NCBI RefSeq assembly: GCF_000513855.1
Contig: NZ_KI911318.1
Coordinates: 1,117,327 to 1,181,326, forward strand
DNA from: Desulfurococcus amylolyticus Z-533
GTDB lineage: Archaea; Thermoproteota; Thermoprotei_A; Sulfolobales; Desulfurococcaceae
Direction of reading: 5' to 3'
Length of the DNA stretch: 64,000 bases
Shown here piece by piece: positions 1 to 64,000 of the stretch. The stretch's first letter is position 1; each line of letters begins with the position of its first letter. A model generated the notes under the pieces. That model did not search any database. It saw only the letters and a program-made list of their open reading frames with translations, and was not told the DNA's origin. The translations under genes were made by a program, and so were the position numbers.

Positions 1-378
1 ATTGTTGAAAGAGGGTTGGAGCAGGCTAAACGAGATGAAGAGCTACGGGTATGGGTCAAGGAGAATATCCGTGTCTATAGAGCAATAGGGTATGTCGTAA
101 ACCCTCCTGGAAGCATTGGTAAAGCTGCCAACTATGCGAGGGTATATGGGGGTACACGGGTAGGTATAGCCATTGAGGAACGAGGCGATACATATGTAAT
201 GAGCCTACGGGGAGATAACACCATTGATTTAAACAGGGTTCTCAGAATCATGTCGAGGGAGCTTCCTGTTATGGGTGGTGGACACCCGTTCGCTGCAGGA
301 GCCAGGGTTAAAAAAGAGTTTTTCAACGAGTTTCTCGTCAGGCTCGATGAAGCCATTAAAGGCTTTTCACAACAGTGA
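1..378 (+). CDS. DHH/DHHA1-family phosphoesterase, C-terminal part (5' end outside window)
   Basis: The frame is open through the left edge, so only the last ~125 residues are present. The protein ends with the DHHA1 signature GGGHPFAAGA (bases ~274-303), the substrate-binding motif of DHH phosphoesterases such as RecJ-like nucleases and NrnA-type oligoribonucleases. The catalytic DHH motif would lie upstream and cannot be seen, so exonuclease versus small-nucleotide phosphodiesterase cannot be decided. Its last 12 bases overlap the end of the convergent gene on the minus strand. The TTG at 16 is an internal Leu codon rather than a believable start, because coding sequence continues to base 1. 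Confidence 0.8.
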   Translation: MVERGLEQAKRDEELRVWVKENIRVYRAIGYVVNPPGSIGKAANYARVYGGTRVGIAIEERGDTYVMSLRGDNTIDLNRVLRIMSRELPVMGGGHPFAAGARVKKEFFNEFLVRLDEAIKGFSQQ

Positions 379-1158
379 CTTCATTTTCTCCTCTATTAGC
401 CTTGAAGCCTCATCCCTACCTAGTTGGGTAGGCTTGGTCTTCCTCAGCTCCTCGAGTATCTTATCGGGGGCTTCAACGTATTGATTGAGCCTCCCATGAG
501 TTCTAGCGATATACCTGTATGCTATCTCCCCATCTCCAAGTAATACCGCGTCGAACACTACGTCTTCACCGCTGGCAACCATTGATACAAGCCCTATCGA
601 GGCTCCCTCCCTCCCGGTTATCTTGAAGAGGTAGCCTCCCTCAATTGTTTCACCAACAAGGTCTAGTGACATAATCCTATCTAGGGGGTCTTCGACTGGT
701 TTCACTGGTTTCTCCACCACGGTTTCCTCAGTCTCCCCAGCCAGGATTCTCTCTGCTTCCTCACGCGTAGGTGCTTCCTTATATTTCTCCTGGATCTCAG
801 CTAGTTTCTCGTTAATTACCTTGTTCTTTATGCTCTCGACCTGTTCATCCGGTACTCTCTTGAATACTTCTAGTTTAAGTGTATCATATAGCCATTTTAT
901 TCTCATGGCTTTCTCATCGATAATGTACTTCACCCTGATTCTAACAGCATCTCCCTTATCTACTTTTACCCCTTCAACCAATACGTGGAAGAGCAACATG
1001 TTTAGCTCCGCGGATGCTCTCGCAATCTCCCTCGCAAACTCCTTGTTTGTTTTCACGATACCTGCTAACTGAGCATAGAGGGTTCTACGTAGTTTATCAG
1101 CATATGCACCGGCTATCACGATACCAGTGTTTAACTCTTTGGCTACCTCCCCACTCAT
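367..1158 (-). CDS. Conserved crenarchaeal protein, probably DUF2258-like
   Basis: This is a 263-residue soluble protein without signal peptide or membrane segment. The first ~110 residues look like an alpha/beta domain rich in charged residues. Residues ~110-155 form a Glu/Lys-rich linker with an ETEETVVEKPVKPVEDP stretch, and a second domain follows at ~160-263. From memory the overall pattern resembles the uncharacterised DUF2258 family of crenarchaea, but I cannot test that. It converges on the DHH gene with a 12-bp overlap. The ATG at 1158 is preceded by an A/T-rich region suitable for a promoter. No function is assigned. Confidence 0.6.
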   Translation of the reverse strand: MSGEVAKELNTGIVIAGAYADKLRRTLYAQLAGIVKTNKEFAREIARASAELNMLLFHVLVEGVKVDKGDAVRIRVKYIIDEKAMRIKWLYDTLKLEVFKRVPDEQVESIKNKVINEKLAEIQEKYKEAPTREEAERILAGETEETVVEKPVKPVEDPLDRIMSLDLVGETIEGGYLFKITGREGASIGLVSMVASGEDVVFDAVLLGDGEIAYRYIARTHGRLNQYVEAPDKILEELRKTKPTQLGRDEASRLIEEKMKSLL

Positions 1159-1255
1159 AAGTGATCCCTAAGAAATAATATATTATCTCAGCTTAATTAA
1201 CTTAATTAATGCCTTGAACTGATTTATTACCCTGTGAGAAACTACTTTTAATACA

Positions 1256-1504
1256 GTGGTGTTGGTGTTGAGTGGTGGAAAGAATTTCTCAGGTATTGTT
1301 GTGGGAATAGAGTACCTAGATGGATTTAACTCACCGCTACTATATGTACATGGGGATATCGAGGGCTCTGAGGGAGACTTCTACGTCCTTGTTGATGAAA
1401 AAGAACTCGACAACTATCTAAGGCTCGGGATAGGTCAGAAGATTGAGGGTATTGGGGAGGAGATCTCACGGAACCCGCTTGTAATAAGGAAACTGGTGGT
1501 ATAG
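1256..1504 (+). CDS. Small conserved hypothetical protein
   Basis: This 82-residue protein starts at GTG 1256; a second GTG follows immediately. It is predicted to be mostly beta (hydrophobic strands around FSGIVVGIEYL, PLLYVHGDI and DFYVLVD), with an acidic middle and no cysteines or catalytic motif that I recognise. It lies three bases before the next gene on the same strand and is therefore probably translated with it. An OB-fold or small beta-barrel is possible but is only a guess. Confidence 0.6.
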   Translation: MVLVLSGGKNFSGIVVGIEYLDGFNSPLLYVHGDIEGSEGDFYVLVDEKELDNYLRLGIGQKIEGIGEEISRNPLVIRKLVV

Positions 1505-1507
1505 GTC

Positions 1508-1981
1508 TTGAAGCTCCTTGCAAGACCCCCTAGGATCAAGGTCCTAGAGGCCGCTGGGTGCATCGGGGATAACCGGGTGAAAATAGTTGATTCTAGTAGG
1601 GCTGTAGTCTCCTCAAGTACTGGTGAGAGAAAGTACAGGGTTATCCTACTAGAGGAGGGGCAAGGCGTCTTCAGGGCTTATAGCGATGATAATGGAACTG
1701 TTTACAAAGGGTATGTGGGCTACCCCATTATAGCCTTCATGATTCTCAGGGGTTATCTCCCCATAGATAATGTTATCATAAAGGCATTCACCGGTATACC
1801 CTGGAAGGAGCTTAATGAGAAGTATAAGAAGTACTCTATCGTTGAAAACATTGTTATCTCGAGGGCTGAGAAGATAGGTGTCTCAAGGAATATTATAGAT
1901 GACTACATCAACGTGATCTTCAAGAAGATTGGGATTTATAAGATATATTTCGACGAGTCCCTCCTCTCCACATGGAGTTGA
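1508..1981 (+). CDS. Hypothetical protein, 157 residues, coupled to the preceding small gene
   Basis: The frame starts at TTG 1508, three bases after the stop of the previous gene, which suggests translational coupling. The N-terminal ~90 residues are beta-rich. The middle YVGYPIIAFMILRGYLP is hydrophobic and may be a buried helix. The C-terminal third (LNEKYKKYSIVENIVISRA) is helical and basic. I do not recognise a family. Codon use and composition match the neighbouring genes, and the pair looks like a lineage-specific crenarchaeal operon. It converges on the minus-strand gene that ends at 2000. Confidence 0.6.
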   Translation: MKLLARPPRIKVLEAAGCIGDNRVKIVDSSRAVVSSSTGERKYRVILLEEGQGVFRAYSDDNGTVYKGYVGYPIIAFMILRGYLPIDNVIIKAFTGIPWKELNEKYKKYSIVENIVISRAEKIGVSRNIIDDYINVIFKKIGIYKIYFDESLLSTWS

Positions 1982-1999
1982 GGACTCCTACCGATTAAA

Positions 2000-2641
2000 C
2001 TAGTACAAGGTTATTTTACCATGTACCACCCTGAAATACCTCTCCTTGAGGAGCTTGTAGATTATTTGCCTAGCCACTTCCTTTTCTACACCTAACTCAA
2101 GCGATATGGCCCTTATGGCGTCTTTAATAGTTATCTCACCATACTCTATCATCAGCTTCCTCAATAAATCGTATACCTGGCCATAAACCCCCTCTGGTTT
2201 ACTAGCTATACGCAGCCTATCCATGTCTACATATATCCTTACCACCCTGCCCTTCCACATTCTCATAAGGTAAGTGTCCTCATCTATCTTATCGACATAT
2301 ATCTTGGCGAAGAACCTGGGTATCCTGGCCTTGGAGCCAGGGGTTGTAAACACTAGTATGTTCCCATAGTTTTTTACTAGGGGATAGAACTCTATTTCCT
2401 CCCCTGGCTCGAAGACTATGAGTAGCCCTTTCCTAGCCTCAACCAACTGGTTTATATGGATGCCAGGTATAGATGATCCCTCTAACCCTATGGTTCTACT
2501 CAGTATACTGTTTTGATCAAGTATAATGATCGGGTCTACTGGTTTATTATTCAATACCTCGAGCACTATCCTTGACTTAATACCCATATAATGGCTTACA
2601 ACGGCTTTAAACCCCCTTGTAAGTAGTCTTATTAAATCCAC
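2000..2641 (-). CDS. Hypothetical protein with C-terminal winged-helix-like domain
   Basis: This 213-residue protein has two parts. Residues 1-140 are an unrecognised alpha/beta region. Residues ~150-213 (VYDLLRKLMIEYGEITIKD, then VARQIIYKLLKERYFRVVHG) have the helix-turn-helix plus wing pattern of a winged-helix domain. No cysteines or catalytic motif are obvious. A DNA- or RNA-binding role is inferred from the wing pattern only. The gene is divergent from the isomerase gene at 2.9 kb, with about 280 bases between them that hold a candidate RNA. Confidence 0.55.
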   Translation of the reverse strand: MDLIRLLTRGFKAVVSHYMGIKSRIVLEVLNNKPVDPIIILDQNSILSRTIGLEGSSIPGIHINQLVEARKGLLIVFEPGEEIEFYPLVKNYGNILVFTTPGSKARIPRFFAKIYVDKIDEDTYLMRMWKGRVVRIYVDMDRLRIASKPEGVYGQVYDLLRKLMIEYGEITIKDAIRAISLELGVEKEVARQIIYKLLKERYFRVVHGKITLY

Positions 2642-2764
2642 CCTACCATCACGCTATAGTTATTTTATATCTCAAACCCATTTAAAAGAAGAATAACTAG
2701 GTTGTATATCTGTTCCTAGTTTGAAGGTTTTACAGGATGCTTAATGCTCTCCTTGCTTTACCCG

Positions 2765-2776
2765 TTTAAATTTATA
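2765..2776 (+). promoter_or_regulatory. Probable TATA box upstream of the 2.8-kb RNA candidate / isomerase gene
   Basis: The bases TTTAAATTTATA match the archaeal box A. A transcription start about 25 bases downstream would fall near 2795-2800, ahead of the structured region that precedes the isomerase gene. The gene therefore either has a 130-base 5' leader or follows a separate RNA. Confidence 0.5.
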
Positions 2777-2796
2777 AGCGCCAGATTCTTTAAGTC

Positions 2797-2915
2797 TATT
2801 GGCGACCCCTTAGCTCTCCGAGACCCATGGCTGTCTACGGGGAGGGAGCCGGGGAGGAACCGTGATAAACCACCCAACGAAGACCTAGAGCGTGGGCGGG
2901 AAACGGTTGAAGGGG
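2797..2915 (+). ncRNA. Candidate structured RNA or structured 5' leader (family shared with 58.2 kb)
   Basis: Three nested pairings can be read. CTCTCCG (2814-2820) pairs with CGGGGAG (2838-2844), with one G-U pair. AACCGT (2858-2863) pairs with ACGGTT (2903-2908). An inner stem CC/CCCA/CG (2870-2879) pairs with CG/TGGG/GG (2891-2899). The composition is far more G+C-rich than the surrounding intergenic DNA. The 3' part shares an AACGA...CTTAGAGCG...GCGGGAAAC(A/G)GTTG pattern with a region at 58.25 kb. I do not recognise it as RNase P, SRP or 5S RNA. It may be a separate RNA or a leader of the isomerase gene. Confidence 0.4.
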
Positions 2916-2924
2916 GTGTCATGC

Positions 2925-3914
2925 TTGGAGGAGATGTATAGGGGCTGGGTTAACCAGATTAGAGAGGCCCTGCTTGAATGGGGGAGATACAGGGTTTCCG
3001 GGGTCTTCGACAAGATCGTGGTACTCGGTATGGGTGGTAGCGGTATAGTAGGGGATTTCCTAGCTACTCTTTCACAAACCAGTAGAGGCCTCCCCGTGTA
3101 TACTTCTAAATCGCATCACGCGCCTGGCTTCATTGACTCAGAGACACTGGTTTTATCAGTTAGTTACAGTGGTAATACTGTTGAAACAGTAAATGCAACT
3201 ATCGAGGCGTTTAAGAAGACGGGGAATATAGTGGTGGTCTCCAGCGGGGGTCATCTAAGAGACTATGCTTTGAAGCATGGATTACCATATATTCCACTAC
3301 CCACGGGTCTTGCTCCAAGAGCCTCCCTCCCATCAATGCTCTTCAAGATCCTTGGATTACTTGACTCGAGCGGGTTATCCATGGTGGGTAAGAGGGATGC
3401 TGAGGAAACCTTGTCATTCATAAATAGTGTCATGGATAACGCGGTGGAAGAGGCTTACCGGCTAGCCGAGTGGATCCATGGAATCCAGGGTCTACTGGTT
3501 ATTGCAACCCATACCCCTCTAGAAGCGCTGGCTCTAAGGGGTAAGAACGAGTTTAATGAGAACAGTAAGATACCGGTTAAAATAGATGTTGCACCTGAAT
3601 GGATGCATAACGATATAGTAGGGTATGAGGAGCCTAGTGGTATACCCTTAAAGATCATTGAAGTCTTCGACCCGGTTGACGAGGCTGGATACAGGCTCGT
3701 GGAGTTCATGGATGAAATATACAAGGAGGTTAATGCCTGGAGGCATAGGTTAAGTCTTAGAGGGGAGACATTATTAGATAAGCTTATCTACGGTAGCCTA
3801 GTTCTCGGAGTGGCCAGCGTCAGGCTCGCTGTTCTCAGGGGTATAGATCCCCTTGAGACAAGGAGTATCAAGAGGTATAAGGAGTCTGTGCATAATATAT
3901 TCCCCGGGCTTTAA
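2925..3914 (+). CDS. Bifunctional phosphoglucose/phosphomannose isomerase
   Basis: The enzyme interconverts glucose-6-phosphate or mannose-6-phosphate with fructose-6-phosphate in crenarchaeal sugar metabolism. The first SIS domain shows GMGGSG (~residue 37), the phosphate-binding SVSYSGNT (~86) and PLPTGLAPRAS (~126). The C-terminal half carries NEFNENSKIPVKIDVAPEWMHND, typical of archaeal PGI/PMI proteins. The length (~329 aa) fits the family. The open frame reaches back to GTG 2892, but that start lies inside the structured 5' region. TTG 2925, eight bases after AAGGGGG, or ATG 2934 are more likely starts. tRNA-Pro follows 40 bases downstream. Confidence 0.88.
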   Translation: MEEMYRGWVNQIREALLEWGRYRVSGVFDKIVVLGMGGSGIVGDFLATLSQTSRGLPVYTSKSHHAPGFIDSETLVLSVSYSGNTVETVNATIEAFKKTGNIVVVSSGGHLRDYALKHGLPYIPLPTGLAPRASLPSMLFKILGLLDSSGLSMVGKRDAEETLSFINSVMDNAVEEAYRLAEWIHGIQGLLVIATHTPLEALALRGKNEFNENSKIPVKIDVAPEWMHNDIVGYEEPSGIPLKIIEVFDPVDEAGYRLVEFMDEIYKEVNAWRHRLSLRGETLLDKLIYGSLVLGVASVRLAVLRGIDPLETRSIKRYKESVHNIFPGL

Positions 3915-3954
3915 AGGTTAAAAAGCTCTAAGCACTATTAAACCTAGTATCTGA

Positions 3955-4028
3955 GGGGCCGTAGTCTAGCCTGGCTAGGATGCGGGGCTTGGGCCCCCGT
4001 GACCCGGGGTTCAAATCCCCGCGGCCCC
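3955..4028 (+). tRNA. tRNA-Pro(TGG)
   Basis: The acceptor stem GGGGCCG pairs with CGGCCCC, and the T arm CCGGGGTTCAAATCCCCG is intact. The anticodon stem CGGGG/CCCCG closes the loop CTTGGGC, so the anticodon is TGG (Pro). There is no intron and no encoded CCA. The last 18 bases lie antisense to the 3' end of the PAP2 gene. Confidence 0.95.
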
Positions 4029-4892
4029 ACTATTCGTGTTCCTATTCCTTGTCTTCTTTCCTAGGATCAGTGGTGTATTGAATATTATCAAGCCTATTAT
4101 GGTGAAAAATATTATCCTCGCCACTCCCCCTGTTCTAGCTGCCAGGTATAATGGCCCAGTAGCTATTAGCACTAGTATTAATGCCTTTATTCTATGTCTC
4201 ATATCCATAGTGTTTAACGCCTCTATCACGTCCTTTATCCTCCTGCCTGAGGCTACTAGTGCTATACCTATTCCAGTTAACCCTAGCGCCGTGGGCTCCC
4301 ATTGCCTAAGTAATAGTGTAGTTGATGATAGAGCTATTGCTGCCGCGCCTATCGTGATAGATGCTGACCCAGGTTCAAGCCTACTGCCTAGATAATAAAT
4401 TATCAGGGCTATAGCTAGCCCTGCAGTGATTCCGCCGGCCACGTCTACTACGTAGTGGGCTCTTAGATATATCCTGCTCAGCGATATGCCTGCAACCAAT
4501 AGTGCTGAGGCTACTGAGAGGTATTTATCCCCTAGTTTCAGTGTGAGTGTGCCCCAGAATGATGTTGAGATCTGTGCATGACCGCTTGGGAACCCGGGGC
4601 CCTCTGCCTCCACTAACGGGTTTGGTGGCCTCGGCGTGTTGAATGAGTACTTCATCACCAGGTTTAATGAGCCGGAGGCTATTACAGCGAGAACGGTATA
4701 TAAGCCTGTGTAGGGGTCTACTATATAGTATAATAATATGCATGTGAACAAGTATATGTATTCCTCGCCGAGGATGCTCCACATCCTCCATACGCCCGTG
4801 TTATTTAAGAGTATTGTTGAGGCGAGGGCTATGGCTATCACTGCATCCAGGAGTACTTTAAACCTATTATTTAATCCCTGCAATAAGATCAT
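4011..4892 (-). CDS. PAP2-superfamily membrane phosphatase
   Basis: This is a multi-pass membrane protein of 293 residues with about eight hydrophobic segments. All three PAP2 phosphatase signatures are present: KYSFNTPRPPNP (~residue 81), the PSGH motif in GPGFPSGHAQ (~98) and SRIYLRAHYVVDVAGG (~139), with the catalytic His. Such enzymes dephosphorylate lipid phosphates or isoprenyl pyrophosphates. In an archaeon, isoprenoid (dolichyl) diphosphate recycling is plausible but is inferred. The C-terminal codons overlap the end of tRNA-Pro on the opposite strand by 18 bases, so the last six residues are encoded by the complement of tRNA sequence. Confidence 0.85.
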   Translation of the reverse strand: MILLQGLNNRFKVLLDAVIAIALASTILLNNTGVWRMWSILGEEYIYLFTCILLYYIVDPYTGLYTVLAVIASGSLNLVMKYSFNTPRPPNPLVEAEGPGFPSGHAQISTSFWGTLTLKLGDKYLSVASALLVAGISLSRIYLRAHYVVDVAGGITAGLAIALIIYYLGSRLEPGSASITIGAAAIALSSTTLLLRQWEPTALGLTGIGIALVASGRRIKDVIEALNTMDMRHRIKALILVLIATGPLYLAARTGGVARIIFFTIIGLIIFNTPLILGKKTRNRNTNSGAAGI

Positions 4893-4996
4893 TCCTCCTG
4901 GTGAACTAATATTATATTCCCCGGCTTAGAATAATATATTTACTCGATGATGAAATGACGGTAACCGGAGCCCGTGAAGACCGTTCTCCTAGCTGA

Positions 4997-5848
4997 TTAA
5001 GCCTTGTAGAGCCAGAAGCCAAGTAACCCAATCAACATTTCAACCAGGGTCTCTCTTCTCGCCTCCTCAAGCTTCTCCTTAATGCCCAGGAACCTATATG
5101 CCTTGATCATAGAGTAGAAGTAGAGGATGCCGGCTGCAGCGATAAGTATCTTGTAGAGTATGCTGGACCCCGTGAGTAGGCCTGTCAAAATCCCCGTGAG
5201 AGGCCCCGTGAACCCTGTTATCACGAGTAACTTGGAGGATGCCTCGACGCCGGTCTTCAATGGTATTGTCTCATACCCCTGTATTCTATCGCCCTCGATG
5301 TCCTGTATGGCCTTCAACACCTCCCTGCCTAATGTAACTATGAATATTGTGAGAGAGAGCCCGGCAACTACAACTGTATCGCCGGGCGGTGCATCAGCCG
5401 CGGTATAACCATATATTATGGGACCCGTTGTAGAGGTAGCTACCACGAGCTGGCTCCACCAATGCCTCCTCAGGAAGCTATAGCTGAGTCCTAGTACAGC
5501 GTATACTGCTGCAACCAACGCTACATAAATATTAATTACCAGGTTTAATAACACACCAACCATTACGAGAACAAGTGCCAGGGTAAGCGAGATCCTCGGG
5601 GAAGCCTTACCACTAGGCAGGGGCTTCCACGGCTTGTTAACCCGGTCAACCTCTAAATCCACCACATCGTTAACCAGCATAGAGGCTGATGTAATGGTAA
5701 AACCTGTTACAAAGCCCACCAAAAGCCTCGCAAGGCCCACGCCAGAGAAATCATAGTATCTAAACATCAATAACATAAAGATAGCGCCGAAACCACTCAT
5801 CAGGGAGTTAGGCAACCTCATCATGCGACAATAATCAATAACACCCAT
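4997..5848 (-). CDS. UbiA-family prenyltransferase, probable digeranylgeranylglyceryl phosphate synthase
   Basis: The membrane enzyme likely attaches the second geranylgeranyl chain in archaeal ether-lipid synthesis. It has about eight hydrophobic helices and both UbiA Asp motifs: NDVVDLEVDRVNKP (~residue 60) and DIEGDRIQGYE (~182). The frame is open to 5926, but the first 26 residues of that version look like extra sequence. ATG 5848, giving MGVIDYCRMMRLPN, matches the usual N-terminus, so I chose it. The gene lies directly downstream of the rRNA operon on the same strand, past its processing stem. The substrate is inferred from the family and from the archaeal context. Confidence 0.8.
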   Translation of the reverse strand: MGVIDYCRMMRLPNSLMSGFGAIFMLLMFRYYDFSGVGLARLLVGFVTGFTITSASMLVNDVVDLEVDRVNKPWKPLPSGKASPRISLTLALVLVMVGVLLNLVINIYVALVAAVYAVLGLSYSFLRRHWWSQLVVATSTTGPIIYGYTAADAPPGDTVVVAGLSLTIFIVTLGREVLKAIQDIEGDRIQGYETIPLKTGVEASSKLLVITGFTGPLTGILTGLLTGSSILYKILIAAAGILYFYSMIKAYRFLGIKEKLEEARRETLVEMLIGLLGFWLYKA

Positions 5849-5899
5849 ATCAACCACTAATATATTGGATAACGAAGAGAAGGAAATTAAAACCATTAC

Positions 5900-5956
5900 G
5901 AGCGCTACAGGTACGCCCATAGGCAAGGTTTATACCCGAATCTATGAGACCCCGCC
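5900..5956 (-). repeat. 23S rRNA processing stem, 3' half
   Basis: Two blocks are perfectly complementary to sequence beyond the other end of the 23S gene: 5900-5925 with 9129-9154 (26 bp) and 5937-5956 with 9098-9117 (20 bp). The unpaired bases between the blocks (5926-5936 and 9118-9128) sit where the bulge-helix-bulge cleaved by the archaeal splicing endonuclease would be expected. This half lies just downstream of the rRNA and upstream of the prenyltransferase gene. Confidence 0.85.
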
Positions 5957-9097
<3,141 letters not shown>

Positions 9098-9286
9098 GGC
9101 GGGGTCTCATAGATTCGATTAGTACCCCTGCCTATGGGCGTACCTGTAGCGCTCATAACCCCGCTGAGTTTAACAGGGGGTTCACGCCTTCACACGGGGA
9201 ATACCCCCGTGTTGCATCTGGGTGAGAAGGCGGATGCTGCCCAACCAGGTGTATTCCAGCCCCGGCCCCACCCCGGCCTCAGTGGC
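9098..9286 (-). other. 16S-23S spacer with processing stems, no tRNA
   Basis: The ~190-base spacer has no tRNA, which is usual in this order. It contains the 5' half of the 23S processing stem (9098-9154), a small hairpin ACACGGGG/CCCCGTGT (~9191-9212) and the 3' half of the 16S processing stem (9224-9259). The latter is nearly identical in reverse complement to the leader at 10812-10845. Confidence 0.8.
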
Positions 9287-10782
<1,496 letters not shown>

Positions 10783-10811
10783 TACGGCCGCTTGGGGCGA
10801 GGCCGAGGTTT

Positions 10812-10895
10812 CTGGATTACCTGGTTGGACAGCATCCACCTTCTCGTCGGATTCAAGCTTCCGGAGGGTAAGCGCCCTCCGGATTGCTTGAATCC
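10812..10895 (-). repeat. 16S leader: processing stem half and strong hairpin
   Basis: Bases 10812-10845 pair with 9224-9259 beyond the 16S 3' end to form the pre-16S processing stem, with small differences that leave bulges. Upstream of it, 10849-10895 folds into an exceptionally stable hairpin: GGATTCAAGC and CCGGAGGG pair with CCCTCCGG and GCTTGAATCC, separated by two short internal loops. Confidence 0.8.
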
Positions 10896-10944
10896 CCATT
10901 GGGTTTTCTTGTAAGCGTCCGGAATCTTATTCTTGTTGATAAGG

Positions 10945-10958
10945 GTTTATATATTTTA
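10945..10958 (-). promoter_or_regulatory. rRNA operon promoter (TATA box)
   Basis: On the minus strand the bases AAAATATATAAACC form a box A. A transcription start ~25 bases downstream (near 10920) would give a leader of ~140 bases ahead of 16S. The same A/T block reads TTTATATATTTT on the plus strand, so it could also serve the divergent direction. Confidence 0.6.
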
Positions 10959-10973
10959 TGCCTCATGATCATT

Positions 10974-11099
10974 TACATGGCCATTGACTGGTTCCAGACC
11001 CACTATGGTGTGCCCGCGGCAGGAGACCGGCTTATCATTCACCGGGCTATGCTCGGCGTCAAAGCGATGCCGCCGCCGGGCAGTGCCGCGGGCCATGTA
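10974..11099 (-). ncRNA. Candidate structured RNA upstream of the rRNA promoter (strand uncertain)
   Basis: This G+C-rich island of ~125 bases in A/T-rich DNA is bounded by TACATGGCC (10974-10982) and its exact complement GGCCATGTA (11091-11099). A second perfect inverted pair lies inside: GCCCGCGGCA (11012-11021) and TGCCGCGGGC (11084-11093). On the minus strand the inner stem is followed directly by ACA, and the apical part contains CCGG-TGAATGATAAG-CCGG. These two features resemble an archaeal H/ACA guide RNA with a kink loop. It has no 5S or SRP signatures. The identification is tentative. Confidence 0.35.
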
Positions 11100-11129
11100 T
11101 CTCTATGTTTCATAAGGGTATTAATTGTT

Positions 11130-11792
11130 TTATTCGATGAGCTCTATGAGGCTCTGAACCACTGCATCCGGGCTGCATCCACTGGTGGATAGCCCTGTTC
11201 CCCTTCTGTTAACAATCACTACCCCGACCCCGGCCTGCCTGGCAGCTATGCAGTCGACTACTCTATCACCGATATATAGTGTTTCACCTGGATGCATACC
11301 AGTCATCCTCAACGCATTTAATATCACGTCTGGCTCAGGCTTTCCCCTAACACCTGGTGTCACTCCAGAAACCACGTTAAAGTACCTTGATACACCGAGG
11401 TGGTTGAGGAAAGCATTTATTCTCTCCACTATGCTTGAGGAAGCTACTCCAAGTACATAACCCTTTGAAGACAGGTATTCTAGTACCGGCACCACGTCCG
11501 GGAATAATTTAACGTGTTTACTCCAGTTCTCCCAGACAAGCCTCCTCCTAACCTCAATGAACTCCCTCGCCTTCTCCTCACTGACCCCACCCAGTATCTC
11601 GTTGAGGAGGTATTCGAGGGGGTAGCCTATCAACTCCCTGATTATGGACGGATCGACGCGTAGACCAGTGAGACGTGCTGCCTCGGTAAAGCTCCAGACA
11701 ATGAAGTCCTCGCTATCTACAAGCGTGCCATCCAGGTCGAAGAGGATTAGTCTGACACTGTTTAAAAGACTACTCACTGGAATCTTCATCAC
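11130..11792 (-). CDS. HAD-superfamily hydrolase, phosphoglycolate-phosphatase-like
   Basis: This is a 220-residue soluble phosphatase of the beta-phosphoglucomutase/Gph type. Motif I is LFDLDGTLVDSE (~residue 17), with the nucleophile and acid Asp. Motif II is VASSS (~116), motif III includes the Lys of RGKPEPDVI (~148) and motif IV is GDRVVDCIAA (~176). A helical cap lies between motifs I and II. The substrate cannot be read from sequence. The GTG start at 11792 overlaps the end of the upstream phosphatase gene by 23 bases, so the two HAD genes are probably co-translated. Confidence 0.82.
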   Translation of the reverse strand: MMKIPVSSLLNSVRLILFDLDGTLVDSEDFIVWSFTEAARLTGLRVDPSIIRELIGYPLEYLLNEILGGVSEEKAREFIEVRRRLVWENWSKHVKLFPDVVPVLEYLSSKGYVLGVASSSIVERINAFLNHLGVSRYFNVVSGVTPGVRGKPEPDVILNALRMTGMHPGETLYIGDRVVDCIAARQAGVGVVIVNRRGTGLSTSGCSPDAVVQSLIELIE

Positions 11793-12525
11793 CCATCCCG
11801 TTTAAAACACGTGAAATAATCTCGGCTAAACCAAAGCCGCTTGGAGACTCTGCAACAATATTACAGTACTTGAGTAACTCCTCATCAGAGCCGCCGACCG
11901 CAGCCCTGTAGCCGAGGAACTTGATGAAGTCTACATCCATCGCACTGTCACCTATACCCAGGGCTTCACTACTACTGATGCCAAGCTTATCCAGGATATA
12001 CTTGACTGCAACACCTTTCCCAACACCCTTAGCGTGTACGTGTATAGCGTACCCACTGTACTCGAGGGTGTAGCCTTCATGCCTTGACTCAACATACCTC
12101 TTCATCTCATTAACTATCTCGCCAGCCCTATCCAGGTATTTCCCACGCATCTTCAAAGCGTACTCGTAGAGCCTGAACCTGTTCTGCCAGGAATCCTCAA
12201 CGTATTCACCATACTTCTCAAGCAGGTCGAGGTAGACATCCCGGGCACTCATATTAGTCAGCTCCACAATACCCCATTCATCACTGTAGACTAATGCACC
12301 TGACTCACCCACGACAGGGCCATTTAACCCAATGTATCTAGAGAGCCCCACCACGATTGGTAATGCATTGCTTGAGACAAGGGACACGATCACGCCCTTG
12401 TCAACGAGTAAGCGCAAGGCCTCCACAGCCTTCAAGGCCAGCATATAACTCCTCCTATTAATGGTTAAAGTACCATCGATATCGGTGAATACTATCCTCA
12501 CCCTGATCACCCATTTACTATGCAT
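11770..12525 (-). CDS. Archaeal phosphoglycolate phosphatase-like HAD hydrolase (Cof/TA0175 type)
   Basis: This is a type IIB HAD phosphatase of 251 residues. Motif I FTDIDGTLT starts at ~residue 13, motif II VSLVSSNALP at ~47, the conserved Lys lies in AKGVGKGVAVKYIL (~170) and motif IV GIGDSAMDVDFI is at ~191. The C2-type cap lies between motifs II and III. The layout matches archaeal phosphoglycolate phosphatases resembling Thermoplasma TA0175. It overlaps the second HAD gene by 23 bases and is divergent from the hydrogenase operon. Confidence 0.8.
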   Translation of the reverse strand: MHSKWVIRVRIVFTDIDGTLTINRRSYMLALKAVEALRLLVDKGVIVSLVSSNALPIVVGLSRYIGLNGPVVGESGALVYSDEWGIVELTNMSARDVYLDLLEKYGEYVEDSWQNRFRLYEYALKMRGKYLDRAGEIVNEMKRYVESRHEGYTLEYSGYAIHVHAKGVGKGVAVKYILDKLGISSSEALGIGDSAMDVDFIKFLGYRAAVGGSDEELLKYCNIVAESPSGFGLAEIISRVLNGMGDEDSSE

Positions 12526-12611
12526 CGCAACTAAATCATGATAAATTTATTAGCATGGTTTTAAGCGTGGTGAGAATATCGTGGGAAATAAGTACCTATA
12601 TATATGTTTTG

Positions 12612-12656
12612 AATAAATTTTAAAGACTCTATATACTTGAATATATCATAGAGGTG
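12612..12656 (+). promoter_or_regulatory. Hydrogenase operon promoter region and ribosome-binding site
   Basis: A/T-rich boxes at ~12612-12623 (AATAAATTTTAA) and ~12629-12636 (TCTATATA) are candidate TATA elements. GAGGTG at 12651-12656 sits five bases before the ATG at 12662 and fits a Shine-Dalgarno site. No clear operator repeat is seen. Confidence 0.45.
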
Positions 12657-12661
12657 TAAAC

Positions 12662-13753
12662 ATGATTGATTACATAAACTTCGCCTTCATGTGCAGGGAG
12701 AAGCAGAGCGATACAGGAATAAGGATAGCCATAGTAGGTGCTGGACCAGCCGGGCTAGCGGCAACTGGATACCTGGCATGCCGGGGACACAGCATTGATG
12801 TATATGACAAGCAGCCTTACCCAGGCGGATTAATGATATTCGCTATACCACCCTGGAGAATACCGAGGAACAGGGTCTTAGAGGGCATGAAAGACCTAGA
12901 GAAGAGGCTGGGGGTTAGATTCATCACTAGAACCAAAGTATACGCCTCAGTAGAGATGCCTCACGAGGAGGGAGACGAGCTAGTCGAGAAGAAGACCAGC
13001 CTAGAGGAGTTGATAAGCAACTACGATCTAGTGCTATTATCAACGGGGACATGGAGATCGAAGATACCGAGGATCCAGGGGGCTAACGCTAAAGGCGTTG
13101 AAAGCGCCTTAGAATACGTGTATAAATTCAGACTCTACGAACTAGGACTAGTTAATTCAAAGCCTTCGGCAGGTAAGAAAGTAGTAGTTATAGGAGGCGG
13201 ATACAGTGCCATAGACGCTGCAGAACAGGCAGCAAAAGAAGGCGCCGAAGCCTACCTTGTATACAGGAGAACAATAAAGGAGGCTCCCGCAGGCATATTC
13301 GAGGTAGAGAGGGTGAAGAGGCTGGGGGTAGAATTCATGGAGCTGGTTTCACCAGTAGAGATAATTAGTGAAGGCAACGCGGTGAAAGCCATAAAGTTAC
13401 AGAGAATGCAGCTCGGACCCCCGGATGAAACAGGGCGCCCCCAGCCAATCCCCGTACCAGGCTCGGAGATCATCATCGAGGCAGATAGAGTAATATTCGC
13501 CACGGGCGAGTCGCCGACACCCCCATTACCCCAGTCCGAGGACTACATGAATAAGCTAGGGATAAGGCTAAATAAGGATGGATCAATAGTAGTGAATAAT
13601 ATAATGCAGACAGGTAATCCAAAAGTATTCGCGGCTGGAGACGTGGTAACAGGCCCCTCGAAGGTGGGCCGAGCAATAAAGAACGGCCTATACACAGCCA
13701 AATACATGCACAACTGGATAGAGGCTAAACTAGTTGCTTCAATAGCGAGGTGA
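12662..13753 (+). CDS. FAD/NAD(P)-dependent oxidoreductase, GltD-like, hydrogenase-associated
   Basis: This 363-residue protein has two Rossmann motifs: GAGPAG (~residue 26, FAD) and IGGGYSAIDAAEQA (~175, NAD(P)H). It also has the family's YPGGLMIFAIPPWRIPRN segment and the C-terminal FAD motif VFAAGDVVTGPSKVGRAI. It resembles the small subunit of glutamate synthase and NADPH:ferredoxin-type subunits, but lacks the long N-terminal Fe-S domain of GltD. It is the first gene of the hydrogenase operon and overlaps the next by four bases. I infer that it links NAD(P)(H) to the Fe-S subunit; direction and partner are not proven. Confidence 0.75.
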   Translation: MIDYINFAFMCREKQSDTGIRIAIVGAGPAGLAATGYLACRGHSIDVYDKQPYPGGLMIFAIPPWRIPRNRVLEGMKDLEKRLGVRFITRTKVYASVEMPHEEGDELVEKKTSLEELISNYDLVLLSTGTWRSKIPRIQGANAKGVESALEYVYKFRLYELGLVNSKPSAGKKVVVIGGGYSAIDAAEQAAKEGAEAYLVYRRTIKEAPAGIFEVERVKRLGVEFMELVSPVEIISEGNAVKAIKLQRMQLGPPDETGRPQPIPVPGSEIIIEADRVIFATGESPTPPLPQSEDYMNKLGIRLNKDGSIVVNNIMQTGNPKVFAAGDVVTGPSKVGRAIKNGLYTAKYMHNWIEAKLVASIAR

Positions 13754-14250
13754 CCTATATGAGTTCGAACCCGGGTAGATACTACAGGATAATAGACCTA
13801 GGGACATGCATAGGATGCGGCGCATGCGAGGCCGCATGCGATTTCATACATGATGGGCACCCGTATATAAAGGTATATAGGACGGAACTAGGCATTGAGA
13901 TACCCGTTTCATGCATGCACTGCGCTAAAGCTCCATGTATAGATGTCTGCCCAACAGGCGCGATGACCAGGGATAGTGAGGGAGCCGTGTACGTTGTAGC
14001 AAGCAAGTGCATCGGGTGCATGGCATGCCTATATGCATGCCCATTCGGCATCCCAGAGCTCGATAAATCACTAAGGGTATCAACTAAGTGCGACCTCTGC
14101 ATGGATCAAAGGAGGAAAGGATTGGAGCCAGGCTGTAGCTCTATATGTCCAGCCGGGGCAATAATATACGGGGAGGAAGCATTGGTATTCGATAAGGCGA
14201 AGAAGAAGGTAGCTGAAGCAATGGCGAGGGCAAGGTTCGAGACACTGTAG
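13750..14250 (+). CDS. Four-cluster ferredoxin-like subunit (HycB/DMSO-reductase-B type)
   Basis: This 166-residue Fe-S protein has four cysteine groups: CIGCGACEAAC (~residue 20), CMHCAKAPCIDVCP (~56), CIGCMACLYACP (~85) and the split CDLCMDQRRKG...CSSICP (~113-134). Together they can bind four [4Fe-4S] clusters, as in HycB, HydN and DmsB proteins that pass electrons between a catalytic dehydrogenase and a membrane complex. It starts at GTG 13750, overlapping the preceding stop, or at ATG 13759. Its place between the flavoprotein and the membrane subunits supports an electron-transfer role. Confidence 0.82.
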   Translation: MTYMSSNPGRYYRIIDLGTCIGCGACEAACDFIHDGHPYIKVYRTELGIEIPVSCMHCAKAPCIDVCPTGAMTRDSEGAVYVVASKCIGCMACLYACPFGIPELDKSLRVSTKCDLCMDQRRKGLEPGCSSICPAGAIIYGEEALVFDKAKKKVAEAMARARFETL

Positions 14251-14260
14251 GTGAAGCTAT

Positions 14261-15778
14261 GTGAACACGCTAGCCACTAGTATACTGCTCTATCTTTTCT
14301 CACTTGTAATACTCATATTCATAAGTAGACCATATTTAAATCCTTTACCCAGGTTTCTCATAAAACTGATCCCATATGGTTTAACCGGTTTAGCCATATA
14401 TCTCGAGTACAATAGTGGTTTAATAGATGATTTCCCCACACTACTAGCCTACACAACACTGGTTCTAGGATATATTATAGGCATATATTCAACATATTAT
14501 TTCAAGCTAGAGGAATACCATGGGAGATTCGATACCGTAATAGACTTATTCGTAATCCTTGTAGCTGCGACCTATGGCTCGCCAAACCTTATATCGCTGG
14601 CAGCAATGTGGTCAGCCGCAGAGATTATTGGATGGTACCTCATCGTTGAGGGAGAGGCACACTCCATAGAGGGCTCACTGAGATCCTCGAGAGGATACCT
14701 GCTTACATCAACACTTACATTCGAGATCTCCGTTTTCACAGTGATACTGGTCTCAATATTATCGGTAATGGCAACCATGGCCTCCGTGGACATAGGGTTC
14801 CTGATTAAGCCGTTTAAAACTATACCGTCTCACAGTGAGGCAAGCATATACTTTATTCCACTATTAATCGTTGGATTCATAGCTAAAACAGCAAATATCC
14901 CGCTACACTTCTGGCTACCCGGGGCGCATTCAGCAGCACCTTCACCGGCCTCAGCGATACTGAGTGGTTTAATGACTCCGCTGGGCTTCTACGGGTTATA
15001 CAGGGTGCTTAAACTAGTCGACTTATCGAGCTATAGCATGGAGCTAGCCATGGTCTTAGCCATCCTAGGATTCATGTCAGTTATCTATGGATGGATACAG
15101 GTATCTGCCCAGAGGGATGGTAAGAAAATACTCGCATATGCAACCATAGCGACAAACGGCTATATAAGCATGGTTTTCGCACTATATGTTCTCAACCCCT
15201 CCAACGGCATGGAAAACCTGCTCGGGCTCTCGATACTAATGCATGCAGCATATAAGGTAACGCTGTTTAGTGAAATGGGGTTGATCGAGGCATCTTACAG
15301 GACCAGGTATATACATGGTATAAGAGGACTCTCGAAAACACTGCCCCTGTCATCGATGGGGGGACTCCTGGCCGTGCTCACATTAATGGGTGCACCAGGT
15401 ACAATAGGTTTCACGGTTAAAGCGCTCTCAGTATACTATATCATATCCCAGGCATTAGACCCGGCTAGATTACTGATACTGGTGGGATTCATAACATATA
15501 TGGCGATATCAGCATACCTAGCCGTGAAATACATGACGATATACTTTAGCACGCCGCACCCACCCTTCCCAGAGGAACCCAGTGAGATACCTAGAGTAGC
15601 CCAGATACCCGTACTCGTCCTCGGCTTATCAAATGTCTACCTACCAATAGTATTGATACCATTACTTAAAGAATTAGCGGATTTAATCCTCCTGTTTTCA
15701 ATGGTGTCACCCCTGATGCTTCTCGCTACGGTACTCATGTACCTCACAGCGGCAAGAGAGAGGGGTGTTAAGCATTGA
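14261..15778 (+). CDS. Proton-translocating antiporter-like membrane subunit (NuoL/M/N family)
   Basis: This 505-residue protein has about 14 hydrophobic helices. It contains the key Glu in the MWSAAEIIGWYLIVEGEAHS region (~residue 125) and a conserved Lys followed by IPLHFWLPGAHSAAPSPASA (~212), hallmarks of the ion-pumping subunits of complex I and group 4 hydrogenases (HyfF/HycC/MrpD type). It begins at GTG 14261, ten bases after the ferredoxin subunit. It would couple electron transfer to proton or sodium export in the cytoplasmic membrane. Confidence 0.85.
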   Translation: MNTLATSILLYLFSLVILIFISRPYLNPLPRFLIKLIPYGLTGLAIYLEYNSGLIDDFPTLLAYTTLVLGYIIGIYSTYYFKLEEYHGRFDTVIDLFVILVAATYGSPNLISLAAMWSAAEIIGWYLIVEGEAHSIEGSLRSSRGYLLTSTLTFEISVFTVILVSILSVMATMASVDIGFLIKPFKTIPSHSEASIYFIPLLIVGFIAKTANIPLHFWLPGAHSAAPSPASAILSGLMTPLGFYGLYRVLKLVDLSSYSMELAMVLAILGFMSVIYGWIQVSAQRDGKKILAYATIATNGYISMVFALYVLNPSNGMENLLGLSILMHAAYKVTLFSEMGLIEASYRTRYIHGIRGLSKTLPLSSMGGLLAVLTLMGAPGTIGFTVKALSVYYIISQALDPARLLILVGFITYMAISAYLAVKYMTIYFSTPHPPFPEEPSEIPRVAQIPVLVLGLSNVYLPIVLIPLLKELADLILLFSMVSPLMLLATVLMYLTAARERGVKH

Positions 15779-17289
15779 GTATGATTCACGGTATAATCAC
15801 CTCGGCATCATACATACTCGTGTTAACAGGATCAGCGACAAGTGATAGCCTGACCAGGCTTAGCAGGGTGCTCAGAGTAATAGGTTTCGCTCTCCCATTA
15901 ATCGATACATTATTCAACCCAGCTGGGTTACTTGACTTTCAGAAATACTTCGTAGTGCTTGCAACACTCGTATCAGTGGCTGTAACCCTGCACTCGGAGG
16001 GGTACTATAGGGTAATTTATGGAAAAGTATCATATCAGCAATCACTATTAAATACCGTGCTTGTAACAGTGCTCACAGTGTTCAACGCCAGATTACTCGG
16101 GGAATTTGTCATTGGGCTGCTACTACTAGACCTGCTACTGATACTAGTGATTCTAATGGATAAGGGGGCTGAAAACTATGGGATAGCGATATACTATATA
16201 GTGTTAAGCACTATACCAGCCGACATGGCTGTTCTAACAATGTGGGCAACAATAGCACAGAACTATGGTTTAGAGGCGTCGCTGACAACGAGTTTTTCAA
16301 CGCTAGCACTACACAAGATCAGTATACACCCATTGGTGGCAACATTGATATTGATCGGGTACACTACAAAACTAGGGTTATTCCCACTACACATATGGCT
16401 ACCCATAGTACATCCAGAGGCACCTAAACACGGTTCAGCAATACTGAGCGGATTAATAATAAAGATGGGCGTCTTCGGGTTGCTTCTAGCCTCGATGATA
16501 TTCACATATCCCGGGTACATGAATTACATCATATTAGTACAGGGAGCGATAACGGCTTTATACGGGAGCTTCGCCGCGACACTTCAGAAAGATATTAGAA
16601 GACTACTGGCATATAGCTCGCTAGGGCATGCCGGAGTAATAGCCATACTATACTCGTTTTCAATACTCTATGGAGACCCCCTTATATCATATCTTTTATA
16701 CTTCTATATAATATACCATGGAGTAGTCAAGGCCCATGCATTCATGAATGCCGCGTTAATGGATCAATTAGCTAACACCTATGACATTTATAAACTAGGA
16801 TACCTTGGACAGTTATACCGGTCTTTAATCATTCCAGCCTTTAATATATTCATGAACTTCGCCGGAATACCGCCCTCTTACGGCTTCATGATGAAGCTAA
16901 TGCTTCTAATAACAATTATACTGCTCATACCGTCACTAGGGATTATACCATTACTTACAAGCATAATTATCATTGTAGTAGCCGTGTTCTCGATACTCTA
17001 CAGTATTAAGATAATTGGATGCTATATAGGGGGCTACAGAAAAGTCGTAAAACCCCCTGTAAAAGTCATGGAAGAGGAGTTATTCTCCGAGTACTATATC
17101 GCGTTCATCACGCTCATTCTCCCCATCATATACATAGCATTATCCATGGAGTACATGCCCGGCTACCTAGCTATTACACTACTGTTACTAGAAGCAATCT
17201 CCCTACTCATGTATACATGGATACTGTTTAGGAAGCCCATATATAAGACAGGTGAACCAAAATACTGGCTCTCAGGTGTTGAGCAATGA
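15775..17289 (+). CDS. Second antiporter-like membrane subunit (NuoL/M/N family)
   Basis: This 504-residue multi-pass protein is a paralogue of the preceding subunit. The conserved channel segment reads KLGLFPLHIWLPIVHPEAPKH (~residue 202) followed by GSAILSGLIIKMGVFGLLL, and a Lys lies in the following discontinuous helix region (LQKDIRRLLAYSSLGHAG). It starts at TTG 15775 and overlaps the previous stop by four bases. Two such pump subunits without the MrpB/C/E/F/G set point to a HycCD/Hyf-like arrangement rather than a Thermococcus Mbh arrangement. Confidence 0.83.
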   Translation: MSMIHGIITSASYILVLTGSATSDSLTRLSRVLRVIGFALPLIDTLFNPAGLLDFQKYFVVLATLVSVAVTLHSEGYYRVIYGKVSYQQSLLNTVLVTVLTVFNARLLGEFVIGLLLLDLLLILVILMDKGAENYGIAIYYIVLSTIPADMAVLTMWATIAQNYGLEASLTTSFSTLALHKISIHPLVATLILIGYTTKLGLFPLHIWLPIVHPEAPKHGSAILSGLIIKMGVFGLLLASMIFTYPGYMNYIILVQGAITALYGSFAATLQKDIRRLLAYSSLGHAGVIAILYSFSILYGDPLISYLLYFYIIYHGVVKAHAFMNAALMDQLANTYDIYKLGYLGQLYRSLIIPAFNIFMNFAGIPPSYGFMMKLMLLITIILLIPSLGIIPLLTSIIIIVVAVFSILYSIKIIGCYIGGYRKVVKPPVKVMEEELFSEYYIAFITLILPIIYIALSMEYMPGYLAITLLLLEAISLLMYTWILFRKPIYKTGEPKYWLSGVEQ

Positions 17290-17567
17290 GCTACATAAGG
17301 GCTAGCATAGTAAGATGGTTTGAAGAAATAGCTGAGAAGACCATGGAGAAGCTTAAATCAACACATAAGGGCACACTCCCAACGTTGATATCGAGTCTCA
17401 CGAATATCGGTGACGTGGTTTTCCCATACATCTCTCACCTCACCGACGTCTTATCTAGGAGGCTCAACAAGCTCCAGTTCACCATGATAGAGTCTATGTT
17501 ACTAGCATCACTATGGTTCGGCTTTATAGCAATACTCCTAGTTATTGTGACCATATTACTTGGGTGA
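17286..17567 (+). CDS. Small single-span membrane subunit of the hydrogenase complex
   Basis: This 93-residue protein has an amphipathic, charged N-terminal ~65 residues and one C-terminal transmembrane helix (MLLASLWFGFIAILLVIVTI). It overlaps the previous stop as ATGA and is followed after six bases by the NuoH-like gene, so it is almost certainly part of the complex. I do not recognise a named family. It may play the role of the small accessory subunits (NuoK/EchA-adjacent or C-terminal NuoL tail pieces) seen in other group 4 complexes. Confidence 0.65.
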   Translation: MSYIRASIVRWFEEIAEKTMEKLKSTHKGTLPTLISSLTNIGDVVFPYISHLTDVLSRRLNKLQFTMIESMLLASLWFGFIAILLVIVTILLG

Positions 17568-17573
17568 TGGGCC

Positions 17574-18449
17574 GTGGAGCAATTACTTGCCTTAACAGCT
17601 GTAGCTCTCGCAATCCTATTACCAGTATTATATGATGGCATCGAGCGGAAAACAAAGGCCATACTACAGAGTAGGGTGGGCCCACCACTTCATCAATCAC
17701 TGCTGGACCTAGGTAAACTATTATCTAAGGAGCCTGTGGAGTTCCCATCGTATCCACTAGTATTCTACACCACAGTACTCTCGATAATCCTAGAGTTCGC
17801 AGTGATACTAGTATTAAATATAGCAGTACTAGGGATAAACACCTCATTGTTAATGCCGGTGGCCATAGCATTAGTAACTGTGGCACAGACCGCAAACATA
17901 TCCATGCCGCTCCTAGTCTCGAATCCTTACTCACAGATCGGAGGTATGAGGGAAGTCATGTTAGCGCTTGTGAACGAGTTCTCCCTAGTGGCTGGGCTCG
18001 CCTTGTTCTACTACTACACAGTCTCCCAACACCCATCCAGCATTATGGGCTGGGTGATCGCTATGCCACTCATAATATTGGTTACCACAGCAACCTATGT
18101 TCTATCTGGTAGGGCACCATTCGACATCGCTGAGGCCGAGGTAGAGCTCGCATCCGGTGTACTTATAGAGTTAAGTGGTAGAGTCCTCGCTTTATACCTG
18201 TACTCGATATACTTGAAGCGATATGTTTCATCCATGCTTGCAGCGGTAGTAGTGTTTACGTTGATGCCGTTGAACCCCTTGATAAGATTCATCCTGGTGA
18301 ACGTATCTATCCCCTTCATATGGATACTGTACTCTATAACCAGTGTGATGCTTGGGAGGAGCCGTATAGATCTTGCTCCAGGCACCTTATTTAGGGTATA
18401 TATTGTCCTGTTAACGATATCTATAACAGGGTTATTGGTGATTAAATAA
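17574..18449 (+). CDS. NuoH/HycD-type membrane anchor subunit
   Basis: This 291-residue protein has about eight membrane helices. Signatures are ERKTKAILQSRVGPP near the N-terminus (~residue 25), the charged loop IGGMREVMLALVNEF (~122) and GRAPFDIAEAEVELASG (~182). These motifs form the interface between the Fe-S arm and the membrane arm in complex I, HycD and EchB. It begins with GTG, six bases after the small membrane gene, and its stop shares one base with the start of the large-subunit gene. Confidence 0.88.
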   Translation: MEQLLALTAVALAILLPVLYDGIERKTKAILQSRVGPPLHQSLLDLGKLLSKEPVEFPSYPLVFYTTVLSIILEFAVILVLNIAVLGINTSLLMPVAIALVTVAQTANISMPLLVSNPYSQIGGMREVMLALVNEFSLVAGLALFYYYTVSQHPSSIMGWVIAMPLIILVTTATYVLSGRAPFDIAEAEVELASGVLIELSGRVLALYLYSIYLKRYVSSMLAAVVVFTLMPLNPLIRFILVNVSIPFIWILYSITSVMLGRSRIDLAPGTLFRVYIVLLTISITGLLVIK

Positions 18450-20086
18450 TGCATTCCCAGACGCTTCTAGATAGATACATCCAGCTAGCTGGGAAACTAG
18501 GCGGCAAGCATCTCGTGGAAGGAGACATGGTACACTTATACATACCCCGTGAAAACCTGGTTAAGGCTGCCTCCACATTGTTCAATGAATACAGACTAAC
18601 ACATAGGACGTGCGTCGCAATAGATGAGAGGCCGTTAAACGGCTTCTTCACGCTGACACATATATTCACGGATGACTCATCGAGGCTATATGTATTAGTG
18701 AAAACATACCTTGAGGGAGATAACCCGGTTGCACCCAGCATAGTTGGCGAGGTACCAGCCGCGGACTGGTGTGAGCTGGAAGCAATGGATTTACTAGGGA
18801 TACAATTCGAGGGGAGGAGAAGAGAGAGACTTGTTCTACCACCATACTGGCCCGATGGAGTATACCCATTAAGGAAGGAGTTCTCATATGATCAAAGGCT
18901 AAACCTCCATGCGGTATCGGAGAAAATAGAGCAGGCTGGGGAAACCGGGGTACCAGTGCCTATAGGACCCTATCACCCGGCTCTCCACGAGCCAGAGTAC
19001 TTCGAGCTGTATGTTGAAGGAGAGCGGATCTTAGACGTTAAATACAGAGGATTCCATGTACATCGTGGAATAGAGAAACTAGCTGAATCCAGAATGACGT
19101 ATCAACAGGTAAACTTTCTAGCAGAGAGGATATGCGGTATATGTGGCTTCGAGCACAGTACATGTTACGCCTTGGCAGTTGAAAAAGCTGCTAAACTAGA
19201 TGTACCGGAGAGAGCGCAATTCATTAGAAGCATAGTCCTCGAAGTTGAGAGGCTGCACAGCCACCTACTATGGCTCGGCGTCGCATTCCACACCCTTGGA
19301 TATGATGCCGGCTTCATGCATATGTGGCGTATAAGGGAAAAGGTAATGGAGCTGGCTGAAGCATTAACCGGGAGTAGGAAAACATATGGTATAAACATGG
19401 TTGGTGGGGTACGGAGAGACATAAATGAGGAGAAGAGAAAGAAGACCATTGAAGTACTCAACGAGTTGGAGAAAGAGTTCAGTAAGATAATAGATGTCGC
19501 GATAAGCGTCCCACAAGTCAAGAAGAGGTTGACAGGTACAGGAGTACTACCAAAGGAGTGGGCCGTAAAGCTAGGAGTCGAAGGCCCTGTTGCAAGGGCT
19601 TCAGGTGTAGACAGGGATGCCAGGAGGGATTTACCATACGCAGCCTACAAGCATGCATCATTCAAGGTCCCGGTTTACACCGAGGGAGACAACATGGCTA
19701 GGGCACTAGTTAGAGTTGACGAGGTGAAGGAGTCAATGTCGATAATAATACAACTACTAGACGCCATACCCAGGGGTCCCATAATGCTTGATAAGTATGA
19801 GATACCTGAGGGAAGGATAGGGGTCCAGGTGGTTGAGGCCCCTAGGGGAGGAGATATACACTACGTGTTGACAGGTAAAGGGAAACCATATAGGTGGAGG
19901 GTCCGGGCTCCAACATATAATAACATCCCAGCGCTGAGGATAATGCTGAGGGATCAATCCCTAGCTGATGCACCGCTCACAATAGCCAGTATAGACCCAT
20001 GCTTCTCATGTACTGATAGAATCATGGTTATAAGAGAGAATGGAAGAGTGGAGAGAATTAGTTTTAACAGGGGTGTTCCACTATGA
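18449..20086 (+). CDS. [NiFe]-hydrogenase large subunit, group 4, NuoC-NuoD fusion (HycE-like)
   Basis: This is a 545-residue catalytic subunit. Residues ~1-150 match the 30-kDa NuoC-like domain (WCELEAMDLLGIQFEGRRRERL). The remainder is NuoD/HycE-like. Both nickel-binding motifs are intact: RICGICGFEH (~residue 228) and DPCFSCTDR (~517), unlike complex I, which has lost them. About 20 residues follow the second motif, so an endopeptidase of the HycI type should be needed for maturation. No hyp or protease gene lies in the window. The domain fusion and the CTDR ending favour a formate-hydrogenlyase-like class. Start ATG 18449. Confidence 0.9.
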   Translation: MHSQTLLDRYIQLAGKLGGKHLVEGDMVHLYIPRENLVKAASTLFNEYRLTHRTCVAIDERPLNGFFTLTHIFTDDSSRLYVLVKTYLEGDNPVAPSIVGEVPAADWCELEAMDLLGIQFEGRRRERLVLPPYWPDGVYPLRKEFSYDQRLNLHAVSEKIEQAGETGVPVPIGPYHPALHEPEYFELYVEGERILDVKYRGFHVHRGIEKLAESRMTYQQVNFLAERICGICGFEHSTCYALAVEKAAKLDVPERAQFIRSIVLEVERLHSHLLWLGVAFHTLGYDAGFMHMWRIREKVMELAEALTGSRKTYGINMVGGVRRDINEEKRKKTIEVLNELEKEFSKIIDVAISVPQVKKRLTGTGVLPKEWAVKLGVEGPVARASGVDRDARRDLPYAAYKHASFKVPVYTEGDNMARALVRVDEVKESMSIIIQLLDAIPRGPIMLDKYEIPEGRIGVQVVEAPRGGDIHYVLTGKGKPYRWRVRAPTYNNIPALRIMLRDQSLADAPLTIASIDPCFSCTDRIMVIRENGRVERISFNRGVPL

Positions 20087-20598
20087 GTAAACTCCTTAAA
20101 CCAGTTAAACTAGTAGTAATAGCTAGTGAAGCAGGAAGAGTAACAAGGAAGTATCCGTTTGAAGAACCACTTGTAACACCGGACTTCAGGGGTAAAATAG
20201 AGATAAATGCCTCCAAATGCATTGGATGCGGTGCATGCGTTAATGCATGCCCACCAAACGCGTTACAGTTAATAGAGGATAAGGAGAAACTAGTGCTAAG
20301 ATATTTCATCGGGAGATGCATATTCTGCTGGAGATGCATAGACGTATGTCCTACAGGCGCAATCAAGGGGACCCGGGAGTTCGAGCTGGCTACAGATGAT
20401 ATTTCAGACCTCTACACGCACGTAGTACACTCAAGGAAAGTATGTGCATCATGCGGCAATACCTATGCAACAGAGAAAATAATACGCTATGTAGCGGAAC
20501 ACGCGTCCTTAAGTGAGGAATACCTGGATAAATGCCCTGATTGCAGGAAAAGAAACTTCATTAAGGCATTATCAAGGAGGAGGGGCGGCTTTGAATAG
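20083..20598 (+). CDS. NuoI-like 2x[4Fe-4S] ferredoxin subunit with C-terminal Cys cluster
   Basis: This 171-residue subunit overlaps the large-subunit stop as ATGA. Two ferredoxin motifs, CIGCGACVNACP (~residue 46) and CIFCWRCIDVCP (~86), carry electrons to the small subunit. The C-terminal region adds CASCGN (~126) and CPDC (~154), a possible zinc ribbon or extra metal site; HycF-type subunits have similar tails. AAGGAGGAGGGG at ~20573-20585 lies inside its 3' end and serves the next gene, which starts eight bases before this stop. Confidence 0.85.
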   Translation: MSKLLKPVKLVVIASEAGRVTRKYPFEEPLVTPDFRGKIEINASKCIGCGACVNACPPNALQLIEDKEKLVLRYFIGRCIFCWRCIDVCPTGAIKGTREFELATDDISDLYTHVVHSRKVCASCGNTYATEKIIRYVAEHASLSEEYLDKCPDCRKRNFIKALSRRRGGFE

Positions 20599-21060
20599 TC
20601 TCTTAAAAAAGAGTATATGGGTATTCCATTTAAACACAGGTAGTTGTAATGCCTGCGATATAGAAATACTCGACGCCTTGACCCCGTTCCATGATGCAGA
20701 GAGATTCGGTGTTAAACTAGTAGGGTCCCCGAGGCACGCTGACGTGATATTGTTAACAGGGCCAATAACTATTGAAACGCTCCCTAAAGTAATAAACGCT
20801 ATAGAGGCTGCACCGCGCCCAAGAATAATAGTGGCACTAGGATCCTGCGGTGTTGGAGGCGGTATATGGCATGACACGTATTCAACCATCGGAGGCGTGA
20901 GGAGCCTGAAAAAATCCTGGATGAAAAGGGTATACAGGTCGACGGGATATACTATGTGCCAGGATGCCCTATAAGGCCTGAAGCCCTCCTATATGCTATC
21001 GCGTTGATAAAGGGACTTGTATCAAAGAAGGTGAAGGGGGAGATAAAGTACGCCGAGTAA
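20591..21060 (+). CDS. NuoB/HycG-type [NiFe]-hydrogenase small subunit, split by a -1 frame shift
   Basis: The small subunit holds the proximal [4Fe-4S] cluster. Starting at TTG 20591, frame 0 shows GSCNACDIE (~residue 18) and ALGSCGVGGGIW (~89), then runs into unrelated sequence and a stop at 20974. The -1 frame resumes exactly at a run of six A (20909-20914) with EKILDEKGIQVDGIYYVPGC and IRPEALLYAIALIKG, ending at 21060. It supplies the fourth cluster Cys (PGCP). One extra A would restore a ~156-residue protein. The cause may be sequencing error, mutation or programmed slippage. Confidence 0.8.
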
Positions 21061-21092
21061 GCTTGCCGCATATATATGTAAATACATACATC

Positions 21093-21313
21093 ATGAAACA
21101 TTATTCCCCCGGCACTTCACGGGAGATATATCATCATGCAGGAGAATCAAGGAACTAAGCATTGAGGAGGCAGCCGACATTCTCCCCGGGGAAATCCTCA
21201 ACAAGCTAATGAAGGGCGTGGAGATAATACTCACGGAACCCGAAATAGTTAAGAGAATAACCGGGATAGACGTTGTAAACGAGTACGTAATCTTAAAACC
21301 CCTATCCACCTAG
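21093..21313 (+). CDS. Small conserved-looking gene with a frame break at a run of five C
   Basis: After the small subunit, the frame ending at TAG 21313 codes for a clearly protein-like sequence: SSCRRIKELSIEEAADILPG, then KGVEIILTEPEIVKRITG. It has no in-frame ATG, GTG or TTG near its beginning. ATG 21093 lies in another frame, and adding one C to the run at 21106-21110 would join it to this frame and give ~73 residues beginning MKHYSPRHFTGD. A TATA-like ATATATAT lies at 21070-21077. I do not recognise the family. It may be a hydrogenase accessory gene, judging only by position. Confidence 0.45.
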
Positions 21314-21332
21314 AAGTTACAATCCTTTATTC

Positions 21333-21569
21333 CTAGGGGCTCATCCTAGCAAAGGGACAGGATCTCCACAGGGTCTCACATTTCCTAACAGTAGACCTAG
21401 TTAGATATCTCTCAAGTACTTTACAGTAAGCCACACAATATTTCTCTCCATCCTTTTCAAAATTAATTAACTCTATATTAGGGCATAGATCCGTTAAATT
21501 ATTACACGTTGGCAATGCATGGATCGGTATGTATATCTCCCTTGGTTTACCTGACTCCACGAGGGACAC
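21333..21569 (-). CDS. Small cysteine-rich protein
   Basis: This 78-residue protein has six cysteines in three pairs: C-x6-C (~22/29), C-x3-C (YCVAYC, ~45/49) and C-x6-C (KCETLWRSCPF, ~64/71). The spacing suggests a metal-binding or Fe-S site, but it matches no ferredoxin or zinc-finger pattern that I know. It faces the hydrogenase operon tail-to-tail, with tRNA-His just upstream. Function is unknown. Confidence 0.55.
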   Translation of the reverse strand: MSLVESGKPREIYIPIHALPTCNNLTDLCPNIELINFEKDGEKYCVAYCKVLERYLTRSTVRKCETLWRSCPFARMSP

Positions 21570-21591
21570 CTATTTTAAGGCTATTGGAAAG

Positions 21592-21692
21592 GGCCCGGGC
21601 CGGGATTTGAACCCGGGACCTCCGGGTTTCCACCCTCCTCATCTCGAGGGGTCCACAGCCCGGCGCTCTATCCAGGCTGAGCTACCCGGGCC
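21592..21692 (-). tRNA. tRNA-His(GTG) with 25-base intron
   Basis: On the minus strand GGCCCGGG pairs with CCCGGGCC. The first G and last C are the extra G-1 and C73 typical of tRNA-His. The anticodon loop CTGTGGA has anticodon GTG. The 3' half of the anticodon stem (CCCGG) is separated by an insert of ~25 bases after the base 3' of the anticodon. The junctions can fold as a bulge-helix-bulge, the normal archaeal intron position. Confidence 0.92.
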
Positions 21693-21900
21693 ACGTTCGA
21701 GTTGTGGCCCCAGTTCATCATGGCCTCCCAGGCTCTATGCTCGGGCCCTCAAGTAGATTGATAAAGCTGATACTAGGTTTTTAATGTTTACTCAGAAAGC
21801 CCAAACTTGTAGGCAGGACCAGTAACTCGGAGTCAACTAGAAGTATGTTAGGCCACAGTTACATCCTTCTTTAAACAGGAAGACTGGTGGAGTAGGTTAG

Positions 21901-21975
21901 TGGGCCCGCGGGGACTTGAACCCCGGGCCTCCGCCGTGTGAGGGCGGCGTCCTAACCAAGCTAGACGACGGGCCC
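21901..21975 (-). tRNA. tRNA-Val(CAC)
   Basis: The minus strand gives a complete cloverleaf: acceptor GGGCCCG/CGGGCCC, anticodon stem CCGCC/GGCGG and loop CTCACAC, so the anticodon is CAC. There is no intron. The sequence is identical to tRNA-Val(GAC) at 62.5 kb except for the first anticodon base. Confidence 0.95.
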
Positions 21976-22103
21976 TCTATACTGGATAATAATTATGCTG
22001 GGTTTTATAAATGGTTTAGCCGCCTTAATCAACGTCGACTCTATAGTGGGACAATATATTTTATACTCTACGTGCTATTGAGTATATAAATGGTGGCTTC
22101 AAG

Positions 22104-22943
22104 ATGTGTAGACTCCTAGCAGCCAGGTTCACTGGTGAAAAAATAGAGTTGGCCGGTGAAGTCTTAAATGCGTTTGTCGAGAGCAGTAGACGTGACCCCT
22201 ATCTAGAAAGGGTGAGCGGCAACAGGTACAGTGCCCATGATGATGGATGGGGTATAGCCGTGGTTGGCTACGGGGATAACCCCAGTGTAATCTATCATAG
22301 AATGATCGAGCCAATATATTTCGAGAATAGCCTGCGAGTCCTGGATTTAATCAATAAGAGGATACAAAGGTATAAAGAAGTATATCTACTAATACACTCA
22401 CGTAAGTCCTCTAGAAACGAGCCCTACGGGCTTGAGTACACTCATCCATTCATAAGGCTCATGGAGAATGGCGCCTTATGGTTCGCGCATAATGGTGGAG
22501 CTAAGAAGGAGGAGCTCGCCAGAGAACTAGGGGTTTACCCCTGGATAAGAGTTGACTCCGAGTTACTGGGCTACTACATCATGGGTAATATAGGGGATTG
22601 CTTAAGCATCAATGACGATCTTGATGAATGCGTTAGAGACGCGTATGTTAAGGGGTTAAAGTATATACCAGAAAACTCAGGGTATAACACCGGCTTACTC
22701 GCATTAACCTCGAGGAATCCATCCCTCTATATATCCCACAAAGTTGCCGGAAATCCATCACAGGCTCTCCTGGATTACTATAAGATAGTGGCATATACGT
22801 CTGATGAAGCCGTTATAGCGGGCTCTATAACCATTAAAGAATATCTACCAAGCAAAGTGTCCGAGCAATTTAAAACATGGTTGCTCGAGCCCGGCTTATA
22901 CAGTATAAGAGGGAAGGAGATATCGTTGATCACGAAGCTTTAA
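22104..22943 (+). CDS. Class II glutamine amidotransferase
   Basis: This 279-residue protein begins MCRLL, so Cys2 can be the N-terminal nucleophile after Met removal. The glutaminase fold shows SAHDDGWGIAVV (~residue 49), LLIHSRKSS (~99) and ALWFAHNGG (~128), which form the glutamine site. No second synthase domain is present, so it is a stand-alone GATase like YafJ-type proteins. What the released ammonia is used for is unknown. It is followed by a COG3199-type kinase gene after 29 bases. Confidence 0.82.
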   Translation: MCRLLAARFTGEKIELAGEVLNAFVESSRRDPYLERVSGNRYSAHDDGWGIAVVGYGDNPSVIYHRMIEPIYFENSLRVLDLINKRIQRYKEVYLLIHSRKSSRNEPYGLEYTHPFIRLMENGALWFAHNGGAKKEELARELGVYPWIRVDSELLGYYIMGNIGDCLSINDDLDECVRDAYVKGLKYIPENSGYNTGLLALTSRNPSLYISHKVAGNPSQALLDYYKIVAYTSDEAVIAGSITIKEYLPSKVSEQFKTWLLEPGLYSIRGKEISLITKL

Positions 22944-22972
22944 GCTAGTGAAAACTTTATGCGTGATTATTA

Positions 22973-24106
22973 ATGACATGCAGCAAGATTGTGAAAGTGG
23001 GATTCATAGTTAACCCTATCGCGGGAATGGGTGGCAGAGTAGGGTTAAAGGGAACTGATGGAGAAGCATACAAGATAGCGCTGGAGAGAGGTGCACAACC
23101 CGTTTCGCCTCAGAGAGCCATAGAGTTCCTTAACGCATTACGTAATGAATGCTTCGAGATATACACGGCTCCAGGCCTTATGGGTGAGGAAGAGGTCTCC
23201 AAGAGCATACATGCAGGTAAACTGGCTAGGGTTATTAATGGAGTGGGTAACAGGGAGACCACGAGGGAGGATACTATTCTAATAGCCAGGAAAATGAAGG
23301 GCCTTGTTGATATACTTGTATTCGTAGGCGGTGATGGAACAGCACGAGATATCTATACTGCCATAGGTATGGAGCTACCTGTTATAGCTGTACCGAGCGG
23401 TGTGAAGATGTATAGTAGCATATTTGCTTTAAACCCGTATGCTGCAGCCGACCTACTCGCTAAATTCATCAATGGGGAAACAATCATCGTTGAACGCGAG
23501 GTTCTCGATATAGATGAAGAGGCTTTCAGACAGGACAAGATAGCTATCCGGGCCTACGGGTACTTGAAGACACCTGTATACCCAGGGCTTATACAGGCTG
23601 GTAAAAGCATTTATAGTGGGATTGATGAGGAGTTAAATAAGGAATCAATAGCTGAATACATAGTAGAAATCATGGATCCCTATACCCCGTATATCCTGGG
23701 ACCTGGCTCCACTGTTAAGGCTATATGTGTAAAACTGGGTTTAACCTGCACGCTGTTAGGCGTAGATGTCATTCTAGGCGGCAGAATACTTGTGAAGGAT
23801 GCCTGGGAGAATCAATTACTAGACGTCTTGAAGAATTATAGCGGTGTTAAACTAGTAGTCACCCCTATCGGGGGGCAGGGCTTTATTTTCGGGAGGGGTA
23901 ATCAACAATTATCTCCTAAGGTGCTTTCATTAATAGATAGAGATAACATAATTATTGTCGCCACAGAATCCAAGATACGAGAGCTTAGAGAGCTATACGT
24001 GGATACAGGTGATCCAGCCGTAGATAAAATGCTCGAGGGTTACTACAGGGTTCTCATCGACTATGGTAGATACCGTGTGATAAGGGTTACATCCTACACT
24101 CATTGA
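22973..24106 (+). CDS. COG3199-type ATP-NAD kinase-like protein
   Basis: This 377-residue protein carries the diacylglycerol/NAD-kinase fold signatures: VGFIVNPIAGMGGRVGLKG (~residue 8) and FVGGDGTARDIYTA (~105), then VIAVPSGVKMYSSIFALNP (~132). The long form matches archaeal COG3199 proteins. Activity on NAD is predicted for this group but less certain than for the true NAD kinase encoded at 55 kb. It is probably cotranscribed with the amidotransferase. Confidence 0.75.
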   Translation: MTCSKIVKVGFIVNPIAGMGGRVGLKGTDGEAYKIALERGAQPVSPQRAIEFLNALRNECFEIYTAPGLMGEEEVSKSIHAGKLARVINGVGNRETTREDTILIARKMKGLVDILVFVGGDGTARDIYTAIGMELPVIAVPSGVKMYSSIFALNPYAAADLLAKFINGETIIVEREVLDIDEEAFRQDKIAIRAYGYLKTPVYPGLIQAGKSIYSGIDEELNKESIAEYIVEIMDPYTPYILGPGSTVKAICVKLGLTCTLLGVDVILGGRILVKDAWENQLLDVLKNYSGVKLVVTPIGGQGFIFGRGNQQLSPKVLSLIDRDNIIIVATESKIRELRELYVDTGDPAVDKMLEGYYRVLIDYGRYRVIRVTSYTH

Positions 24107-24149
24107 TCCAGGATAATTAAATTAATCTTTATAGCTAATATTCATAATA

Positions 24150-25085
24150 GTGGTTGAAATGTCCGGCCTAAGGGACTTAATTGAAGAGGCCTTATCGATT
24201 TCCCGTGACCCAGGGAAGCTGGCCGATCTAATTAATACTTCCACAACTATCCTGGAAATAGATGGAAGCGTGTTTAAAGTACATAGACCTGGTGTAGTAG
24301 AGTTCCTAGAAGCCCCCAGTATATCCTTCGTTGGTGATATACATGGCGATTTCTACTCTCTCATCGCGGTGTTAGAGAACGTGTTTCCAAGAATAATTGA
24401 TAATGGTGTCGCGGTCTTTCTAGGCGATTATATTGATAGAGGATATCTACAGGTAGAGTCTATAACACTTCTTCTATTACTGAAGAAGCTCTACCCGGAT
24501 AAAGTAGTATTACTGAGGGGTAATCATGAGCCACCCGAGTTCCTGAAGCCCTATCCCCATGATTTCCCAGATATCCTCATCAAATACTTCGGTGGAGAGG
24601 GGCATACACTATACAGGTTATTCCTTAAATTATTCTCGAAGCTGCCACTCATTGCTTACAGGAGAAGAGGTTTTATCGCTGTACATGGGGGTCCACCATT
24701 AAGGTGTATCAGAAGCACTGCAATCGAGGACGCGTTCGAGATAGGCTCACAGGCTTTCTCAGCTGAGACAATAGAATCAGTACTCTGGAGCGATCCAGTG
24801 GAGCTAGGTATAGACGTGATTCCATCGCCCCGTGGTGCTGGATACCTCTATGGTTCAAGATTCACGGAGAAAGCACTTAGCTTAATTGGAGACGGAGTTA
24901 TAATCCGGAGCCATGAGTATGTTGACGGCTATAGGGAGGCACATAATGGGCGCGTCATCACAGTGTTCTCCGCACCACTTGTCTACGAGCTTAGATACGC
25001 CGGTGTACTAGTCTACTCAGAGACAGAGGGGAGGGGCCATCTCGAGAGGATTCTTATAGAACCCGTACAGCCAGGTCGTTATTAA
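24150..25085 (+). CDS. PPP-family serine/threonine protein phosphatase (PP1/2A-like)
   Basis: This 311-residue protein contains the full metal-binding set of the PPP family: GDIHGD (~residue 62), GDYIDRG (~90), LRGNHEPPEF (~122), VHGGPPLR (~182) and a late RSHEYVDGY (~252). It should be a two-metal protein phosphatase in the cytoplasm, as shown for crenarchaeal PP1-arch enzymes. It leads a group of three same-strand genes with short gaps. The two partners are of unknown function and might be regulators or substrates, which is inference from position. Confidence 0.87.
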   Translation: MVEMSGLRDLIEEALSISRDPGKLADLINTSTTILEIDGSVFKVHRPGVVEFLEAPSISFVGDIHGDFYSLIAVLENVFPRIIDNGVAVFLGDYIDRGYLQVESITLLLLLKKLYPDKVVLLRGNHEPPEFLKPYPHDFPDILIKYFGGEGHTLYRLFLKLFSKLPLIAYRRRGFIAVHGGPPLRCIRSTAIEDAFEIGSQAFSAETIESVLWSDPVELGIDVIPSPRGAGYLYGSRFTEKALSLIGDGVIIRSHEYVDGYREAHNGRVITVFSAPLVYELRYAGVLVYSETEGRGHLERILIEPVQPGRY

Positions 25086-25118
25086 AGTATTTAATACACG
25101 TTAATCAATTAGTCTCTC

Positions 25119-25463
25119 GTGATGACGTGGGTGAATATAGTGGCTAGAAGGAACAGTAGCGATGAAATGGCTGAGATAATTGAGAGAGTAGTTGGCGACA
25201 TTATCGATGAACTCATAGAGAAATACTATAGTGATAAAGTAGATCAATATGTGGAGTACGAGGAATTACTAGTGAGGATAGCAAACGAGATCTCGCGCAT
25301 AGTCTTCAAGGGGAAGGCTACTCCAGCTGAGATCGAAAGCTACCTCTATAAACTACGCGAGAAGAGGGGATATGCTAAATTAATACTAAGCTACCTAATA
25401 GGTAAGACACTTGAATTAAGGGAGGAAGTAGAAGGCTATACAGCAATATCTGACAAAGCATAG
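25119..25463 (+). CDS. Acidic helical protein linked to PPP phosphatase
   Basis: This 114-residue protein is predicted to be all helical and strongly charged (EMAEIIERVVGDIIDELIEK). It has no cysteines and no known motif. It starts at ATG 25122 or slightly upstream, 30 bases after the phosphatase gene, and is followed after 13 bases by the next gene. Its VDEVLD/IVEEVV-like repeats resemble the first half of the following protein (SVVREVVEAVV), so the two may be distant relatives or may bind each other. Confidence 0.55.
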   Translation: MMTWVNIVARRNSSDEMAEIIERVVGDIIDELIEKYYSDKVDQYVEYEELLVRIANEISRIVFKGKATPAEIESYLYKLREKRGYAKLILSYLIGKTLELREEVEGYTAISDKA

Positions 25464-25476
25464 TTTACCCGGAGGG

Positions 25477-26316
25477 GTGTTTGATATACCTAGAGGCAAA
25501 GGTGGTCAGCGTAAAAACAGCAGGAGAAAAGATAAAGGGGAATCAACTCCTGCGAAAACAGTCGTTGACGGTGGAAACCGTTCTAGACCCAAGAAGGCTA
25601 AAAGCTCCTTTGACACCGGTAAAATAGTTGACGAAGTACTTGATCAAGCATATATCTACCTAGGCTTAAGTGAGCTGGATATCGATGAGAAAATAGCTAA
25701 GTCCGTGGTGAGGGAGGTAGTTGAAGCAGTTGTCTCCGGTTACTCGAGCAGACCCAGTCCTGATTCAGTATTGAAGAGGATTCAGCGTAACAGGGAACTG
25801 GTTAACGAGTATATAGCTGGGAAAATCCTTGAGTCAATCGAGAAACCTGGACCACTTACACTTGAATTCCTTATAGCTAATGGTGGTAGAGCAGTGATTA
25901 AGGATGTATCTAGGCTCTACAAGTTAGCGGTGGAATATAATAAACCAGAGTTAATCATAACGCTTCAGAGCCTATGGAATAAGTATGGCCCTAAAGAAAT
26001 GTTGAAGTGCCCGAGGTGTGGTTTTAATGGTATCTCGCCAGAGTATTCTTGCGTAGTCTGCGGAGCCACCGTCTCGGAAAAGTATATTAGAGATAGTATA
26101 GGCTTCAGCGATAAATTCAACGCATACTTAAAGACAGCCAGTGTGGCGGAGCTACGTGAAGTATTACAGTTAGGCTTCATCCTGGTCGACTCGCTGAGAG
26201 TATATGCCCCGAAGAGCCCTGAGGCTAGAGGCAGGGTTCTCTACCCTATTAGGTTAACCCGTGCCGAGATCAACTCAATTATTGAGGAAATAAACAGCAG
26301 GGATGTAAGAATATAG
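25477..26316 (+). CDS. Zinc-ribbon protein with basic N-terminus
   Basis: This 279-residue protein starts at GTG 25477. Residues 1-45 are Lys/Arg/Gly-rich and probably disordered. Residues ~48-130 are helical and resemble the preceding protein. A zinc ribbon CPRCGF...CVVCGA lies at ~178-197. The C-terminal ~80 residues are helical. The basic tail plus ribbon suggest contact with nucleic acid or ribosome, but this is inference. It is the last gene of the phosphatase group. Confidence 0.6.
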   Translation: MFDIPRGKGGQRKNSRRKDKGESTPAKTVVDGGNRSRPKKAKSSFDTGKIVDEVLDQAYIYLGLSELDIDEKIAKSVVREVVEAVVSGYSSRPSPDSVLKRIQRNRELVNEYIAGKILESIEKPGPLTLEFLIANGGRAVIKDVSRLYKLAVEYNKPELIITLQSLWNKYGPKEMLKCPRCGFNGISPEYSCVVCGATVSEKYIRDSIGFSDKFNAYLKTASVAELREVLQLGFILVDSLRVYAPKSPEARGRVLYPIRLTRAEINSIIEEINSRDVRI

Positions 26317-26329
26317 GTTGAATACCCGG

Positions 26330-26680
26330 CTAGATACGTAGGCTAATGTTTAATTCTCTAAACACTTGCCTCAATCCTCTTCTCAGAACCTGTAGATTCA
26401 AGTCCGCCGTGCTTAGACTCCCATAGTGTTCAAAGACTCTTTTACCCATGTAATAGACCTCCACGTAGGGAATCCCCCTAGGTGTCTCCACGAGCTCCGG
26501 ATACTCGGTCATGTTTATTCTGCAAAAGAGTATCCTTGAATCACCATCTTCCTCAAGGCTTTTTACAGCTGCCGTCAGGTTTTCTGAGTCCCTATTGTTT
26601 GGAATGTAATACTCTATGAATACGACTTCATTCCCGATTATGGCACGGGTAAGCTCTTCTCTTGAACGTAGTTCATACAT
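26330..26680 (-). CDS. Thioredoxin-fold-like protein without CxxC
   Basis: This 116-residue protein has the order expected for a thioredoxin fold: VVFIEYYIPNNRDSENL (strand then helix), then ILFCRINMTEYPELVE, then GIPYVEVYYMGKRVFEHYG with a cis-Pro-like TPRGIPYVEVY segment. The usual CxxC is replaced by IPNN, so it is unlikely to be a redox enzyme. It converges on the zinc-ribbon gene, 13 bases apart. TnpB remnants lie just upstream. Confidence 0.55.
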   Translation of the reverse strand: MYELRSREELTRAIIGNEVVFIEYYIPNNRDSENLTAAVKSLEEDGDSRILFCRINMTEYPELVETPRGIPYVEVYYMGKRVFEHYGSLSTADLNLQVLRRGLRQVFRELNISLRI

Positions 26681-27326
26681 CCTGGCTTACTGCCCTCATG
26701 AATTGTTTTTGTTTTTATATGTTTTATAGTTGTTGATGTTGGTTTATATTGTTTGATGCTCTGTTCCTCTGGTATAATTATTGCGTATACTTTTTTACCG
26801 TGGAGCTCCTTTACTTTATCTCTATTTTCTCTGCTTATCTGGTATAACGCGTAGTAGTCCCCTATACTTGATAACACTGCATTTAACAACATGTTCCGAG
26901 GGCAGCGATGAGAAGATAATAGAATTCCTGAAGCTATTCCGTGATGCAACACAGATTGTTGTAAATAGGATTTGGAGTCTAGATACAATACCATCAATGA
27001 AAACACTACACAAGATGTTCTACAAGGAGCTTAGGGTATATGGTTTTAGAGCCCACCACGCTAAGCATGTATACAGCTATGCTAGAGCAATTGTTAAATC
27101 TGCTAGGAAGAGGAATAGTAAGAAACCTATTCTAAGGAAGTTAACCGCTAGGATAGACAGGTACGATTACAAACTGGATCTAGAGAGTAGAACCCTTATA
27201 CTGAAACTCCATAACGGCTATGATGCAAGGCTAAGCTGTTGATGCCTAGGGATAAACCCAAGAGGGATGCAGGGGAACAGGGATGAAGGGATGAAACAAG
27301 CTTATATAAACCTATATGAGACCTGA
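26681..27326 (+). pseudogene. tnpB: Decayed IS200/IS605 TnpB gene (N-terminal part plus C-terminal tail)
   Basis: Bases ~26896-27242 encode a typical TnpB N-terminal helical region (SDEKIIEFLKLFRDATQIVV, then LHKMFYKELRVYGFRAHHAK). An in-frame TGA at 27240 is followed, in the same frame, by the C-terminal tail INPRGMQGNRDEGMKQAYIN up to TGA 27324. The whole RuvC nuclease core (>200 residues) is missing, so the gene cannot be active. On the opposite strand 26690-26900 has an unassigned protein-like frame with GKKVYAIIIPEEQ that could be another mobile-element fragment. Confidence 0.75.
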
Positions 27327-27444
27327 ACCCCCTCCGATCCGTGTAATCTCATACTCTCAAAATTATTCGTATTGTTTCCCATGGGTATTATATTTTATTA
27401 TGTTGCGGCAGGGTTCAATGAGATCGATTAAAATAGTTATGATA

Positions 27445-27458
27445 GAAAAGTTTATATA
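27445..27458 (+). promoter_or_regulatory. Thermosome promoter
   Basis: GAAAAG (BRE-like) directly followed by TTTATATA (27451-27458) makes a consensus archaeal promoter. The predicted start near 27480 leaves a ~30-base leader before ATG 27512. The partly symmetric TTTCATGAAA at ~27467-27476 overlaps the start site and could be an operator, which is untested. Confidence 0.6.
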
Positions 27459-27511
27459 GAAGTCCTTTCATGAAATACCACTGGATTCTACCATGATGTA
27501 GGTGGAGAGTT

Positions 27512-29161
27512 ATGGCGCTATATGGCGTACCTGTATTGGTATTGAAGGAGGGAACACGTAGAACCGTTGGTAGAGATGCTCTAAGAGCGAACATAGCTGC
27601 TGCAAGAGCCCTTGCAGAGGTATTGAGAACCAGTCTAGGCCCCAGGGGACTGGATAAAATGCTTGTAGACAGCTTCGGGGATGTCACTGTTACAAACGAT
27701 GGTGCCACAATAGTTAAGGAGATGGAGGTCCAGCACCCAGCTGCAAAACTACTCGTGGAGGTCGCTAAGGCCCAGGATGCTGAGGTAGGTGACGGTACAA
27801 CAAGCGCTGTAGTGCTCGCGGGGACACTTCTAGCCAAGGCTGAGGAGCTTCTCGATCAAAACATCCATCCAAGCATAATAATAGAGGGCTACACCAAGGC
27901 CATGAAGGAGGCTTTAAGGCTACTGGACGAGATCAGTGTTAAAGTAAACCCGAGAGATAAAGATATGCTTAGGAGAATAGTTAACACCACTATCTCAAGC
28001 AAGTACATTGGTGGAGACATTATATCGAAGAAGATAGCTGAGATAGCTATAGATGCGGCCCTAGCAGTAGCCGAGCCCAAGCCTGATGGAACATATGATT
28101 TCAGAGTCGATGATGTAAAGATAGAGAAAAAGAAGGGTGGAAACGTCCTGGATACTCAGCTGGTTTACGGCATCGTGTTGGATAAGGAGGTTGTCCACCC
28201 GGGCATGCCTAGGAGAGTTGAGAACGCTAAGATAGCTCTGCTCGATGCTGCATTAGAGATAGAGAAACCAGAAATAACAGCTAAGATCAATATCACCAGT
28301 CCCGAGCTAATAAAAGCCTTCCTCGATAAAGAGGCTGAGATGCTGAAGGAGATGGTTGACAAGATAGCTAGTGTCGGCGCTAACGTGGTTGTATGTCAGA
28401 AAGGCATTGATGAGGTTGCCCAGCACTTCCTAGCTAAGAAGGGGATACTGGCTGTAAGGAGGGCTAAGAGGAGCGACCTCGAGAAACTCGAGAGGGCTAC
28501 AGGCGGCAGAATAGTGAGTAGCGTGAGAGACCTGAAGCCCGAGGACCTCGGATACGCTGCACTAGTAGAGGAGAGAAGGATAGGTAACGATAAAATGGTA
28601 TTCATAGAGGGATGCAAGAACCCCAAGGCCGTAACAATACTGGTACGTGGAGCAAGCGACATGGTAATGGATGAGATAGAAAGGAGCCTCAAGGATGCTT
28701 TAAACGTGTTGAGAAACATCATGAGGACACCGAAAATAGTGCCAGGTGGCGGTGCTGTAGAGATAGAGTTGGCCATGAAGCTCAGGGAATACGCTAGCAA
28801 AATAGGTGGTAAGGAGCAATTAGCTATAGAAGCATTTGCTTCAGCGCTTGAGGAGATACCATTAATACTTACCGAAACAAGTGGTAAGGAGCCACTCGAC
28901 ATATTGATGAAGCTAAGACAATTACATAGCGAGGGTAAGAAGTATGCGGGTATAAATGCTGTAACTGGCGAAATCATTGAAGACATTATTACCAACAACA
29001 TCATCGAGCCTCTACTAGTTAAGGAATCCATGATAAAGACTGCAGCCGAGGCTGCCGTGACGATACTGAAGATAGACGATGTCATTGCTGCTAGCCCTGT
29101 TAAGAAAGAAAAAGAGGGCAAGAAGGAAGGCGAAGAATCAAAGATGCCGAGTTTTGATTAG
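27512..29161 (+). CDS. Thermosome subunit (group II chaperonin)
   Basis: This 549-residue chaperonin folds proteins in the cytosol as a double ring. Class signatures are [15 protein letters not shown] (~residue 40), [20 protein letters not shown] (~64), the ATP-site [15 protein letters not shown] (~90) and [14 protein letters not shown] (~410). The C-terminal tail is charged, [13 protein letters not shown], instead of the GGM repeat common in other thermosomes. Only one chaperonin gene lies in the window; crenarchaea usually have two or three. It has its own strong promoter. Confidence 0.95.
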
Positions 29162-29306
29162 GTAACCTAAAAATTTATTTTGTACACTTCCTTAACCATA
29201 AGAAATAACCTGGTTTAAAATCAACTATCATTAGTTATTGATTAAATATTGCTCAGTAATGTAAACATTATCCAGGCATCACATCAACTAGGAAACCACT
29301 ACGACT

Positions 29307-29342
29307 GAAAACCTTGCACTTCAGGACTGGGAGGATATTCCT
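29307..29342 (+). mobile_element. Degenerate IS200/IS605 right-end-like sequence
   Basis: GAAAACCTTGCACTTCAGGA followed by CTGGGAGGATATTCC resembles the 3' end of TnpB elements (GAAAGCCTCGCCCT...AGGGC.GGGAGGAGGTC) with several substitutions. The hairpin is weakened. The rest of the 267-base gap between the thermosome and rpoK holds no gene and no other signal that I recognise. Confidence 0.35.
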
Positions 29343-29428
29343 AATGTATCGATCTGATAATTTTATTAGTCCTATCCTACCTACATAATATTTCTGGCTT
29401 AGTTAGTTGTTTAACAAGAGGTGGTTGG

Positions 29429-29749
29429 ATGAGTTCCGAGGTAACCAGGATTTATGAGGAGGTTTTCTCAAAGAGGCTCACAAGGTTTGAGATAGCTAGA
29501 GTTGTTGGAGCTAGAGCCTTACAGCTCTCAATGGGGGCGCCCCCAATAATAGATGTCTCTAATCTACCGGTTAAAGACCCGGTTTACATCGCTGTGAATG
29601 AGTTAATAACCGGCTTGTTACCGATGTCTATAAGGAGGATGAATAATGGACGGGAAGAACTGGTTCCAGTCGGAAAACTACTCACCCCAAGTATTAGAAG
29701 AAGTCTTGAGACGGTTCTCGAGAGCTGGAGTATCAGCCGTAGAGTATAG
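29429..29749 (+). CDS. rpoK: DNA-directed RNA polymerase subunit K (Rpb6 homologue)
   Basis: This 106-residue subunit has the conserved core [25 protein letters not shown] (~residue 17), then [21 protein letters not shown] (~49). This is the omega/Rpb6 fold that stabilises the largest RNA polymerase subunit. The last ~34 codons overlap the next gene in another frame. A Shine-Dalgarno AAGGAGG for that gene lies inside this coding sequence at 29632-29638, so the overlap looks real. Confidence 0.9.
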
Positions 29750-30803
29750 GGAGTACACTATACATGGGAAGCAAATATTGGATATCGTGCTTGATAAGCC
29801 CCTGAGTAGAGAGGTGTTTGCTGATTTATACAAGTATCTCTCCGATAATAACATCCAGCTAATACAGATAAGGGCAGTTCAGCCAGTGGTTAGGCTGATC
29901 AAGGTTGAAACCAGTTCCACCAGGTATAAGCTGGCTTTAACCATTCTCTCGATCATAATGATCGGGTTAACCGGCTACGGGTTATCCGAGTCCTTTCTAA
30001 GCCTGGAGAGACGTATTATTGCCTTACCTGAGTTATTATTCAACACTATAATATACACTTCCTTATTCATCGTGGTATTATTGATCCATGAATTTGGACA
30101 CATATATGTCAGCAGGAAATCAGGTTTCAAAATAGAGGGCCCCATACTTATTCCAGCCCCTCCGATACAGCTAGGATTCCTTGGAACATTTGGTGCAGTG
30201 ATATTTATGAAGATGCTTCCACCGTCTAGAAGAGACCTCGCTAAACTAGGTATCTCAGGGCCCCTAATGGGGTTCATCGCGGCGACAATAGTTGGACTCA
30301 TAGGGCTATACTTATCACCAGTTATCCCGGTTAGCAAAGCTATTGAAATGGTTGAGAGCGGCGGGCTATCTTATACGCCTATCTCAAGTATGCTTCTCCA
30401 AGTATTACTCATGATGCGGAGCAGTAGTGATATGGTTGTGATCATGCATCCACTACTCTTTATAGCATACGTAATGTACCTCATCACATTCCTGAATCTA
30501 CTTCCAATAGGACAGTTAGATGGTGGCCATGTTGTAAGATCCTTTACCAGTGGAGAGCATCATACAAGGATTGGGCTGGCAACCATATTATCAATATTCA
30601 TGATCAGTGTACTGCTGCTTCTCCAAGGCAACGAGGCCTACATGTTCTACCTAGGCCTCGGGATCGTAATGATATTGATATACATGTTTGTAGCCAGGGG
30701 ACAGCATCCAGGCTGGGCCAACCAGTATGATGACTCAAAGTGCCCTCTATGCCTGATATTATATGTAATGCTACTGATCCTAACCATGCCTCTACCGGCC
30801 TAA
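29646..30803 (+). CDS. M50-family intramembrane metalloprotease (site-2-protease-like)
   Basis: This 385-residue protein has a soluble N-terminal domain (~90 residues) and about seven hydrophobic helices. HEFGH (~residue 148) supplies two zinc ligands and the catalytic Glu, and [13 protein letters not shown] (~282) supplies the third ligand Asp. It would cleave membrane proteins within the bilayer. ATG 29646 is chosen because AAGGAGG stands seven bases upstream, even though this gives a 104-base overlap with rpoK. TTG 29706 is the alternative. A CPLC pair lies near the C-terminus. Confidence 0.85.
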
Positions 30804-30831
30804 CAATGCCTGTATAAGAGATAGGGGAGAG

Positions 30832-32871
30832 ATGGTGAGCAAGAGTATAAGGATATGGGATTTAAAGGGTAGGATACTCGTTATAGCTGAGAAACCTAAG
30901 GCAGCCAAGAAAATAGCCAGTGCCCTCTCCCCTACTCATAACGCGAAAAGAATTGGCTCCATTACCATCTACGAGGTTGACTCGTATAGTTCAAGCATAA
31001 TTATTGCTAGCTCGGTGGGACACCTCTACCAGCTGCACACAAGTCTAAGGGGGTACCCTGTATACAGCTATGAATGGATCCCGCTACATCTGACCGATCC
31101 AAGCAAGAAATATATAAGGGAGTACCTTGAAGTACTCGGGAAGCTTTGCCGTGGAGTAGACTACTATGTAAACGCATGTGACTACGATATAGAGGGAAGC
31201 GTCATAGGATATCTAATAATAAAGTTCAACGGCGACGAGAGAAAAGCCTTCAGAGCCAGGTTTTCTAGCTTAACAATAGAGGAGTTGAGAAAAGCCTTCA
31301 ATAATTTAACCAGGCTAGACTACGAGATGATAGAGGCTGGCCTATGTAGGCATGAGTTGGACTGGATATGGGGTATTAATGTAAGCCGTGCTCTCATGAA
31401 GGCTGTCGAGGACGCTGTGGGCGAGAGGATAATCCTCAGCGCTGGCAGAGTGCAAACCCCTACACTAAAATATGTTGTAGATAAAGTAGTTGAGAGAAAC
31501 CTATTCATACCACTACCCCAGTATAATATAAATATTACAGTGGAGAAGAATGGTGAAAAAATAAGGCTAGAGTATACTGGTAACCCGGTTGAAAAGGAAA
31601 GAGATGCAAGAGACATAGTGGAGAAAATAAGAGGATACAAGTATTTGATTGTAAGTAAAGTTGAGAAAAAACACCATATACTCCATCCACCACCCCCATT
31701 TAACCTCGGGGATCTACAGAAGGAGGCGGCTAGACTATACGGGTTCAGCCCAGCTGAAACCCAGTCCATAGCTGAGCAACTATACCTAGATGCTTTAATA
31801 AGCTATCCTAGGACGAACAGTCAGAAGCTTCCTCCAACACTAGACTACAGGAGGATACTGGAGAATATTTCATCGATAAAGAGTTATAGGAACCTTGTGG
31901 AAAGCCTTATATCTGAGACCAAAGGTGTGTTAACCCCCGTCGAAGGAGAGAAGGAGGATCCAGCCCATCCAGCAATCTACCCCACTGGGGTTGTCCCAGG
32001 AAGACTCACAGAGAAGCAGTGGGCTATATATGATCTCATAGTAAAAAGGTTTCTAGCAGTGTTTGCCCCACCAGCTAAAATAGTTTACTACGTAGTGAAG
32101 GCTACCACACCGTCACACGAATACGTATTCGAGACAAAGGGGCAGGTTATAGAGGAGTATGGTTGGTTGAAGTATTATAATTTCCACAACTACCATGCAG
32201 GCAAGATACCTGTATTAAAGGAGGGGGAGTTATTAAATATTGTAAAGGCCACGGCTAGCGAATCATATACGAAGCCTCCTAAAAGGCTCACAAAAACAGA
32301 TCTATTAAGGTGGATGGAGAGCGTTGAGATAGGTACGGAAGCTACGAGGGCACAGATAATTGAGAAACTCTTCGAAAGAAAATACTTATACCAACACCAA
32401 AAATCCAGCGGTATAGACGTATCCGAGATAGGCTTTGGAGTTGTAGAGATCCTCGAGAAGTTCTTCCCGGATCTCCTCAGCGTCGAACTAACACGTAAGT
32501 TCGAGAAGGAGATGGACAGCATAAGGAGCGGGGTTAAGAAGAGGAGCGAGGTACTGGAGGAGGCGAGAAGGGTTCTCACCGAGCTACTCGGTAAATTTGA
32601 TAGAAACAGAATTGAGGCAGGGAAACAACTGGCTTTAAGGTTGAAAATAATCCAGAACACAAGAAAGTGTCGCGTCAGCTCATGTTATCGCGAAGGAGTC
32701 GTTAATGGACTTTGCAGCCACCACGCTAACGCAGTTAAACTAGTACGTGAATACTATGGCGAGTGGAGTAGAAGGAAAGACATTACTTTCAACGAGTATA
32801 TTGATAAGTTAAGGAAGTCTAAGTTGACTGGTAAATGGGTTAAGGAGGTTATAGAGTCTGAGCTAACTTAG
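30832..32871 (+). CDS. topA: DNA topoisomerase I (type IA)
   Basis: This 679-residue enzyme relaxes negatively supercoiled DNA. The Toprim domain begins LVIAEKPKAAKKIASAL (~residue 17) with the acidic DYDIEGSVIGY (~118). The active-site Tyr lies in DALISYPRTNSQ (~320). GTEATRAQIIEKL (~500) is also typical. The C-terminal zinc-finger array of bacterial enzymes is reduced to one possible site, CRVSSC...CSHH (~615-632). There is no helicase domain, so it is not reverse gyrase. It begins 28 bases after the protease gene. Confidence 0.92.
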   Translation: MVSKSIRIWDLKGRILVIAEKPKAAKKIASALSPTHNAKRIGSITIYEVDSYSSSIIIASSVGHLYQLHTSLRGYPVYSYEWIPLHLTDPSKKYIREYLEVLGKLCRGVDYYVNACDYDIEGSVIGYLIIKFNGDERKAFRARFSSLTIEELRKAFNNLTRLDYEMIEAGLCRHELDWIWGINVSRALMKAVEDAVGERIILSAGRVQTPTLKYVVDKVVERNLFIPLPQYNINITVEKNGEKIRLEYTGNPVEKERDARDIVEKIRGYKYLIVSKVEKKHHILHPPPPFNLGDLQKEAARLYGFSPAETQSIAEQLYLDALISYPRTNSQKLPPTLDYRRILENISSIKSYRNLVESLISETKGVLTPVEGEKEDPAHPAIYPTGVVPGRLTEKQWAIYDLIVKRFLAVFAPPAKIVYYVVKATTPSHEYVFETKGQVIEEYGWLKYYNFHNYHAGKIPVLKEGELLNIVKATASESYTKPPKRLTKTDLLRWMESVEIGTEATRAQIIEKLFERKYLYQHQKSSGIDVSEIGFGVVEILEKFFPDLLSVELTRKFEKEMDSIRSGVKKRSEVLEEARRVLTELLGKFDRNRIEAGKQLALRLKIIQNTRKCRVSSCYREGVVNGLCSHHANAVKLVREYYGEWSRRKDITFNEYIDKLRKSKLTGKWVKEVIESELT

Positions 32872-33197
32872 CTTCCATGAGTATAGCATCCACATGTCCA
32901 CCTGTTCTGACCGGAAAACCGTAGGAGTTCAGGTCCCATATAGGTTTATATAAGCTGGTTTCATCTCTTCATCCTTGTTTCCCCTGTATCCTGCTTGGGC
33001 TTGTATACGGCTTGAGGGCGTCCACTGGCGCAATGGAGCCCGTGCATCTTGAATTAAGGGATTTAAGGAATAGATTCATGCATGCGATTACATTCTTCAA
33101 TAAAAGAATTCAGTAGTAAACCTATATGAAAGCGGAAACAACATACCGAGGCGGGAAACGGAAAGGGGTATGGTTTCTAATCGTGAAAAACACTATG
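32872..33197. other. Intergenic region with TnpB tail remnant and a hairpin
   Basis: This 326-base gap between topA and the convergent pyrophosphatase gene contains a TnpB C-terminal remnant (listed separately, 32929-33060). It also holds a hairpin, CATACC pairing with GGTATG, around ~33145-33172, just beyond the pyrophosphatase stop. The hairpin includes GGCGGGAAACGG and could act as a terminator or processing signal. I see no intact gene. Confidence 0.5.
32929..33060 (-). pseudogene. tnpB: TnpB C-terminal remnant
   Basis: The minus strand reads DARAPLRQWTPSSR followed by IQAQAGYRGNKDEEMKPAYI and NLYGT-stop (TGA at 32931-32929). The last ~25 residues match the tail of the remnant at 27.25-27.33 kb almost residue for residue. 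A CGG-TTTT-CCG hairpin follows the stop. No N-terminal or nuclease part is present. Confidence 0.65.
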
Positions 33198-33752
33198 TTA
33201 GCCTTTGGCCCTATTAATTGCGTCATTAATTCTCTTTAAGGCTTCCTCTCTTCCTTTCCACCCTACTACTTTAACCCATTTACCAGGTTCCAGCTCCTTA
33301 TAGTGCTCGAAGAAATGCTTTATCCTCTGCTTAACTGCCTCAGGTAGGTCTCCTACATCTCTTATATTACTATACCTCGGGTCTACTTTATCAACTGGGA
33401 CAGCCAAAATCTTCGCATCCCTTCCCTTTTCATCCTCTGTTTCTAAGACTCCTATAGGCCTTACCTTTATAACTGAGCCAGGTATTAGAGGCTCGCTTGA
33501 TACAACCAGGACATCAACCGGGTCTCCATCTTCTTCCAACGTACCGGGTATGAAACCGTAGTTGAATGGATATACCATTGAAGTATACAGTATTCTATCA
33601 ACCATTAAAACCCCTGTCTCCTTATCCAGTTCATACTTGACTCCACTGTTAACCGGGATCTCTATAACCACATATACTTCCTCAGGGGCTTTAGAACCAG
33701 GACCGAGCTTACTGTATTGGCTCATGACTCCTGCACCCCCAATTGCGGACAC
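33198..33752 (-). CDS. ppa: Inorganic pyrophosphatase (class A)
   Basis: The enzyme hydrolyses pyrophosphate to drive biosynthesis. Family motifs are [20 protein letters not shown] (~residue 28), [20 protein letters not shown] (~61, including the DxDxxD-type metal site DGDPVDVLV) and [19 protein letters not shown] (~108). The frame begins at GTG 33752, and ATG 33725 ([10 protein letters not shown]) is an equally good start. The length of 175-184 residues is normal. The gene stands alone, with a hairpin past its end. Confidence 0.93.
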
Positions 33753-33806
33753 TATTCTAGGGATTAAATACCGTAGAGAATAAAAAGTATTCTCTATTAG
33801 TTAAGC

Positions 33807-34220
33807 TCATAGTTTCAGCAGTATTGTTACAGGAATACCCTCCCTGACAACCACGGTTATCCTGCTAGGTACTTCAACAGTGGTCCATGGCTCAAGCGAT
33901 TTCCTGAGGTTTTGAAGTGTTAGAATAGTCGTGTTTATCTTCTCGATGGCCTCCTCTATTGCCTTGAGCTCTGTAAGTGGATCAGGGTTTATAAGTATCT
34001 TAGCATCTTTCAAATCTATTTCCTTACCGCTTACCAGGACCTCCTCTCCTAAGAGGTTCTTGAATGTCTCCCTCAACTTTTTCACTTGTTCAGCCCTCAC
34101 ACGTGCGTCTTCAAGTTTCTTCAGGTTTTCTGCCAGCTGTTGTTTCAGTAATGCTATTGTATCATCTATCATCTTTAATATATCCTTGAATGAAGAAACC
34201 TCCTTTATCACGATACTCAA
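33807..34220 (-). CDS. Coiled-coil protein, prefoldin-like
   Basis: Starting at TTG 34220, preceded by AGGTGG, the protein has ~137 residues. It has two helices (KDILKMIDDTIALLKQQLAE and LTELKAIEEAIEKINTTILT) separated by a short beta region with LLGEEVLVSGKEIDLKD, then a beta tail VEVPSRITVVVREGIPVTIL. The coil-hairpin-coil order resembles prefoldin, but the beta tail is unusual and I cannot assign it. The frame is open to 34289, but the extra N-terminus overlaps the A/T-rich promoter region. Confidence 0.55.
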   Translation of the reverse strand: MSIVIKEVSSFKDILKMIDDTIALLKQQLAENLKKLEDARVRAEQVKKLRETFKNLLGEEVLVSGKEIDLKDAKILINPDPLTELKAIEEAIEKINTTILTLQNLRKSLEPWTTVEVPSRITVVVREGIPVTILLKL

Positions 34221-34489
34221 TTTGCTCCACCTGATATATTTATTTGGGATCAAAGCAAATAAATAAATCTTTCCTAACCAGCTAACCACGAAATCCCTTG
34301 TGTCTCCATAGCATTAGATAATATTTAGGGAGCCAGCCTAGAATTTGCAAGGAGCCAGTACTTATAGATTTTGCTTTGAAAGCGGAAAGAACATTAAGCA
34401 GCCTATAAAACTCCAAACTATAAAACAAAAACAGCATGACACATCATGTATTCCAAGGAGGTTTTCCTTAAAAATACCTTGGGTGAACC

Positions 34490-35365
34490 CTATACAAGGA
34501 TCTTGCTTAATAACTGGTGTATCTGTGACGGGGTATCCGCTACAGGTATTCCGGCTTCTTCAAGGCTACTCCTCTTGGAAGCATAGTCGCCTATACCCAT
34601 CGATATTATTGCACCGGCGTGACCCATCCTTTTCCCTGGTGGGGCGGTTCTACCAGCTATATATGCAACAACCGGTTTCCTCCCATCATACTGACTGTAG
34701 AATCTAGCAAACCTCTCCTCAGCATCGCCGCCTATCTCCCCGATTAACACGACTGCATCTGTTGAATCATCTTTGGAGAACATCTTGAATACATCAATGA
34801 AGTCTAACCCTGTAACCGGGTCTCCACCCAATCCCAGAACTGTTGAAACCCCGTAACCCTGTTTGATAAGCTCCCTAGCTACCTCGTATGTTAACGTACC
34901 GCTTCTTGAGACAATGCCTATTCTACCAGGTTTAAACACATGCGATGGCATTATACCTAGCTTTGCCTCACCAACCGTCATTATTCCAGGTGTATTAGGT
35001 CCAATAAGTGTGACAGAACGGCTTCTAGCATAGTTCACAAACCTGAGTTCGTCGTGTAGAGGTATGCCCTCTGTGATAACCACTATGGTTTTAACACCAT
35101 TGTCCACTGCCTCGTAGACAGCGTCACTGGCGAACCTGGCTGGAACAAATATTATACTTGCATCAATAGTCCCCTGCTCTCTAATGGCTTCATTTATAGA
35201 GTTATACACTGGAACCCCATGGACATATGTTCCCCCTTTACCGGGTGAGGTACCTGCAACTATCTTGGTACCATACTCCAGCATGAGCTTCGTGTGGAAC
35301 CCACCCTCCCTACCTGTTATCCCTTGAACCAGTACCCTGGTCCTTGAGTCGACTATTATACCCAT
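34490..35365 (-). CDS. sucD: Succinyl-CoA synthetase alpha subunit (ADP/GDP-forming)
   Basis: This 291-residue subunit binds CoA and carries the phosphohistidine. It shows [20 protein letters not shown] (~residue 10), [10 protein letters not shown] (~49), IGPNTPGIM (~115) and [18 protein letters not shown] (~238), the last with the active His in GHAGAI. It lies two bases after the beta-subunit gene. The pair makes succinyl-CoA, or ATP in the reverse direction, and in fermentative archaea may also act on other acyl-CoAs. Confidence 0.95.
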
Positions 35366-35367
35366 CT

Positions 35368-36507
35368 TCAGCCCACCCCCCTGACTAATTGGATAATCCT
35401 TAATACTGCTTCATCCATCTCCGTGTAAACAGTTATACCATGCTCAATAAGTATCCTCCTGCCCTCCTCCTCATTGGTGCCAAGCATTCTAACCACGATG
35501 GGTTTAGCCACCTTGGTTTCACTTAGGGCTTCAACGATTCCAGAGGCCACTTCATCGCACCTGGTTATACCGCCAAATATATTGACTAACACTGCCTTGA
35601 CCCTTGGATGGGTGACCACTATTTTAACTGCCTCCCTGACCCTCTCACGCGTAGCACCCCCACCAATATCGAGGAAGTTGGCTGGTCTCCCACCATAATG
35701 TAGAATCGAGTCCATGGTGGCCATTGTTAACCCGGCTCCATTACTTATCACCCCTATGTCTCCATCAAGCTCGACATAATTGAAGTCGAGTTGCTTAGCT
35801 ACTTTCTCATAGGGGGTAGCATCCCTCCCGTATAAAGGCTGAAGATCGGGGTGCCTGTATAAGCTGTTATCATCTATGATTATCTTTGCATCCAGCGCTG
35901 TAAGCCTCCCATCACACGTGTAGGCTAAGGGATTGAACTCCACTAGTTCCGCGTCATAGTCCATCATTATTTTATACATAGCTCTCATGATGTTGTCGAG
36001 CTGTCCTAGTTTATCCCATTGAAGACCAAGGAACCCAAGTGCATGCCTAGCCATGTAGCCACTATATCCTATGAACGGGTCTACGGGTATCCTGAGTATT
36101 TTATCAGGGTGTTTTCTAGCTAGCTCCTCTATTTCAACACCGCCCATACCTGAGGCAAGGTAGACTAGTTTTCTAGTAGCCCTATCAACAGTGAGAGACA
36201 TGTAAAGCTCTCTACTGATACACACAGCCTCCTCCACCAGTATTTTTTCAACCCTCTCACCCTTAATGCTCATCGAGAAGAGCTCCCTCGCCTTCGTAAG
36301 GGCCTCCTCCAGGTTACTAGCCTTCTTTACTCCACCGGCCAGGCCTCTACCGCCCACGAGCACCTGGGATTTTAATACTACTGTCCCCGTGTTCAACTCT
36401 CTATATGCCTTATCCACATCCTCAACACTTGTTGCAAGGATGCCTCTAGGGGTCTCAATACCATACTTCCTAGCTATCTCCTTACCTTCATACTCATACA
36501 GTTTCAT
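35368..36507 (-). CDS. sucC: Succinyl-CoA synthetase beta subunit
   Basis: The subunit has an ATP-grasp domain (MKLYEYEGKEIARKYGI, then VVLKSQVLVGGRGLAGGVKK at ~40) and a CoA-ligase domain (DIGGGATRERVREAVKIV ~280, and VNIFGGITRCDEVA ~308). The frame begins at ATG 36519, but MKLYEYEGK at ATG 36507 matches the usual N-terminus, so I set the start there (379 residues). It is translated first and coupled to sucD. Confidence 0.94.
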   Translation of the reverse strand: MKLYEYEGKEIARKYGIETPRGILATSVEDVDKAYRELNTGTVVLKSQVLVGGRGLAGGVKKASNLEEALTKARELFSMSIKGERVEKILVEEAVCISRELYMSLTVDRATRKLVYLASGMGGVEIEELARKHPDKILRIPVDPFIGYSGYMARHALGFLGLQWDKLGQLDNIMRAMYKIMMDYDAELVEFNPLAYTCDGRLTALDAKIIIDDNSLYRHPDLQPLYGRDATPYEKVAKQLDFNYVELDGDIGVISNGAGLTMATMDSILHYGGRPANFLDIGGGATRERVREAVKIVVTHPRVKAVLVNIFGGITRCDEVASGIVEALSETKVAKPIVVRMLGTNEEEGRRILIEHGITVYTEMDEAVLRIIQLVRGVG

Positions 36508-36519
36508 ACAGGACCCCAT

Positions 36520-37034
36520 AGTTTAAGATACTTGGCAAGGATTTAAAGCACGCATGTGTGATCCGATCTTTTACCAGCCATAATATCATTCTTAGAGGAC
36601 TCAACATTGTTCAAAATTCACAATGTGTTAACCAGGTGCTGAAATAACCAAGTGTTTCAAGCAACCACTAGATACCTGCCCATAGTAATTGATACCCATA
36701 CTTGGAGATCGCGATGCGATGTTTTGTCAGGTAGAATATAGGGCCACACTTAGTAGGATAGAGAAGATTGTGTTTCACCATAGCATACTCATAGTAAGGC
36801 ATATAATTGTCGACATAACGCTAAACCTAGCAGCGATGAAAACCCGAAGGAAGACTAACAGATATCATTGCACCGAAAAACACTGATACTATTAACTACA
36901 CCCAATAGTATTGGAGCAGTGGAGAAGATTGTTACAACTGAAAGCCTCGCCCTCTAGGGCAGGGAAGAGGTCAGTGAAACCAGCCGGCGATCCTGACCTC
37001 AGCAATCCTAGTTGATTTTAAGACAGAATCTTAG
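36520..37034. other. Gene-free region with IS605 relics
   Basis: This 515-base gap between sucC and tRNA-Leu has no credible gene. It holds a short inverted repeat ACATTGT/ACAATGT (36604-36626) with a nine-base loop and an IS605-type right end at 36940-36975. The stretch between them (~36680-36900) may be decayed element sequence, but no protein match can be read. Confidence 0.5.
36940..36975 (+). mobile_element. IS200/IS605 right-end remnant
   Basis: GAAAGCCTCGCCCTCTAGGG followed by CAGGGAAGAGGTCAG is the characteristic 3' end of TnpB-bearing IS605 elements. A CCCT-CT-AGGG hairpin precedes the conserved GGTCAG. No open reading frame of TnpB remains upstream. Confidence 0.6.
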
Positions 37035-37119
37035 TGCGGGGGGTGGGATTTGAACCCACGCAGGCCTACGCCACCGGGTCCTCAACCCGACCCCTTTGGC
37101 CAAGCTCGGGCACCCCCGC
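37035..37119 (-). tRNA. tRNA-Leu(GAG)
   Basis: On the minus strand GCGGGGG pairs with CCCCCGC. The long variable arm (GGTGGCGTAGGCCTGC region) marks a class II tRNA. Anticodon loop TTGAGGA in the stem TCGGG/CCCGG gives anticodon GAG. There is no intron. Length is 85 bases. Confidence 0.94.
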
Positions 37120-37187
37120 ACCGGTTTGAATTATGGTATGGCAGGGTTTTAATGTTTTTCACTTTATACTTATATACCTGATGTAGC

Positions 37188-37742
37188 ATGATGTACATTG
37201 AGGTCGATCCAGGCGAATATCACGTCCTGCATCCAAGGCCGGTGTACTTGATAGTGTCTAGGAGTAGTAGTGGAAGACTCAACGTTATGGCTGCCTCCTG
37301 GGTTTCACCAATCAGTGATGAACCATTCCTAGTGGCTGTCTCGATTTGGAGCAAAAGCCTTACCCATGAGTACATCACTGAGACGGGTGAGTTCACTATA
37401 AACGTGCTCAGCGAGGAACATGCGGACCTGGCCTATAGAGCTGGAAGCGTTAGTGGAAGGGAAAGAGATAAATGGAGGGAACTAGGCTTAAACCCTTATC
37501 CCTCAAAACATATATCTACACCAGGAATTAACGGAGCATTAGGTATACTAGAATGCATAGTGGAGAATAAGGTACCTGTTGGAGAATCCGTGTTATTCAT
37601 AGCTAGTGTGAAAGCTATTCATGTGAGAAGAGATTTATATGTAAGATATGGATGGAACCTGGACAAGGCTAGAATACTCATGCATAACAGTGGGAGAGTA
37701 TTCACTATTAATGGGAAATTGATTCTGGTGGAAAAGAAGTAA
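37188..37742 (+). CDS. Flavin reductase-like domain protein
   Basis: This 184-residue protein has the FMN-binding split-barrel pattern of the flavin reductase family: VYLIVSRSSSGRLNVMAASW (~residue 18), SDEPFLVAVSIWSKSLTHEY (~45), ETGEFTINVLSEEH (~67) and a Cys/Glu-containing ALGILECIVENKVPVGESVL (~117). It would bind FMN or reduce flavin with NAD(P)H; its partner is unknown. It stands alone with a T-rich promoter area. Confidence 0.8.
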   Translation: MMYIEVDPGEYHVLHPRPVYLIVSRSSSGRLNVMAASWVSPISDEPFLVAVSIWSKSLTHEYITETGEFTINVLSEEHADLAYRAGSVSGRERDKWRELGLNPYPSKHISTPGINGALGILECIVENKVPVGESVLFIASVKAIHVRRDLYVRYGWNLDKARILMHNSGRVFTINGKLILVEKK

Positions 37743-37839
37743 TTGTTCACTCTTCCAACCAGGTTATTAAGGTATACTGTCCTTGATTCTCTGGGCCGGG
37801 TTCTAATCTTTTTAAGTATACATATGTTATTATATTTAC

Positions 37840-38532
37840 GTGATAGAAATGCCTAGGGTTAGAACCCATTTAGTTACATGGGATGAGATAGTAGAGTGGT
37901 CAATGAGCTTGGCCAGGATTATAAGGGAGAACGGGTACAAACCCGAGCTCGTTGTAGCTGTTTCAAGAGGGGGATTCGTCCCCGCGAGGCTCATATGCGA
38001 TTTCCTGGGCGTGGAAAACCTGGCCAGTATTCAAAGCCAGCACTGGACTGAGGCAGCTAAAGCCGAGGAAAGAGCCGTACTCAAATATCCCTTCAAGCTC
38101 GACGCATCAGGGATGAAGGTACTGGTTGTGGATGACATCGTGGATACAGGCGAGACATTAAGGTTGGCTAGGGATTATATAAGGGATAACTGGAGCCCGC
38201 TCGAGGTTAAAACAGCAGCACTGCAATGGATAAGCCCTGTAGCTAAGTATAAGCCAGACTACTACTACTTAGAGGTAAAGGAGTGGATATGGTTCCAATA
38301 CCCCTGGACCAGGCTGGAGGACACTTATCAATTCATTAAAAGAATGATGAGCGAAACATATAAGGAAACTGGTAAAAAAGAATGGAGCTATAAGGAGATA
38401 ATAGATGGCTTCAAGGAATGGTATGGGATAGATGTTGGAGATATGTATTATAGAGAGGCGCTAAGGATTCTACTAGAGAAAGACATCGTAAAGTATGATC
38501 CAGGCAGAGACAAGTACTTATTGAAGGTGTGA
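37840..38532 (+). CDS. Purine phosphoribosyltransferase
   Basis: This 230-residue protein has the type I PRTase fold. The PRPP-binding motif VLVVDDIVDTGET is at ~residue 105, and the pyrophosphate loop VAVSRGGFVPARL at ~41. A C-terminal extension (KEWSYKEIIDGFKEWYGID) is helical. The start is GTG 37840 or ATG 37849. It lies three bases before the methylthioadenosine phosphorylase gene, so it probably converts adenine or hypoxanthine released by that enzyme to nucleotide. The base specificity is inferred. Confidence 0.82.
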   Translation: MIEMPRVRTHLVTWDEIVEWSMSLARIIRENGYKPELVVAVSRGGFVPARLICDFLGVENLASIQSQHWTEAAKAEERAVLKYPFKLDASGMKVLVVDDIVDTGETLRLARDYIRDNWSPLEVKTAALQWISPVAKYKPDYYYLEVKEWIWFQYPWTRLEDTYQFIKRMMSETYKETGKKEWSYKEIIDGFKEWYGIDVGDMYYREALRILLEKDIVKYDPGRDKYLLKV

Positions 38533-38535
38533 GAA

Positions 38536-39357
38536 ATGCTGGTCGAGCCCTCTGTGAAAGCCAGCATAGCTATTATAGGGGGAAGCGGGGTATACGATCT
38601 CCCAGGTCTAAGTAATATAAGAGAGTACAAGGTCTATACCCCATACGGTGCTCCCAGCGATAACATAATAATCGGTGAGCTACGGGGCAAAACCATAGCA
38701 TTCCTACCTAGGCATGGCAGGGGACATAAGATACCGCCCCATAGAATAAACTATAGGGCGAACATATGGGCCCTGAAGAGTATTGGTGTGAAGTGGGTGA
38801 TAGCTGTATCAGCTGTGGGAAGCCTTAGGGAAGACTATAGGCCAGGAGACTTTGTAATACCAGATCAATTCATAGACATGACAAAGGGAGTTAGGGACTT
38901 CACGTTCTTCGAGGGTGGAAGAGTTGCACATGTAAGTATGGCCGACCCATTCTGTGAACACCTCAGGAAGAAAATACTCGAGGCAGCCGCGAGACACCCA
39001 GATATAAGGATACATGAAAAGGGAACATACATATGTATAGAGGGGCCTAGATTCAGTACAAGGGCTGAGAGTAGGGTTTGGAAGGAGGTATTTAAAGCCG
39101 ATGTGATAGGGATGACCCTCGTGCCGGAGGTCAACCTGGCATGTGAGGCACAGTTATGCTATGCAACAATAGCAATGGTCACAGACTACGATGTATGGGC
39201 TGAAAAACCCGTTACAGCCGAGGAAGTCATGAAAACAATGAGAGAGAACACTATTAAAATCCAGAGACTATTACCGGATATAATAGAGCTATTGAAAGAC
39301 GAGCCACGTGGAGAGGAGTGTAGCTGTTGCAGGAGCCTGGAGACAGCTTTAATGTAG
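38536..39357 (+). CDS. S-methyl-5'-thioadenosine phosphorylase
   Basis: This 273-residue enzyme splits methylthioadenosine into adenine and methylthioribose-phosphate. It shows [12 protein letters not shown] (~residue 13), [20 protein letters not shown] (~56), VSAVGSL (~92) and [14 protein letters not shown] (~158). The C-terminus carries CSCC, comparable to the stabilising CxC disulfide motif of Sulfolobus MTAP II. The coupling with the phosphoribosyltransferase gene makes a purine-salvage pair. It overlaps the next gene by 31 bases. Confidence 0.92.
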
Positions 39358-40232
39358 GGGCTTACCTGGGTAAACTAGGTAAACTAGAGGAGGAAGCTAG
39401 GAGCCTATCAAACAATATAAGGAATTTTTTAAGTGAGACAGGCTCAAACAGGCTCATTATATCCTACAACGGTCATGGTTACCTACCAGCATCATGCATG
39501 TTCTGGCACGTAGTAACCATGGATGAAGAAAAATCAATCCTTCTCCTTGATATTCCATCTACATCATTATATGTGCTGGCCTACAGGGATCCCACACCTT
39601 TAATCATATACACGTCAAACCATTCAGGCCTACTTAACATACTTCAGATAGCTAGAATAATGAGCCATCCCTATATGGCGCTAGTGGCTAAGCCTGTTGA
39701 TAAAAAAATCGTGGAGGTATTGAAGAGCTATAACATCATCTACACAAGCATCAATGATGAGCTTGACTCAACCCTTGTAATGGCTATCGCTGTGTTCCAC
39801 GCATTAGCCAGTATATATAAGGATAGATTATCCAGGAGAGGTGTGAGGGTATTTGAACACAGCAGGGAAGGCTTCACCTTAATAGCTGGAGAACTCATAG
39901 AGGTTTACAAGGATGTTTTCTCTAAGGTATCCCTTCATAGAGAAGTAGTGGTATCATCGAGTAGGTTAATGGAGCCCTCCGCACGCTACCTAGTTGACGC
40001 ATTAAAACGTAGACGGGTGAATGCTAGGTACGAATATCCTGAGTCAATACCTAACTCAGCGGACGTGTTATTAATCGGTACTAGTGTGGAGGAGTATTAT
40101 CTAAGAGAACTCAAGAGCAGGCTTGCAGTGGGGAAAACTAGAGTAAACGAACTAATATTAAACACTGACCCTATTGAAGCCAACATATACTTAGCCATAA
40201 TAGCTAATTATCTAGCCTGTTGCGGGTTCTAA
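39327..40232 (+). CDS. SIS-domain-like protein of unknown function
   Basis: This 301-residue protein begins at TTG 39327 inside the end of the phosphorylase gene. Weak similarity to sugar-isomerase (SIS) domains is suggested by repeating beta-alpha units: [15 protein letters not shown] (~residue 40), [14 protein letters not shown] (~90), [13 protein letters not shown] (~181) and [15 protein letters not shown] (~243). The usual Ser-rich phosphate loop is not clear. Two cysteines end the protein (LACCGF). A role next to purine or methylthioribose salvage is possible but only inferred. Confidence 0.5.
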
Positions 40233-40542
40233 ATCCTTTCTAATTTGGATATTTTTGGATGTGTTTTATCTTCTCGGTGTCTTCACTTGTTTTCCTTGAT
40301 GACTATTGCTTTTACTTTTCTCCCGGTATTCTCTGGGCGGGTATACGGGGTATTCCCCCGCTGTGAAGGGTGAAGCAGGTAGCCAGAAATATCTACAGGC
40401 AATCACAGATATTCACCAGACCCGAACCCTGGAGCACGCTTTATAAGCACAATGGTTTAAATCTATAAGAACAACCTATATATCTAGACGTGTAAGAATA
40501 TCATTATTTAATACCCAGTCTGTTTTAAGCTAGTTAGGGAGG
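40233..40542. other. Gene-free region, possible mobile-element debris
   Basis: The 310-base gap has on its minus strand a short protein-like frame (QRGNTPYTRPENTGRKVKAI, stop TGA at ~40281) whose end recalls small transposase-associated AbrB-like (DUF2080-type) proteins. It also has a hairpin, CGGGG-TATT-CCCCG, at ~40346. The promoter of the next gene (TTTAAATCTATA) lies near 40457. I see nothing else. Confidence 0.35.
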
Positions 40543-40881
40543 ATGAGTATGAGTAAATTATTATACTCAAGGAAAATACCGTACCTGGCTGGTGCAGGCG
40601 TATTCATAGGCATGTTTATCTCGGTATACAATTTAACACTCCCATACGTGGCAGCCGGCCTAGCCGTTTTCTTCATCTCACTACTCTATTTCTACATCTA
40701 CATTAAGAGCCAGGATAGCTTAAAGGAGTGCAAGAGTGTTATACACATGATCATCCTAATAACATGCCTCGGCTCCATCATTGGTGCTGCTCTCTCAGGG
40801 TTTACGCTTACCTCAGCCCTTACCGCTACAGGCATATCCTCGGCTCTACTTATACTAGCTGCATTAATTGAGAAGGTGTAG
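40543..40881 (+). CDS. Small integral membrane protein
   Basis: This 112-residue protein has four predicted membrane helices (LAGAGVFIGMFISVYNLTL; VAAGLAVFFISLLYFYIYI; IHMIILITCLGSIIGAAL; TATGISSALLILAALI) and short charged loops. No enzyme motif is seen. GGGAGGATGAG precedes the ATG. Its stop is three bases before the ATP-grasp gene, so the two should be made together. Function is unknown. Confidence 0.6.
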   Translation: MSMSKLLYSRKIPYLAGAGVFIGMFISVYNLTLPYVAAGLAVFFISLLYFYIYIKSQDSLKECKSVIHMIILITCLGSIIGAALSGFTLTSALTATGISSALLILAALIEKV

Positions 40882-40884
40882 GGT

Positions 40885-41775
40885 TTGAGGATAGCTGTTG
40901 TGGATTATAAAAAAGAGCCTAGGAAGGGCTCACTTGAACTAATGGAGTCGATATCTAGGCACGGGCATGAACCAGTTTACTTGAAGACACCGATGCTTGA
41001 TGCTGTGTTAACGCCTGGGGGCATCAAGGTGTACCAGTCCACGGAGGAGGTAAGTGTTAACGCTGCTATTCTAAGAGGAATAGGCTTCATAACCAGCTTA
41101 GAGACTCTAATGAAGAGAATCGGTGTTCTCGAGGCACTTGCTTCACAAATACCCGTGATCAACGATCCTTCTAAATCCCTTATCGCTAGAGACAAGTGGA
41201 GATGCCTCCTGCACCTCTACTTAAAGGGGTTTCCCGTACCAGAGACGCTTGTAACCGAGAACCCCTTTACAGCTATGAGGTATGTTAAAGACAAGCATAT
41301 AGTGGTATACAAGCCCCTCATGGGGAGCCTTGGCCTAGGGAGCACGCTAGTACAGGACCCAGATCTCGCATTTAATGTCACAAGGGGATTAATGAATATA
41401 GGTTTACCAAGCTACTACCAGGTGTACCTTGAGAAGCCGGGTTATGATTACAGGGTTTTCGTAGTTGGCGAAGAAGTAATAGGTGCCATGAAACGTGTTA
41501 ACCCATATTCTTGGAAGACAAATGTGGCCCAGGGAGCTGGTGGAGTACCTGTCAGCGAGAAGGAGGAGCCAGAGGTATATGAGCTGGGCTTGAAAGCCGT
41601 GAAAATACTTGGCCTAGAGTATGCGGGCGTCGATATAGCGTATGATAAGGGTACCGAGAGATACTATATTCTAGAGGTGAACGCGTTTCCACAATGGGAG
41701 GGGTTGAGGAGCGCTACAGGAGTAAATCCGCCCGATTACATTGTAAAATATGTTATCGAAAAAATAAAAAAGTAG
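40885..41775 (+). CDS. RimK/LysX-like ATP-grasp ligase
   Basis: This 296-residue protein has the three-domain ATP-grasp layout. IVVYKPLMGSLGLGSTLV (~residue 135) forms the ATP loop, YDYRVFVVGEEVIGAMKR (~190) and NVAQGAGGVPV (~214) follow, and the metal-binding end is YYILEVNAFPQWEGL (~262). The RimK family adds an amino acid, often glutamate, to a carboxylate of a protein or cofactor. The acceptor cannot be told from sequence. It starts at TTG 40885. LysX for lysine synthesis is unlikely, as no lysine genes are nearby. Confidence 0.75.
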   Translation: MRIAVVDYKKEPRKGSLELMESISRHGHEPVYLKTPMLDAVLTPGGIKVYQSTEEVSVNAAILRGIGFITSLETLMKRIGVLEALASQIPVINDPSKSLIARDKWRCLLHLYLKGFPVPETLVTENPFTAMRYVKDKHIVVYKPLMGSLGLGSTLVQDPDLAFNVTRGLMNIGLPSYYQVYLEKPGYDYRVFVVGEEVIGAMKRVNPYSWKTNVAQGAGGVPVSEKEEPEVYELGLKAVKILGLEYAGVDIAYDKGTERYYILEVNAFPQWEGLRSATGVNPPDYIVKYVIEKIKK

Positions 41776-41790
41776 AGTAGGCTTAGAAGA

Positions 41791-42963
41791 CTAATGTTTC
41801 ATCCTGATCTTTACTACTGAGCCCTGGAATTCCTGCTGTATATTTAATCCTCCCTGAACCCTGTTCTGCAGCTCCTGCAGCGACAGCTGGAGTAGTTGTA
41901 GTCCCGTGGCATTGGTCTTCGATGCTACCTCTTTCACTAGATCATAGCAGTAATCCCTCAACTGCTTCCCCATTATTACCCTTGTTAATACGGGGTGTTT
42001 ACTGAGCTTTTCTAGTGCTGAAGCTAGTATGTTAGCTATCTGAACGTATTCTCTCTCCTTCCACATCTCAGTTCTATTCTGTATCTCCTTTCTAACCTCG
42101 CCCACTATATCCCTTATGCTCTTAATCTCACCCTTCTCTACTCTAGCATTTATCTCGCTTCTTAATTCCAGAGGTAGCTTATCCAGTAGTCCTGGAGGGA
42201 TGAATGGCTTCCCCCTGATTATCCCGAGGTCTCTAAGATACTGGGTGAACACGGTCTTCACTAGTGTAGAGTACGCCCTAACATAAGCCTTGTACCCGGC
42301 TATGGCGTGCCTGAATGCTGCTGTAACATTGCCTTCTCCAAGGTATTGCTGTGCTAATGAGGTTAGATTATCACCCTTACTGACCCAGTAGTATGTAAAA
42401 GTGGTGTTGAAATTCTTTGACTCAGCGTAGCTTACCGCGTTTAACAGTATGGATTTTAACTCGCTTGATGCAGTTATCACAGCGTTTACAGTCTCATCTG
42501 TCACGGTGTTATTCTCGCCAAGGCTACTGTATATTACCCTTGCCAGCACTGGATTAGCGAATGAAGGAGCATGGCCATAGTGTATCGCGGCCACTACGGC
42601 GAAGACTATTGCCCTCCTACTTGCATTATCCTTCAGCTCCAGGGCCTTATCAAGGAATTTATCACCGAGGTTAAGAGTCACGTTAGCAACGCTTACATTA
42701 TGGTTTACCTCCCACATGAACAGCTCATACGTTATATTCCTCATCATATATGCTAGGTTTAAGGCATCATCGATGGATATAGCTGGCACTGTGAGATTCA
42801 TCGTGCTGTTCCCAACGATGATGTCACTGGCTACCTCTGAATCCTGGGATTCCTGATCCCCGCTTGCGATGATGGGTATGGATGCTAATGGCGCTATCGA
42901 GACTATTAATGCCACTATGGATATTAACCCGATTATCCTCCAGTTCACATTACACCACCTCAA
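41791..42963 (-). CDS. Secreted or membrane-anchored protein of unknown function
   Basis: This 390-residue protein has an N-terminal hydrophobic segment (WRIIGLISIVALIVSIAPLA, ~residue 8) followed by a small-residue stretch, consistent with a signal peptide or anchor. The rest is largely helical and contains many N-x-S/T sequons (for example NSTMNLT, NITYELF, NVTLNLG), as expected for an exported archaeal glycoprotein. It has no catalytic motif. It is transcribed alone and converges on the ATP-grasp gene. Confidence 0.6.
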   Translation of the reverse strand: MRWCNVNWRIIGLISIVALIVSIAPLASIPIIASGDQESQDSEVASDIIVGNSTMNLTVPAISIDDALNLAYMMRNITYELFMWEVNHNVSVANVTLNLGDKFLDKALELKDNASRRAIVFAVVAAIHYGHAPSFANPVLARVIYSSLGENNTVTDETVNAVITASSELKSILLNAVSYAESKNFNTTFTYYWVSKGDNLTSLAQQYLGEGNVTAAFRHAIAGYKAYVRAYSTLVKTVFTQYLRDLGIIRGKPFIPPGLLDKLPLELRSEINARVEKGEIKSIRDIVGEVRKEIQNRTEMWKEREYVQIANILASALEKLSKHPVLTRVIMGKQLRDYCYDLVKEVASKTNATGLQLLQLSLQELQNRVQGGLNIQQEFQGSVVKIRMKH

Positions 42964-43347
42964 GGAGGGTATATAGCGATAGTTAAAAATAAGGGCTCGT
43001 CTGAAACAATCGGGGAAACTGTTCCAATATGCTTGAAACCATCGGACTCATCGGACACATTAATAAACTACCCACCAGTATTATTATGATCGACATGATG
43101 AATAGCGAACCGTCGGAGCTGTGAAGAAGAGCTCTCAGCCTGATTAAAACCGAATCTAATACCCATCCCCCATGGTGGCAGCTGCTTCAGGCTCCCTAGG
43201 TATCTAGAGTATCATTGAAACCAGGGAAATCTAAGTGCTATAACCTATGAGACATAGTATTGTAGGCTTGAATAAATCGAATTCTATGAACGCTCCTAGA
43301 GATAAATGTGACAACAATAAAAGACCTTAATTCAGGAGTTAATAATA
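42964..43347. other. Intergenic region containing a C/D sRNA candidate
   Basis: These 384 bases between divergent genes hold no protein-coding frame that I can support. The likely promoters of the two genes lie at its edges. A C/D-box-like stretch is at 43095-43143 (listed separately). The remainder shows no repeat. Confidence 0.45.
43092..43147 (+). ncRNA. Candidate C/D box guide RNA
   Basis: A canonical C box ATGATGA (43095-43101), a D'-like CGGA (~43113), a C'-like TGTGAAG (~43119) and a canonical D box CTGA (43140-43143) occur in order within ~50 bases, the usual size of archaeal C/D sRNAs. The spacers of 11-14 bases could act as 2'-O-methylation guides. The D' and C' boxes are imperfect and targets were not checked. 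Confidence 0.4.
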
Positions 43348-44490
43348 GTGTGGAAATATATGTTCGACTGGTTTAAAACACTAATCATGTACAGGTCTGA
43401 CGCGTTAACTGTATGGGGCGATCCTATCGTAGTTGAAAGACTCTCCTGGTATTATAGCGTGATGAAAAACGAGAAGCCAGCTAGATTCATGGTCGCGAAG
43501 AAGGTCCCCGTGGATATAGATCCTTACAATAATATGCCCCTGGATGAACTATGGAGCATTCACGAGAAGGCGTCCAGGGAGTTCGCATCGCTTCTCAGAG
43601 ATATAGTTGAGAGGGGCCTCGACATCAGTGAGCTGGAAACCCCTAAATACAGCTACCTTGATATAAAGACGGCTATAGCGTATAAGCTTATTGAGGAGTG
43701 CAGACTCTGCGAAAGGAAATGTGGTGCTAAGAGGATTAAGGGGAAGCCCGGTGTCTGCCTGGTAGATAGGGAGTGCATAGTGCACAGCTTCTTCCACCAT
43801 ATTGGTGAAGAAGCCCCCTTGGTACCCAGCGGGACGATATTCTATGGTGGATGCAACTTTAAATGTGTTTTCTGTCAGAACTGGGATATAAGCCAGGTAC
43901 ATGCTAGAGATGGGGAACGGGTTTCACCAAGGGAATTAGCGTTTATACAGAGGAATCTAAGGCTTAAAGGAGCCAGGAACATAAATCACGTAGGTGGGGA
44001 GCCAACGCCCCATCTACCATTCATACTTGAAAGCCTCAGGTACCTCGATGTAAATGTACCCCAGTTATGGAACAGCAACATGTATATGAGCGGGGAGGCT
44101 ATGACGCTACTACGGGACATAATAGATATATGGCTGCCCGACCTGAAATACGGCAATAATGAGTGCGCTTGGAGACTCAGTAAGGTGAGAAACTACTGGG
44201 AGATTGTAACTAGGAATATAAAGGTAGCACATGACTCCAGTGATATAATTATAAGGCACTTGGTTTTACCAGGGCACGTAGAGTGCTGTACGAGAAGAGT
44301 CTTAGAATGGATTGCATCGAACACGCCAAGGGCATTAGTGAATATCATGGATCAATATAGGCCGGAACACATAGTAGCGAAACACCCCGGGTTATACCCT
44401 GAGATAGCTCGAAAACCTAGCGCATCAGAATTAAAGACCGCTTATGAGATAGCCGATAGCTTGGGGATAATGTATCAACAGGTATCATGA
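43348..44490 (+). CDS. Radical SAM protein, pyruvate-formate-lyase-activating-enzyme-related (COG1313-like)
   Basis: This 380-residue protein has an N-terminal Cys cluster (CRLCERKCGAKRIKGKPGVC, ~residue 117) followed by the radical-SAM motif CNFKCVFC (~171), with the GGEP-type glycine motif in HVGGEPTPHLPF (~213). This order is shared by PflA-like archaeal proteins of unknown substrate. It would use a [4Fe-4S] cluster and S-adenosylmethionine to make a radical. It starts at GTG 43348 and is followed after ten bases by a small hypothetical gene. No glycyl-radical enzyme is nearby. Confidence 0.8.
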   Translation: MWKYMFDWFKTLIMYRSDALTVWGDPIVVERLSWYYSVMKNEKPARFMVAKKVPVDIDPYNNMPLDELWSIHEKASREFASLLRDIVERGLDISELETPKYSYLDIKTAIAYKLIEECRLCERKCGAKRIKGKPGVCLVDRECIVHSFFHHIGEEAPLVPSGTIFYGGCNFKCVFCQNWDISQVHARDGERVSPRELAFIQRNLRLKGARNINHVGGEPTPHLPFILESLRYLDVNVPQLWNSNMYMSGEAMTLLRDIIDIWLPDLKYGNNECAWRLSKVRNYWEIVTRNIKVAHDSSDIIIRHLVLPGHVECCTRRVLEWIASNTPRALVNIMDQYRPEHIVAKHPGLYPEIARKPSASELKTAYEIADSLGIMYQQVS

Positions 44491-44500
44491 GGCGATTTCA

Positions 44501-44872
44501 TTGAGTAAACCAGGTATTGTTTCAGAATACTATTTCAGCGATCATTATAGAGTCATAGTCGTCGAGGAAGGCGACTCCTATATAGTATCAGTTGATGTAT
44601 ATAGGAGTAAATGGATTTTTACGGATTACACAGAAAAATGCGTGGAAAACACATGTCTACTCCTAAAAGAATTATCACCAGAACCCGGTGATAATCGATA
44701 CGTGGATCTAGATAGTGTATCAAAGATAATAATCATAGGTGTTAAAGTAGACGATAACTATGAAACAATAAATGTTAAATGGGTGCTCAGAAAAAAGCCG
44801 ACATACAGTGATATAGAGTCGCTATACGAGGCCTCCTGGCGTATAATAGGGTGCCACCGCGGAGATTGTTAG
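44501..44872 (+). CDS. Hypothetical protein downstream of the radical SAM gene
   Basis: This 123-residue protein starts at TTG 44501, ten bases after the radical SAM stop, and ends 37 bases before valS. It is predicted to be alpha/beta, with YYFSDHYRVIVVEEGDSYIV as the first beta hairpin. It has four cysteines: two in KCVENTCLL and two near the end in GCHRGDC, which might form a disulfide or metal site. I recognise no family. Linkage to the radical SAM gene or to valS is by position only. Confidence 0.5.
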   Translation: MSKPGIVSEYYFSDHYRVIVVEEGDSYIVSVDVYRSKWIFTDYTEKCVENTCLLLKELSPEPGDNRYVDLDSVSKIIIIGVKVDDNYETINVKWVLRKKPTYSDIESLYEASWRIIGCHRGDC

Positions 44873-44909
44873 AGGGAATCCTAAAATATATTAAAATAAA
44901 TTCTTTACT

Positions 44910-47381
44910 ATGGAATATCCTAATTTAGTGAGGGACAGTATCATGGAACAAGCCTACGAGCCAAAAATTCGTGAGAAAAGATGGGATTTAAAGAGGGAAA
45001 AAGAGCTTCTTGAAACCTGGGATAAGGAAGGAGTATACAAATTCATATTTAATCCAGGTGATAACAGGGAGATCATTGCCATCGATACGCCCCCACCCTA
45101 TGCAAGCGGTAAATGGCATGTCGGTGGAGCCGCCCACTATACCCAAATCGATATGATTGCCAGGTACTTTAGAATGAAGGGTTACAATGTACTTGTCCCA
45201 TTCTACGCGGATAGAAATGGACTACCCGTGGAAGTACAAGTCGAGAAGACGTATAAGGTGAATCCACATGAACTCTCCGCAACACCGGAGGGTAGGGAGC
45301 ACTTTCTAAAGCTCTGCAGGGAGTTCCTCGATAAAGCCGAGGGTGAGCTCGTTAATGTATGGAGGAGGCTTGGATGCAGTTTCCAATATTGGAGAAACGG
45401 TACTGACAGCGAGGAGTATAGGAGAATCACGCAGGCTACATTTATAGAGCTCTATAAGAGGGGCCTTATATATGAGGCTGAGAGACCGGTTAACTGGTGT
45501 CCCCGGTGCAGGACCTCGTTGGCTGACGCCGAGTTAGAGTATAATGAGGAGGAGACGTATCTATACTATATAAAGTTCCAGGTTAAGGAGACTGGTGAAC
45601 ACATAGTAGTAGCCACTACAAGACCTGAACTGCTACGTTCCTGTAAAGCCCTCGTGTATCATCCGGGCGATGAAAGATATGTCAAATACAAGGGAATGCA
45701 CGCTATCAACCCTGTCTACGGTCATGAAATGCCTATATTGGAATACGAGGAGGTTGATCCAGGCTATGGCACTGGCTTGGTCATGGTATGTAGTTACGGT
45801 GATCAAAGAGACGTAAAGATGTTCAGGGATCTGGGGTTAGAACCTTTGATCATAGTAAGTAAGGAAGGTTACTTAACCAAAGAAGCTGGGATCCTCGCCG
45901 GGTTAAAGCTTACTGAAGCTAGAGCTAAAGTAGTGGAGATCCTTGAGTCGAATGGATTGCTGGTTAAAAAAGAGAAAATCAAGCACGACATTCCAGTGTG
46001 CTGGAGGTGTAAGACACCGATACAGATAGTGAACTCGAGGGAGTGGTTCCTGAAGCAACTGGATTTCAGGGATGAGTTGTTAAAAATAATCGATCAAATA
46101 GAGTTCAAGCCTTTAATGCATAAAAAGAAACTGGTTGACTGGATCAACAGTGTCTCGACTGATTGGCCGATAAGTAAGGATAGATACTATGCAACCGAGA
46201 TCCCTCTGTGGAAATGCAGTAAATGTGGTTCAATACTGTTACCGGAGCCTGGTAAATACTATAGACCCTGGAGGGAACCCGCGCCATGGGATAAATGCCC
46301 TGTATGCGGGGCTCCCCGTGAATACCTAGTAGGCGAGAAAAAAGTCTTCGACACATGGTTTGACAGCAGCATAAGTGTTCTATATGTAACCCACTATATA
46401 AGGGATCCTGTACTATTTGAGAAAGCATTTAAATACACGCTGAGGCCTCAGGGACAGGATATTATTAGAACATGGCTATATTACTCTATTCTAAGAGTAT
46501 ACCAGTTGACCGGGAAGCCTGCTTTCAAATGGGTTAGAATCACTGGAATGGGGCTTGATGAGAAAGGGGAAGCAATGCATAAGTCTAAGGGAAACGTTAT
46601 CGATCCTGATCCATATGTTGAGAAATACGGGGCAGATGCATTTAGGTTCTGGGCTGCTATAAGTGCTAAACTAGGCTATGACTACAGATTCTCAGAGCAA
46701 ACACTGAAAACCGGTTTATACTTTGCTACAAAACTATGGAATATAGCAAGGTATATCTCCAGCTTCCCGGAGCCCAAGGAATACAGGTTAAGGGGAATAG
46801 ATAAAGCAACACTAGCGTACCTTGATAAAATAATTGAGAAGATTGATAAGGCATATAGCGAGCTCGATGTATACGAGCCGGTGAACGAGATCTATCAGTT
46901 CACATGGAATTATTTCGCCTCACACTACATCGAGTTAACCAAGTCTAGAGCATATAACAGGGATGGCAAATATAATGAGCTGGAACAGAAGGCAGCATGG
47001 TTCACACTCCACTATACCTTAAAATCAATACTTAAAGCCCTAGCCCCCATAATGCCCTTTATAACAGATGCCATATATAGGGAGCTCTATGGGAGATCCA
47101 TACACTTAGAGAGATTTCCGGAGCCAGATAGAGAGCGCTTAAAGCAACCACATAACCTCGTTGAGAAAGTGGTCAATGTTAACTCAGCTATATGGAGCTA
47201 TAAGAAGAGGAATAATATGAAGCTAAGTGAACCATTAAGGGGCAAGGTATACCTGCCCAAGGACCTTGAAGAGGTAGCAGAGGAACTGAGGGATCTCCAT
47301 AAACTCGAAGAGATAGAATTCTACGAGGAAGCGCCCTCCAATACCATTGATGTAGGGGGCGGCGTATACTTGTCACCCTAA
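44910..47381 (+). CDS. valS: Valyl-tRNA synthetase
   Basis: This 823-residue class I synthetase has the HIGH-equivalent WHVGGAAHY (~residue 69) and the KMSKS-equivalent MHKSKGNVIDPDPY (~555). The editing (CP1) domain includes VVATTRPELLRSCKALVYHP (~231). Zinc-type CxxC pairs are CPRC (~197) and CWRC (~363), with further pairs in CSKCGS and CPVCGA (~435-466). The C-terminal anticodon domain is archaeal/short and lacks the long coiled-coil arm of bacterial ValRS. ATG 44910 is used, and ATG 44943 is another possible start. Confidence 0.93.
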   Translation: MEYPNLVRDSIMEQAYEPKIREKRWDLKREKELLETWDKEGVYKFIFNPGDNREIIAIDTPPPYASGKWHVGGAAHYTQIDMIARYFRMKGYNVLVPFYADRNGLPVEVQVEKTYKVNPHELSATPEGREHFLKLCREFLDKAEGELVNVWRRLGCSFQYWRNGTDSEEYRRITQATFIELYKRGLIYEAERPVNWCPRCRTSLADAELEYNEEETYLYYIKFQVKETGEHIVVATTRPELLRSCKALVYHPGDERYVKYKGMHAINPVYGHEMPILEYEEVDPGYGTGLVMVCSYGDQRDVKMFRDLGLEPLIIVSKEGYLTKEAGILAGLKLTEARAKVVEILESNGLLVKKEKIKHDIPVCWRCKTPIQIVNSREWFLKQLDFRDELLKIIDQIEFKPLMHKKKLVDWINSVSTDWPISKDRYYATEIPLWKCSKCGSILLPEPGKYYRPWREPAPWDKCPVCGAPREYLVGEKKVFDTWFDSSISVLYVTHYIRDPVLFEKAFKYTLRPQGQDIIRTWLYYSILRVYQLTGKPAFKWVRITGMGLDEKGEAMHKSKGNVIDPDPYVEKYGADAFRFWAAISAKLGYDYRFSEQTLKTGLYFATKLWNIARYISSFPEPKEYRLRGIDKATLAYLDKIIEKIDKAYSELDVYEPVNEIYQFTWNYFASHYIELTKSRAYNRDGKYNELEQKAAWFTLHYTLKSILKALAPIMPFITDAIYRELYGRSIHLERFPEPDRERLKQPHNLVEKVVNVNSAIWSYKKRNNMKLSEPLRGKVYLPKDLEEVAEELRDLHKLEEIEFYEEAPSNTIDVGGGVYLSP

Positions 47382-47384
47382 ATA

Positions 47385-48083
47385 TTAGTCTCCAAGGATT
47401 TTTCTCACTCTATACTCGATGCTCCAGGCAATCCTCTCTACATTGTCTTTAAGAGAGAGCCCTCCCTGATGAGGCTTTACTAGTCCCTTTCTCAGGGCAT
47501 CCAGTACTTCTGTTATGCTCGACGCATCCTCGATAAGTATGTAGGTGTAGGCTGAGCCCACGTGTTCCGGTATGTGGGCATCACTATTTGCGACACCGGG
47601 TTTCCCCATGATCCTCGAAGCCTCCAGAGCTCTCCTATTAGCGTTTCTAGATGCGTGAGCGTTCCATACCTCGATCGCATCCCATCCATCATAGTCGTAC
47701 ACCACGTCTCCTAACCCATGCCTCCAAGTATCGAAGGGGTGGGCTGGCACAACTACACAATTATTCTCATGAGCCTTATCTATCAGTAAGCCGACTTCAC
47801 GGGGAAGCTCTACATCGTTCTCGCAGTAGACAAGTATATCCCCGCTATAACTCCTTAACTCTATCCCCGGTACCACTAGTATCTTAGTGTCACTAGTGTT
47901 CCTGGCTATTTCCCTCGAGAACCTGTATCCCTCTAACCCGCCTTTAAACGTGTCATGATCTGTTATAGAGATCACGTTAATACCTCTAATCAGGGCATGC
48001 CTTATTATCTCCCGTGGACTGGCTTTCCCATCACTGTAGACTGAGTGTATATGGAGATCGGCTATAAGCATTAGTGAAATCAC
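47385..48083 (-). CDS. PHP-domain metal-dependent phosphoesterase
   Basis: This 232-residue protein has the PHP signature ADLHIHSVYSDGKASPREI (~residue 8), then SITDHDTFKGG (~39), VVPGIELRSYSGDI (~70), VVPAHPFDTWRHG (~113) and ANSDAHIPEHVG (~169). These His/Asp residues bind a trinuclear metal site, as in YciV-type 3',5'-nucleotide phosphatases. It converges on valS with only three bases between the stops. The substrate is unknown. Confidence 0.83.
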   Translation of the reverse strand: MISLMLIADLHIHSVYSDGKASPREIIRHALIRGINVISITDHDTFKGGLEGYRFSREIARNTSDTKILVVPGIELRSYSGDILVYCENDVELPREVGLLIDKAHENNCVVVPAHPFDTWRHGLGDVVYDYDGWDAIEVWNAHASRNANRRALEASRIMGKPGVANSDAHIPEHVGSAYTYILIEDASSITEVLDALRKGLVKPHQGGLSLKDNVERIAWSIEYRVRKILGD

Positions 48084-48131
48084 CGTTTTAAACTCATTAT
48101 AGATATTCTAATACCTAGTGGTGTTTTAAGC

Positions 48132-48311
48132 TTGGCGAGGATCATCCTTGAACAATCCAAGTGCATACTATGTATGCTCTGCGTAGATTATTGTCCGGTA
48201 AACGTCTTTAGTATTAGAGGAGATAAAATAATGATTGATGAAGCAAAATGTATTGAATGCTATGCGTGTAAACCCCTATGCCCCGTGCATGCTATAGAAA
48301 TACTTGACTAG
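48132..48311 (+). CDS. Short 2x[4Fe-4S] ferredoxin-like protein
   Basis: This 59-residue protein starts at TTG 48132. Two ferredoxin motifs are complete: CILCMLCVDYCPVN (residue 11) and CIECYACKPLCPVH (residue 40). This is the bacterial-type 2[4Fe-4S] pattern. It ends with TAG at 48311, three bases before the stop of the convergent zinc-ribbon gene. The partner enzyme is not evident. It is easily missed because it is so short and starts with TTG. Confidence 0.8.
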   Translation: MARIILEQSKCILCMLCVDYCPVNVFSIRGDKIMIDEAKCIECYACKPLCPVHAIEILD

Positions 48312-48313
48312 GC

Positions 48314-48562
48314 CTATGCGTAGTAAGGCTTCAGTTCACTCTTACAATAAGGACACTTATAGTGTAGTGTTCTAGCATCGGCCGCACAGAAATACGCGTT
48401 TAACTTCTGGCTAACGCATTTCGGGCAATAATATATATTCTTTAAATCATAACCCTGTACAAAGTCCAGGGTTGTACCACATATAGCACATTTCTCGGTT
48501 GTCCACCCTTTATGACCAGATCTATTCACACCTTTAAGCAGCCCAATCGTCATTGCTTTCAC
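48314..48562 (-). CDS. Small double zinc-ribbon protein
   Basis: This 82-residue protein has CAICGT (~residue 25) paired with CPKC (~46), and a second pair completed by CPYC (~74) with a nearby Cys and His (YFCAADARTLHYKC). It probably binds one or two zinc ions. A later start, ATG 48553 (MTIGLLKG), is possible. It is divergent from the metallophosphoesterase gene and faces the small ferredoxin gene. Function is unknown. Confidence 0.6.
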   Translation of the reverse strand: MKAMTIGLLKGVNRSGHKGWTTEKCAICGTTLDFVQGYDLKNIYYCPKCVSQKLNAYFCAADARTLHYKCPYCKSELKPYYA

Positions 48563-48603
48563 ACCCCTTTAATGCTTAACAGGTTTAGGAGTCCTTATAA
48601 ATA

Positions 48604-49311
48604 TTGGGGAACGCTTTGACCACGATATGCGCTACATCAGATATTCATAGCCCTCAGTACCTGGAATTATTTAAAAAAGCGCTGGCAAACTCCACATGTA
48701 AGCCGGATCTATTCATATTAGCTGGAGACATAGTCGAGCGCAATAACATAGCTGAGTACAGACGCGTCATAGAATTAATCAACTTGGTACATCCAGACGT
48801 ACCGGTAGCAGCCGTATTCGGTAATGAAGAGTATATAGGCTCAGAGAAAGAGTATATAATGAGGTATCCCAACGTAATATTTTTACATGATAATTACAGG
48901 GTCATCGACACCTTAACAGGTAGAATAGTGGCCGTGGGTTCAAGAGGAGCGTTGGATAAGCCAACGCGATGGCAGGCTAAGAATATGCCCGGACTTATCA
49001 AATACTTTAGGGATCTACCAGATAAGATATCCTCCTTGATAAATCAAGCAGCCTCAACTAACCTACCCATCATACTTGTCACGCATTATGGTGTGACCTA
49101 CAGGAATTTAACCGGTGAAAACCTCGCGATACACCCCTACCTTGCATCAAGGAGAATGGAGAATGTAATAGTAAACCATAGAAACGTGTTAAAGGCTGTT
49201 ATACATGGACATGCCCACAACGGACTCGTTGAGAGCATTAATATCGATAGTGTTAAAGTATACAATGTCGCTCTACCAGCCAGAGGTAGAATAATTAAGG
49301 TTGAAGTATAG
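48604..49311 (+). CDS. Metallophosphoesterase (calcineurin-like)
   Basis: This 235-residue protein has the motif series TSDIHSPQY (~residue 11), LAGDIVERNN (~38), FGNEEYIG (~73, in place of GNH), THYGVT (~161) and IHGHAHNG (~197). These ligate two metals. The Glu-for-His change in GNE is known from some YfcE-like branches. It starts at TTG 48604 or TTG 48616. Likely substrates are phosphodiesters or nucleotides, not determined. Confidence 0.82.
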   Translation: MGNALTTICATSDIHSPQYLELFKKALANSTCKPDLFILAGDIVERNNIAEYRRVIELINLVHPDVPVAAVFGNEEYIGSEKEYIMRYPNVIFLHDNYRVIDTLTGRIVAVGSRGALDKPTRWQAKNMPGLIKYFRDLPDKISSLINQAASTNLPIILVTHYGVTYRNLTGENLAIHPYLASRRMENVIVNHRNVLKAVIHGHAHNGLVESINIDSVKVYNVALPARGRIIKVEV

Positions 49312-49319
49312 TAATAGAA

Positions 49320-50186
49320 CTATCTAACCCCCTCTAATGCCGCTAACGCTGCTAGATTGGCCACTTGCTCCACGAAACCATTTAGAACAATGCCATTCTT
49401 CCTCAGTGATACATCAAGCTCGAAGAGTTTCCTTGCCCCTTCATGGGTTTCCATGAGCCCCAGCCTCCTCGCCTCAGATACGCCTTCCCTATACTGTTCA
49501 CCGAGCCTCTCCTCAATCAAGTCGAGGTACAATAGGAGTATTGCAGCATGGGCATTCTTCAGCTTCCTATGGTATTCTACGAGTTTCCTCAAGCCGTTTA
49601 GAAGGAGGTTCTCACGGGGATCCAAGAGTATGAAGCCAGGCCACCTGGATCCCAGTGCCCGGAAGACATCCGTATATGATACCCCACCCTGAATCAACGA
49701 TACCTGGGTCAACCCCGTTGAGGCTAGGTGTTCATTCATATCGCTTCTACCAATAGATTTCAATGAGTCTATGAAATGCCTTATGTCGCCCCATTTATTG
49801 CCAGCTAGGATCGAGTCAAGGGATCTCTTGAATTTACCTGGATCGCTTAAAATGCTCTCGACCCCACTGTAACCAAGTGCCATGGAAGCTATGAGCATAG
49901 GTGTGAAATATCCCGGGTGGACGATACTACAAACCCTATAGGCCTCTCTATAAGTTCTAGCCAGTATCCTTCCTAATTCAACGCTTGTCAACGCCTTTTC
50001 CCCTTTCCTAACCCTCTCCCCCTCTTCATACGCGCCTACAATGCCGTCTAGTATTGAAACAATGTTACATGCTATCTCATCGAATAATTTATCGGGTCTC
50101 AATCTATGTAAGCCGCCAGGCTTTACATAGGTGTTTAAGCCATTTAATGCACCATACACGAGTATTTTCGCGACTTCTAGGCTCAT
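49320..50186 (-). CDS. Triphosphoribosyl-dephospho-CoA synthase-like protein (CitG/MdcB family)
   Basis: This 288-residue all-helical protein has the family opening VKPGGLHRLRPDKLFDEIAC (~residue 22), comparable to KPGNVHR in CitG. A second conserved region is FDIxxLD-like, RENLLLNGLRKLV (~190), with ETHEGARKLFELDVSLRKNG (~247). CitG makes the prosthetic group of citrate or malonate decarboxylases. Neither is seen here, so the archaeal members may do something else. It faces the metallophosphoesterase tail-to-tail, eight bases apart. Confidence 0.7.
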   Translation of the reverse strand: MSLEVAKILVYGALNGLNTYVKPGGLHRLRPDKLFDEIACNIVSILDGIVGAYEEGERVRKGEKALTSVELGRILARTYREAYRVCSIVHPGYFTPMLIASMALGYSGVESILSDPGKFKRSLDSILAGNKWGDIRHFIDSLKSIGRSDMNEHLASTGLTQVSLIQGGVSYTDVFRALGSRWPGFILLDPRENLLLNGLRKLVEYHRKLKNAHAAILLLYLDLIEERLGEQYREGVSEARRLGLMETHEGARKLFELDVSLRKNGIVLNGFVEQVANLAALAALEGVR

Positions 50187-50245
50187 ACACAGCCCCTTTC
50201 AACTATAATTGTTACAGGTGATATTAATCACTGTGATTCACCTGG

Positions 50246-50872
50246 TTAAATAGTACTACATGCTTCCTCCCTGCACTCCTGCCCTAGCTCCTCGATGAGC
50301 ATGCATAACAGCTTCCTTGTCCTCTCACTCAAACACTTAGCAAGCCTCTTAGAGTATTCCAGCCTGATGTACTTCTCAAGTCCTAATATTTTATCATGGA
50401 AATGGTTAATCGATTCCCCAAGGCTCCTACCATGCCTTTGACCATAGAGGAATACTCTTATAAAGCCAATAATGCCTAGTGCATCCAGTTTATCAGCATC
50501 ACTTAAAACTATTGAGAGCTGTGATTCACCGTACTCGCCCGCCTTATTATAGCTATAGGAGTGTGCTTTTATCGCGTCAATAATGGTCTCTATCTTATCT
50601 CTTGGTAAACCCAGCTCGCCTAATAGCTCTTCAGCTATTAATGCAGAATAATACGCGTGAGGGTCACCTATCATCCTCCCGATGTCATGGAGGTATACAG
50701 CGATTTTGAGGAGATCCTCGCTGATCTTTACACCTCCTTCCCTCACGATTCTCAGCGAGTAGCCCAATACTCTTTCAATATGTGGCCATCCATGATCCAG
50801 GGAGTTATCATATAATACCCTACATATCTTCTCAAGAATGTTCACCACATCCTGTAAACCCTTACTACTCAT
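50246..50872 (-). CDS. HD-domain phosphohydrolase
   Basis: This 208-residue protein has the HD metal-site series DHGWPHIERVLGYSL (~residue 23), VYLHDIGRMIGDPHAYYSA (~52), KAHSY (~89) and VLSDADKLDALGIIGF (~107). This pattern fits YedJ-like nucleotide or phosphate hydrolases. The start at 50872 lies ~20 bases after the AGOG stop, so the two are probably cotranscribed. The substrate is unknown. Confidence 0.82.
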   Translation of the reverse strand: MSSKGLQDVVNILEKICRVLYDNSLDHGWPHIERVLGYSLRIVREGGVKISEDLLKIAVYLHDIGRMIGDPHAYYSALIAEELLGELGLPRDKIETIIDAIKAHSYSYNKAGEYGESQLSIVLSDADKLDALGIIGFIRVFLYGQRHGRSLGESINHFHDKILGLEKYIRLEYSKRLAKCLSERTRKLLCMLIEELGQECREEACSTI

Positions 50873-50893
50873 CCATGATCACCATTTAACACA

Positions 50894-51745
50894 TTAACTC
50901 TTAACACATAGAGATATCTCTTGTAGAGTATCGACGGGTATTTCAACACCATATCTCTCTTTGATCAATCTACTGGACTTATAGACATTAAACCCGGTAT
51001 CTCTTAGAACTCCTGTTACAAGCCAGGTGAACACGTCTAATTCTATACAATTTAATCCACCGCATTCACACACCTTTAACAACGCGTTAACCGCCTCATT
51101 CCTGTGTCGCCCACTCATTATTTTACCTACGCATTCAGTATCAGCACCGCATCCCTCAACAATACAGGAGGATAAGAGGAACAAAGCATTCCTCATGTCT
51201 AATGGGGGTTTAATGCCGGCTGTAAGTGGCTTCACTCCTGAGGCCTCGCAGAGGTAACTGTACATTTTAACAGCGAAGACCACGGTTTTAGAGTAGTCAC
51301 CACCGTAGAGCATGGATAGTTGCCTATTTAGCTCCAAGAGATCTACGCAGTATTTTAATCCATCGTCCGAAAGCTCTCTCACAATACTGGATGAGAGGAA
51401 CCTAGCAAGCCTCCGCTTCTTTTGATCCAGCAGCCTAGTGTTCCCACTTAAACCCATGAAACTAGTGAACTCGTTTAAGCCCACACTCTTGCCTTTATCA
51501 CTGAAGTAGTGGGAGAACATGACCCAATACTCCTCACCCTTCACACTTAGCTGGTAACTGATTAAACTATTAGCTATGATTAATATCGATGCCTCATTTA
51601 CACCTCGCGAGCTGATTAGGGACTCAACAGCTTTAAACTGAGGATCGGTACGCCTTAATATCTCAATAACATGTTTAAGCATACTTATTCTCCTACCTAT
51701 GAAGCATGCTCTCTCATGATTAAACCTGATCAAGTCCCCCACCAT
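50894..51745 (-). CDS. Archaeal 8-oxoguanine DNA glycosylase/lyase (AGOG)
   Basis: This 283-residue protein resembles AGOG glycosylases, which remove 8-oxoguanine from DNA. Typical segments are LIIANSLISYQLSVKGEEYW (~residue 54), the KTVVFAVKMYSYLCEASGVK helix (~152) with the probable catalytic Lys, and PLDMRNALFLLSSC (~178), in place of the usual (I/V)P(V/L)D.R..LT. WLVTGVLRDTG lies at ~246. The Cys-rich region CGADTECVGK...CECGGLNC (~199-230) is unusual and may add a metal site. The name is assigned from family memory. Confidence 0.72.
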   Translation of the reverse strand: MVGDLIRFNHERACFIGRRISMLKHVIEILRRTDPQFKAVESLISSRGVNEASILIIANSLISYQLSVKGEEYWVMFSHYFSDKGKSVGLNEFTSFMGLSGNTRLLDQKKRRLARFLSSSIVRELSDDGLKYCVDLLELNRQLSMLYGGDYSKTVVFAVKMYSYLCEASGVKPLTAGIKPPLDMRNALFLLSSCIVEGCGADTECVGKIMSGRHRNEAVNALLKVCECGGLNCIELDVFTWLVTGVLRDTGFNVYKSSRLIKERYGVEIPVDTLQEISLCVKS

Positions 51746-52163
51746 ATCAACTAGAAGAGATTCTCAAAATAATCTTTAACTTAAACTCTAACCCTGCTTA
51801 ACGATTCGAGCCGACCTCCTCCCCGCTCTAAAGGGTTGGGGTTCCCTTTAGGGGGTTCATTGGTTCCCTCCATCTATTCGGGGATGCATCTTTTATCTGG
51901 AGGGCAGGTCGAAGTATTTCCTCAAGGTTTCATAGAGTAATTTATGAGCTCTAGAGATAGATGTAGTTTTGCCCTTTAACCCTCATCCCAACCGTTAGGG
52001 TTAGCACTCCCTCACCGCCCGCGGCCGGGACACCAAAATATCTCTAAGGAAAAAAGCTTAAAACCTCCATTCCAGCCCTAAAGGACGAGGCTTTCGGTTA
52101 TAACAGGCTATAACTTGCTAGTTTATAAAACACTTTAATATTCTTTAGCAGAGGGTGGTTTAA
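51746..52163. other. Intergenic region filled by TnpB-element relics
   Basis: The 418 bases between the divergent AGOG and 52.16-kb genes contain two IS605-type right ends in the same orientation (51811-51843 and 52060-52095) and a TnpB fragment between them (51893-51980). No complete gene is present. Confidence 0.6.
51811..52095 (-). mobile_element. tnpB: Internally deleted IS200/IS605 TnpB element(s)
   Basis: On the minus strand, GAAAGCCTCGTCCTTTAGGG at 52095-52076 is an element 3' end. Next, GKTTSISRAHKLLYETLRKY then FDLPSR-stop (51980-51893) is a TnpB N-terminal segment. Then AACCCCAACCCTTTAGAGCG and GGGAGGAGGTCGG (51843-51811) form a second, better-preserved 3' end. The nuclease core is gone. 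Two right ends in tandem imply at least two insertion events. Confidence 0.65.
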
Positions 52164-52448
52164 GTGAGATACGTGTTGTTCACTATGAGGGATGGCAGGA
52201 TCTCGGGTTTCAAGTTGGCTAGTGAAGTAGTACTCTACAATATTGAGGAGAATAAGCCTGAAAAGTCTATTAGAAACACGGGGATTGAGGCACTCGAGGA
52301 ATTAATCGAGGAATACGATACATGGTTGTTATTCACTAGAGAAATAAGTGGCGAGGATAAAGAACTAGTTGAAGAAATGGGTGTTAAAGTAGTTGTTACA
52401 AGCCTTGAAACCATAGATGAAGTAATAGGGGAATTCTTCACTGGGTGA
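52164..52448 (+). CDS. Small protein, possibly NifX/NifB-like RNase H fold
   Basis: This 94-residue protein begins at GTG 52164. The strand-helix pattern (YVLFTMRDGRISGFKLASEV; IEALEELIEEYDTWLLFTRE; VKVVVTSLETIDEVIGEFF) recalls the dinitrogenase iron-molybdenum cofactor domain family, small archaeal proteins of unknown role. It has no cysteines. It overlaps nothing and is six bases before the next gene, so the two form an operon. Confidence 0.5.
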   Translation: MRYVLFTMRDGRISGFKLASEVVLYNIEENKPEKSIRNTGIEALEELIEEYDTWLLFTREISGEDKELVEEMGVKVVVTSLETIDEVIGEFFTG

Positions 52449-52454
52449 GCCTAA

Positions 52455-52733
52455 GTGATAAAGCACTATACAATCGATGTGAGTGGAGGAATAGGCATCA
52501 TTGGAGAACTAAGGGGTAAATTAAGCGAGATAGGCTGTAGAAACACCGAGTTATCCCAGAGACTTGAACTCTACTATTGTGGTGACAGTACTGTTATCAT
52601 GGTTGAGGTCTTTAAAGACACCGTGTTAATAGATATTGTAAATCCATTGACCGATGAATTAGTTGAAGATGTCATCAGGGTTCTCCCACCTAGAAAGACT
52701 ATGATCAGGATCCTTGAAAGAGGATTCACGTAG
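52455..52733 (+). CDS. Hypothetical small alpha/beta protein
   Basis: This 92-residue protein follows the preceding gene by six bases. It is predicted to alternate strands and helices (IKHYTIDVSGGIGIIGELRG; DSTVIMVEVFKDTVLIDIVN; LVEDVIRVLPPRK). Two cysteines occur, at ~28 and ~42. I recognise no family. It may work with its operon partner. It converges on the minus-strand gene ending at 52745. Confidence 0.5.
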   Translation: MIKHYTIDVSGGIGIIGELRGKLSEIGCRNTELSQRLELYYCGDSTVIMVEVFKDTVLIDIVNPLTDELVEDVIRVLPPRKTMIRILERGFT

Positions 52734-52744
52734 AAAACCTTCAG

Positions 52745-52966
52745 CTATGAGGGGTAAAACCCCGCCTTCCTACTGAAATTCATAATCATTATTGAAAGTA
52801 TCCTACCCTCCCTAATCCTGAAAGCTATATCACCGTCTTCACTCAGTATTTCTTCATCAGCCTCTTGCTCGCTGCCAGCGAAATCTATATACAATATGTC
52901 GCTCTGTGGATCATACTCCATCATTATTTTCTCCGGGTTCTCCACGTAATACCTCCTGGCACTCAT
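52745..52966 (-). CDS. DUF2283-like small protein
   Basis: This 73-residue protein shows the DUF2283 pattern MMEYDPQSDILYIDFAGS (~residue 14) followed by SEDGDIAFRIREGRILSIMI (~42). The family consists of short beta-rich proteins found widely in archaea and bacteria, with unknown function. It starts 12 bases downstream of the next minus-strand gene, with which it is probably cotranscribed. Confidence 0.7.
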   Translation of the reverse strand: MSARRYYVENPEKIMMEYDPQSDILYIDFAGSEQEADEEILSEDGDIAFRIREGRILSIMIMNFSRKAGFYPS

Positions 52967-52978
52967 TACAACACACCT

Positions 52979-53305
52979 TTAAAACGGTGATGCAACCACG
53001 TCAGCGAAGTCTAGTGGTAGCGGCATATTCTTCGACTTGTATTCATCGTATTTCTTCTCGAGGAACGACTTGAAGACTGGGCATACATCGAATTTTCCAT
53101 CCCTTTCACACTTAGTACCCATGAGTAGGAAGCACATCTTTGTTCTTTTATCGTAGTAGGGGCATATCTTATGATACTGTCTAGCACTTCTTAATATCCT
53201 GTTAACCCATCTCTGTTTCTCGTCTGTAGGCTTCTTCTCCTGCTTCTCCATCAATGCCTCGTCGAGCTCCTTATCAGATATTTTCGTTGAAACCATTTTC
53301 TCCAC
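52979..53305 (-). CDS. Small four-cysteine protein
   Basis: This 108-residue protein has a charged helical N-terminus and four cysteines in CPYYDKRTKMCFLLMGTKC (~residue 48) and DVCPVF (~74), spacing C-x10-C-x7-C-x8-C. This could hold zinc or a [4Fe-4S] cluster. The family is not recognised. It is the first gene of a two-gene unit with the DUF2283-like gene and is divergent from the RNA methyltransferase. Confidence 0.55.
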   Translation of the reverse strand: MEKMVSTKISDKELDEALMEKQEKKPTDEKQRWVNRILRSARQYHKICPYYDKRTKMCFLLMGTKCERDGKFDVCPVFKSFLEKKYDEYKSKNMPLPLDFADVVASPF

Positions 53306-53390
53306 CCTCTTGTAGATATATGGTTAATCTCTAATAAGTTTGACTATATATAGATCCACTAATCTAGGATACAGGGATGGGTTGTAATAG

Positions 53391-54551
53391 GTGTCGTGGA
53401 GGGTGAGGAGTTTACTGGTTAAACCCTATGGAAGCATTGTCGACGTCCTTGTAGAGAAGTTGAAGACTCCTCCTATGAGAATGTACTTAAGGGTTAACAC
53501 CGTGAAGACCACGCCTCATAGACTAGTGGAACTATTACGGGAGAGAGGGGTTGAAGCATATATGGACGAATATATTGAAGAAGCTGTTTACACAGTGGTC
53601 CAGGGCCCTTTTCCATTGGAGTGTAACACAGATAAATACATCGTGGTCGACGATAAGACAGCTAGTTCACTAATATTAGGCGCCAACCTCTATCGTCCTG
53701 GAGTGGTTAAATCAAGCGTCTTCAGTGAAGGCGATAAATTACTAGCTGTGACCAGGCAAGGCACGCCTCTAGCATGCCTGGAGGCTGTTACGTCATCAAA
53801 GAGCCTCCATAAAATGAGGCAGGGGCTTGTAGCACGTAGCACCTCATCTCCTTTTAAAGCACCAAGGATAAGCGAGCTGGATATCTATAAACAGGGATTA
53901 TTATATCCCCAGGGCTATCCAAGCATCGTTACCACTAGAGTCCTTGATCCCAGGCCAGGTGAACTAATAGTGGACATGAACGCATCGCCAGGGGGCAAGA
54001 CAAGCCATATAGTACAGTTGACTAAAGGAGGTGCGAGGATCATAGCTATTGATAGAAGCCCCGGTAAGATCGCCGAGTTAAAGAATAATCTTAGCCACCT
54101 GGATTTAGACTTAAACGTGATCGCTATCCCGCATGACTCCCGATACCTCCACTACGATTTCAGTTTACTGGGTAAGGTTGATAAAGTTCTGATAGATCCA
54201 CCATGCAGTAATCTAGGGGTTAGACCGAGGCTACTCGAGAACAGGAGTTACAAGGATGTGGAGAATCTATCTAGCTATCAGAGGCAGTTTCTTAAAACAG
54301 CCGCGTTAATAGTGAAACCCGGTGGATATATAGTTTATTCAACGTGCACCCTTACCCTTGAGGAGAACGAGGAAAACATACTCTATGCTGTCGAGGAACT
54401 CGGGTTGGAATGCGTGGAGTTACCTGAGAACCCGCCTTACACTGATAAGACAACATATAAAGGCGTGATCGGATACAGATATACTCCATTAAACATGGAT
54501 ATGCCAGGTCACTTTATAGCTGTGCTTAAGAGGCCTTCCTCTTCCTCCTAA
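53391..54551 (+). CDS. RNA (cytosine-5-)-methyltransferase, NOP2/Sun (NSUN) family with PUA-like insert
   Basis: This 386-residue enzyme starts at GTG 53391. The SAM-binding region is DMNASPGGKTSHIVQL (~residue 198) and AIDRSPGKIAELKNN (~220). The two catalytic cysteines are in DPPCSNLGV (~270) and YSTCTLTLEENE (~322). Residues ~75-165 look like a PUA RNA-binding domain (KYIVVDDKTASSLILGANLY, then GDKLLAVTRQGTPLACLEAV). It resembles NSUN6-type tRNA methyltransferases. Its last 26 bases overlap the convergent nob1 gene. Confidence 0.85.
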   Translation: MSWRVRSLLVKPYGSIVDVLVEKLKTPPMRMYLRVNTVKTTPHRLVELLRERGVEAYMDEYIEEAVYTVVQGPFPLECNTDKYIVVDDKTASSLILGANLYRPGVVKSSVFSEGDKLLAVTRQGTPLACLEAVTSSKSLHKMRQGLVARSTSSPFKAPRISELDIYKQGLLYPQGYPSIVTTRVLDPRPGELIVDMNASPGGKTSHIVQLTKGGARIIAIDRSPGKIAELKNNLSHLDLDLNVIAIPHDSRYLHYDFSLLGKVDKVLIDPPCSNLGVRPRLLENRSYKDVENLSSYQRQFLKTAALIVKPGGYIVYSTCTLTLEENEENILYAVEELGLECVELPENPPYTDKTTYKGVIGYRYTPLNMDMPGHFIAVLKRPSSSS

Positions 54552-55044
54552 CCAGTGGAGTCCCACATATAGGGCAATTTATTTCTCCTGGATGAGCCGG
54601 GATGTATCCGCATGTAGGACAGTACTCGCTGTACTCCCTGCTGGTTTTAATACCACTGGTTTTTAAGGGCTTGAATGATATCCCAAGATGTAGTAAGAGG
54701 TTCTGGAGGCTATAGTCATCCGTCACAACAACTACTTTACCCCGCTCATTAAGCATTAGGGCTAGGGCTGCTACCTCGAGATCGGTTTTCGAAAGCTTGG
54801 TTATCTCACCTATTCTTCTAGCCTCCTCTACAACCCTTAGATAAAATGAATCTCCTGGTTCGAGCACCTCGATTAAGCCGGTTTCAATAGCGTCGGTTAA
54901 CGCGTTTCTGTTTTCGCTATCGATAACCTCGTTGACAGCTGACTCAGTAGTATAGGTTTTGAATACGTGCCGTGGTAAAAGTCTATAGTATTTAGCAAGT
55001 AATCCACCCGTATCTAGAACTACGTGTATTATGCTAGTAGACAA
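54526..55044 (-). CDS. nob1: rRNA maturation endonuclease Nob1 (PIN domain plus zinc ribbon)
   Basis: This 172-residue protein has a PIN domain with the acidic residues in HVVLDTGGLL (~residue 8), AVNEVIDSENRNA (~36), LSKTDLEVAALAL (~83) and VVVVTDDYSLQNLL (~105). A zinc ribbon CPTCGY...CPICGT lies at ~141-162. Nob1 cuts the 3' end of 16S rRNA during small-subunit maturation. It overlaps the NAD kinase gene by 11 bases upstream and the methyltransferase gene by 26 bases at its end. Confidence 0.88.
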   Translation of the reverse strand: MSTSIIHVVLDTGGLLAKYYRLLPRHVFKTYTTESAVNEVIDSENRNALTDAIETGLIEVLEPGDSFYLRVVEEARRIGEITKLSKTDLEVAALALMLNERGKVVVVTDDYSLQNLLLHLGISFKPLKTSGIKTSREYSEYCPTCGYIPAHPGEINCPICGTPLVRRKRKAS

Positions 55045-55861
55045 TTCTCCTCCTACTCAACACGGTTCTTATCCGCTCATACACGGTGCTGAACCTGATT
55101 AATTTAAGATAGCTTGTACTACCTGTGATTCTCACAGTTTCTCCTTTATCAAGTAGCTTTAATTTATCTCCATCGATATAGAGTATAGCATAGCCTCTTG
55201 AAGAGGCCTCTATGATACTGGCATAAGCCGGTACGATTATTGAAGGCATACCCAGCTGCATAGGGTTTAAATGAGTTATAATCAACTCCTCGGAATCCCC
55301 GGTGATCAATGGTCCGCCGGCAGATAAATTATACCCCGCTGAACCTGGTACCGTGCTCACGATTAACCCATCTCCTTCAAATTCATATGTGGAATGTATG
55401 CCAGGCGATGCAACCGAGATCCTGAACCCCACGACTCTACCCATATCCTTGTTCACTACTGCTACTTCATTCAGGAAGTCGATACACCCGCCCTTTATGC
55501 AGAGCCTGCCCCTTGGATATGTATGTATAACGAAGTCTCCTTTGAATATCCTTTCAACCACTACAGGTATCTCTGGCATAGATTCCTCATAGAAATTATT
55601 CCTCCTGCCACATGGATGAGGCAATATCAATGGAATGCTCTTCTCATCTTGAAGCATCATAGATATCCTCAACATCGTTCCATCACCACCAATGCTTACA
55701 ACAATATCCTTGTTAAGGATGAACCTAGGGCTTACATCATCAACGGTTGAGATCTCGACACTTACACCTCTCTCCCTGAAAACACCACTATACTTCCTAG
55801 CTATCTCAATACACTCTCGGGTCGGCTTATAGACTATGTGAACCGATGAAACAGGGTACAT
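55034..55861 (-). CDS. NAD kinase
   Basis: This 275-residue enzyme phosphorylates NAD to NADP. It has VSIGGDGTMLRISMML (~residue 56), the FLNEVAVVNKD motif that replaces NE.(V/A) (~129), the Gly-rich DGLIVSTVPGSAGYNLSAGG (~163) and GPLITGDSEELIITHLNPM (~182). It is shorter and closer to the classical family than the COG3199-type gene at 23 kb. It starts at ATG 55861 and is co-translated with nob1. Confidence 0.88.
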   Translation of the reverse strand: MYPVSSVHIVYKPTRECIEIARKYSGVFRERGVSVEISTVDDVSPRFILNKDIVVSIGGDGTMLRISMMLQDEKSIPLILPHPCGRRNNFYEESMPEIPVVVERIFKGDFVIHTYPRGRLCIKGGCIDFLNEVAVVNKDMGRVVGFRISVASPGIHSTYEFEGDGLIVSTVPGSAGYNLSAGGPLITGDSEELIITHLNPMQLGMPSIIVPAYASIIEASSRGYAILYIDGDKLKLLDKGETVRITGSTSYLKLIRFSTVYERIRTVLSRRRIVY

Positions 55862-55981
55862 TACTTATCAATCCATAGAGTTTCATATTTCCCGCTAGTC
55901 TAAATGTATGTTGCATGGAGAAATTTAAGCATCGCCTTGAATACATATTTTAGAAATAAGTGAGAGGCCCTGGTTGATGAG

Positions 55982-56983
55982 ATGGAGCAGGGAACCAGCG
56001 TCCTCTGTATAAGCATTGATAAACACCTAGCTGAGCCGGTGATCAGGAGGCTCAGGGAGAAGGACTTGATTAACGCGGATTATCTTATAACTAGAATCAA
56101 TGGCAATGTTATAATACCTGTGAAAACGCTGGAAGGCTTGAACGAGTTGCTCAGTAATACTCGATACTACATCATACAGTGTAATCCGCCGCCAAGCCGG
56201 AGAAAATATGTTACACGGGTACCATCATACGATCTCGTAGGGGATGCAGCCATTATCAGAGAAAACGTGCTGGGCTTTATGAGTGGAGATGAAGTAGTCA
56301 AGGAGCTGAGAAGCATTCATCCAAATATTAGAGCCATATATGTTAAAGAAGAGACGGTGGATAAATACAGGATACCTAAGCTGAGACTCCTATGGGGCGA
56401 GCACATTGATACTGTAGTGGTAAAGGAGTACGGGCTCTTGTTCAAGGTTTCCCTGGGGAAAGTATACTATAACCCAAGGCTCGGGGAGGAGCATCATAGA
56501 ATAGCGTTGATGGTTAGAAATGGGGAGCTAGTCGTGGATCTCTTCACAGGTATTGGAGGATTCCCCATACATATATCATCCCTTAAAGCAGCGAGGATTA
56601 TAGCGAATGATCTCAATCCAGAGGCATATAGGCTTCTCTGTGAAAACATATTATTGAACCATAGGAGGTTAAGGGGCGGCATTATACCATTGAATCTAGA
56701 TGCAAGGGAGATAATAGATTACCTGGATATACATGGTAAAGCCGATAGAGTGATTGCCAATCTACCGAGGTGGAGTCTGGAATTCACTAAGGTATATAAT
56801 GCTGTTTTAAAGCCGGGTGGAATACTACATCTCTACATACTCACATATGACCGTGAAGCATCAGTAATCGAGCTGGGATCGAAGCTCCCGGGCTGGAGTA
56901 TTCAAGGCTCTAAATTAGTCTTGGAGTACGCCCCTAGAGCCGGCATATATAGATTCGACCTCGTCAAGCCCAAGGACATATAA
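55982..56983 (+). CDS. Trm5-like tRNA (guanine-N1)-methyltransferase
   Basis: This 333-residue protein belongs to the Met-10+/Trm5 family. The SAM domain shows VVDLFTGIGGFPIHI (~residue 181), IIANDLNPEAYRLLCENILL (~201) and the NLPR variant of the catalytic NLP motif (VIANLPRWSLEF, ~259). The upstream HHRIALMVRNGE is also typical. It modifies G37 of tRNA or, in some archaea, wyosine precursors; which one is not decided. Its end overlaps the DUF371 gene by 69 bases, tail-to-tail. Confidence 0.82.
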   Translation: MEQGTSVLCISIDKHLAEPVIRRLREKDLINADYLITRINGNVIIPVKTLEGLNELLSNTRYYIIQCNPPPSRRKYVTRVPSYDLVGDAAIIRENVLGFMSGDEVVKELRSIHPNIRAIYVKEETVDKYRIPKLRLLWGEHIDTVVVKEYGLLFKVSLGKVYYNPRLGEEHHRIALMVRNGELVVDLFTGIGGFPIHISSLKAARIIANDLNPEAYRLLCENILLNHRRLRGGIIPLNLDAREIIDYLDIHGKADRVIANLPRWSLEFTKVYNAVLKPGGILHLYILTYDREASVIELGSKLPGWSIQGSKLVLEYAPRAGIYRFDLVKPKDI

Positions 56984-57391
56984 CCTTAACTCTAGCACTG
57001 TGCCAGGATCCCGCAGCATCTGGATGATTCTTCTATCTATATCCCTTGCCGCCTTATTGGCTTTAATACCTATCGTGGCTGGCTCAATGAAGCTACTTCT
57101 CCTTATAATCAGTTTAACTGGGCTATCCACTATGAGTCCACTACTACCCTGTGCCAGAACAATGTCTACGAGACCTCCAACCCTGATTACTGCAAGTAAG
57201 ATAGAGCCATCCCTTCTTAAAGCCTCTTTAAATACCCTAGAGAAATCCTTAGGGGATCTATCAGCCCCTATACCTATTATACAATCCCCTCTCTCAGTTA
57301 AATACTCCTCCCTACTGATTTCAAGGGTTGTAACATGAGTAGCCTTAATCCTGGGATGTCCCCTAGCATATACAATCTCTGCTTCAACCAT
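56915..57391 (-). CDS. DUF371 family protein
   Basis: This 158-residue protein begins MVEAEIVYARGHPRIKATH and contains LEISREEYLTERGDCIIGIG (~residue 23), the diagnostic opening of the archaeal DUF371 family. GSSGLIVDSPVKLIIRRSSF (~82) and KAARDIDRRIIQML (~112) follow. Function is unknown. The gene overlaps the end of the Trm5-like gene by 69 bases on the other strand and is divergent from pcm. Confidence 0.78.
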   Translation of the reverse strand: MVEAEIVYARGHPRIKATHVTTLEISREEYLTERGDCIIGIGADRSPKDFSRVFKEALRRDGSILLAVIRVGGLVDIVLAQGSSGLIVDSPVKLIIRRSSFIEPATIGIKANKAARDIDRRIIQMLRDPGTVLELRLYVLGLDEVESIYAGSRGVLQD

Positions 57392-57451
57392 TATGCTTAA
57401 ACCCCGCTATTAAGAATATTTTAACTATGAAAATTAAATAGGGGTTACGAT

Positions 57452-58135
57452 TTGTCCGGTTTAGAAGAACAAAAACGACTCATTATTGAAGAACTGCACT
57501 CACTAGGCTATCTGAAAAGCGAGAAAGTCATAAAAGCCCTTCTCAAAGTTCCCAGGGAGCTCTTTCTACCTCCACATCTAAGGGAGTACGCCTATGTTGA
57601 TACACCTCTCCCAATAGGTTTCGGTCAAACCATAAGCGCGATACATATGGTAGCCATAATGACAGAGGAGTTGGACCCTGCCCCAGGCGATAGGGTTCTC
57701 GAGGTGGGAACCGGTTCAGGTTATCAGGCAGCTGTACTGGCAGAGATAGTTGCAAGGAGTGGTGAGGGGAAAAAAGGACATGTATACACTATAGAAAGGA
57801 TCCCTGAGCTGGCCGAGTATGCTAGAAAGCGCCTTGAGGAAGCTGGTTATAGCAGTGATGTCACGGTGATAGTGGGTGATGGAACACTGGGGCTACCTGA
57901 GAAAGCACCATTCGATAAAATAATAGTCACAGCCGCCGCCCCCTATGTACCGAACCCATTAATAGAGCAGCTGGCTGAAGGAGGAAGATTAGTCATACCC
58001 GTAGGCGATGTATATCTCCAACGACTACTCACAGTAGAGAAGTACGGGAGTTCGATAACCAAGAGGTATGGAATAGAATGTGTGTTCGTACCGTTAATTG
58101 GTAAGTATGGATGGCATACTGATTCAACATATTGA
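57452..58135 (+). CDS. pcm: Protein-L-isoaspartate O-methyltransferase
   Basis: This 227-residue repair enzyme methylates isoaspartyl residues of heat-damaged proteins. It shows [18 protein letters not shown] (~residue 51), [18 protein letters not shown] (~79), [18 protein letters not shown] (~108) and [18 protein letters not shown] (~152). The start is TTG 57452. The archaeal members are short, as here. It is a single gene, followed by the candidate RNA at 58.2 kb. Confidence 0.93.
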
Positions 58136-58189
58136 AGCCTTAATGAAGCAGGATTATCAACAATTTTCAGAGTTGAGGGTTTTATAGGT

Positions 58190-58290
58190 CTTTATATGCC
58201 CACGGTGAAGCGTGAGCAGAGGCACAACCGGTCCCGGCAAAACCTACAACGACTTAGAGCGGGAAACAGTTGCTGCAGAAATCCTGGAAA
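58190..58290 (+). ncRNA. Candidate small RNA with own promoter (family shared with 2.8 kb)
   Basis: A TATA-like CTTTATATG (58190-58198) precedes a G+C-rich segment up to ~58290. Bases 58246-58272 (CAACGACTTAGAGCGGGAAA then CAGTTG) share a motif with 2876-2909. CCCG (~58233) can pair with CGGG (~58260), and CAAC with GTTG outside it. It lies between the stops of pcm and fen1, where no gene fits. Class and function are unknown. Confidence 0.35.
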
Positions 58291-58295
58291 CCCAA

Positions 58296-59357
58296 CTACT
58301 TCGGCTTACTGAACCATTTAGAGAGACCTTTCTGTTCTCCCCGTATATTTTCTTTAAAGGCCTTCACGTATCTCTCAAGCGCTGTGCTAACTCTATCTAT
58401 ACTGAAATCATGTTCATCCACCAATATTCTTTTCACTGCATCGGGATCGGGGGTATGCCATTCAATCCTGTAGTTGTCTGTTACCTGTGGTTGAAGGAAG
58501 TATTTCTTTATTGCTATAACATCTACTTCTATCGGCGACTTCAAAATGGGTTTCGGTATCTTCTCGATTCCCCCGTATGCCTTAACTAGTTGAAGAGCCT
58601 TCTTGGGGCCTATGCCTTCGAAGCCGTCTGGATTGTAATCTGTCCCCAGGAGTATACCTATATCGATGAGGTTCTCAAGGGTTATACCTAGCTGAACAAG
58701 GAGTTTGTCGAGCTCTATGAGCTCCGGCTTTACTTCAACATACTCGTTTTTTCTCGGTAGCTTTCTTCTACCGCTTATGGTCAGGTTTCTAACGAGCTTA
58801 GGGGAGCCGAATAGCAAGCTATCGTAATCCTGTGAGGCGGATGCATAGGCATCCCCCTTCTTAACAATATAGGCTGCCTGAGCCTCGCCCTCCGCTGGTG
58901 CTTGAACCCATGGAATACCCATTGCGTCTAGTAATGATTTAGCATCCCTCACCATTTCCTCTGTCAGCTTGGCCGACATCATTGCGTATCTCCTCGCGAG
59001 CTCGAGGTCTCCGGATTGAACGGCTTCCTCGTACTTCTTTGCTGCCTCCTCCTTAACGGCTTTCCTCCTCTCTATCTCCCTCGCCTTCAATTCAGGGGGT
59101 TTACCATCAAACACGTAGACTGGTTTTATCCCTGCCTCAACGATATTTATGGTTCTATAGAATAAACCGCTTAAATGACTCGTGATCCTCCCGTTGTTAT
59201 CCATTAGAGGGGTCCCATCCGGTTGTCTGATTGCAGCTAGGAACTGGTATAATGCGTTATAGCCATCTATCACTATAATCTTGCCATGTAGGATCCTGAG
59301 ATCCTCGATAACCGTTTTAGCTTCGCCTGGTATAATGTCTTTTAAGTCTACTCCCAT
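58296..59357 (-). CDS. fen1: Flap endonuclease 1
   Basis: The start at ATG 59357 gives 353 residues and the family N-terminus MGVDLKDIIPG; the longer open frame to 59387 lacks that match. The N region holds IVIDGYNALYQFLAAIRQPD (~residue 28) and VYVFDGKPPELK (~80). The I region holds EGEAQAAYIVKKGDAYASAS (~153) and SQDYDSLLFG. DIGILLGTDYNPDGFEGIGP (~231) is the helix-hairpin-helix metal end. The C-terminal QKGLSKWF is a PCNA-binding PIP box. It trims 5' flaps in replication and repair. Confidence 0.95.
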   Translation of the reverse strand: MGVDLKDIIPGEAKTVIEDLRILHGKIIVIDGYNALYQFLAAIRQPDGTPLMDNNGRITSHLSGLFYRTINIVEAGIKPVYVFDGKPPELKAREIERRKAVKEEAAKKYEEAVQSGDLELARRYAMMSAKLTEEMVRDAKSLLDAMGIPWVQAPAEGEAQAAYIVKKGDAYASASQDYDSLLFGSPKLVRNLTISGRRKLPRKNEYVEVKPELIELDKLLVQLGITLENLIDIGILLGTDYNPDGFEGIGPKKALQLVKAYGGIEKIPKPILKSPIEVDVIAIKKYFLQPQVTDNYRIEWHTPDPDAVKRILVDEHDFSIDRVSTALERYVKAFKENIRGEQKGLSKWFSKPK

Positions 59358-59413
59358 ATCTACACCATTATGCTGATCAATATACATGGTGTTAAATATT
59401 TAACTCGAAGAGG

Positions 59414-59674
59414 TTACTTTATATACTCATTGAACCTGGGAGACAATTTCACGAAGAACTCCCTCCCAACTGGTTCAACCTGTATTAATCCAGTTAGCTC
59501 AAGCCTCATCAATGTATGATACAGCTCTGACTTAGCAAAGACTAATCCATATTTCTTCTTTAATGCCTCGTCGAGATCACTTTCGGTTATTCCTTCAGGT
59601 TTAGACACCAGCACCTCCAATATAGCTCTAAAGAGCGGTGTTATCCTCCAGTATCCCGGATTATACTTGGTCAT
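59414..59674 (-). CDS. Winged-helix protein downstream of cdc48
   Basis: ATG 59674, preceded by GGGTGATG, gives an 86-residue protein. ITPLFRAILEVLVSKPEGIT (~residue 10), then DLDEALKKKYGLVFAKSELY (~32) and LMRLELTGLIQVEPVG (~56), form a winged-helix pattern. The open frame reaches 59773, overlapping cdc48 by 67 bases, but that part does not look like this protein. It is probably cotranscribed with cdc48 and may be a regulator. No effector domain is present. Confidence 0.6.
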   Translation of the reverse strand: MTKYNPGYWRITPLFRAILEVLVSKPEGITESDLDEALKKKYGLVFAKSELYHTLMRLELTGLIQVEPVGREFFVKLSPRFNEYIK

Positions 59675-59705
59675 ACCGCACATCACCCAAAATACTTCCA
59701 CTACT

Positions 59706-61898
59706 CTACGTGTATATACTGGGTTTAATACCGTGTCTTGGAAGCGTTTGCCTTGCTCTATTACCCCACTCAATATAGAATTTTATTATTGCATCATTTA
59801 TACTTGGCTTCACTAACTCCAGAGCATTCATGAAATGCTTCCTCTCAACCATCTCTATAAATGGAGACCCCCTCAACGCCAACATAACTGTCTCCCTCAC
59901 AACCGCCTCTAAATCGGCTCCACTATAGCCCTCAGTAATTCTGGCCAGTTCAACTAGGTTAACATCCCTGCTCAAAGGTATACTTCTAGTATGTATTCTA
60001 AGTATTTCCAGCCTAGCATTGAAGTCTGGGGGTGGAACATATATTAGTTTATCGAATCTCCCAGGCCTCAGTAAAGCTGGATCCAGGAGATCCGGCCTAT
60101 TGGTTGCAGCTAATACGACGACGTTTTCGAGTTTCTGTATACCGTCCATCTCGGTTATTAACTGTGTAACTACCCTTTCTGAGGCACCCGAATCCGTTTC
60201 AATACCCCTCAGGGATGCTATCGCATCTATCTCATCGAAGAATATTACCACTGGAGCATAGAGCCTAGCCTTCCTAAATATCTCTCTAATAGCTCTCTCA
60301 GATTCTCCAACCCATTTACTCATTATCTCCGGACCCTTGACAGCTATGAAGTTTGCCCCGCTCTCGGTTGCAACAGCCTTCGCAAGCAAGGTTTTACCGC
60401 ATCCAGGAGGTCCGTATAATAAAACGCCTCTTGGAGGCTTTATCCCGTATCTCTCATATATCTCCGGGTATCTCAATGGCAGCTCAACGTTTTCCCTAAG
60501 AGACCTCTTAACCTCCTCAAGCCCCCCGATATCACTCCACCTGACATCTGGTACTTCAACATGTATTTCACGTAGGCCGCTTGGTACAATACTCCTATAG
60601 GCAAAGAGGAAGTCCTCGAAGGTGATTTTAATAGATGTGAGTAGGGCATCGGGTAATGGCCATTCACTGGGTTGATCAAGTGGTATCTGCCTCCTAATTG
60701 CATGGAGCACTGCCTCCTTAACCAATGCCGCTAGATCGGCACCAGTGTATCCATGGGTTATCTCAGCCAGTTTATTTAGATCAACATCCTCCGAGAGAAT
60801 ACCGAGTTCCCGGAGCCTCCGCGTATGTATCTGGAGTATCTCGAGCCTGCCTTTTTTATCCGGCATAGGTATCTCGATCTCCCTGTCAAATCTTCCAGGC
60901 CTTCTGAGAGCTGGATCTAACGCGTTAGGCCTGTTTGTGGCCGCTATAACTATTACATTCCCCCTGCTCTCCAACCCATCCATTAATGCGAGGAGCTGAG
61001 CTACCACTCTCCTCTCTACTTCTCCGACTACTTCATCTCTCTTAGGCGCTATCGCATCTATTTCATCGATGAATATTATAGCCGGGTTCTTCCTCGATTT
61101 CTTCTTAGCCAGCTTAAATATCTCGCGTAATCGTTGCTCGGATTCACCATAGTACTTACTCATTATCTCCGGTCCATTAATAGTTACAAAGTATGCGTTA
61201 ACCTCGTTAGCTAAAGCCTTAGCCAGCAGCGTCTTACCTGTGCCTGGTGGACCGTAGAGCAATATCCCCTTAGGTGGCTCTATACCAAGTTTTCTGAATA
61301 CCTTTCTATACTTCAATGGTATCTCTATCATCTCTCTAATCTTGTCTATTATGTTTCCAAGCCCACCTATATCCTCAAAGGTGACGCGAGGAAACTCGCC
61401 TACTGGTTCTTCAAAGACATATATCTCTGTCTCATCAAAGACTAGTGCGGGTCCTCTTGGCTTGATGGAGATTACTTTGAAAGGTATCGGCATATCAGCT
61501 ATCACGACCTGTATCTCATTGTCCTCCATGAGGGGATAACCTATCAACTTACTCCTTATACTCTCTAAAACATAACCCTCGATCAAGGCATGATAGTTTG
61601 TGGGTGCTAGTTTTACTACTTTAGCGTATCTACGCTCTACTTTCTCAACTACCACTATATCCCCTATTTCAACTCTAGCGTTATGTCTTAGCAATGGATC
61701 AAGCCTTATAACGCCTTTACCCCTATCCTGGGTATTCCCGCTTCCAGCTAGCGCAGCAGCCTCCATATCACCCTCGATGAGTAATAGGTCTCCATCCATT
61801 ATACCATACTTCTCCATTACCTCAGGGTCGAGCCTGGCAATTCCCTTACCATAATCCCTGCGATCAGCATCTAGGACCTTTAAAACTATTCTCACCAA
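59706..61898 (-). CDS. cdc48: Cdc48/VAT AAA+ ATPase
   Basis: This 730-residue unfoldase has an N-terminal double-psi barrel ([20 protein letters not shown], ~residue 17, and a second copy [15 protein letters not shown], ~60) and two AAA modules. Walker A is GPPGTGKT (~217) in D1 and GPPGCGKT (~492) in D2. Walker B is [10 protein letters not shown] and [10 protein letters not shown]. Second-region motifs are [16 protein letters not shown] and [16 protein letters not shown]. It unfolds proteins for the proteasome or for quality control. Start is TTG 61898 or GTG 61895. Confidence 0.95.
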
Positions 61899-62100
61899 TA
61901 TACTTCACCATATAGTAATTCTCCCATGGTTAAAGAGCTGGTAAAACACCTAGTAGAACTAACTCTCTTAAACCCGTAAAAAAGCTTTCTAATACCGGGT
62001 GCTCGGGGAAAATCCACTGAATTAGAGGGCGTCGGCTTCTTAACCCTTTGATATGTTCTCAAGCTCTTTAAGTCTGCCCTCTATGTAGTTTAACCGAAAA

Positions 62101-62376
62101 CTAGAGACCTCCCAGTATATCCTTAGCTTTCAACAAGCATTCTAACAGAGCCTTTGCAAGCATCACCCCTTTCTCGGTTAAAACATACTCCCCATTCTTC
62201 TTAACAACCAGGCCTGCCTCGACCAGGAAGAGCATGTTATAGTATATTGTACTAGCCCCTAACCCAGCCTTAATGAAGTCTACTTTACGTTTAGCACCCA
62301 TATACATTAAGACAAGTATCTTTGAGGGACCGGTTAACAGCTTTGTACGAGCTACCTCGCGCATGTCAAGCGACAT
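62101..62376 (-). CDS. Winged-helix regulator-like protein
   Basis: This 91-residue protein has VARTKLLTGPSKILVLMYMG (~residue 8), RKVDFIKAGLGASTIYYNML (~30) and VEAGLVVKKNGEYVLTEKGV (~51), the order of a marR/padR-like winged helix. A short coding-like segment (RLNYIEGRLKELENISKG) follows its stop in the +1 frame and may be a displaced C-terminus. It probably binds DNA; the target is unknown. Confidence 0.6.
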   Translation of the reverse strand: MSLDMREVARTKLLTGPSKILVLMYMGAKRKVDFIKAGLGASTIYYNMLFLVEAGLVVKKNGEYVLTEKGVMLAKALLECLLKAKDILGGL

Positions 62377-62488
62377 CTAATCCACCACTGATTATAAAAA
62401 GCCACATGACGCCCCCTACACAATAATTACCTAGACGCTTCACCATAATAAAATTTATTAGTCTACCATATTATGAGTCATCAAAAGA

Positions 62489-62563
62489 GGGCCCGTCGTC
62501 TAGCTTGGTTAGGACGCCGCCCTGACACGGCGGAGGCCCGGGGTTCAAGTCCCCGCGGGCCCA
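62489..62563 (+). tRNA. tRNA-Val(GAC)
   Basis: The cloverleaf is complete: acceptor GGGCCCG/CGGGCCC, anticodon stem CCGCC/GGCGG and loop CTGACAC, so the anticodon is GAC. There is no intron. It differs by a single base from tRNA-Val(CAC) at 21.9 kb. Its end is nine bases from the stop of the convergent ABC-ATPase gene. Confidence 0.96.
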
Positions 62564-62571
62564 TTACTTCC

Positions 62572-63729
62572 TTATGCTATAAGGTCCTCTGTTCTCGAGT
62601 CAAATAATAATGCTTTACTCCAATCTAGCTTAAGCGTTACAACTGAACCCATCTGTATCTTCATCCTTGCCGGTGACACAGCCCTTATCAGCTCCTCTCT
62701 TATCTTAATAGTCACGATATTCTCTGTACCAGTTGGCTCCACCACTAAGACCTCGCCACTTATATCACCTAAGGATTTATCAGCATTATCCTCAACTATT
62801 TCAACGTACTGTGGACGTATACCAAGTACTATCTCGGATACACCCTTAGATTCTATCCTCTCACCTATTGTCGGGTCTATGGGTACCCTTATACCGAGTA
62901 ATTCTAGGAGATACCTCGTCTTAACTGGTTCTATTATCCCTATTCCTTTTACAGCCTTGATCTCCTCGTTGGTAACCCTGAATAAGCCTTTTACCAGGTT
63001 TATGGGTGGCGTGCCAATGAATCCTGCTACAAATATATTAGCAGGCCTGTAGTAGAGCTCATCAGGCGTACCAATCTGTCTAACCCTGCCGCCCTCCATT
63101 ACTGCTATCCTGTCAGACATAGTCATAGCCTCAACCTGGTCATGGGTAACGTATACCGTGGTTATACCCAGTGTTTTCTGAAGCTTCTTCAGCTCAGCCC
63201 TCATCAAGAGTCTTAACTTGGCATCTAGATTACTTAAAGGCTCGTCAAGTAACCAGACCTTTGGCTTTCTCACCAGTGCTCTGGCTAGTGCAACCCTTTG
63301 TTGCTGGCCTCCTGATAACTGGCTTGGTCTTCTATCGAGTAAATGATCTATGCTGAGGAACCTAGCCATTTCAACAACCATTTTATTAATATCTTCCCTT
63401 GTTAACCCAAGCTCTTTCCTCCTCACCTCTAGTGGGAAAGCTATGTTCTCGAAAACCGTCATATGAGGATATAAAGCATAGTTCTGGAAAACCATTGCTA
63501 CATCTCTATCCTTCGGATGCGTCATCGTTACATCCTTGTCCCCGATGTATATTTTTCCCTCATCAGGGAATTCAAGGCCAGCTATGAGTCTCAGCGTCGT
63601 TGATTTACCGCACCCCGAAGGCCCCAAAATAGTGAAGAACTCGCCGTCGTTGATCACAAGGGAGACATTATTTACAGCGATAATCCTACCATATCTTTTA
63701 ACCACATTCTCCAGCCTAACACTAGGCAC
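62572..63729 (-). CDS. MalK/UgpC-type sugar ABC transporter ATPase
   Basis: With the start at GTG 63729 the protein has 385 residues; the frame is open to 63765, but that extension contains the promoter. Motifs are Walker A LGPSGCGKST (~residue 40), Q-loop MVFQNYALYPHM, signature LSGGQQQRVALARAL, Walker B VWLLDEPLSNLDA and switch TVYVTHDQVEAMTM. The C-terminal ~140 residues are the TOBE regulatory domain typical of MalK/UgpC. It energises uptake of a sugar or glycerol-phosphate. The permease and binding protein are not in the window. Confidence 0.9.
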   Translation of the reverse strand: MPSVRLENVVKRYGRIIAVNNVSLVINDGEFFTILGPSGCGKSTTLRLIAGLEFPDEGKIYIGDKDVTMTHPKDRDVAMVFQNYALYPHMTVFENIAFPLEVRRKELGLTREDINKMVVEMARFLSIDHLLDRRPSQLSGGQQQRVALARALVRKPKVWLLDEPLSNLDAKLRLLMRAELKKLQKTLGITTVYVTHDQVEAMTMSDRIAVMEGGRVRQIGTPDELYYRPANIFVAGFIGTPPINLVKGLFRVTNEEIKAVKGIGIIEPVKTRYLLELLGIRVPIDPTIGERIESKGVSEIVLGIRPQYVEIVEDNADKSLGDISGEVLVVEPTGTENIVTIKIREELIRAVSPARMKIQMGSVVTLKLDWSKALLFDSRTEDLIA

Positions 63730-63750
63730 GATGATACACCAATAGACCAC

Positions 63751-63760
63751 TATATATAAA
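63751..63760 (-). promoter_or_regulatory. Promoter of the ABC-ATPase gene
   Basis: On the minus strand TTTATATATA is a consensus archaeal TATA box. Its centre is ~27 bases from GTG 63729, so the messenger is predicted to be leaderless. This supports that start codon. Confidence 0.65.
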
Positions 63761-63968
63761 AACATAAATCAACCATTAAAAATATTATGATTAATGTACC
63801 CCCAGATATTTTGCATCAACCTAGTCAAACCCAGGCCTTTTATGCTTCACTACCTCACCATTCACGAGAGTAGGTGGTACTTGTCCTTGAAATAAAGAGC
63901 CTCGGTTTCTCCATGAAGTACTCATACTGATTCATGTACACCATAATTCTCCTACAGAATAAAAGTAG

Positions 63969-64000
63969 TGGGCCCGAGGGGATTCGAACCCCTGACCTAC
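63969..64000 (-). tRNA. tRNA, 3' part only (cut by window edge)
   Basis: The minus strand shows the T arm AGGGGTTCGAATCCCCT and the acceptor 3' strand CGGGCCC followed by A. The anticodon lies beyond the right edge, so the amino acid cannot be told. Confidence 0.85.

Follow-up and report, generated by a model that had tools for sequence, protein, structure and literature searches.

The window, a stretch of 64,000 nucleotides that is part of a 1.31-Mb single-contig archaeal genome, carries on its minus strand a 16S rRNA gene at 9287-10782 and a 23S rRNA gene at 5991-9087. Upstream of the 16S gene lie a putative TATA box of the rRNA operon, named from its sequence (TATATAAA, minus strand, 10946-10953), a G+C-rich island and two overlapping genes for HAD-family hydrolases (11130-11792 and 11770-12525, both minus), the first of which ends 36 nt before the conserved element described here. 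The 16S leader contains a strong hairpin (GGATTCAAGC...GCTTGAATCC, minus, 10849-10895) that includes an inner 9-bp stem; folding of the surrounding 90 nt has a z of -4.0, hairpin-like sequences of similar layout are seen by eye between the element and 16S in many relatives, and the hairpin may be a leader processing site. Elsewhere in the window, a 100-nt tRNA at 21592-21691 (minus) is detected by Rfam (56.6 bits) and missed by ARAGORN; it probably contains an intron.

A preliminary description of this DNA had singled out the island, which is indeed present, for two perfect inverted pairs of 9 and 10 bp with three bases in common. Both pairs are exact and in place: the 10-bp pair joins 11012-11021 with 11084-11093, the 9-bp pair joins 10974-10982 with 11091-11099, and they overlap by 3 nt at 11091-11093. 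It is equally correct that, on the minus strand, ACA follows the 10-bp stem, at 11011-11009 and with no gap. The folding energy of the island is unremarkable (z -2.08 on the plus strand and -1.54 on the minus strand), and the feature stands above chance because it is conserved, not because of this energy. In a DNA search, which detected the core in numerous genomes of the family, the strong alignments of other genomes fell within query positions 46-151, mostly 50-134, which correspond to window positions 11009-11093, and beyond the closest relative conservation is limited to the stretch from the 10-bp stem through the ACA.

The outer 9-bp pair behaves differently. Compared with shuffled sequences it has a p of about 0.003 in the window, but in its two genus mates the pair is not above chance (p 0.17 in one, 0.45 in the other), and across loci p is at most 0.05 in only 5 of 102, about the chance rate; it was dropped as a part of the element for this lack of conservation. 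The two pairs had been proposed to compete, with the island acting as an attenuator or as a switch between two folds. Both pairs are real and they do overlap, yet the conserved unit runs from the 10-bp stem to the ACA and the 9-bp pair is not kept in relatives, which makes such a switch highly improbable.

Architecture and relatives of the conserved element

The conserved core (11009-11093, minus strand) has, in this order, the parts of an archaeal box H/ACA RNA: a 10-bp lower stem, a long guide pocket, a GA stem, a K-turn, an upper stem and an ACA box. The lower stem P1 pairs GCCCGCGGCA (11084-11093) with TGCCGCGGGC (11012-11021), and the pocket holds a 5' guide segment, GGCGGCGGC (11069-11077), and a 3' guide segment, TCTCC (11022-11026). 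The GA stem, whose pairs covary among relatives, is formed by GCTTTGA (11059-11065) and GATAAGC (11030-11036), the latter contributing to the tandem G-A pairs of the K-turn; the upper stem pairs CGCCGAGC (11051-11058) with GCCCGGTG (11040-11047), and the 3-nt bulge AAT (11037-11039) and the ACA box (11009-11011) complete the set. Two of the features by which membership among archaeal box H/ACA RNAs is judged, a lower stem of about 9 bp followed by ACA or ANA and a K-turn with tandem G-A pairs, are both found. Of 171 distinct sequences, 168 have an ANA box, which reads ACA in 135, and 165 have a TGA, by the loose test that it may occur anywhere within 28 nt on the 3' side.

The apex had been described as a K-loop with a CCGG-closed loop. 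Once relatives were aligned, this gave way to a K-turn made of C-G, a 3-nt bulge and G-A/A-G, with the CCGG arms belonging to the upper stem and to the side of the GA stem; the closing C-G pair is found in 44 of 44 aligned sequences, and the T-G-A columns of the K-turn do not vary among them. Some details of the window's copy are less regular. Its GA stem has four Watson-Crick pairs only, plus U-U and the tandem G-A, and its upper stem contains one A-C mismatch, the only one at that pair in the alignment. According to one study, archaeal H/ACA RNAs have 14-15 nt from ACA to the GA stem, and a GA stem of about 10 layers (PMC4652768); the distance in the window is 15 nt if non-canonical layers are counted. 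When the window's sequence is folded by itself, the minimum free energy structure has the pocket folded differently, at -44.7 compared with -30.9 kcal/mol for the H/ACA fold. Strand was assessed by mismatch type, with 32 G-U against 9 A-C cells favouring the minus strand; a plus-strand RNA was rejected on this count and on the ACA. In four loci (L016, L018, L144 and L163), insertions separate the upper stem from the K-turn bulge, at times resembling a second small hairpin, and matches in relatives with insertions reach 111 nt, compared with 86 in the window.

The structure was named by hand on an alignment, A1, of 44 distinct sequences including that of the window. Of its 919 cells, 95.3% are paired, and 12 of the 21 pairs show double changes; in the lower stem 98.4% of cells are paired and 4 pairs have changed on both sides. 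Covariation is 0.338, compared with 0.094 after shuffling (sd 0.011; none of 500 shuffles as high), and sliding the partners leaves at most 51.4% paired, both being controls that leave the relatedness of the sequences in place. RNAalifold, run on a MAFFT alignment, returned no more than the lower stem, some of the upper stem and, inside the guide, three pairs that do not vary, and the hand-named GA stem goes beyond this result. Scanning named genomes for a pattern yielded 38 stretches; of these, 32 are archaeal, and the 6 bacterial ones, which have no stem and ACA, were dropped. Viral contigs gave no match.

A covariance model, R1, built from the 44 sequences scores 89.1 bits in the window's own genome, the sequence of which is among the 44. 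At E <= 0.01 it matches 105 of 229 genomes of the class (106 matches), or 68 of the 122 more complete ones, and at E <= 0.001 it matches 125 of 397 genomes drawn from the phylum, 75 of them outside the class; as a rule, a genome has a single match. The large searches ran with stricter filters, which lose weak matches. No match was obtained in 14 of 40 genomes of the host's own family, three of which (G008, G010 and G023) are 99% complete, or in the 12 listed genomes of another family, perhaps Sulfolobaceae. The 75 matches outside the class, none of which is in the model, are 91.5% paired, with double changes at 20 of 21 pairs and a covariation of 0.525 compared with 0.193 after shuffling, figures that are biased towards the R1 structure by alignment to R1. 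A hairpin arisen by chance in GC-rich DNA, or a piece of a coding frame, would suit a folding energy that is not extreme and a 102-aa open frame that crosses the hairpin region on the plus strand; the compensatory changes inside and outside the class, together with the constant place before 16S, bring the probability of that explanation close to nil.

At Rfam cut-offs the island has no match. A permissive search of 451 nt returned Pab19 (RF02794) on the minus strand at 11117-11009 with 35.1 bits and an E of 2e-4, its alignment ending ...GCGGGC-ACA; this is the only significant family, the next having an E of 0.35, and an overlapping match to PyrR210 is weak (14.5 bits, E 3). Across the own genome, no other RF02794 match is listed. 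The curated gathering cut-off of RF02794 is 55 bits, and it is reached in none of the 40 family genomes; at E <= 0.1 the model finds 17 of the 40, with a best score of 49.4 bits. The predicted RNA is called a Pab19-like H/ACA RNA, and not an accepted RF02794 member, because the scores of all 40 family genomes lie below the cut-off.

Predicted target in 16S rRNA

Both halves of the guide match helix 34 of the neighbouring 16S rRNA, in the region AGGAGG[UG]CAUGGCCGUCGCC (9759-9779, minus strand), where the predicted target uridine, U1010, lies at window position 9773. The 3' guide segment is complementary to GGAGG, with a G-U pair nearest the target, and the 5' segment to GCCGUCGCC, also with one G-U; the matched stretches are 6 nt apart, compared with the usual 2. 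The pairing is widely kept: 15 nt before the ACA, all five positions of the 3' guide pair with GGAGG, counting G-U, in 161 of 171 distinct guides, and GGCGGC occurs within the first 32 nt of 164 of the 171. The earlier suggestion of a minus-strand H/ACA RNA with a pocket matching the adjacent rRNA thus agrees with both the parts and the pairing found here.

The rank of U1010 among possible targets varies with the way in which it is searched for. In a first scan, for which only the window's guide and a gap of 2 nt were used, the best 26 did not include U1010, and U1014 came 11th. A second scan, with 102 guides and free spacing, placed U1010 second when the ruler was 15 nt and far from the top when it was 14 nt. 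In a third scan, of 102 distinct guides of the class against the 630 uridines of 16S and 23S, U1010 ranked 1 if one bulge in the target was allowed, a setting that is partly post hoc, the bulge having been chosen after the pairing was seen, and 6 without it; with the bulge, U210 was a close second (34.1 compared with 34.9). The comparison of the pocket with 16S and 23S that had been proposed earlier hence gives pairing at U1010, but not uniquely there, and because the rank depends on scan settings, complementarity alone is, for these sequences, insufficient to settle the target.

Support that is independent of pairing comes from the numbering of a published site. Pab19 is reported to modify U1017 of Pyrococcus abyssi 16S, in a pairing counted as experimentally productive (PMC4652768), and m1Psi938 of P. 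abyssi corresponds to position 966 of Escherichia coli (PMC7005279). Position 966 aligns to U931 in the 16S of the window, and U1010 aligns to E. coli U1052, after correction for a one-base offset in the E. coli strain used. An offset of +7 would place P. abyssi U1017 at U1010, provided that no indel lies between the anchors. Among 73 readable targets, U1010 is U in 72 and C in one, despite a retained guide; GGAGG is unchanged in 71 and altered in 2. The exception at U1010 (L195, in genome G251) has an intact guide, and a genome of the same genus (G265, L199) has U; the C is either an assembly error or a loss of the target.

An H/ACA guide with a different main target, whether 16S U1014 (E. 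coli U1056), U931 (E. coli 966), U210 or U478 or a site in 23S, is unlikely, with more in its favour than any other alternative considered here. The 5' guide pairs beside U1014, leaving the 2-nt gap that is usual; if no bulge is allowed, U210, U478 and U931 of 16S and U2805 and U821 of 23S all outscore U1010, and even with one bulge U210 is close behind. The equivalent of E. coli 966 is reported to be hypermodified in P. abyssi (PMC7005279). Against these sites, the 15-nt ruler from the ACA positions U1010, and the published Pab19 site agrees with U1010 by number. U1014 is almost devoid of a 3' duplex, ranks 32 or 50 of 630, and is U in 70 of the 73 readable targets and C in 3 of the 73 genomes keeping the guide; it was rejected as a target on the missing duplex and these three substitutions.

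Taken together, we assign a probability of roughly 80% to the reading in which the minus strand of 11009-11093 is a box H/ACA guide RNA that directs pseudouridylation of the neighbouring 16S rRNA at U1010. Proteins for such a particle are encoded in the genome, namely Nop10, Gar1, two proteins of the L7Ae family and Cbf5, the last identified by its N-terminal DKCLD domain only. The match to this domain (G000:C1:1225840-1225977) starts at profile position 13, and its open frame is only 100 aa long. An intron in cbf5 is described for crenarchaea in one paper (PMC2738675), and the short frame would fit such an intron.

From the computed features, that is, structure, covariation, conservation, adjacency to 16S and protein genes, we infer a mechanism that extends to transcription, promoters, the target uridine, the enzyme and processing. 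L7Ae would bind the guide RNA at the K-turn, and Cbf5, Nop10 and Gar1 would bind the pocket and the ACA box. In 16S helix 34, UCUCC of the 3' guide would then pair with GGAGG and the 5' guide with its complement, and Cbf5 would convert U1010 (E. coli U1052) to pseudouridine.

Position before the 16S gene and putative promoters

The position of the guide before 16S is conserved. In 167 of 181 R1 matches, a 16S gene lies 74-850 nt downstream on the same strand; this holds for 98 of 106 matches within the class (111-850 nt) and for 69 of 75 outside it (74-185 nt). For 9 of the 14 exceptions the contig ends 1-262 nt past the guide (L113, L128, L140 and six outside the class), and in L173 the guide is followed by a run of N. 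Two more (L112 and L163) have no 16S within the 1.5-2 kb examined, and none was found in their assemblies. In genome G185 guide and 16S are on opposite strands, with about 510 nt from the guide to the 16S 5' end, and the G188 locus (L138), from the same genus, starts at a contig edge. One assembly, G145, has two differing copies of the guide, each before a 16S start (L109, and L186 near a contig end), with a single 16S match in the assembly, which points to a mixed bin or a second operon.

This constancy could also belong to a cis element of the rRNA leader, acting in processing, anti-termination or attenuation, and not to a free guide. A stable hairpin with 16S within 185 nt in 101 of 158 distinct loci fits such a role, which is nevertheless very unlikely: H/ACA features and guide sequences are conserved, the putative rRNA TATA box of the window lies downstream of the hairpin, and the copy of G185 stands on the other strand from its 16S.

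For the H/ACA guide, two arrangements of promoter-like sequences can be distinguished. They were sought with lists of TATA-like hexamers, which are crude, the window's own ATTAATA being absent from the list used for the 158 loci. Where the spacing to 16S is at most 185 nt (the 101 loci above), a TATA-like hexamer occurs 20-50 nt before the guide in 59, compared with 19 for a control stretch, and between guide and 16S in 12; no listed hexamer precedes the guide in the other 42. Where the spacing is greater (57 loci), 49 have the hexamer in the interval separating guide from 16S, and 10 have it upstream of the guide, compared with 4 for the control. On these counts the loci are read as two designs, with the guide placed either inside the rRNA leader or outside it with the rRNA promoter in between, a reading that covers, among the short-spacing loci, the 59 with a listed hexamer before the guide. 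Because TATA-like sequences lie mostly before the guide in short-spacing loci, the guide probably heads the pre-16S transcript there and would, in many of these lineages, form its first segment.

The window fits the second design, with TATATAAA between guide and 16S, and the placement of the island just upstream of the rRNA promoter in the preliminary description is apt for this genome, but not for many short-spacing lineages, in which promoter-like sequence lies upstream of the guide. The guide gene itself has a putative TATA box, ATTAATA (11119-11125, minus); the window shares this heptamer, 25 nt upstream of the stem, with L002 and L006, its two genus mates. The guide in the window would probably be made from its own promoter, located in the 36 nt that separate it from the HAD gene, and the rRNA promoter would lie downstream of the guide; read-through from the HAD gene is also possible. 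If ATTAATA is a TATA box, it would exclude a 5' hairpin of the kind with which the Pab19 model starts. The stretch aligned to that hairpin (11098-11117, minus; 5 of 6 pairs standard) is probably not part of the RNA, because it lies beyond the conserved core and is incompatible with a start that ATTAATA would set.

A wider scenario is offered tentatively, as one that is possible but on balance doubtful. Across many lineages of Thermoproteota, and also in Thermococcus according to one report, the guide would have belonged to the rRNA operon since ancient times, opening the primary pre-16S transcript and being freed by leader processing. Each 16S would be made together with a guide of its own, and this guide may act on helix 34 in the transcript that carries it, aid the folding of that helix and modify U1052. 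Desulfurococcaceae like this one would later have moved the rRNA promoter past the guide, uncoupling the two.

Comparison with known guide RNAs

The kind of RNA is already known; as far as the literature was searched, what is new is the member, its spread in the phylum and the two promoter designs, and no report of a guide before 16S in Thermoproteota was found among open-licence papers. The analysis extends the Pab19 kind of guide from Thermococcales to Thermoproteota, where RF02794 at its own cut-off misses it in all 40 family genomes searched as well as in the window, and predicts one pseudouridine in helix 34 for many uncultured lineages. It also indicates that a gene order, with the guide directly before its likely target, has been kept across distant archaea.

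The closest known relative is Pab19 itself, which guides Psi1017 in P. abyssi 16S. The two have the same order of parts and a long 5' strand of the pocket, the 5' side of the Pab19 model consensus contains GGCGGC and its 3' side CUCC, as here, and the targets would be equivalent by numbering if no indel intervenes. They differ in that the score is low here, in that the host of Pab19 belongs to another archaeal phylum, and in the small 5' hairpin of the Pab19 model, the counterpart of which lies outside the conserved core in the window. In Thermococcus kodakarensis, a 2014 paper (PMC4247193) describes Tko-19 as a snoRNA that directly precedes the 16S-tRNA-Ala-23S operon and is likely to lie in the 5' leader and to be cotranscribed; its name suggests a relative of Pab19. 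As in the window, that snoRNA stands upstream of the rRNA operon. It is described in one sentence, for one euryarchaeal species, in a section that gives neither target nor family, and in the window a putative rRNA TATA box separates guide and 16S.

The sR201-sR210 RNAs of Pyrobaculum are likewise crenarchaeal pseudouridine guides with a K-turn. Of those 10, 8 are reported to have no full lower stem (PMC4652768), in contrast to the 9-10 bp found here, and the 10-bp lower stem excludes a Pyrobaculum-type H/ACA-like RNA, in which this stem is truncated or absent.

A further parallel is provided by guides for 2'-O-methylation. The box C/D RNA in the intron of archaeal tRNA-Trp is a guide that is carried in the precursor of its own target. 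The short-spacing lineages would resemble it in having guide and target on one transcript, and they raise the question of whether a pseudouridine guide is made from the same transcript as the rRNA that it modifies. The two cases differ in the modification, which is 2'-O-methylation in the tRNA and would be pseudouridylation here, and in the place of the guide, which is an intron there and would be a leader in these archaea.

Follow-up and report, generated by a model that had tools for sequence, protein, structure and literature searches.

Whether the break in the reading frame of the NuoB/HycG-like small-subunit gene reflects a programmed -1 frameshift, a real mutation or an error in the record is the question raised by this locus. 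The window analysed here, a stretch of 64,000 nucleotides (G000:C1:1117327-1181326), is part of a single contig of 1,307,099 bases from a heat-loving archaeon. The gene is composed of the following parts.

20591..20974, + strand: frame-0 open reading frame of the NuoB/HycG-like small subunit, 127 aa from the TTG at 20591, normal until the A run and then continuing for 19 out-of-frame codons to a stop
20909..20914, + strand: run of six A within the codons CTG AAA AAA TCC, where the frame breaks by -1
20914..21061, + strand: conserved end of the small subunit in the -1 frame, ILDEK...PGCP...KYAE, with the stop at 21061

A preliminary description of this DNA had proposed that the gene reads normally up to the A6 run and regains its conserved PGCP end after a -1 shift. 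This was confirmed, as the tblastn matches to relatives lay in two frames and switched exactly at the A6 run, and the -1 frame product downstream of the run, ILDEKGIQVDGIYYVPGCPIRPEA...KYAE, terminates at 21061. In family searches, the frame-0 part and the -1 part both matched NuoB (PRK06411) and Pfam Oxidored_q6. When read through, the small subunit has 156 aa and aligns to its relatives without gaps, with identity up to 87%. It had also been stated that the cluster site is incomplete without the shift. Indeed, the frame-0 product stops at 20974 without PGCP, so that three of the four cluster Cys (CxxC, GSC, PGCP) of an Oxidored_q6 small subunit are found in this protein and the fourth sits in the -1 frame; all four are present in the close full-length homologues. 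The shift is truly in the recorded sequence and is no chance reading, and it is not unique within the genome. Plasmids and viral contigs were searched for the same DNA, and no match was found.

An independent downstream gene in the -1 frame was rejected, because a search for a start codon (ATG, GTG, or TTG) in that frame ahead of the A6 run found none, the frame being open upstream only to 20875, and a separate gene start is thus unavailable. For the sequence beyond the break, read in the -1 frame, pN/pS against relatives was 0.17-0.20, and values of 0.12-0.30 were obtained among the intact relatives themselves. Purifying selection therefore acts on the -1 frame downstream of the break, in agreement with the earlier remark that this frame has not decayed. 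The absence of decay indicates that the lesion is either recent or unreal, and it fits such a lesion as well as it fits a programmed shift.

The gene belongs to an operon at 12662-21061, in which the other ORFs are full length. The other members are listed below.

12662..13753, + strand: GltD/SudA-like NAD(P)H-dehydrogenase subunit (NF009409, PRK12770)
13750..14250, + strand: FdhB/HybA-like 4Fe-4S electron-transfer protein, by family match
14261-15778 and 15775-17289, + strand: two antiporter-like membrane subunits, intact
17286..17567, + strand: small membrane protein, with no match in family searches
17574..18449, + strand: NuoH-like membrane subunit, intact
18449..20086, + strand: NuoC/NuoD-like large subunit, intact, with the 30 and 49 kDa domains in a single chain and CxxC motifs at the N- and C-terminal ends
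20083..20598, + strand: HycF/NuoI-like 2[4Fe-4S] subunit, intact

The integrity of the remaining subunits had been pointed out before and holds, and it is as compatible with a recent or an unreal lesion as with a programmed shift. A SudA/GltD-like subunit is combined here with MBX/complex-I-like subunits in an operon without FdhA. A dehydrogenase-linked MBX complex, with a SudA homologue replacing formate dehydrogenase, has been described in T. aggregans (PMC3035292), and the complex encoded in the window matches this known NADPH-dehydrogenase-linked MBX type rather than a formate hydrogenlyase. In a genome of the same family (1,316,595 bases), the small-subunit gene is intact and located at 42.5 kb. 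Among the stretches compared, the gene order shared with the same-genus genome (G001) ends just past the operon, from about 21300 onward in the window and at about 47300 in G001. A short ORF at 26781-27242 of the window stops early and probably represents the beginning of a TnpB/OrfB-type transposon protein.

The homologues of the small subunit in genomes of the same genus, family, and order are informative about the break, and comparing the gene in close relatives had been suggested as a check. All of the full-length homologues checked read through with no need of a shift, and the longest A run at the site in them ranges from 2 to 5, with no A6 or longer; the shift site is not conserved at any of the three levels. 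This comparison left the programmed reading unsupported. The gene would then be an ordinary small-subunit gene of a dehydrogenase-linked MBX-type complex with a one-base loss at or beside the A tract and no recoding signal. Taking sequencing or assembly error and recent real contraction jointly, we consider such an unprogrammed loss very probable, and a small remaining probability goes to readings not thought of. The one-base loss is supported by the read-through homologues, the absence of recoding hallmarks, other small-indel breaks in the genome, a run of 100 N, and the lack of decay.

The other breaks emerged from a larger sample. In a first sample of 424 kb, the small-subunit gene appeared as the sole clean break among non-mobile conserved genes. 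This was overturned when 824 kb of the window's genome (G000) were compared with 840 kb of the same-genus genome G001 (1,314,639 bases), covering 408 genes and 122,375 aligned residues. By frame-aware alignment, at least four further conserved genes were found to be broken by unrelated small indels; the names given to the four below come from a reading of their sequences.

G000:C1 ~784939: putative dihydroorotase-like gene, with a 25-bp tandem duplication
G000:C1 ~832016: gene o1_221, with a 22-bp tandem duplication
G000:C1 ~604001: putative PLP cysteine-synthase-like gene, with one base lost close to a C run, and with a G12 run (C12 on the + strand)
G000:C1 ~693600: putative 2-oxoacid:ferredoxin oxidoreductase alpha-like gene, with a one-base gain

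The two-frame matches at about 582, 614, 663, and 680 kb (55-60% identity) were excluded from this count. Several two-frame matches were rejected as breaks as they were N-terminal extensions or non-coding ORFs, and further ones as they were remnants of a repeated transposase-like gene. Decayed multi-frame remains of a transposase-like gene, several copies of which occur in G001, lie at G000:C1 ~1002058-1002738. With the small subunit included, 5 of 408 genes were broken in G000 versus 1 of 418 when the comparison was reversed (Fisher p = 0.12), an excess that is suggestive only. The one gene found in the reverse direction, coding for an ABC-transporter ATPase, is frameshifted in G001 (G001:C1 ~352765) and intact in G000.

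The quality of the assembly was also considered. Although the record is counted as one contig, it contains exactly 100 N in a row at G000:C1:572384-572483. This run is read as a scaffold gap, although a withheld stretch of sequence would also appear as N, and it suggests that the record is probably a draft scaffold. The assembly does contain A7/T7 runs elsewhere, and run lengths are distributed in it much as in the comparison genome. The number of mononucleotide runs declines steadily over lengths 3 to 6, and in both the 824 kb of G000 and the 840 kb of G001 the runs of at least 7 fall far short of what this trend predicts; from length 6 to length 7, the G/C runs fall from 151 to 1 and from 281 to 3 in the two genomes. 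Since both genomes drop sharply at runs of 7 or more, this comparison gave no sign of systematic homopolymer truncation in the assembly.

The choice between error and mutation for the missing base is one that we infer. We give an even chance, slightly above that of a real mutation, to an error made in sequencing or assembling a draft scaffold. The error would be in keeping with the G12 run, with the probable scaffold gap, and with the short duplications, which are perfect and possibly represent uncollapsed joins. On the other hand, the 22- and 25-bp duplications are atypical as read errors, and could have arisen by real mutation or from contig joins left uncollapsed.

The other half of the one-base loss supposes that the gene of the sequenced strain really did contract by one base, and recently; the complex would be lost or weakened, perhaps with some unprogrammed leaky slippage at the A tract; we place this somewhat below an even chance. 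In S. acidocaldarius, 66% of the spontaneous pyrE mutations are tract frameshifts and 8% are duplications of more than 5 bp (PMC7785828). The mix of lesions in G000 is the same as in this spectrum (PMC7785828), and the rarity of runs of 7 or more in both compared genomes likewise favours a real mutation. As both kinds of lesion, frameshifts in tracts and short tandem duplications, typically arise by spontaneous mutation in a crenarchaeon (PMC7785828), the probability of a real mutation comes close to that of an error. Additionally, frameshifts at the pyrE A7 tract (bp 545-551) were omitted from the published spectra as phenotypically leaky (PMC3139894, PMC7785828), and partial function could be retained in this way with no programmed shift. 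A paralogue of the small subunit is encoded intact at 440 kb, and the MBH-like cluster at about 440-449 kb of G000 may carry the load in such a mutant. Against a real mutation, the record resembles a draft scaffold with other suspicious joins, and the allele is known from the assembly alone.

A programmed -1 shift, in which the tRNA-Lys on the second AAA slips one base back onto an identical AAA and the 156-aa and 127-aa products are made at a set ratio, appears very improbable. As had been noticed before, the two frame-0 AAA codons in CTG AAA AAA TCC do allow a slip by a single tRNA, and the shift would restore a conserved protein on which purifying selection acts. The archaeal fucosidase gene cited earlier as a precedent is also genuine: fucA1 of S. 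solfataricus, with a -1 shift at A-AAA-AAT, is one cellular case in archaea (PMC8211752). However, the relatives need no shift, and the frame-0 heptamer here is G-AAA-AAA rather than the A-AAA-AAT of fucA1; it does not have the X-XXY-YYZ form of a slippery heptamer, so that only the single-tRNA slip is available. A stimulatory structure 5-9 nt downstream was sought among pseudoknot-free folds, and none was found beyond chance, with z-scores versus shuffles of +0.44 (20915-21000) and -0.30 (20860-21000). Moreover, across 158 conserved genes of this genome, AAA AAA is found in frame at 13 other places with no shift required, one of them also behind CTG (CTG AAA AAA GCT). No use is evident for a truncated product that lacks the fourth cluster ligand, and other conserved genes of the genome carry unrelated small-indel breaks. 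The undecayed downstream frame is the one remaining positive point of the programmed reading, and it is equally expected from a lesion that is recent or unreal. If the reading did hold, this would be a second archaeal cellular gene with a -1 slip at AAA AAA, structure-free, for a subunit of an energy-conserving complex, and a habit private to the species, which we regard as highly unlikely. Thus, where the preliminary description had offered an artefact or a programmed shift, the artefact stood, together with the real one-base mutation that it had not listed, and the programmed shift did not (site unconserved, no X-XXY-YYZ, no structure beyond chance, other broken genes).

Programmed -1 frameshifting in archaeal cellular genes rests on one gene, since fucA1 of Saccharolobus solfataricus is the only case reported (PMC8211752), and a second case would matter if true. 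Literature searches covering programmed frameshifting in archaea and frameshift errors in assemblies brought up nothing more. A lone homopolymer break in one assembly is weak evidence for such a case, because other conserved genes in the same record have unrelated small-indel breaks.

The one-base loss can be compared with three known systems. The operon is similar to Tagg_0050-0059 of Thermosphaera aggregans (PMC3035292) in having a SudA/GltD-like subunit in the place of FdhA, 4Fe-4S subunits, and MBX/complex-I-like subunits, and it differs in that its last subunit gene is one base out of frame. Similar to the A7 frameshifts in pyrE of S. acidocaldarius (PMC3139894, PMC7785828), the break alters a crenarchaeal gene by one base at an A tract; however, the pyrE cases are laboratory mutants under selection, unlike the small-subunit allele, which comes from the assembly. 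The locus shares with fucA1 (PMC8211752) an A-rich run, two parts of a conserved protein joined by a -1 shift, and intact relatives. Its site is G-AAA-AAA, with no structure seen and nothing conserved, whereas fucA1 combines A-AAA-AAT with rare codons and a putative stem-loop, is common to two strains, and has its full-length product detected in cells (PMC8211752).
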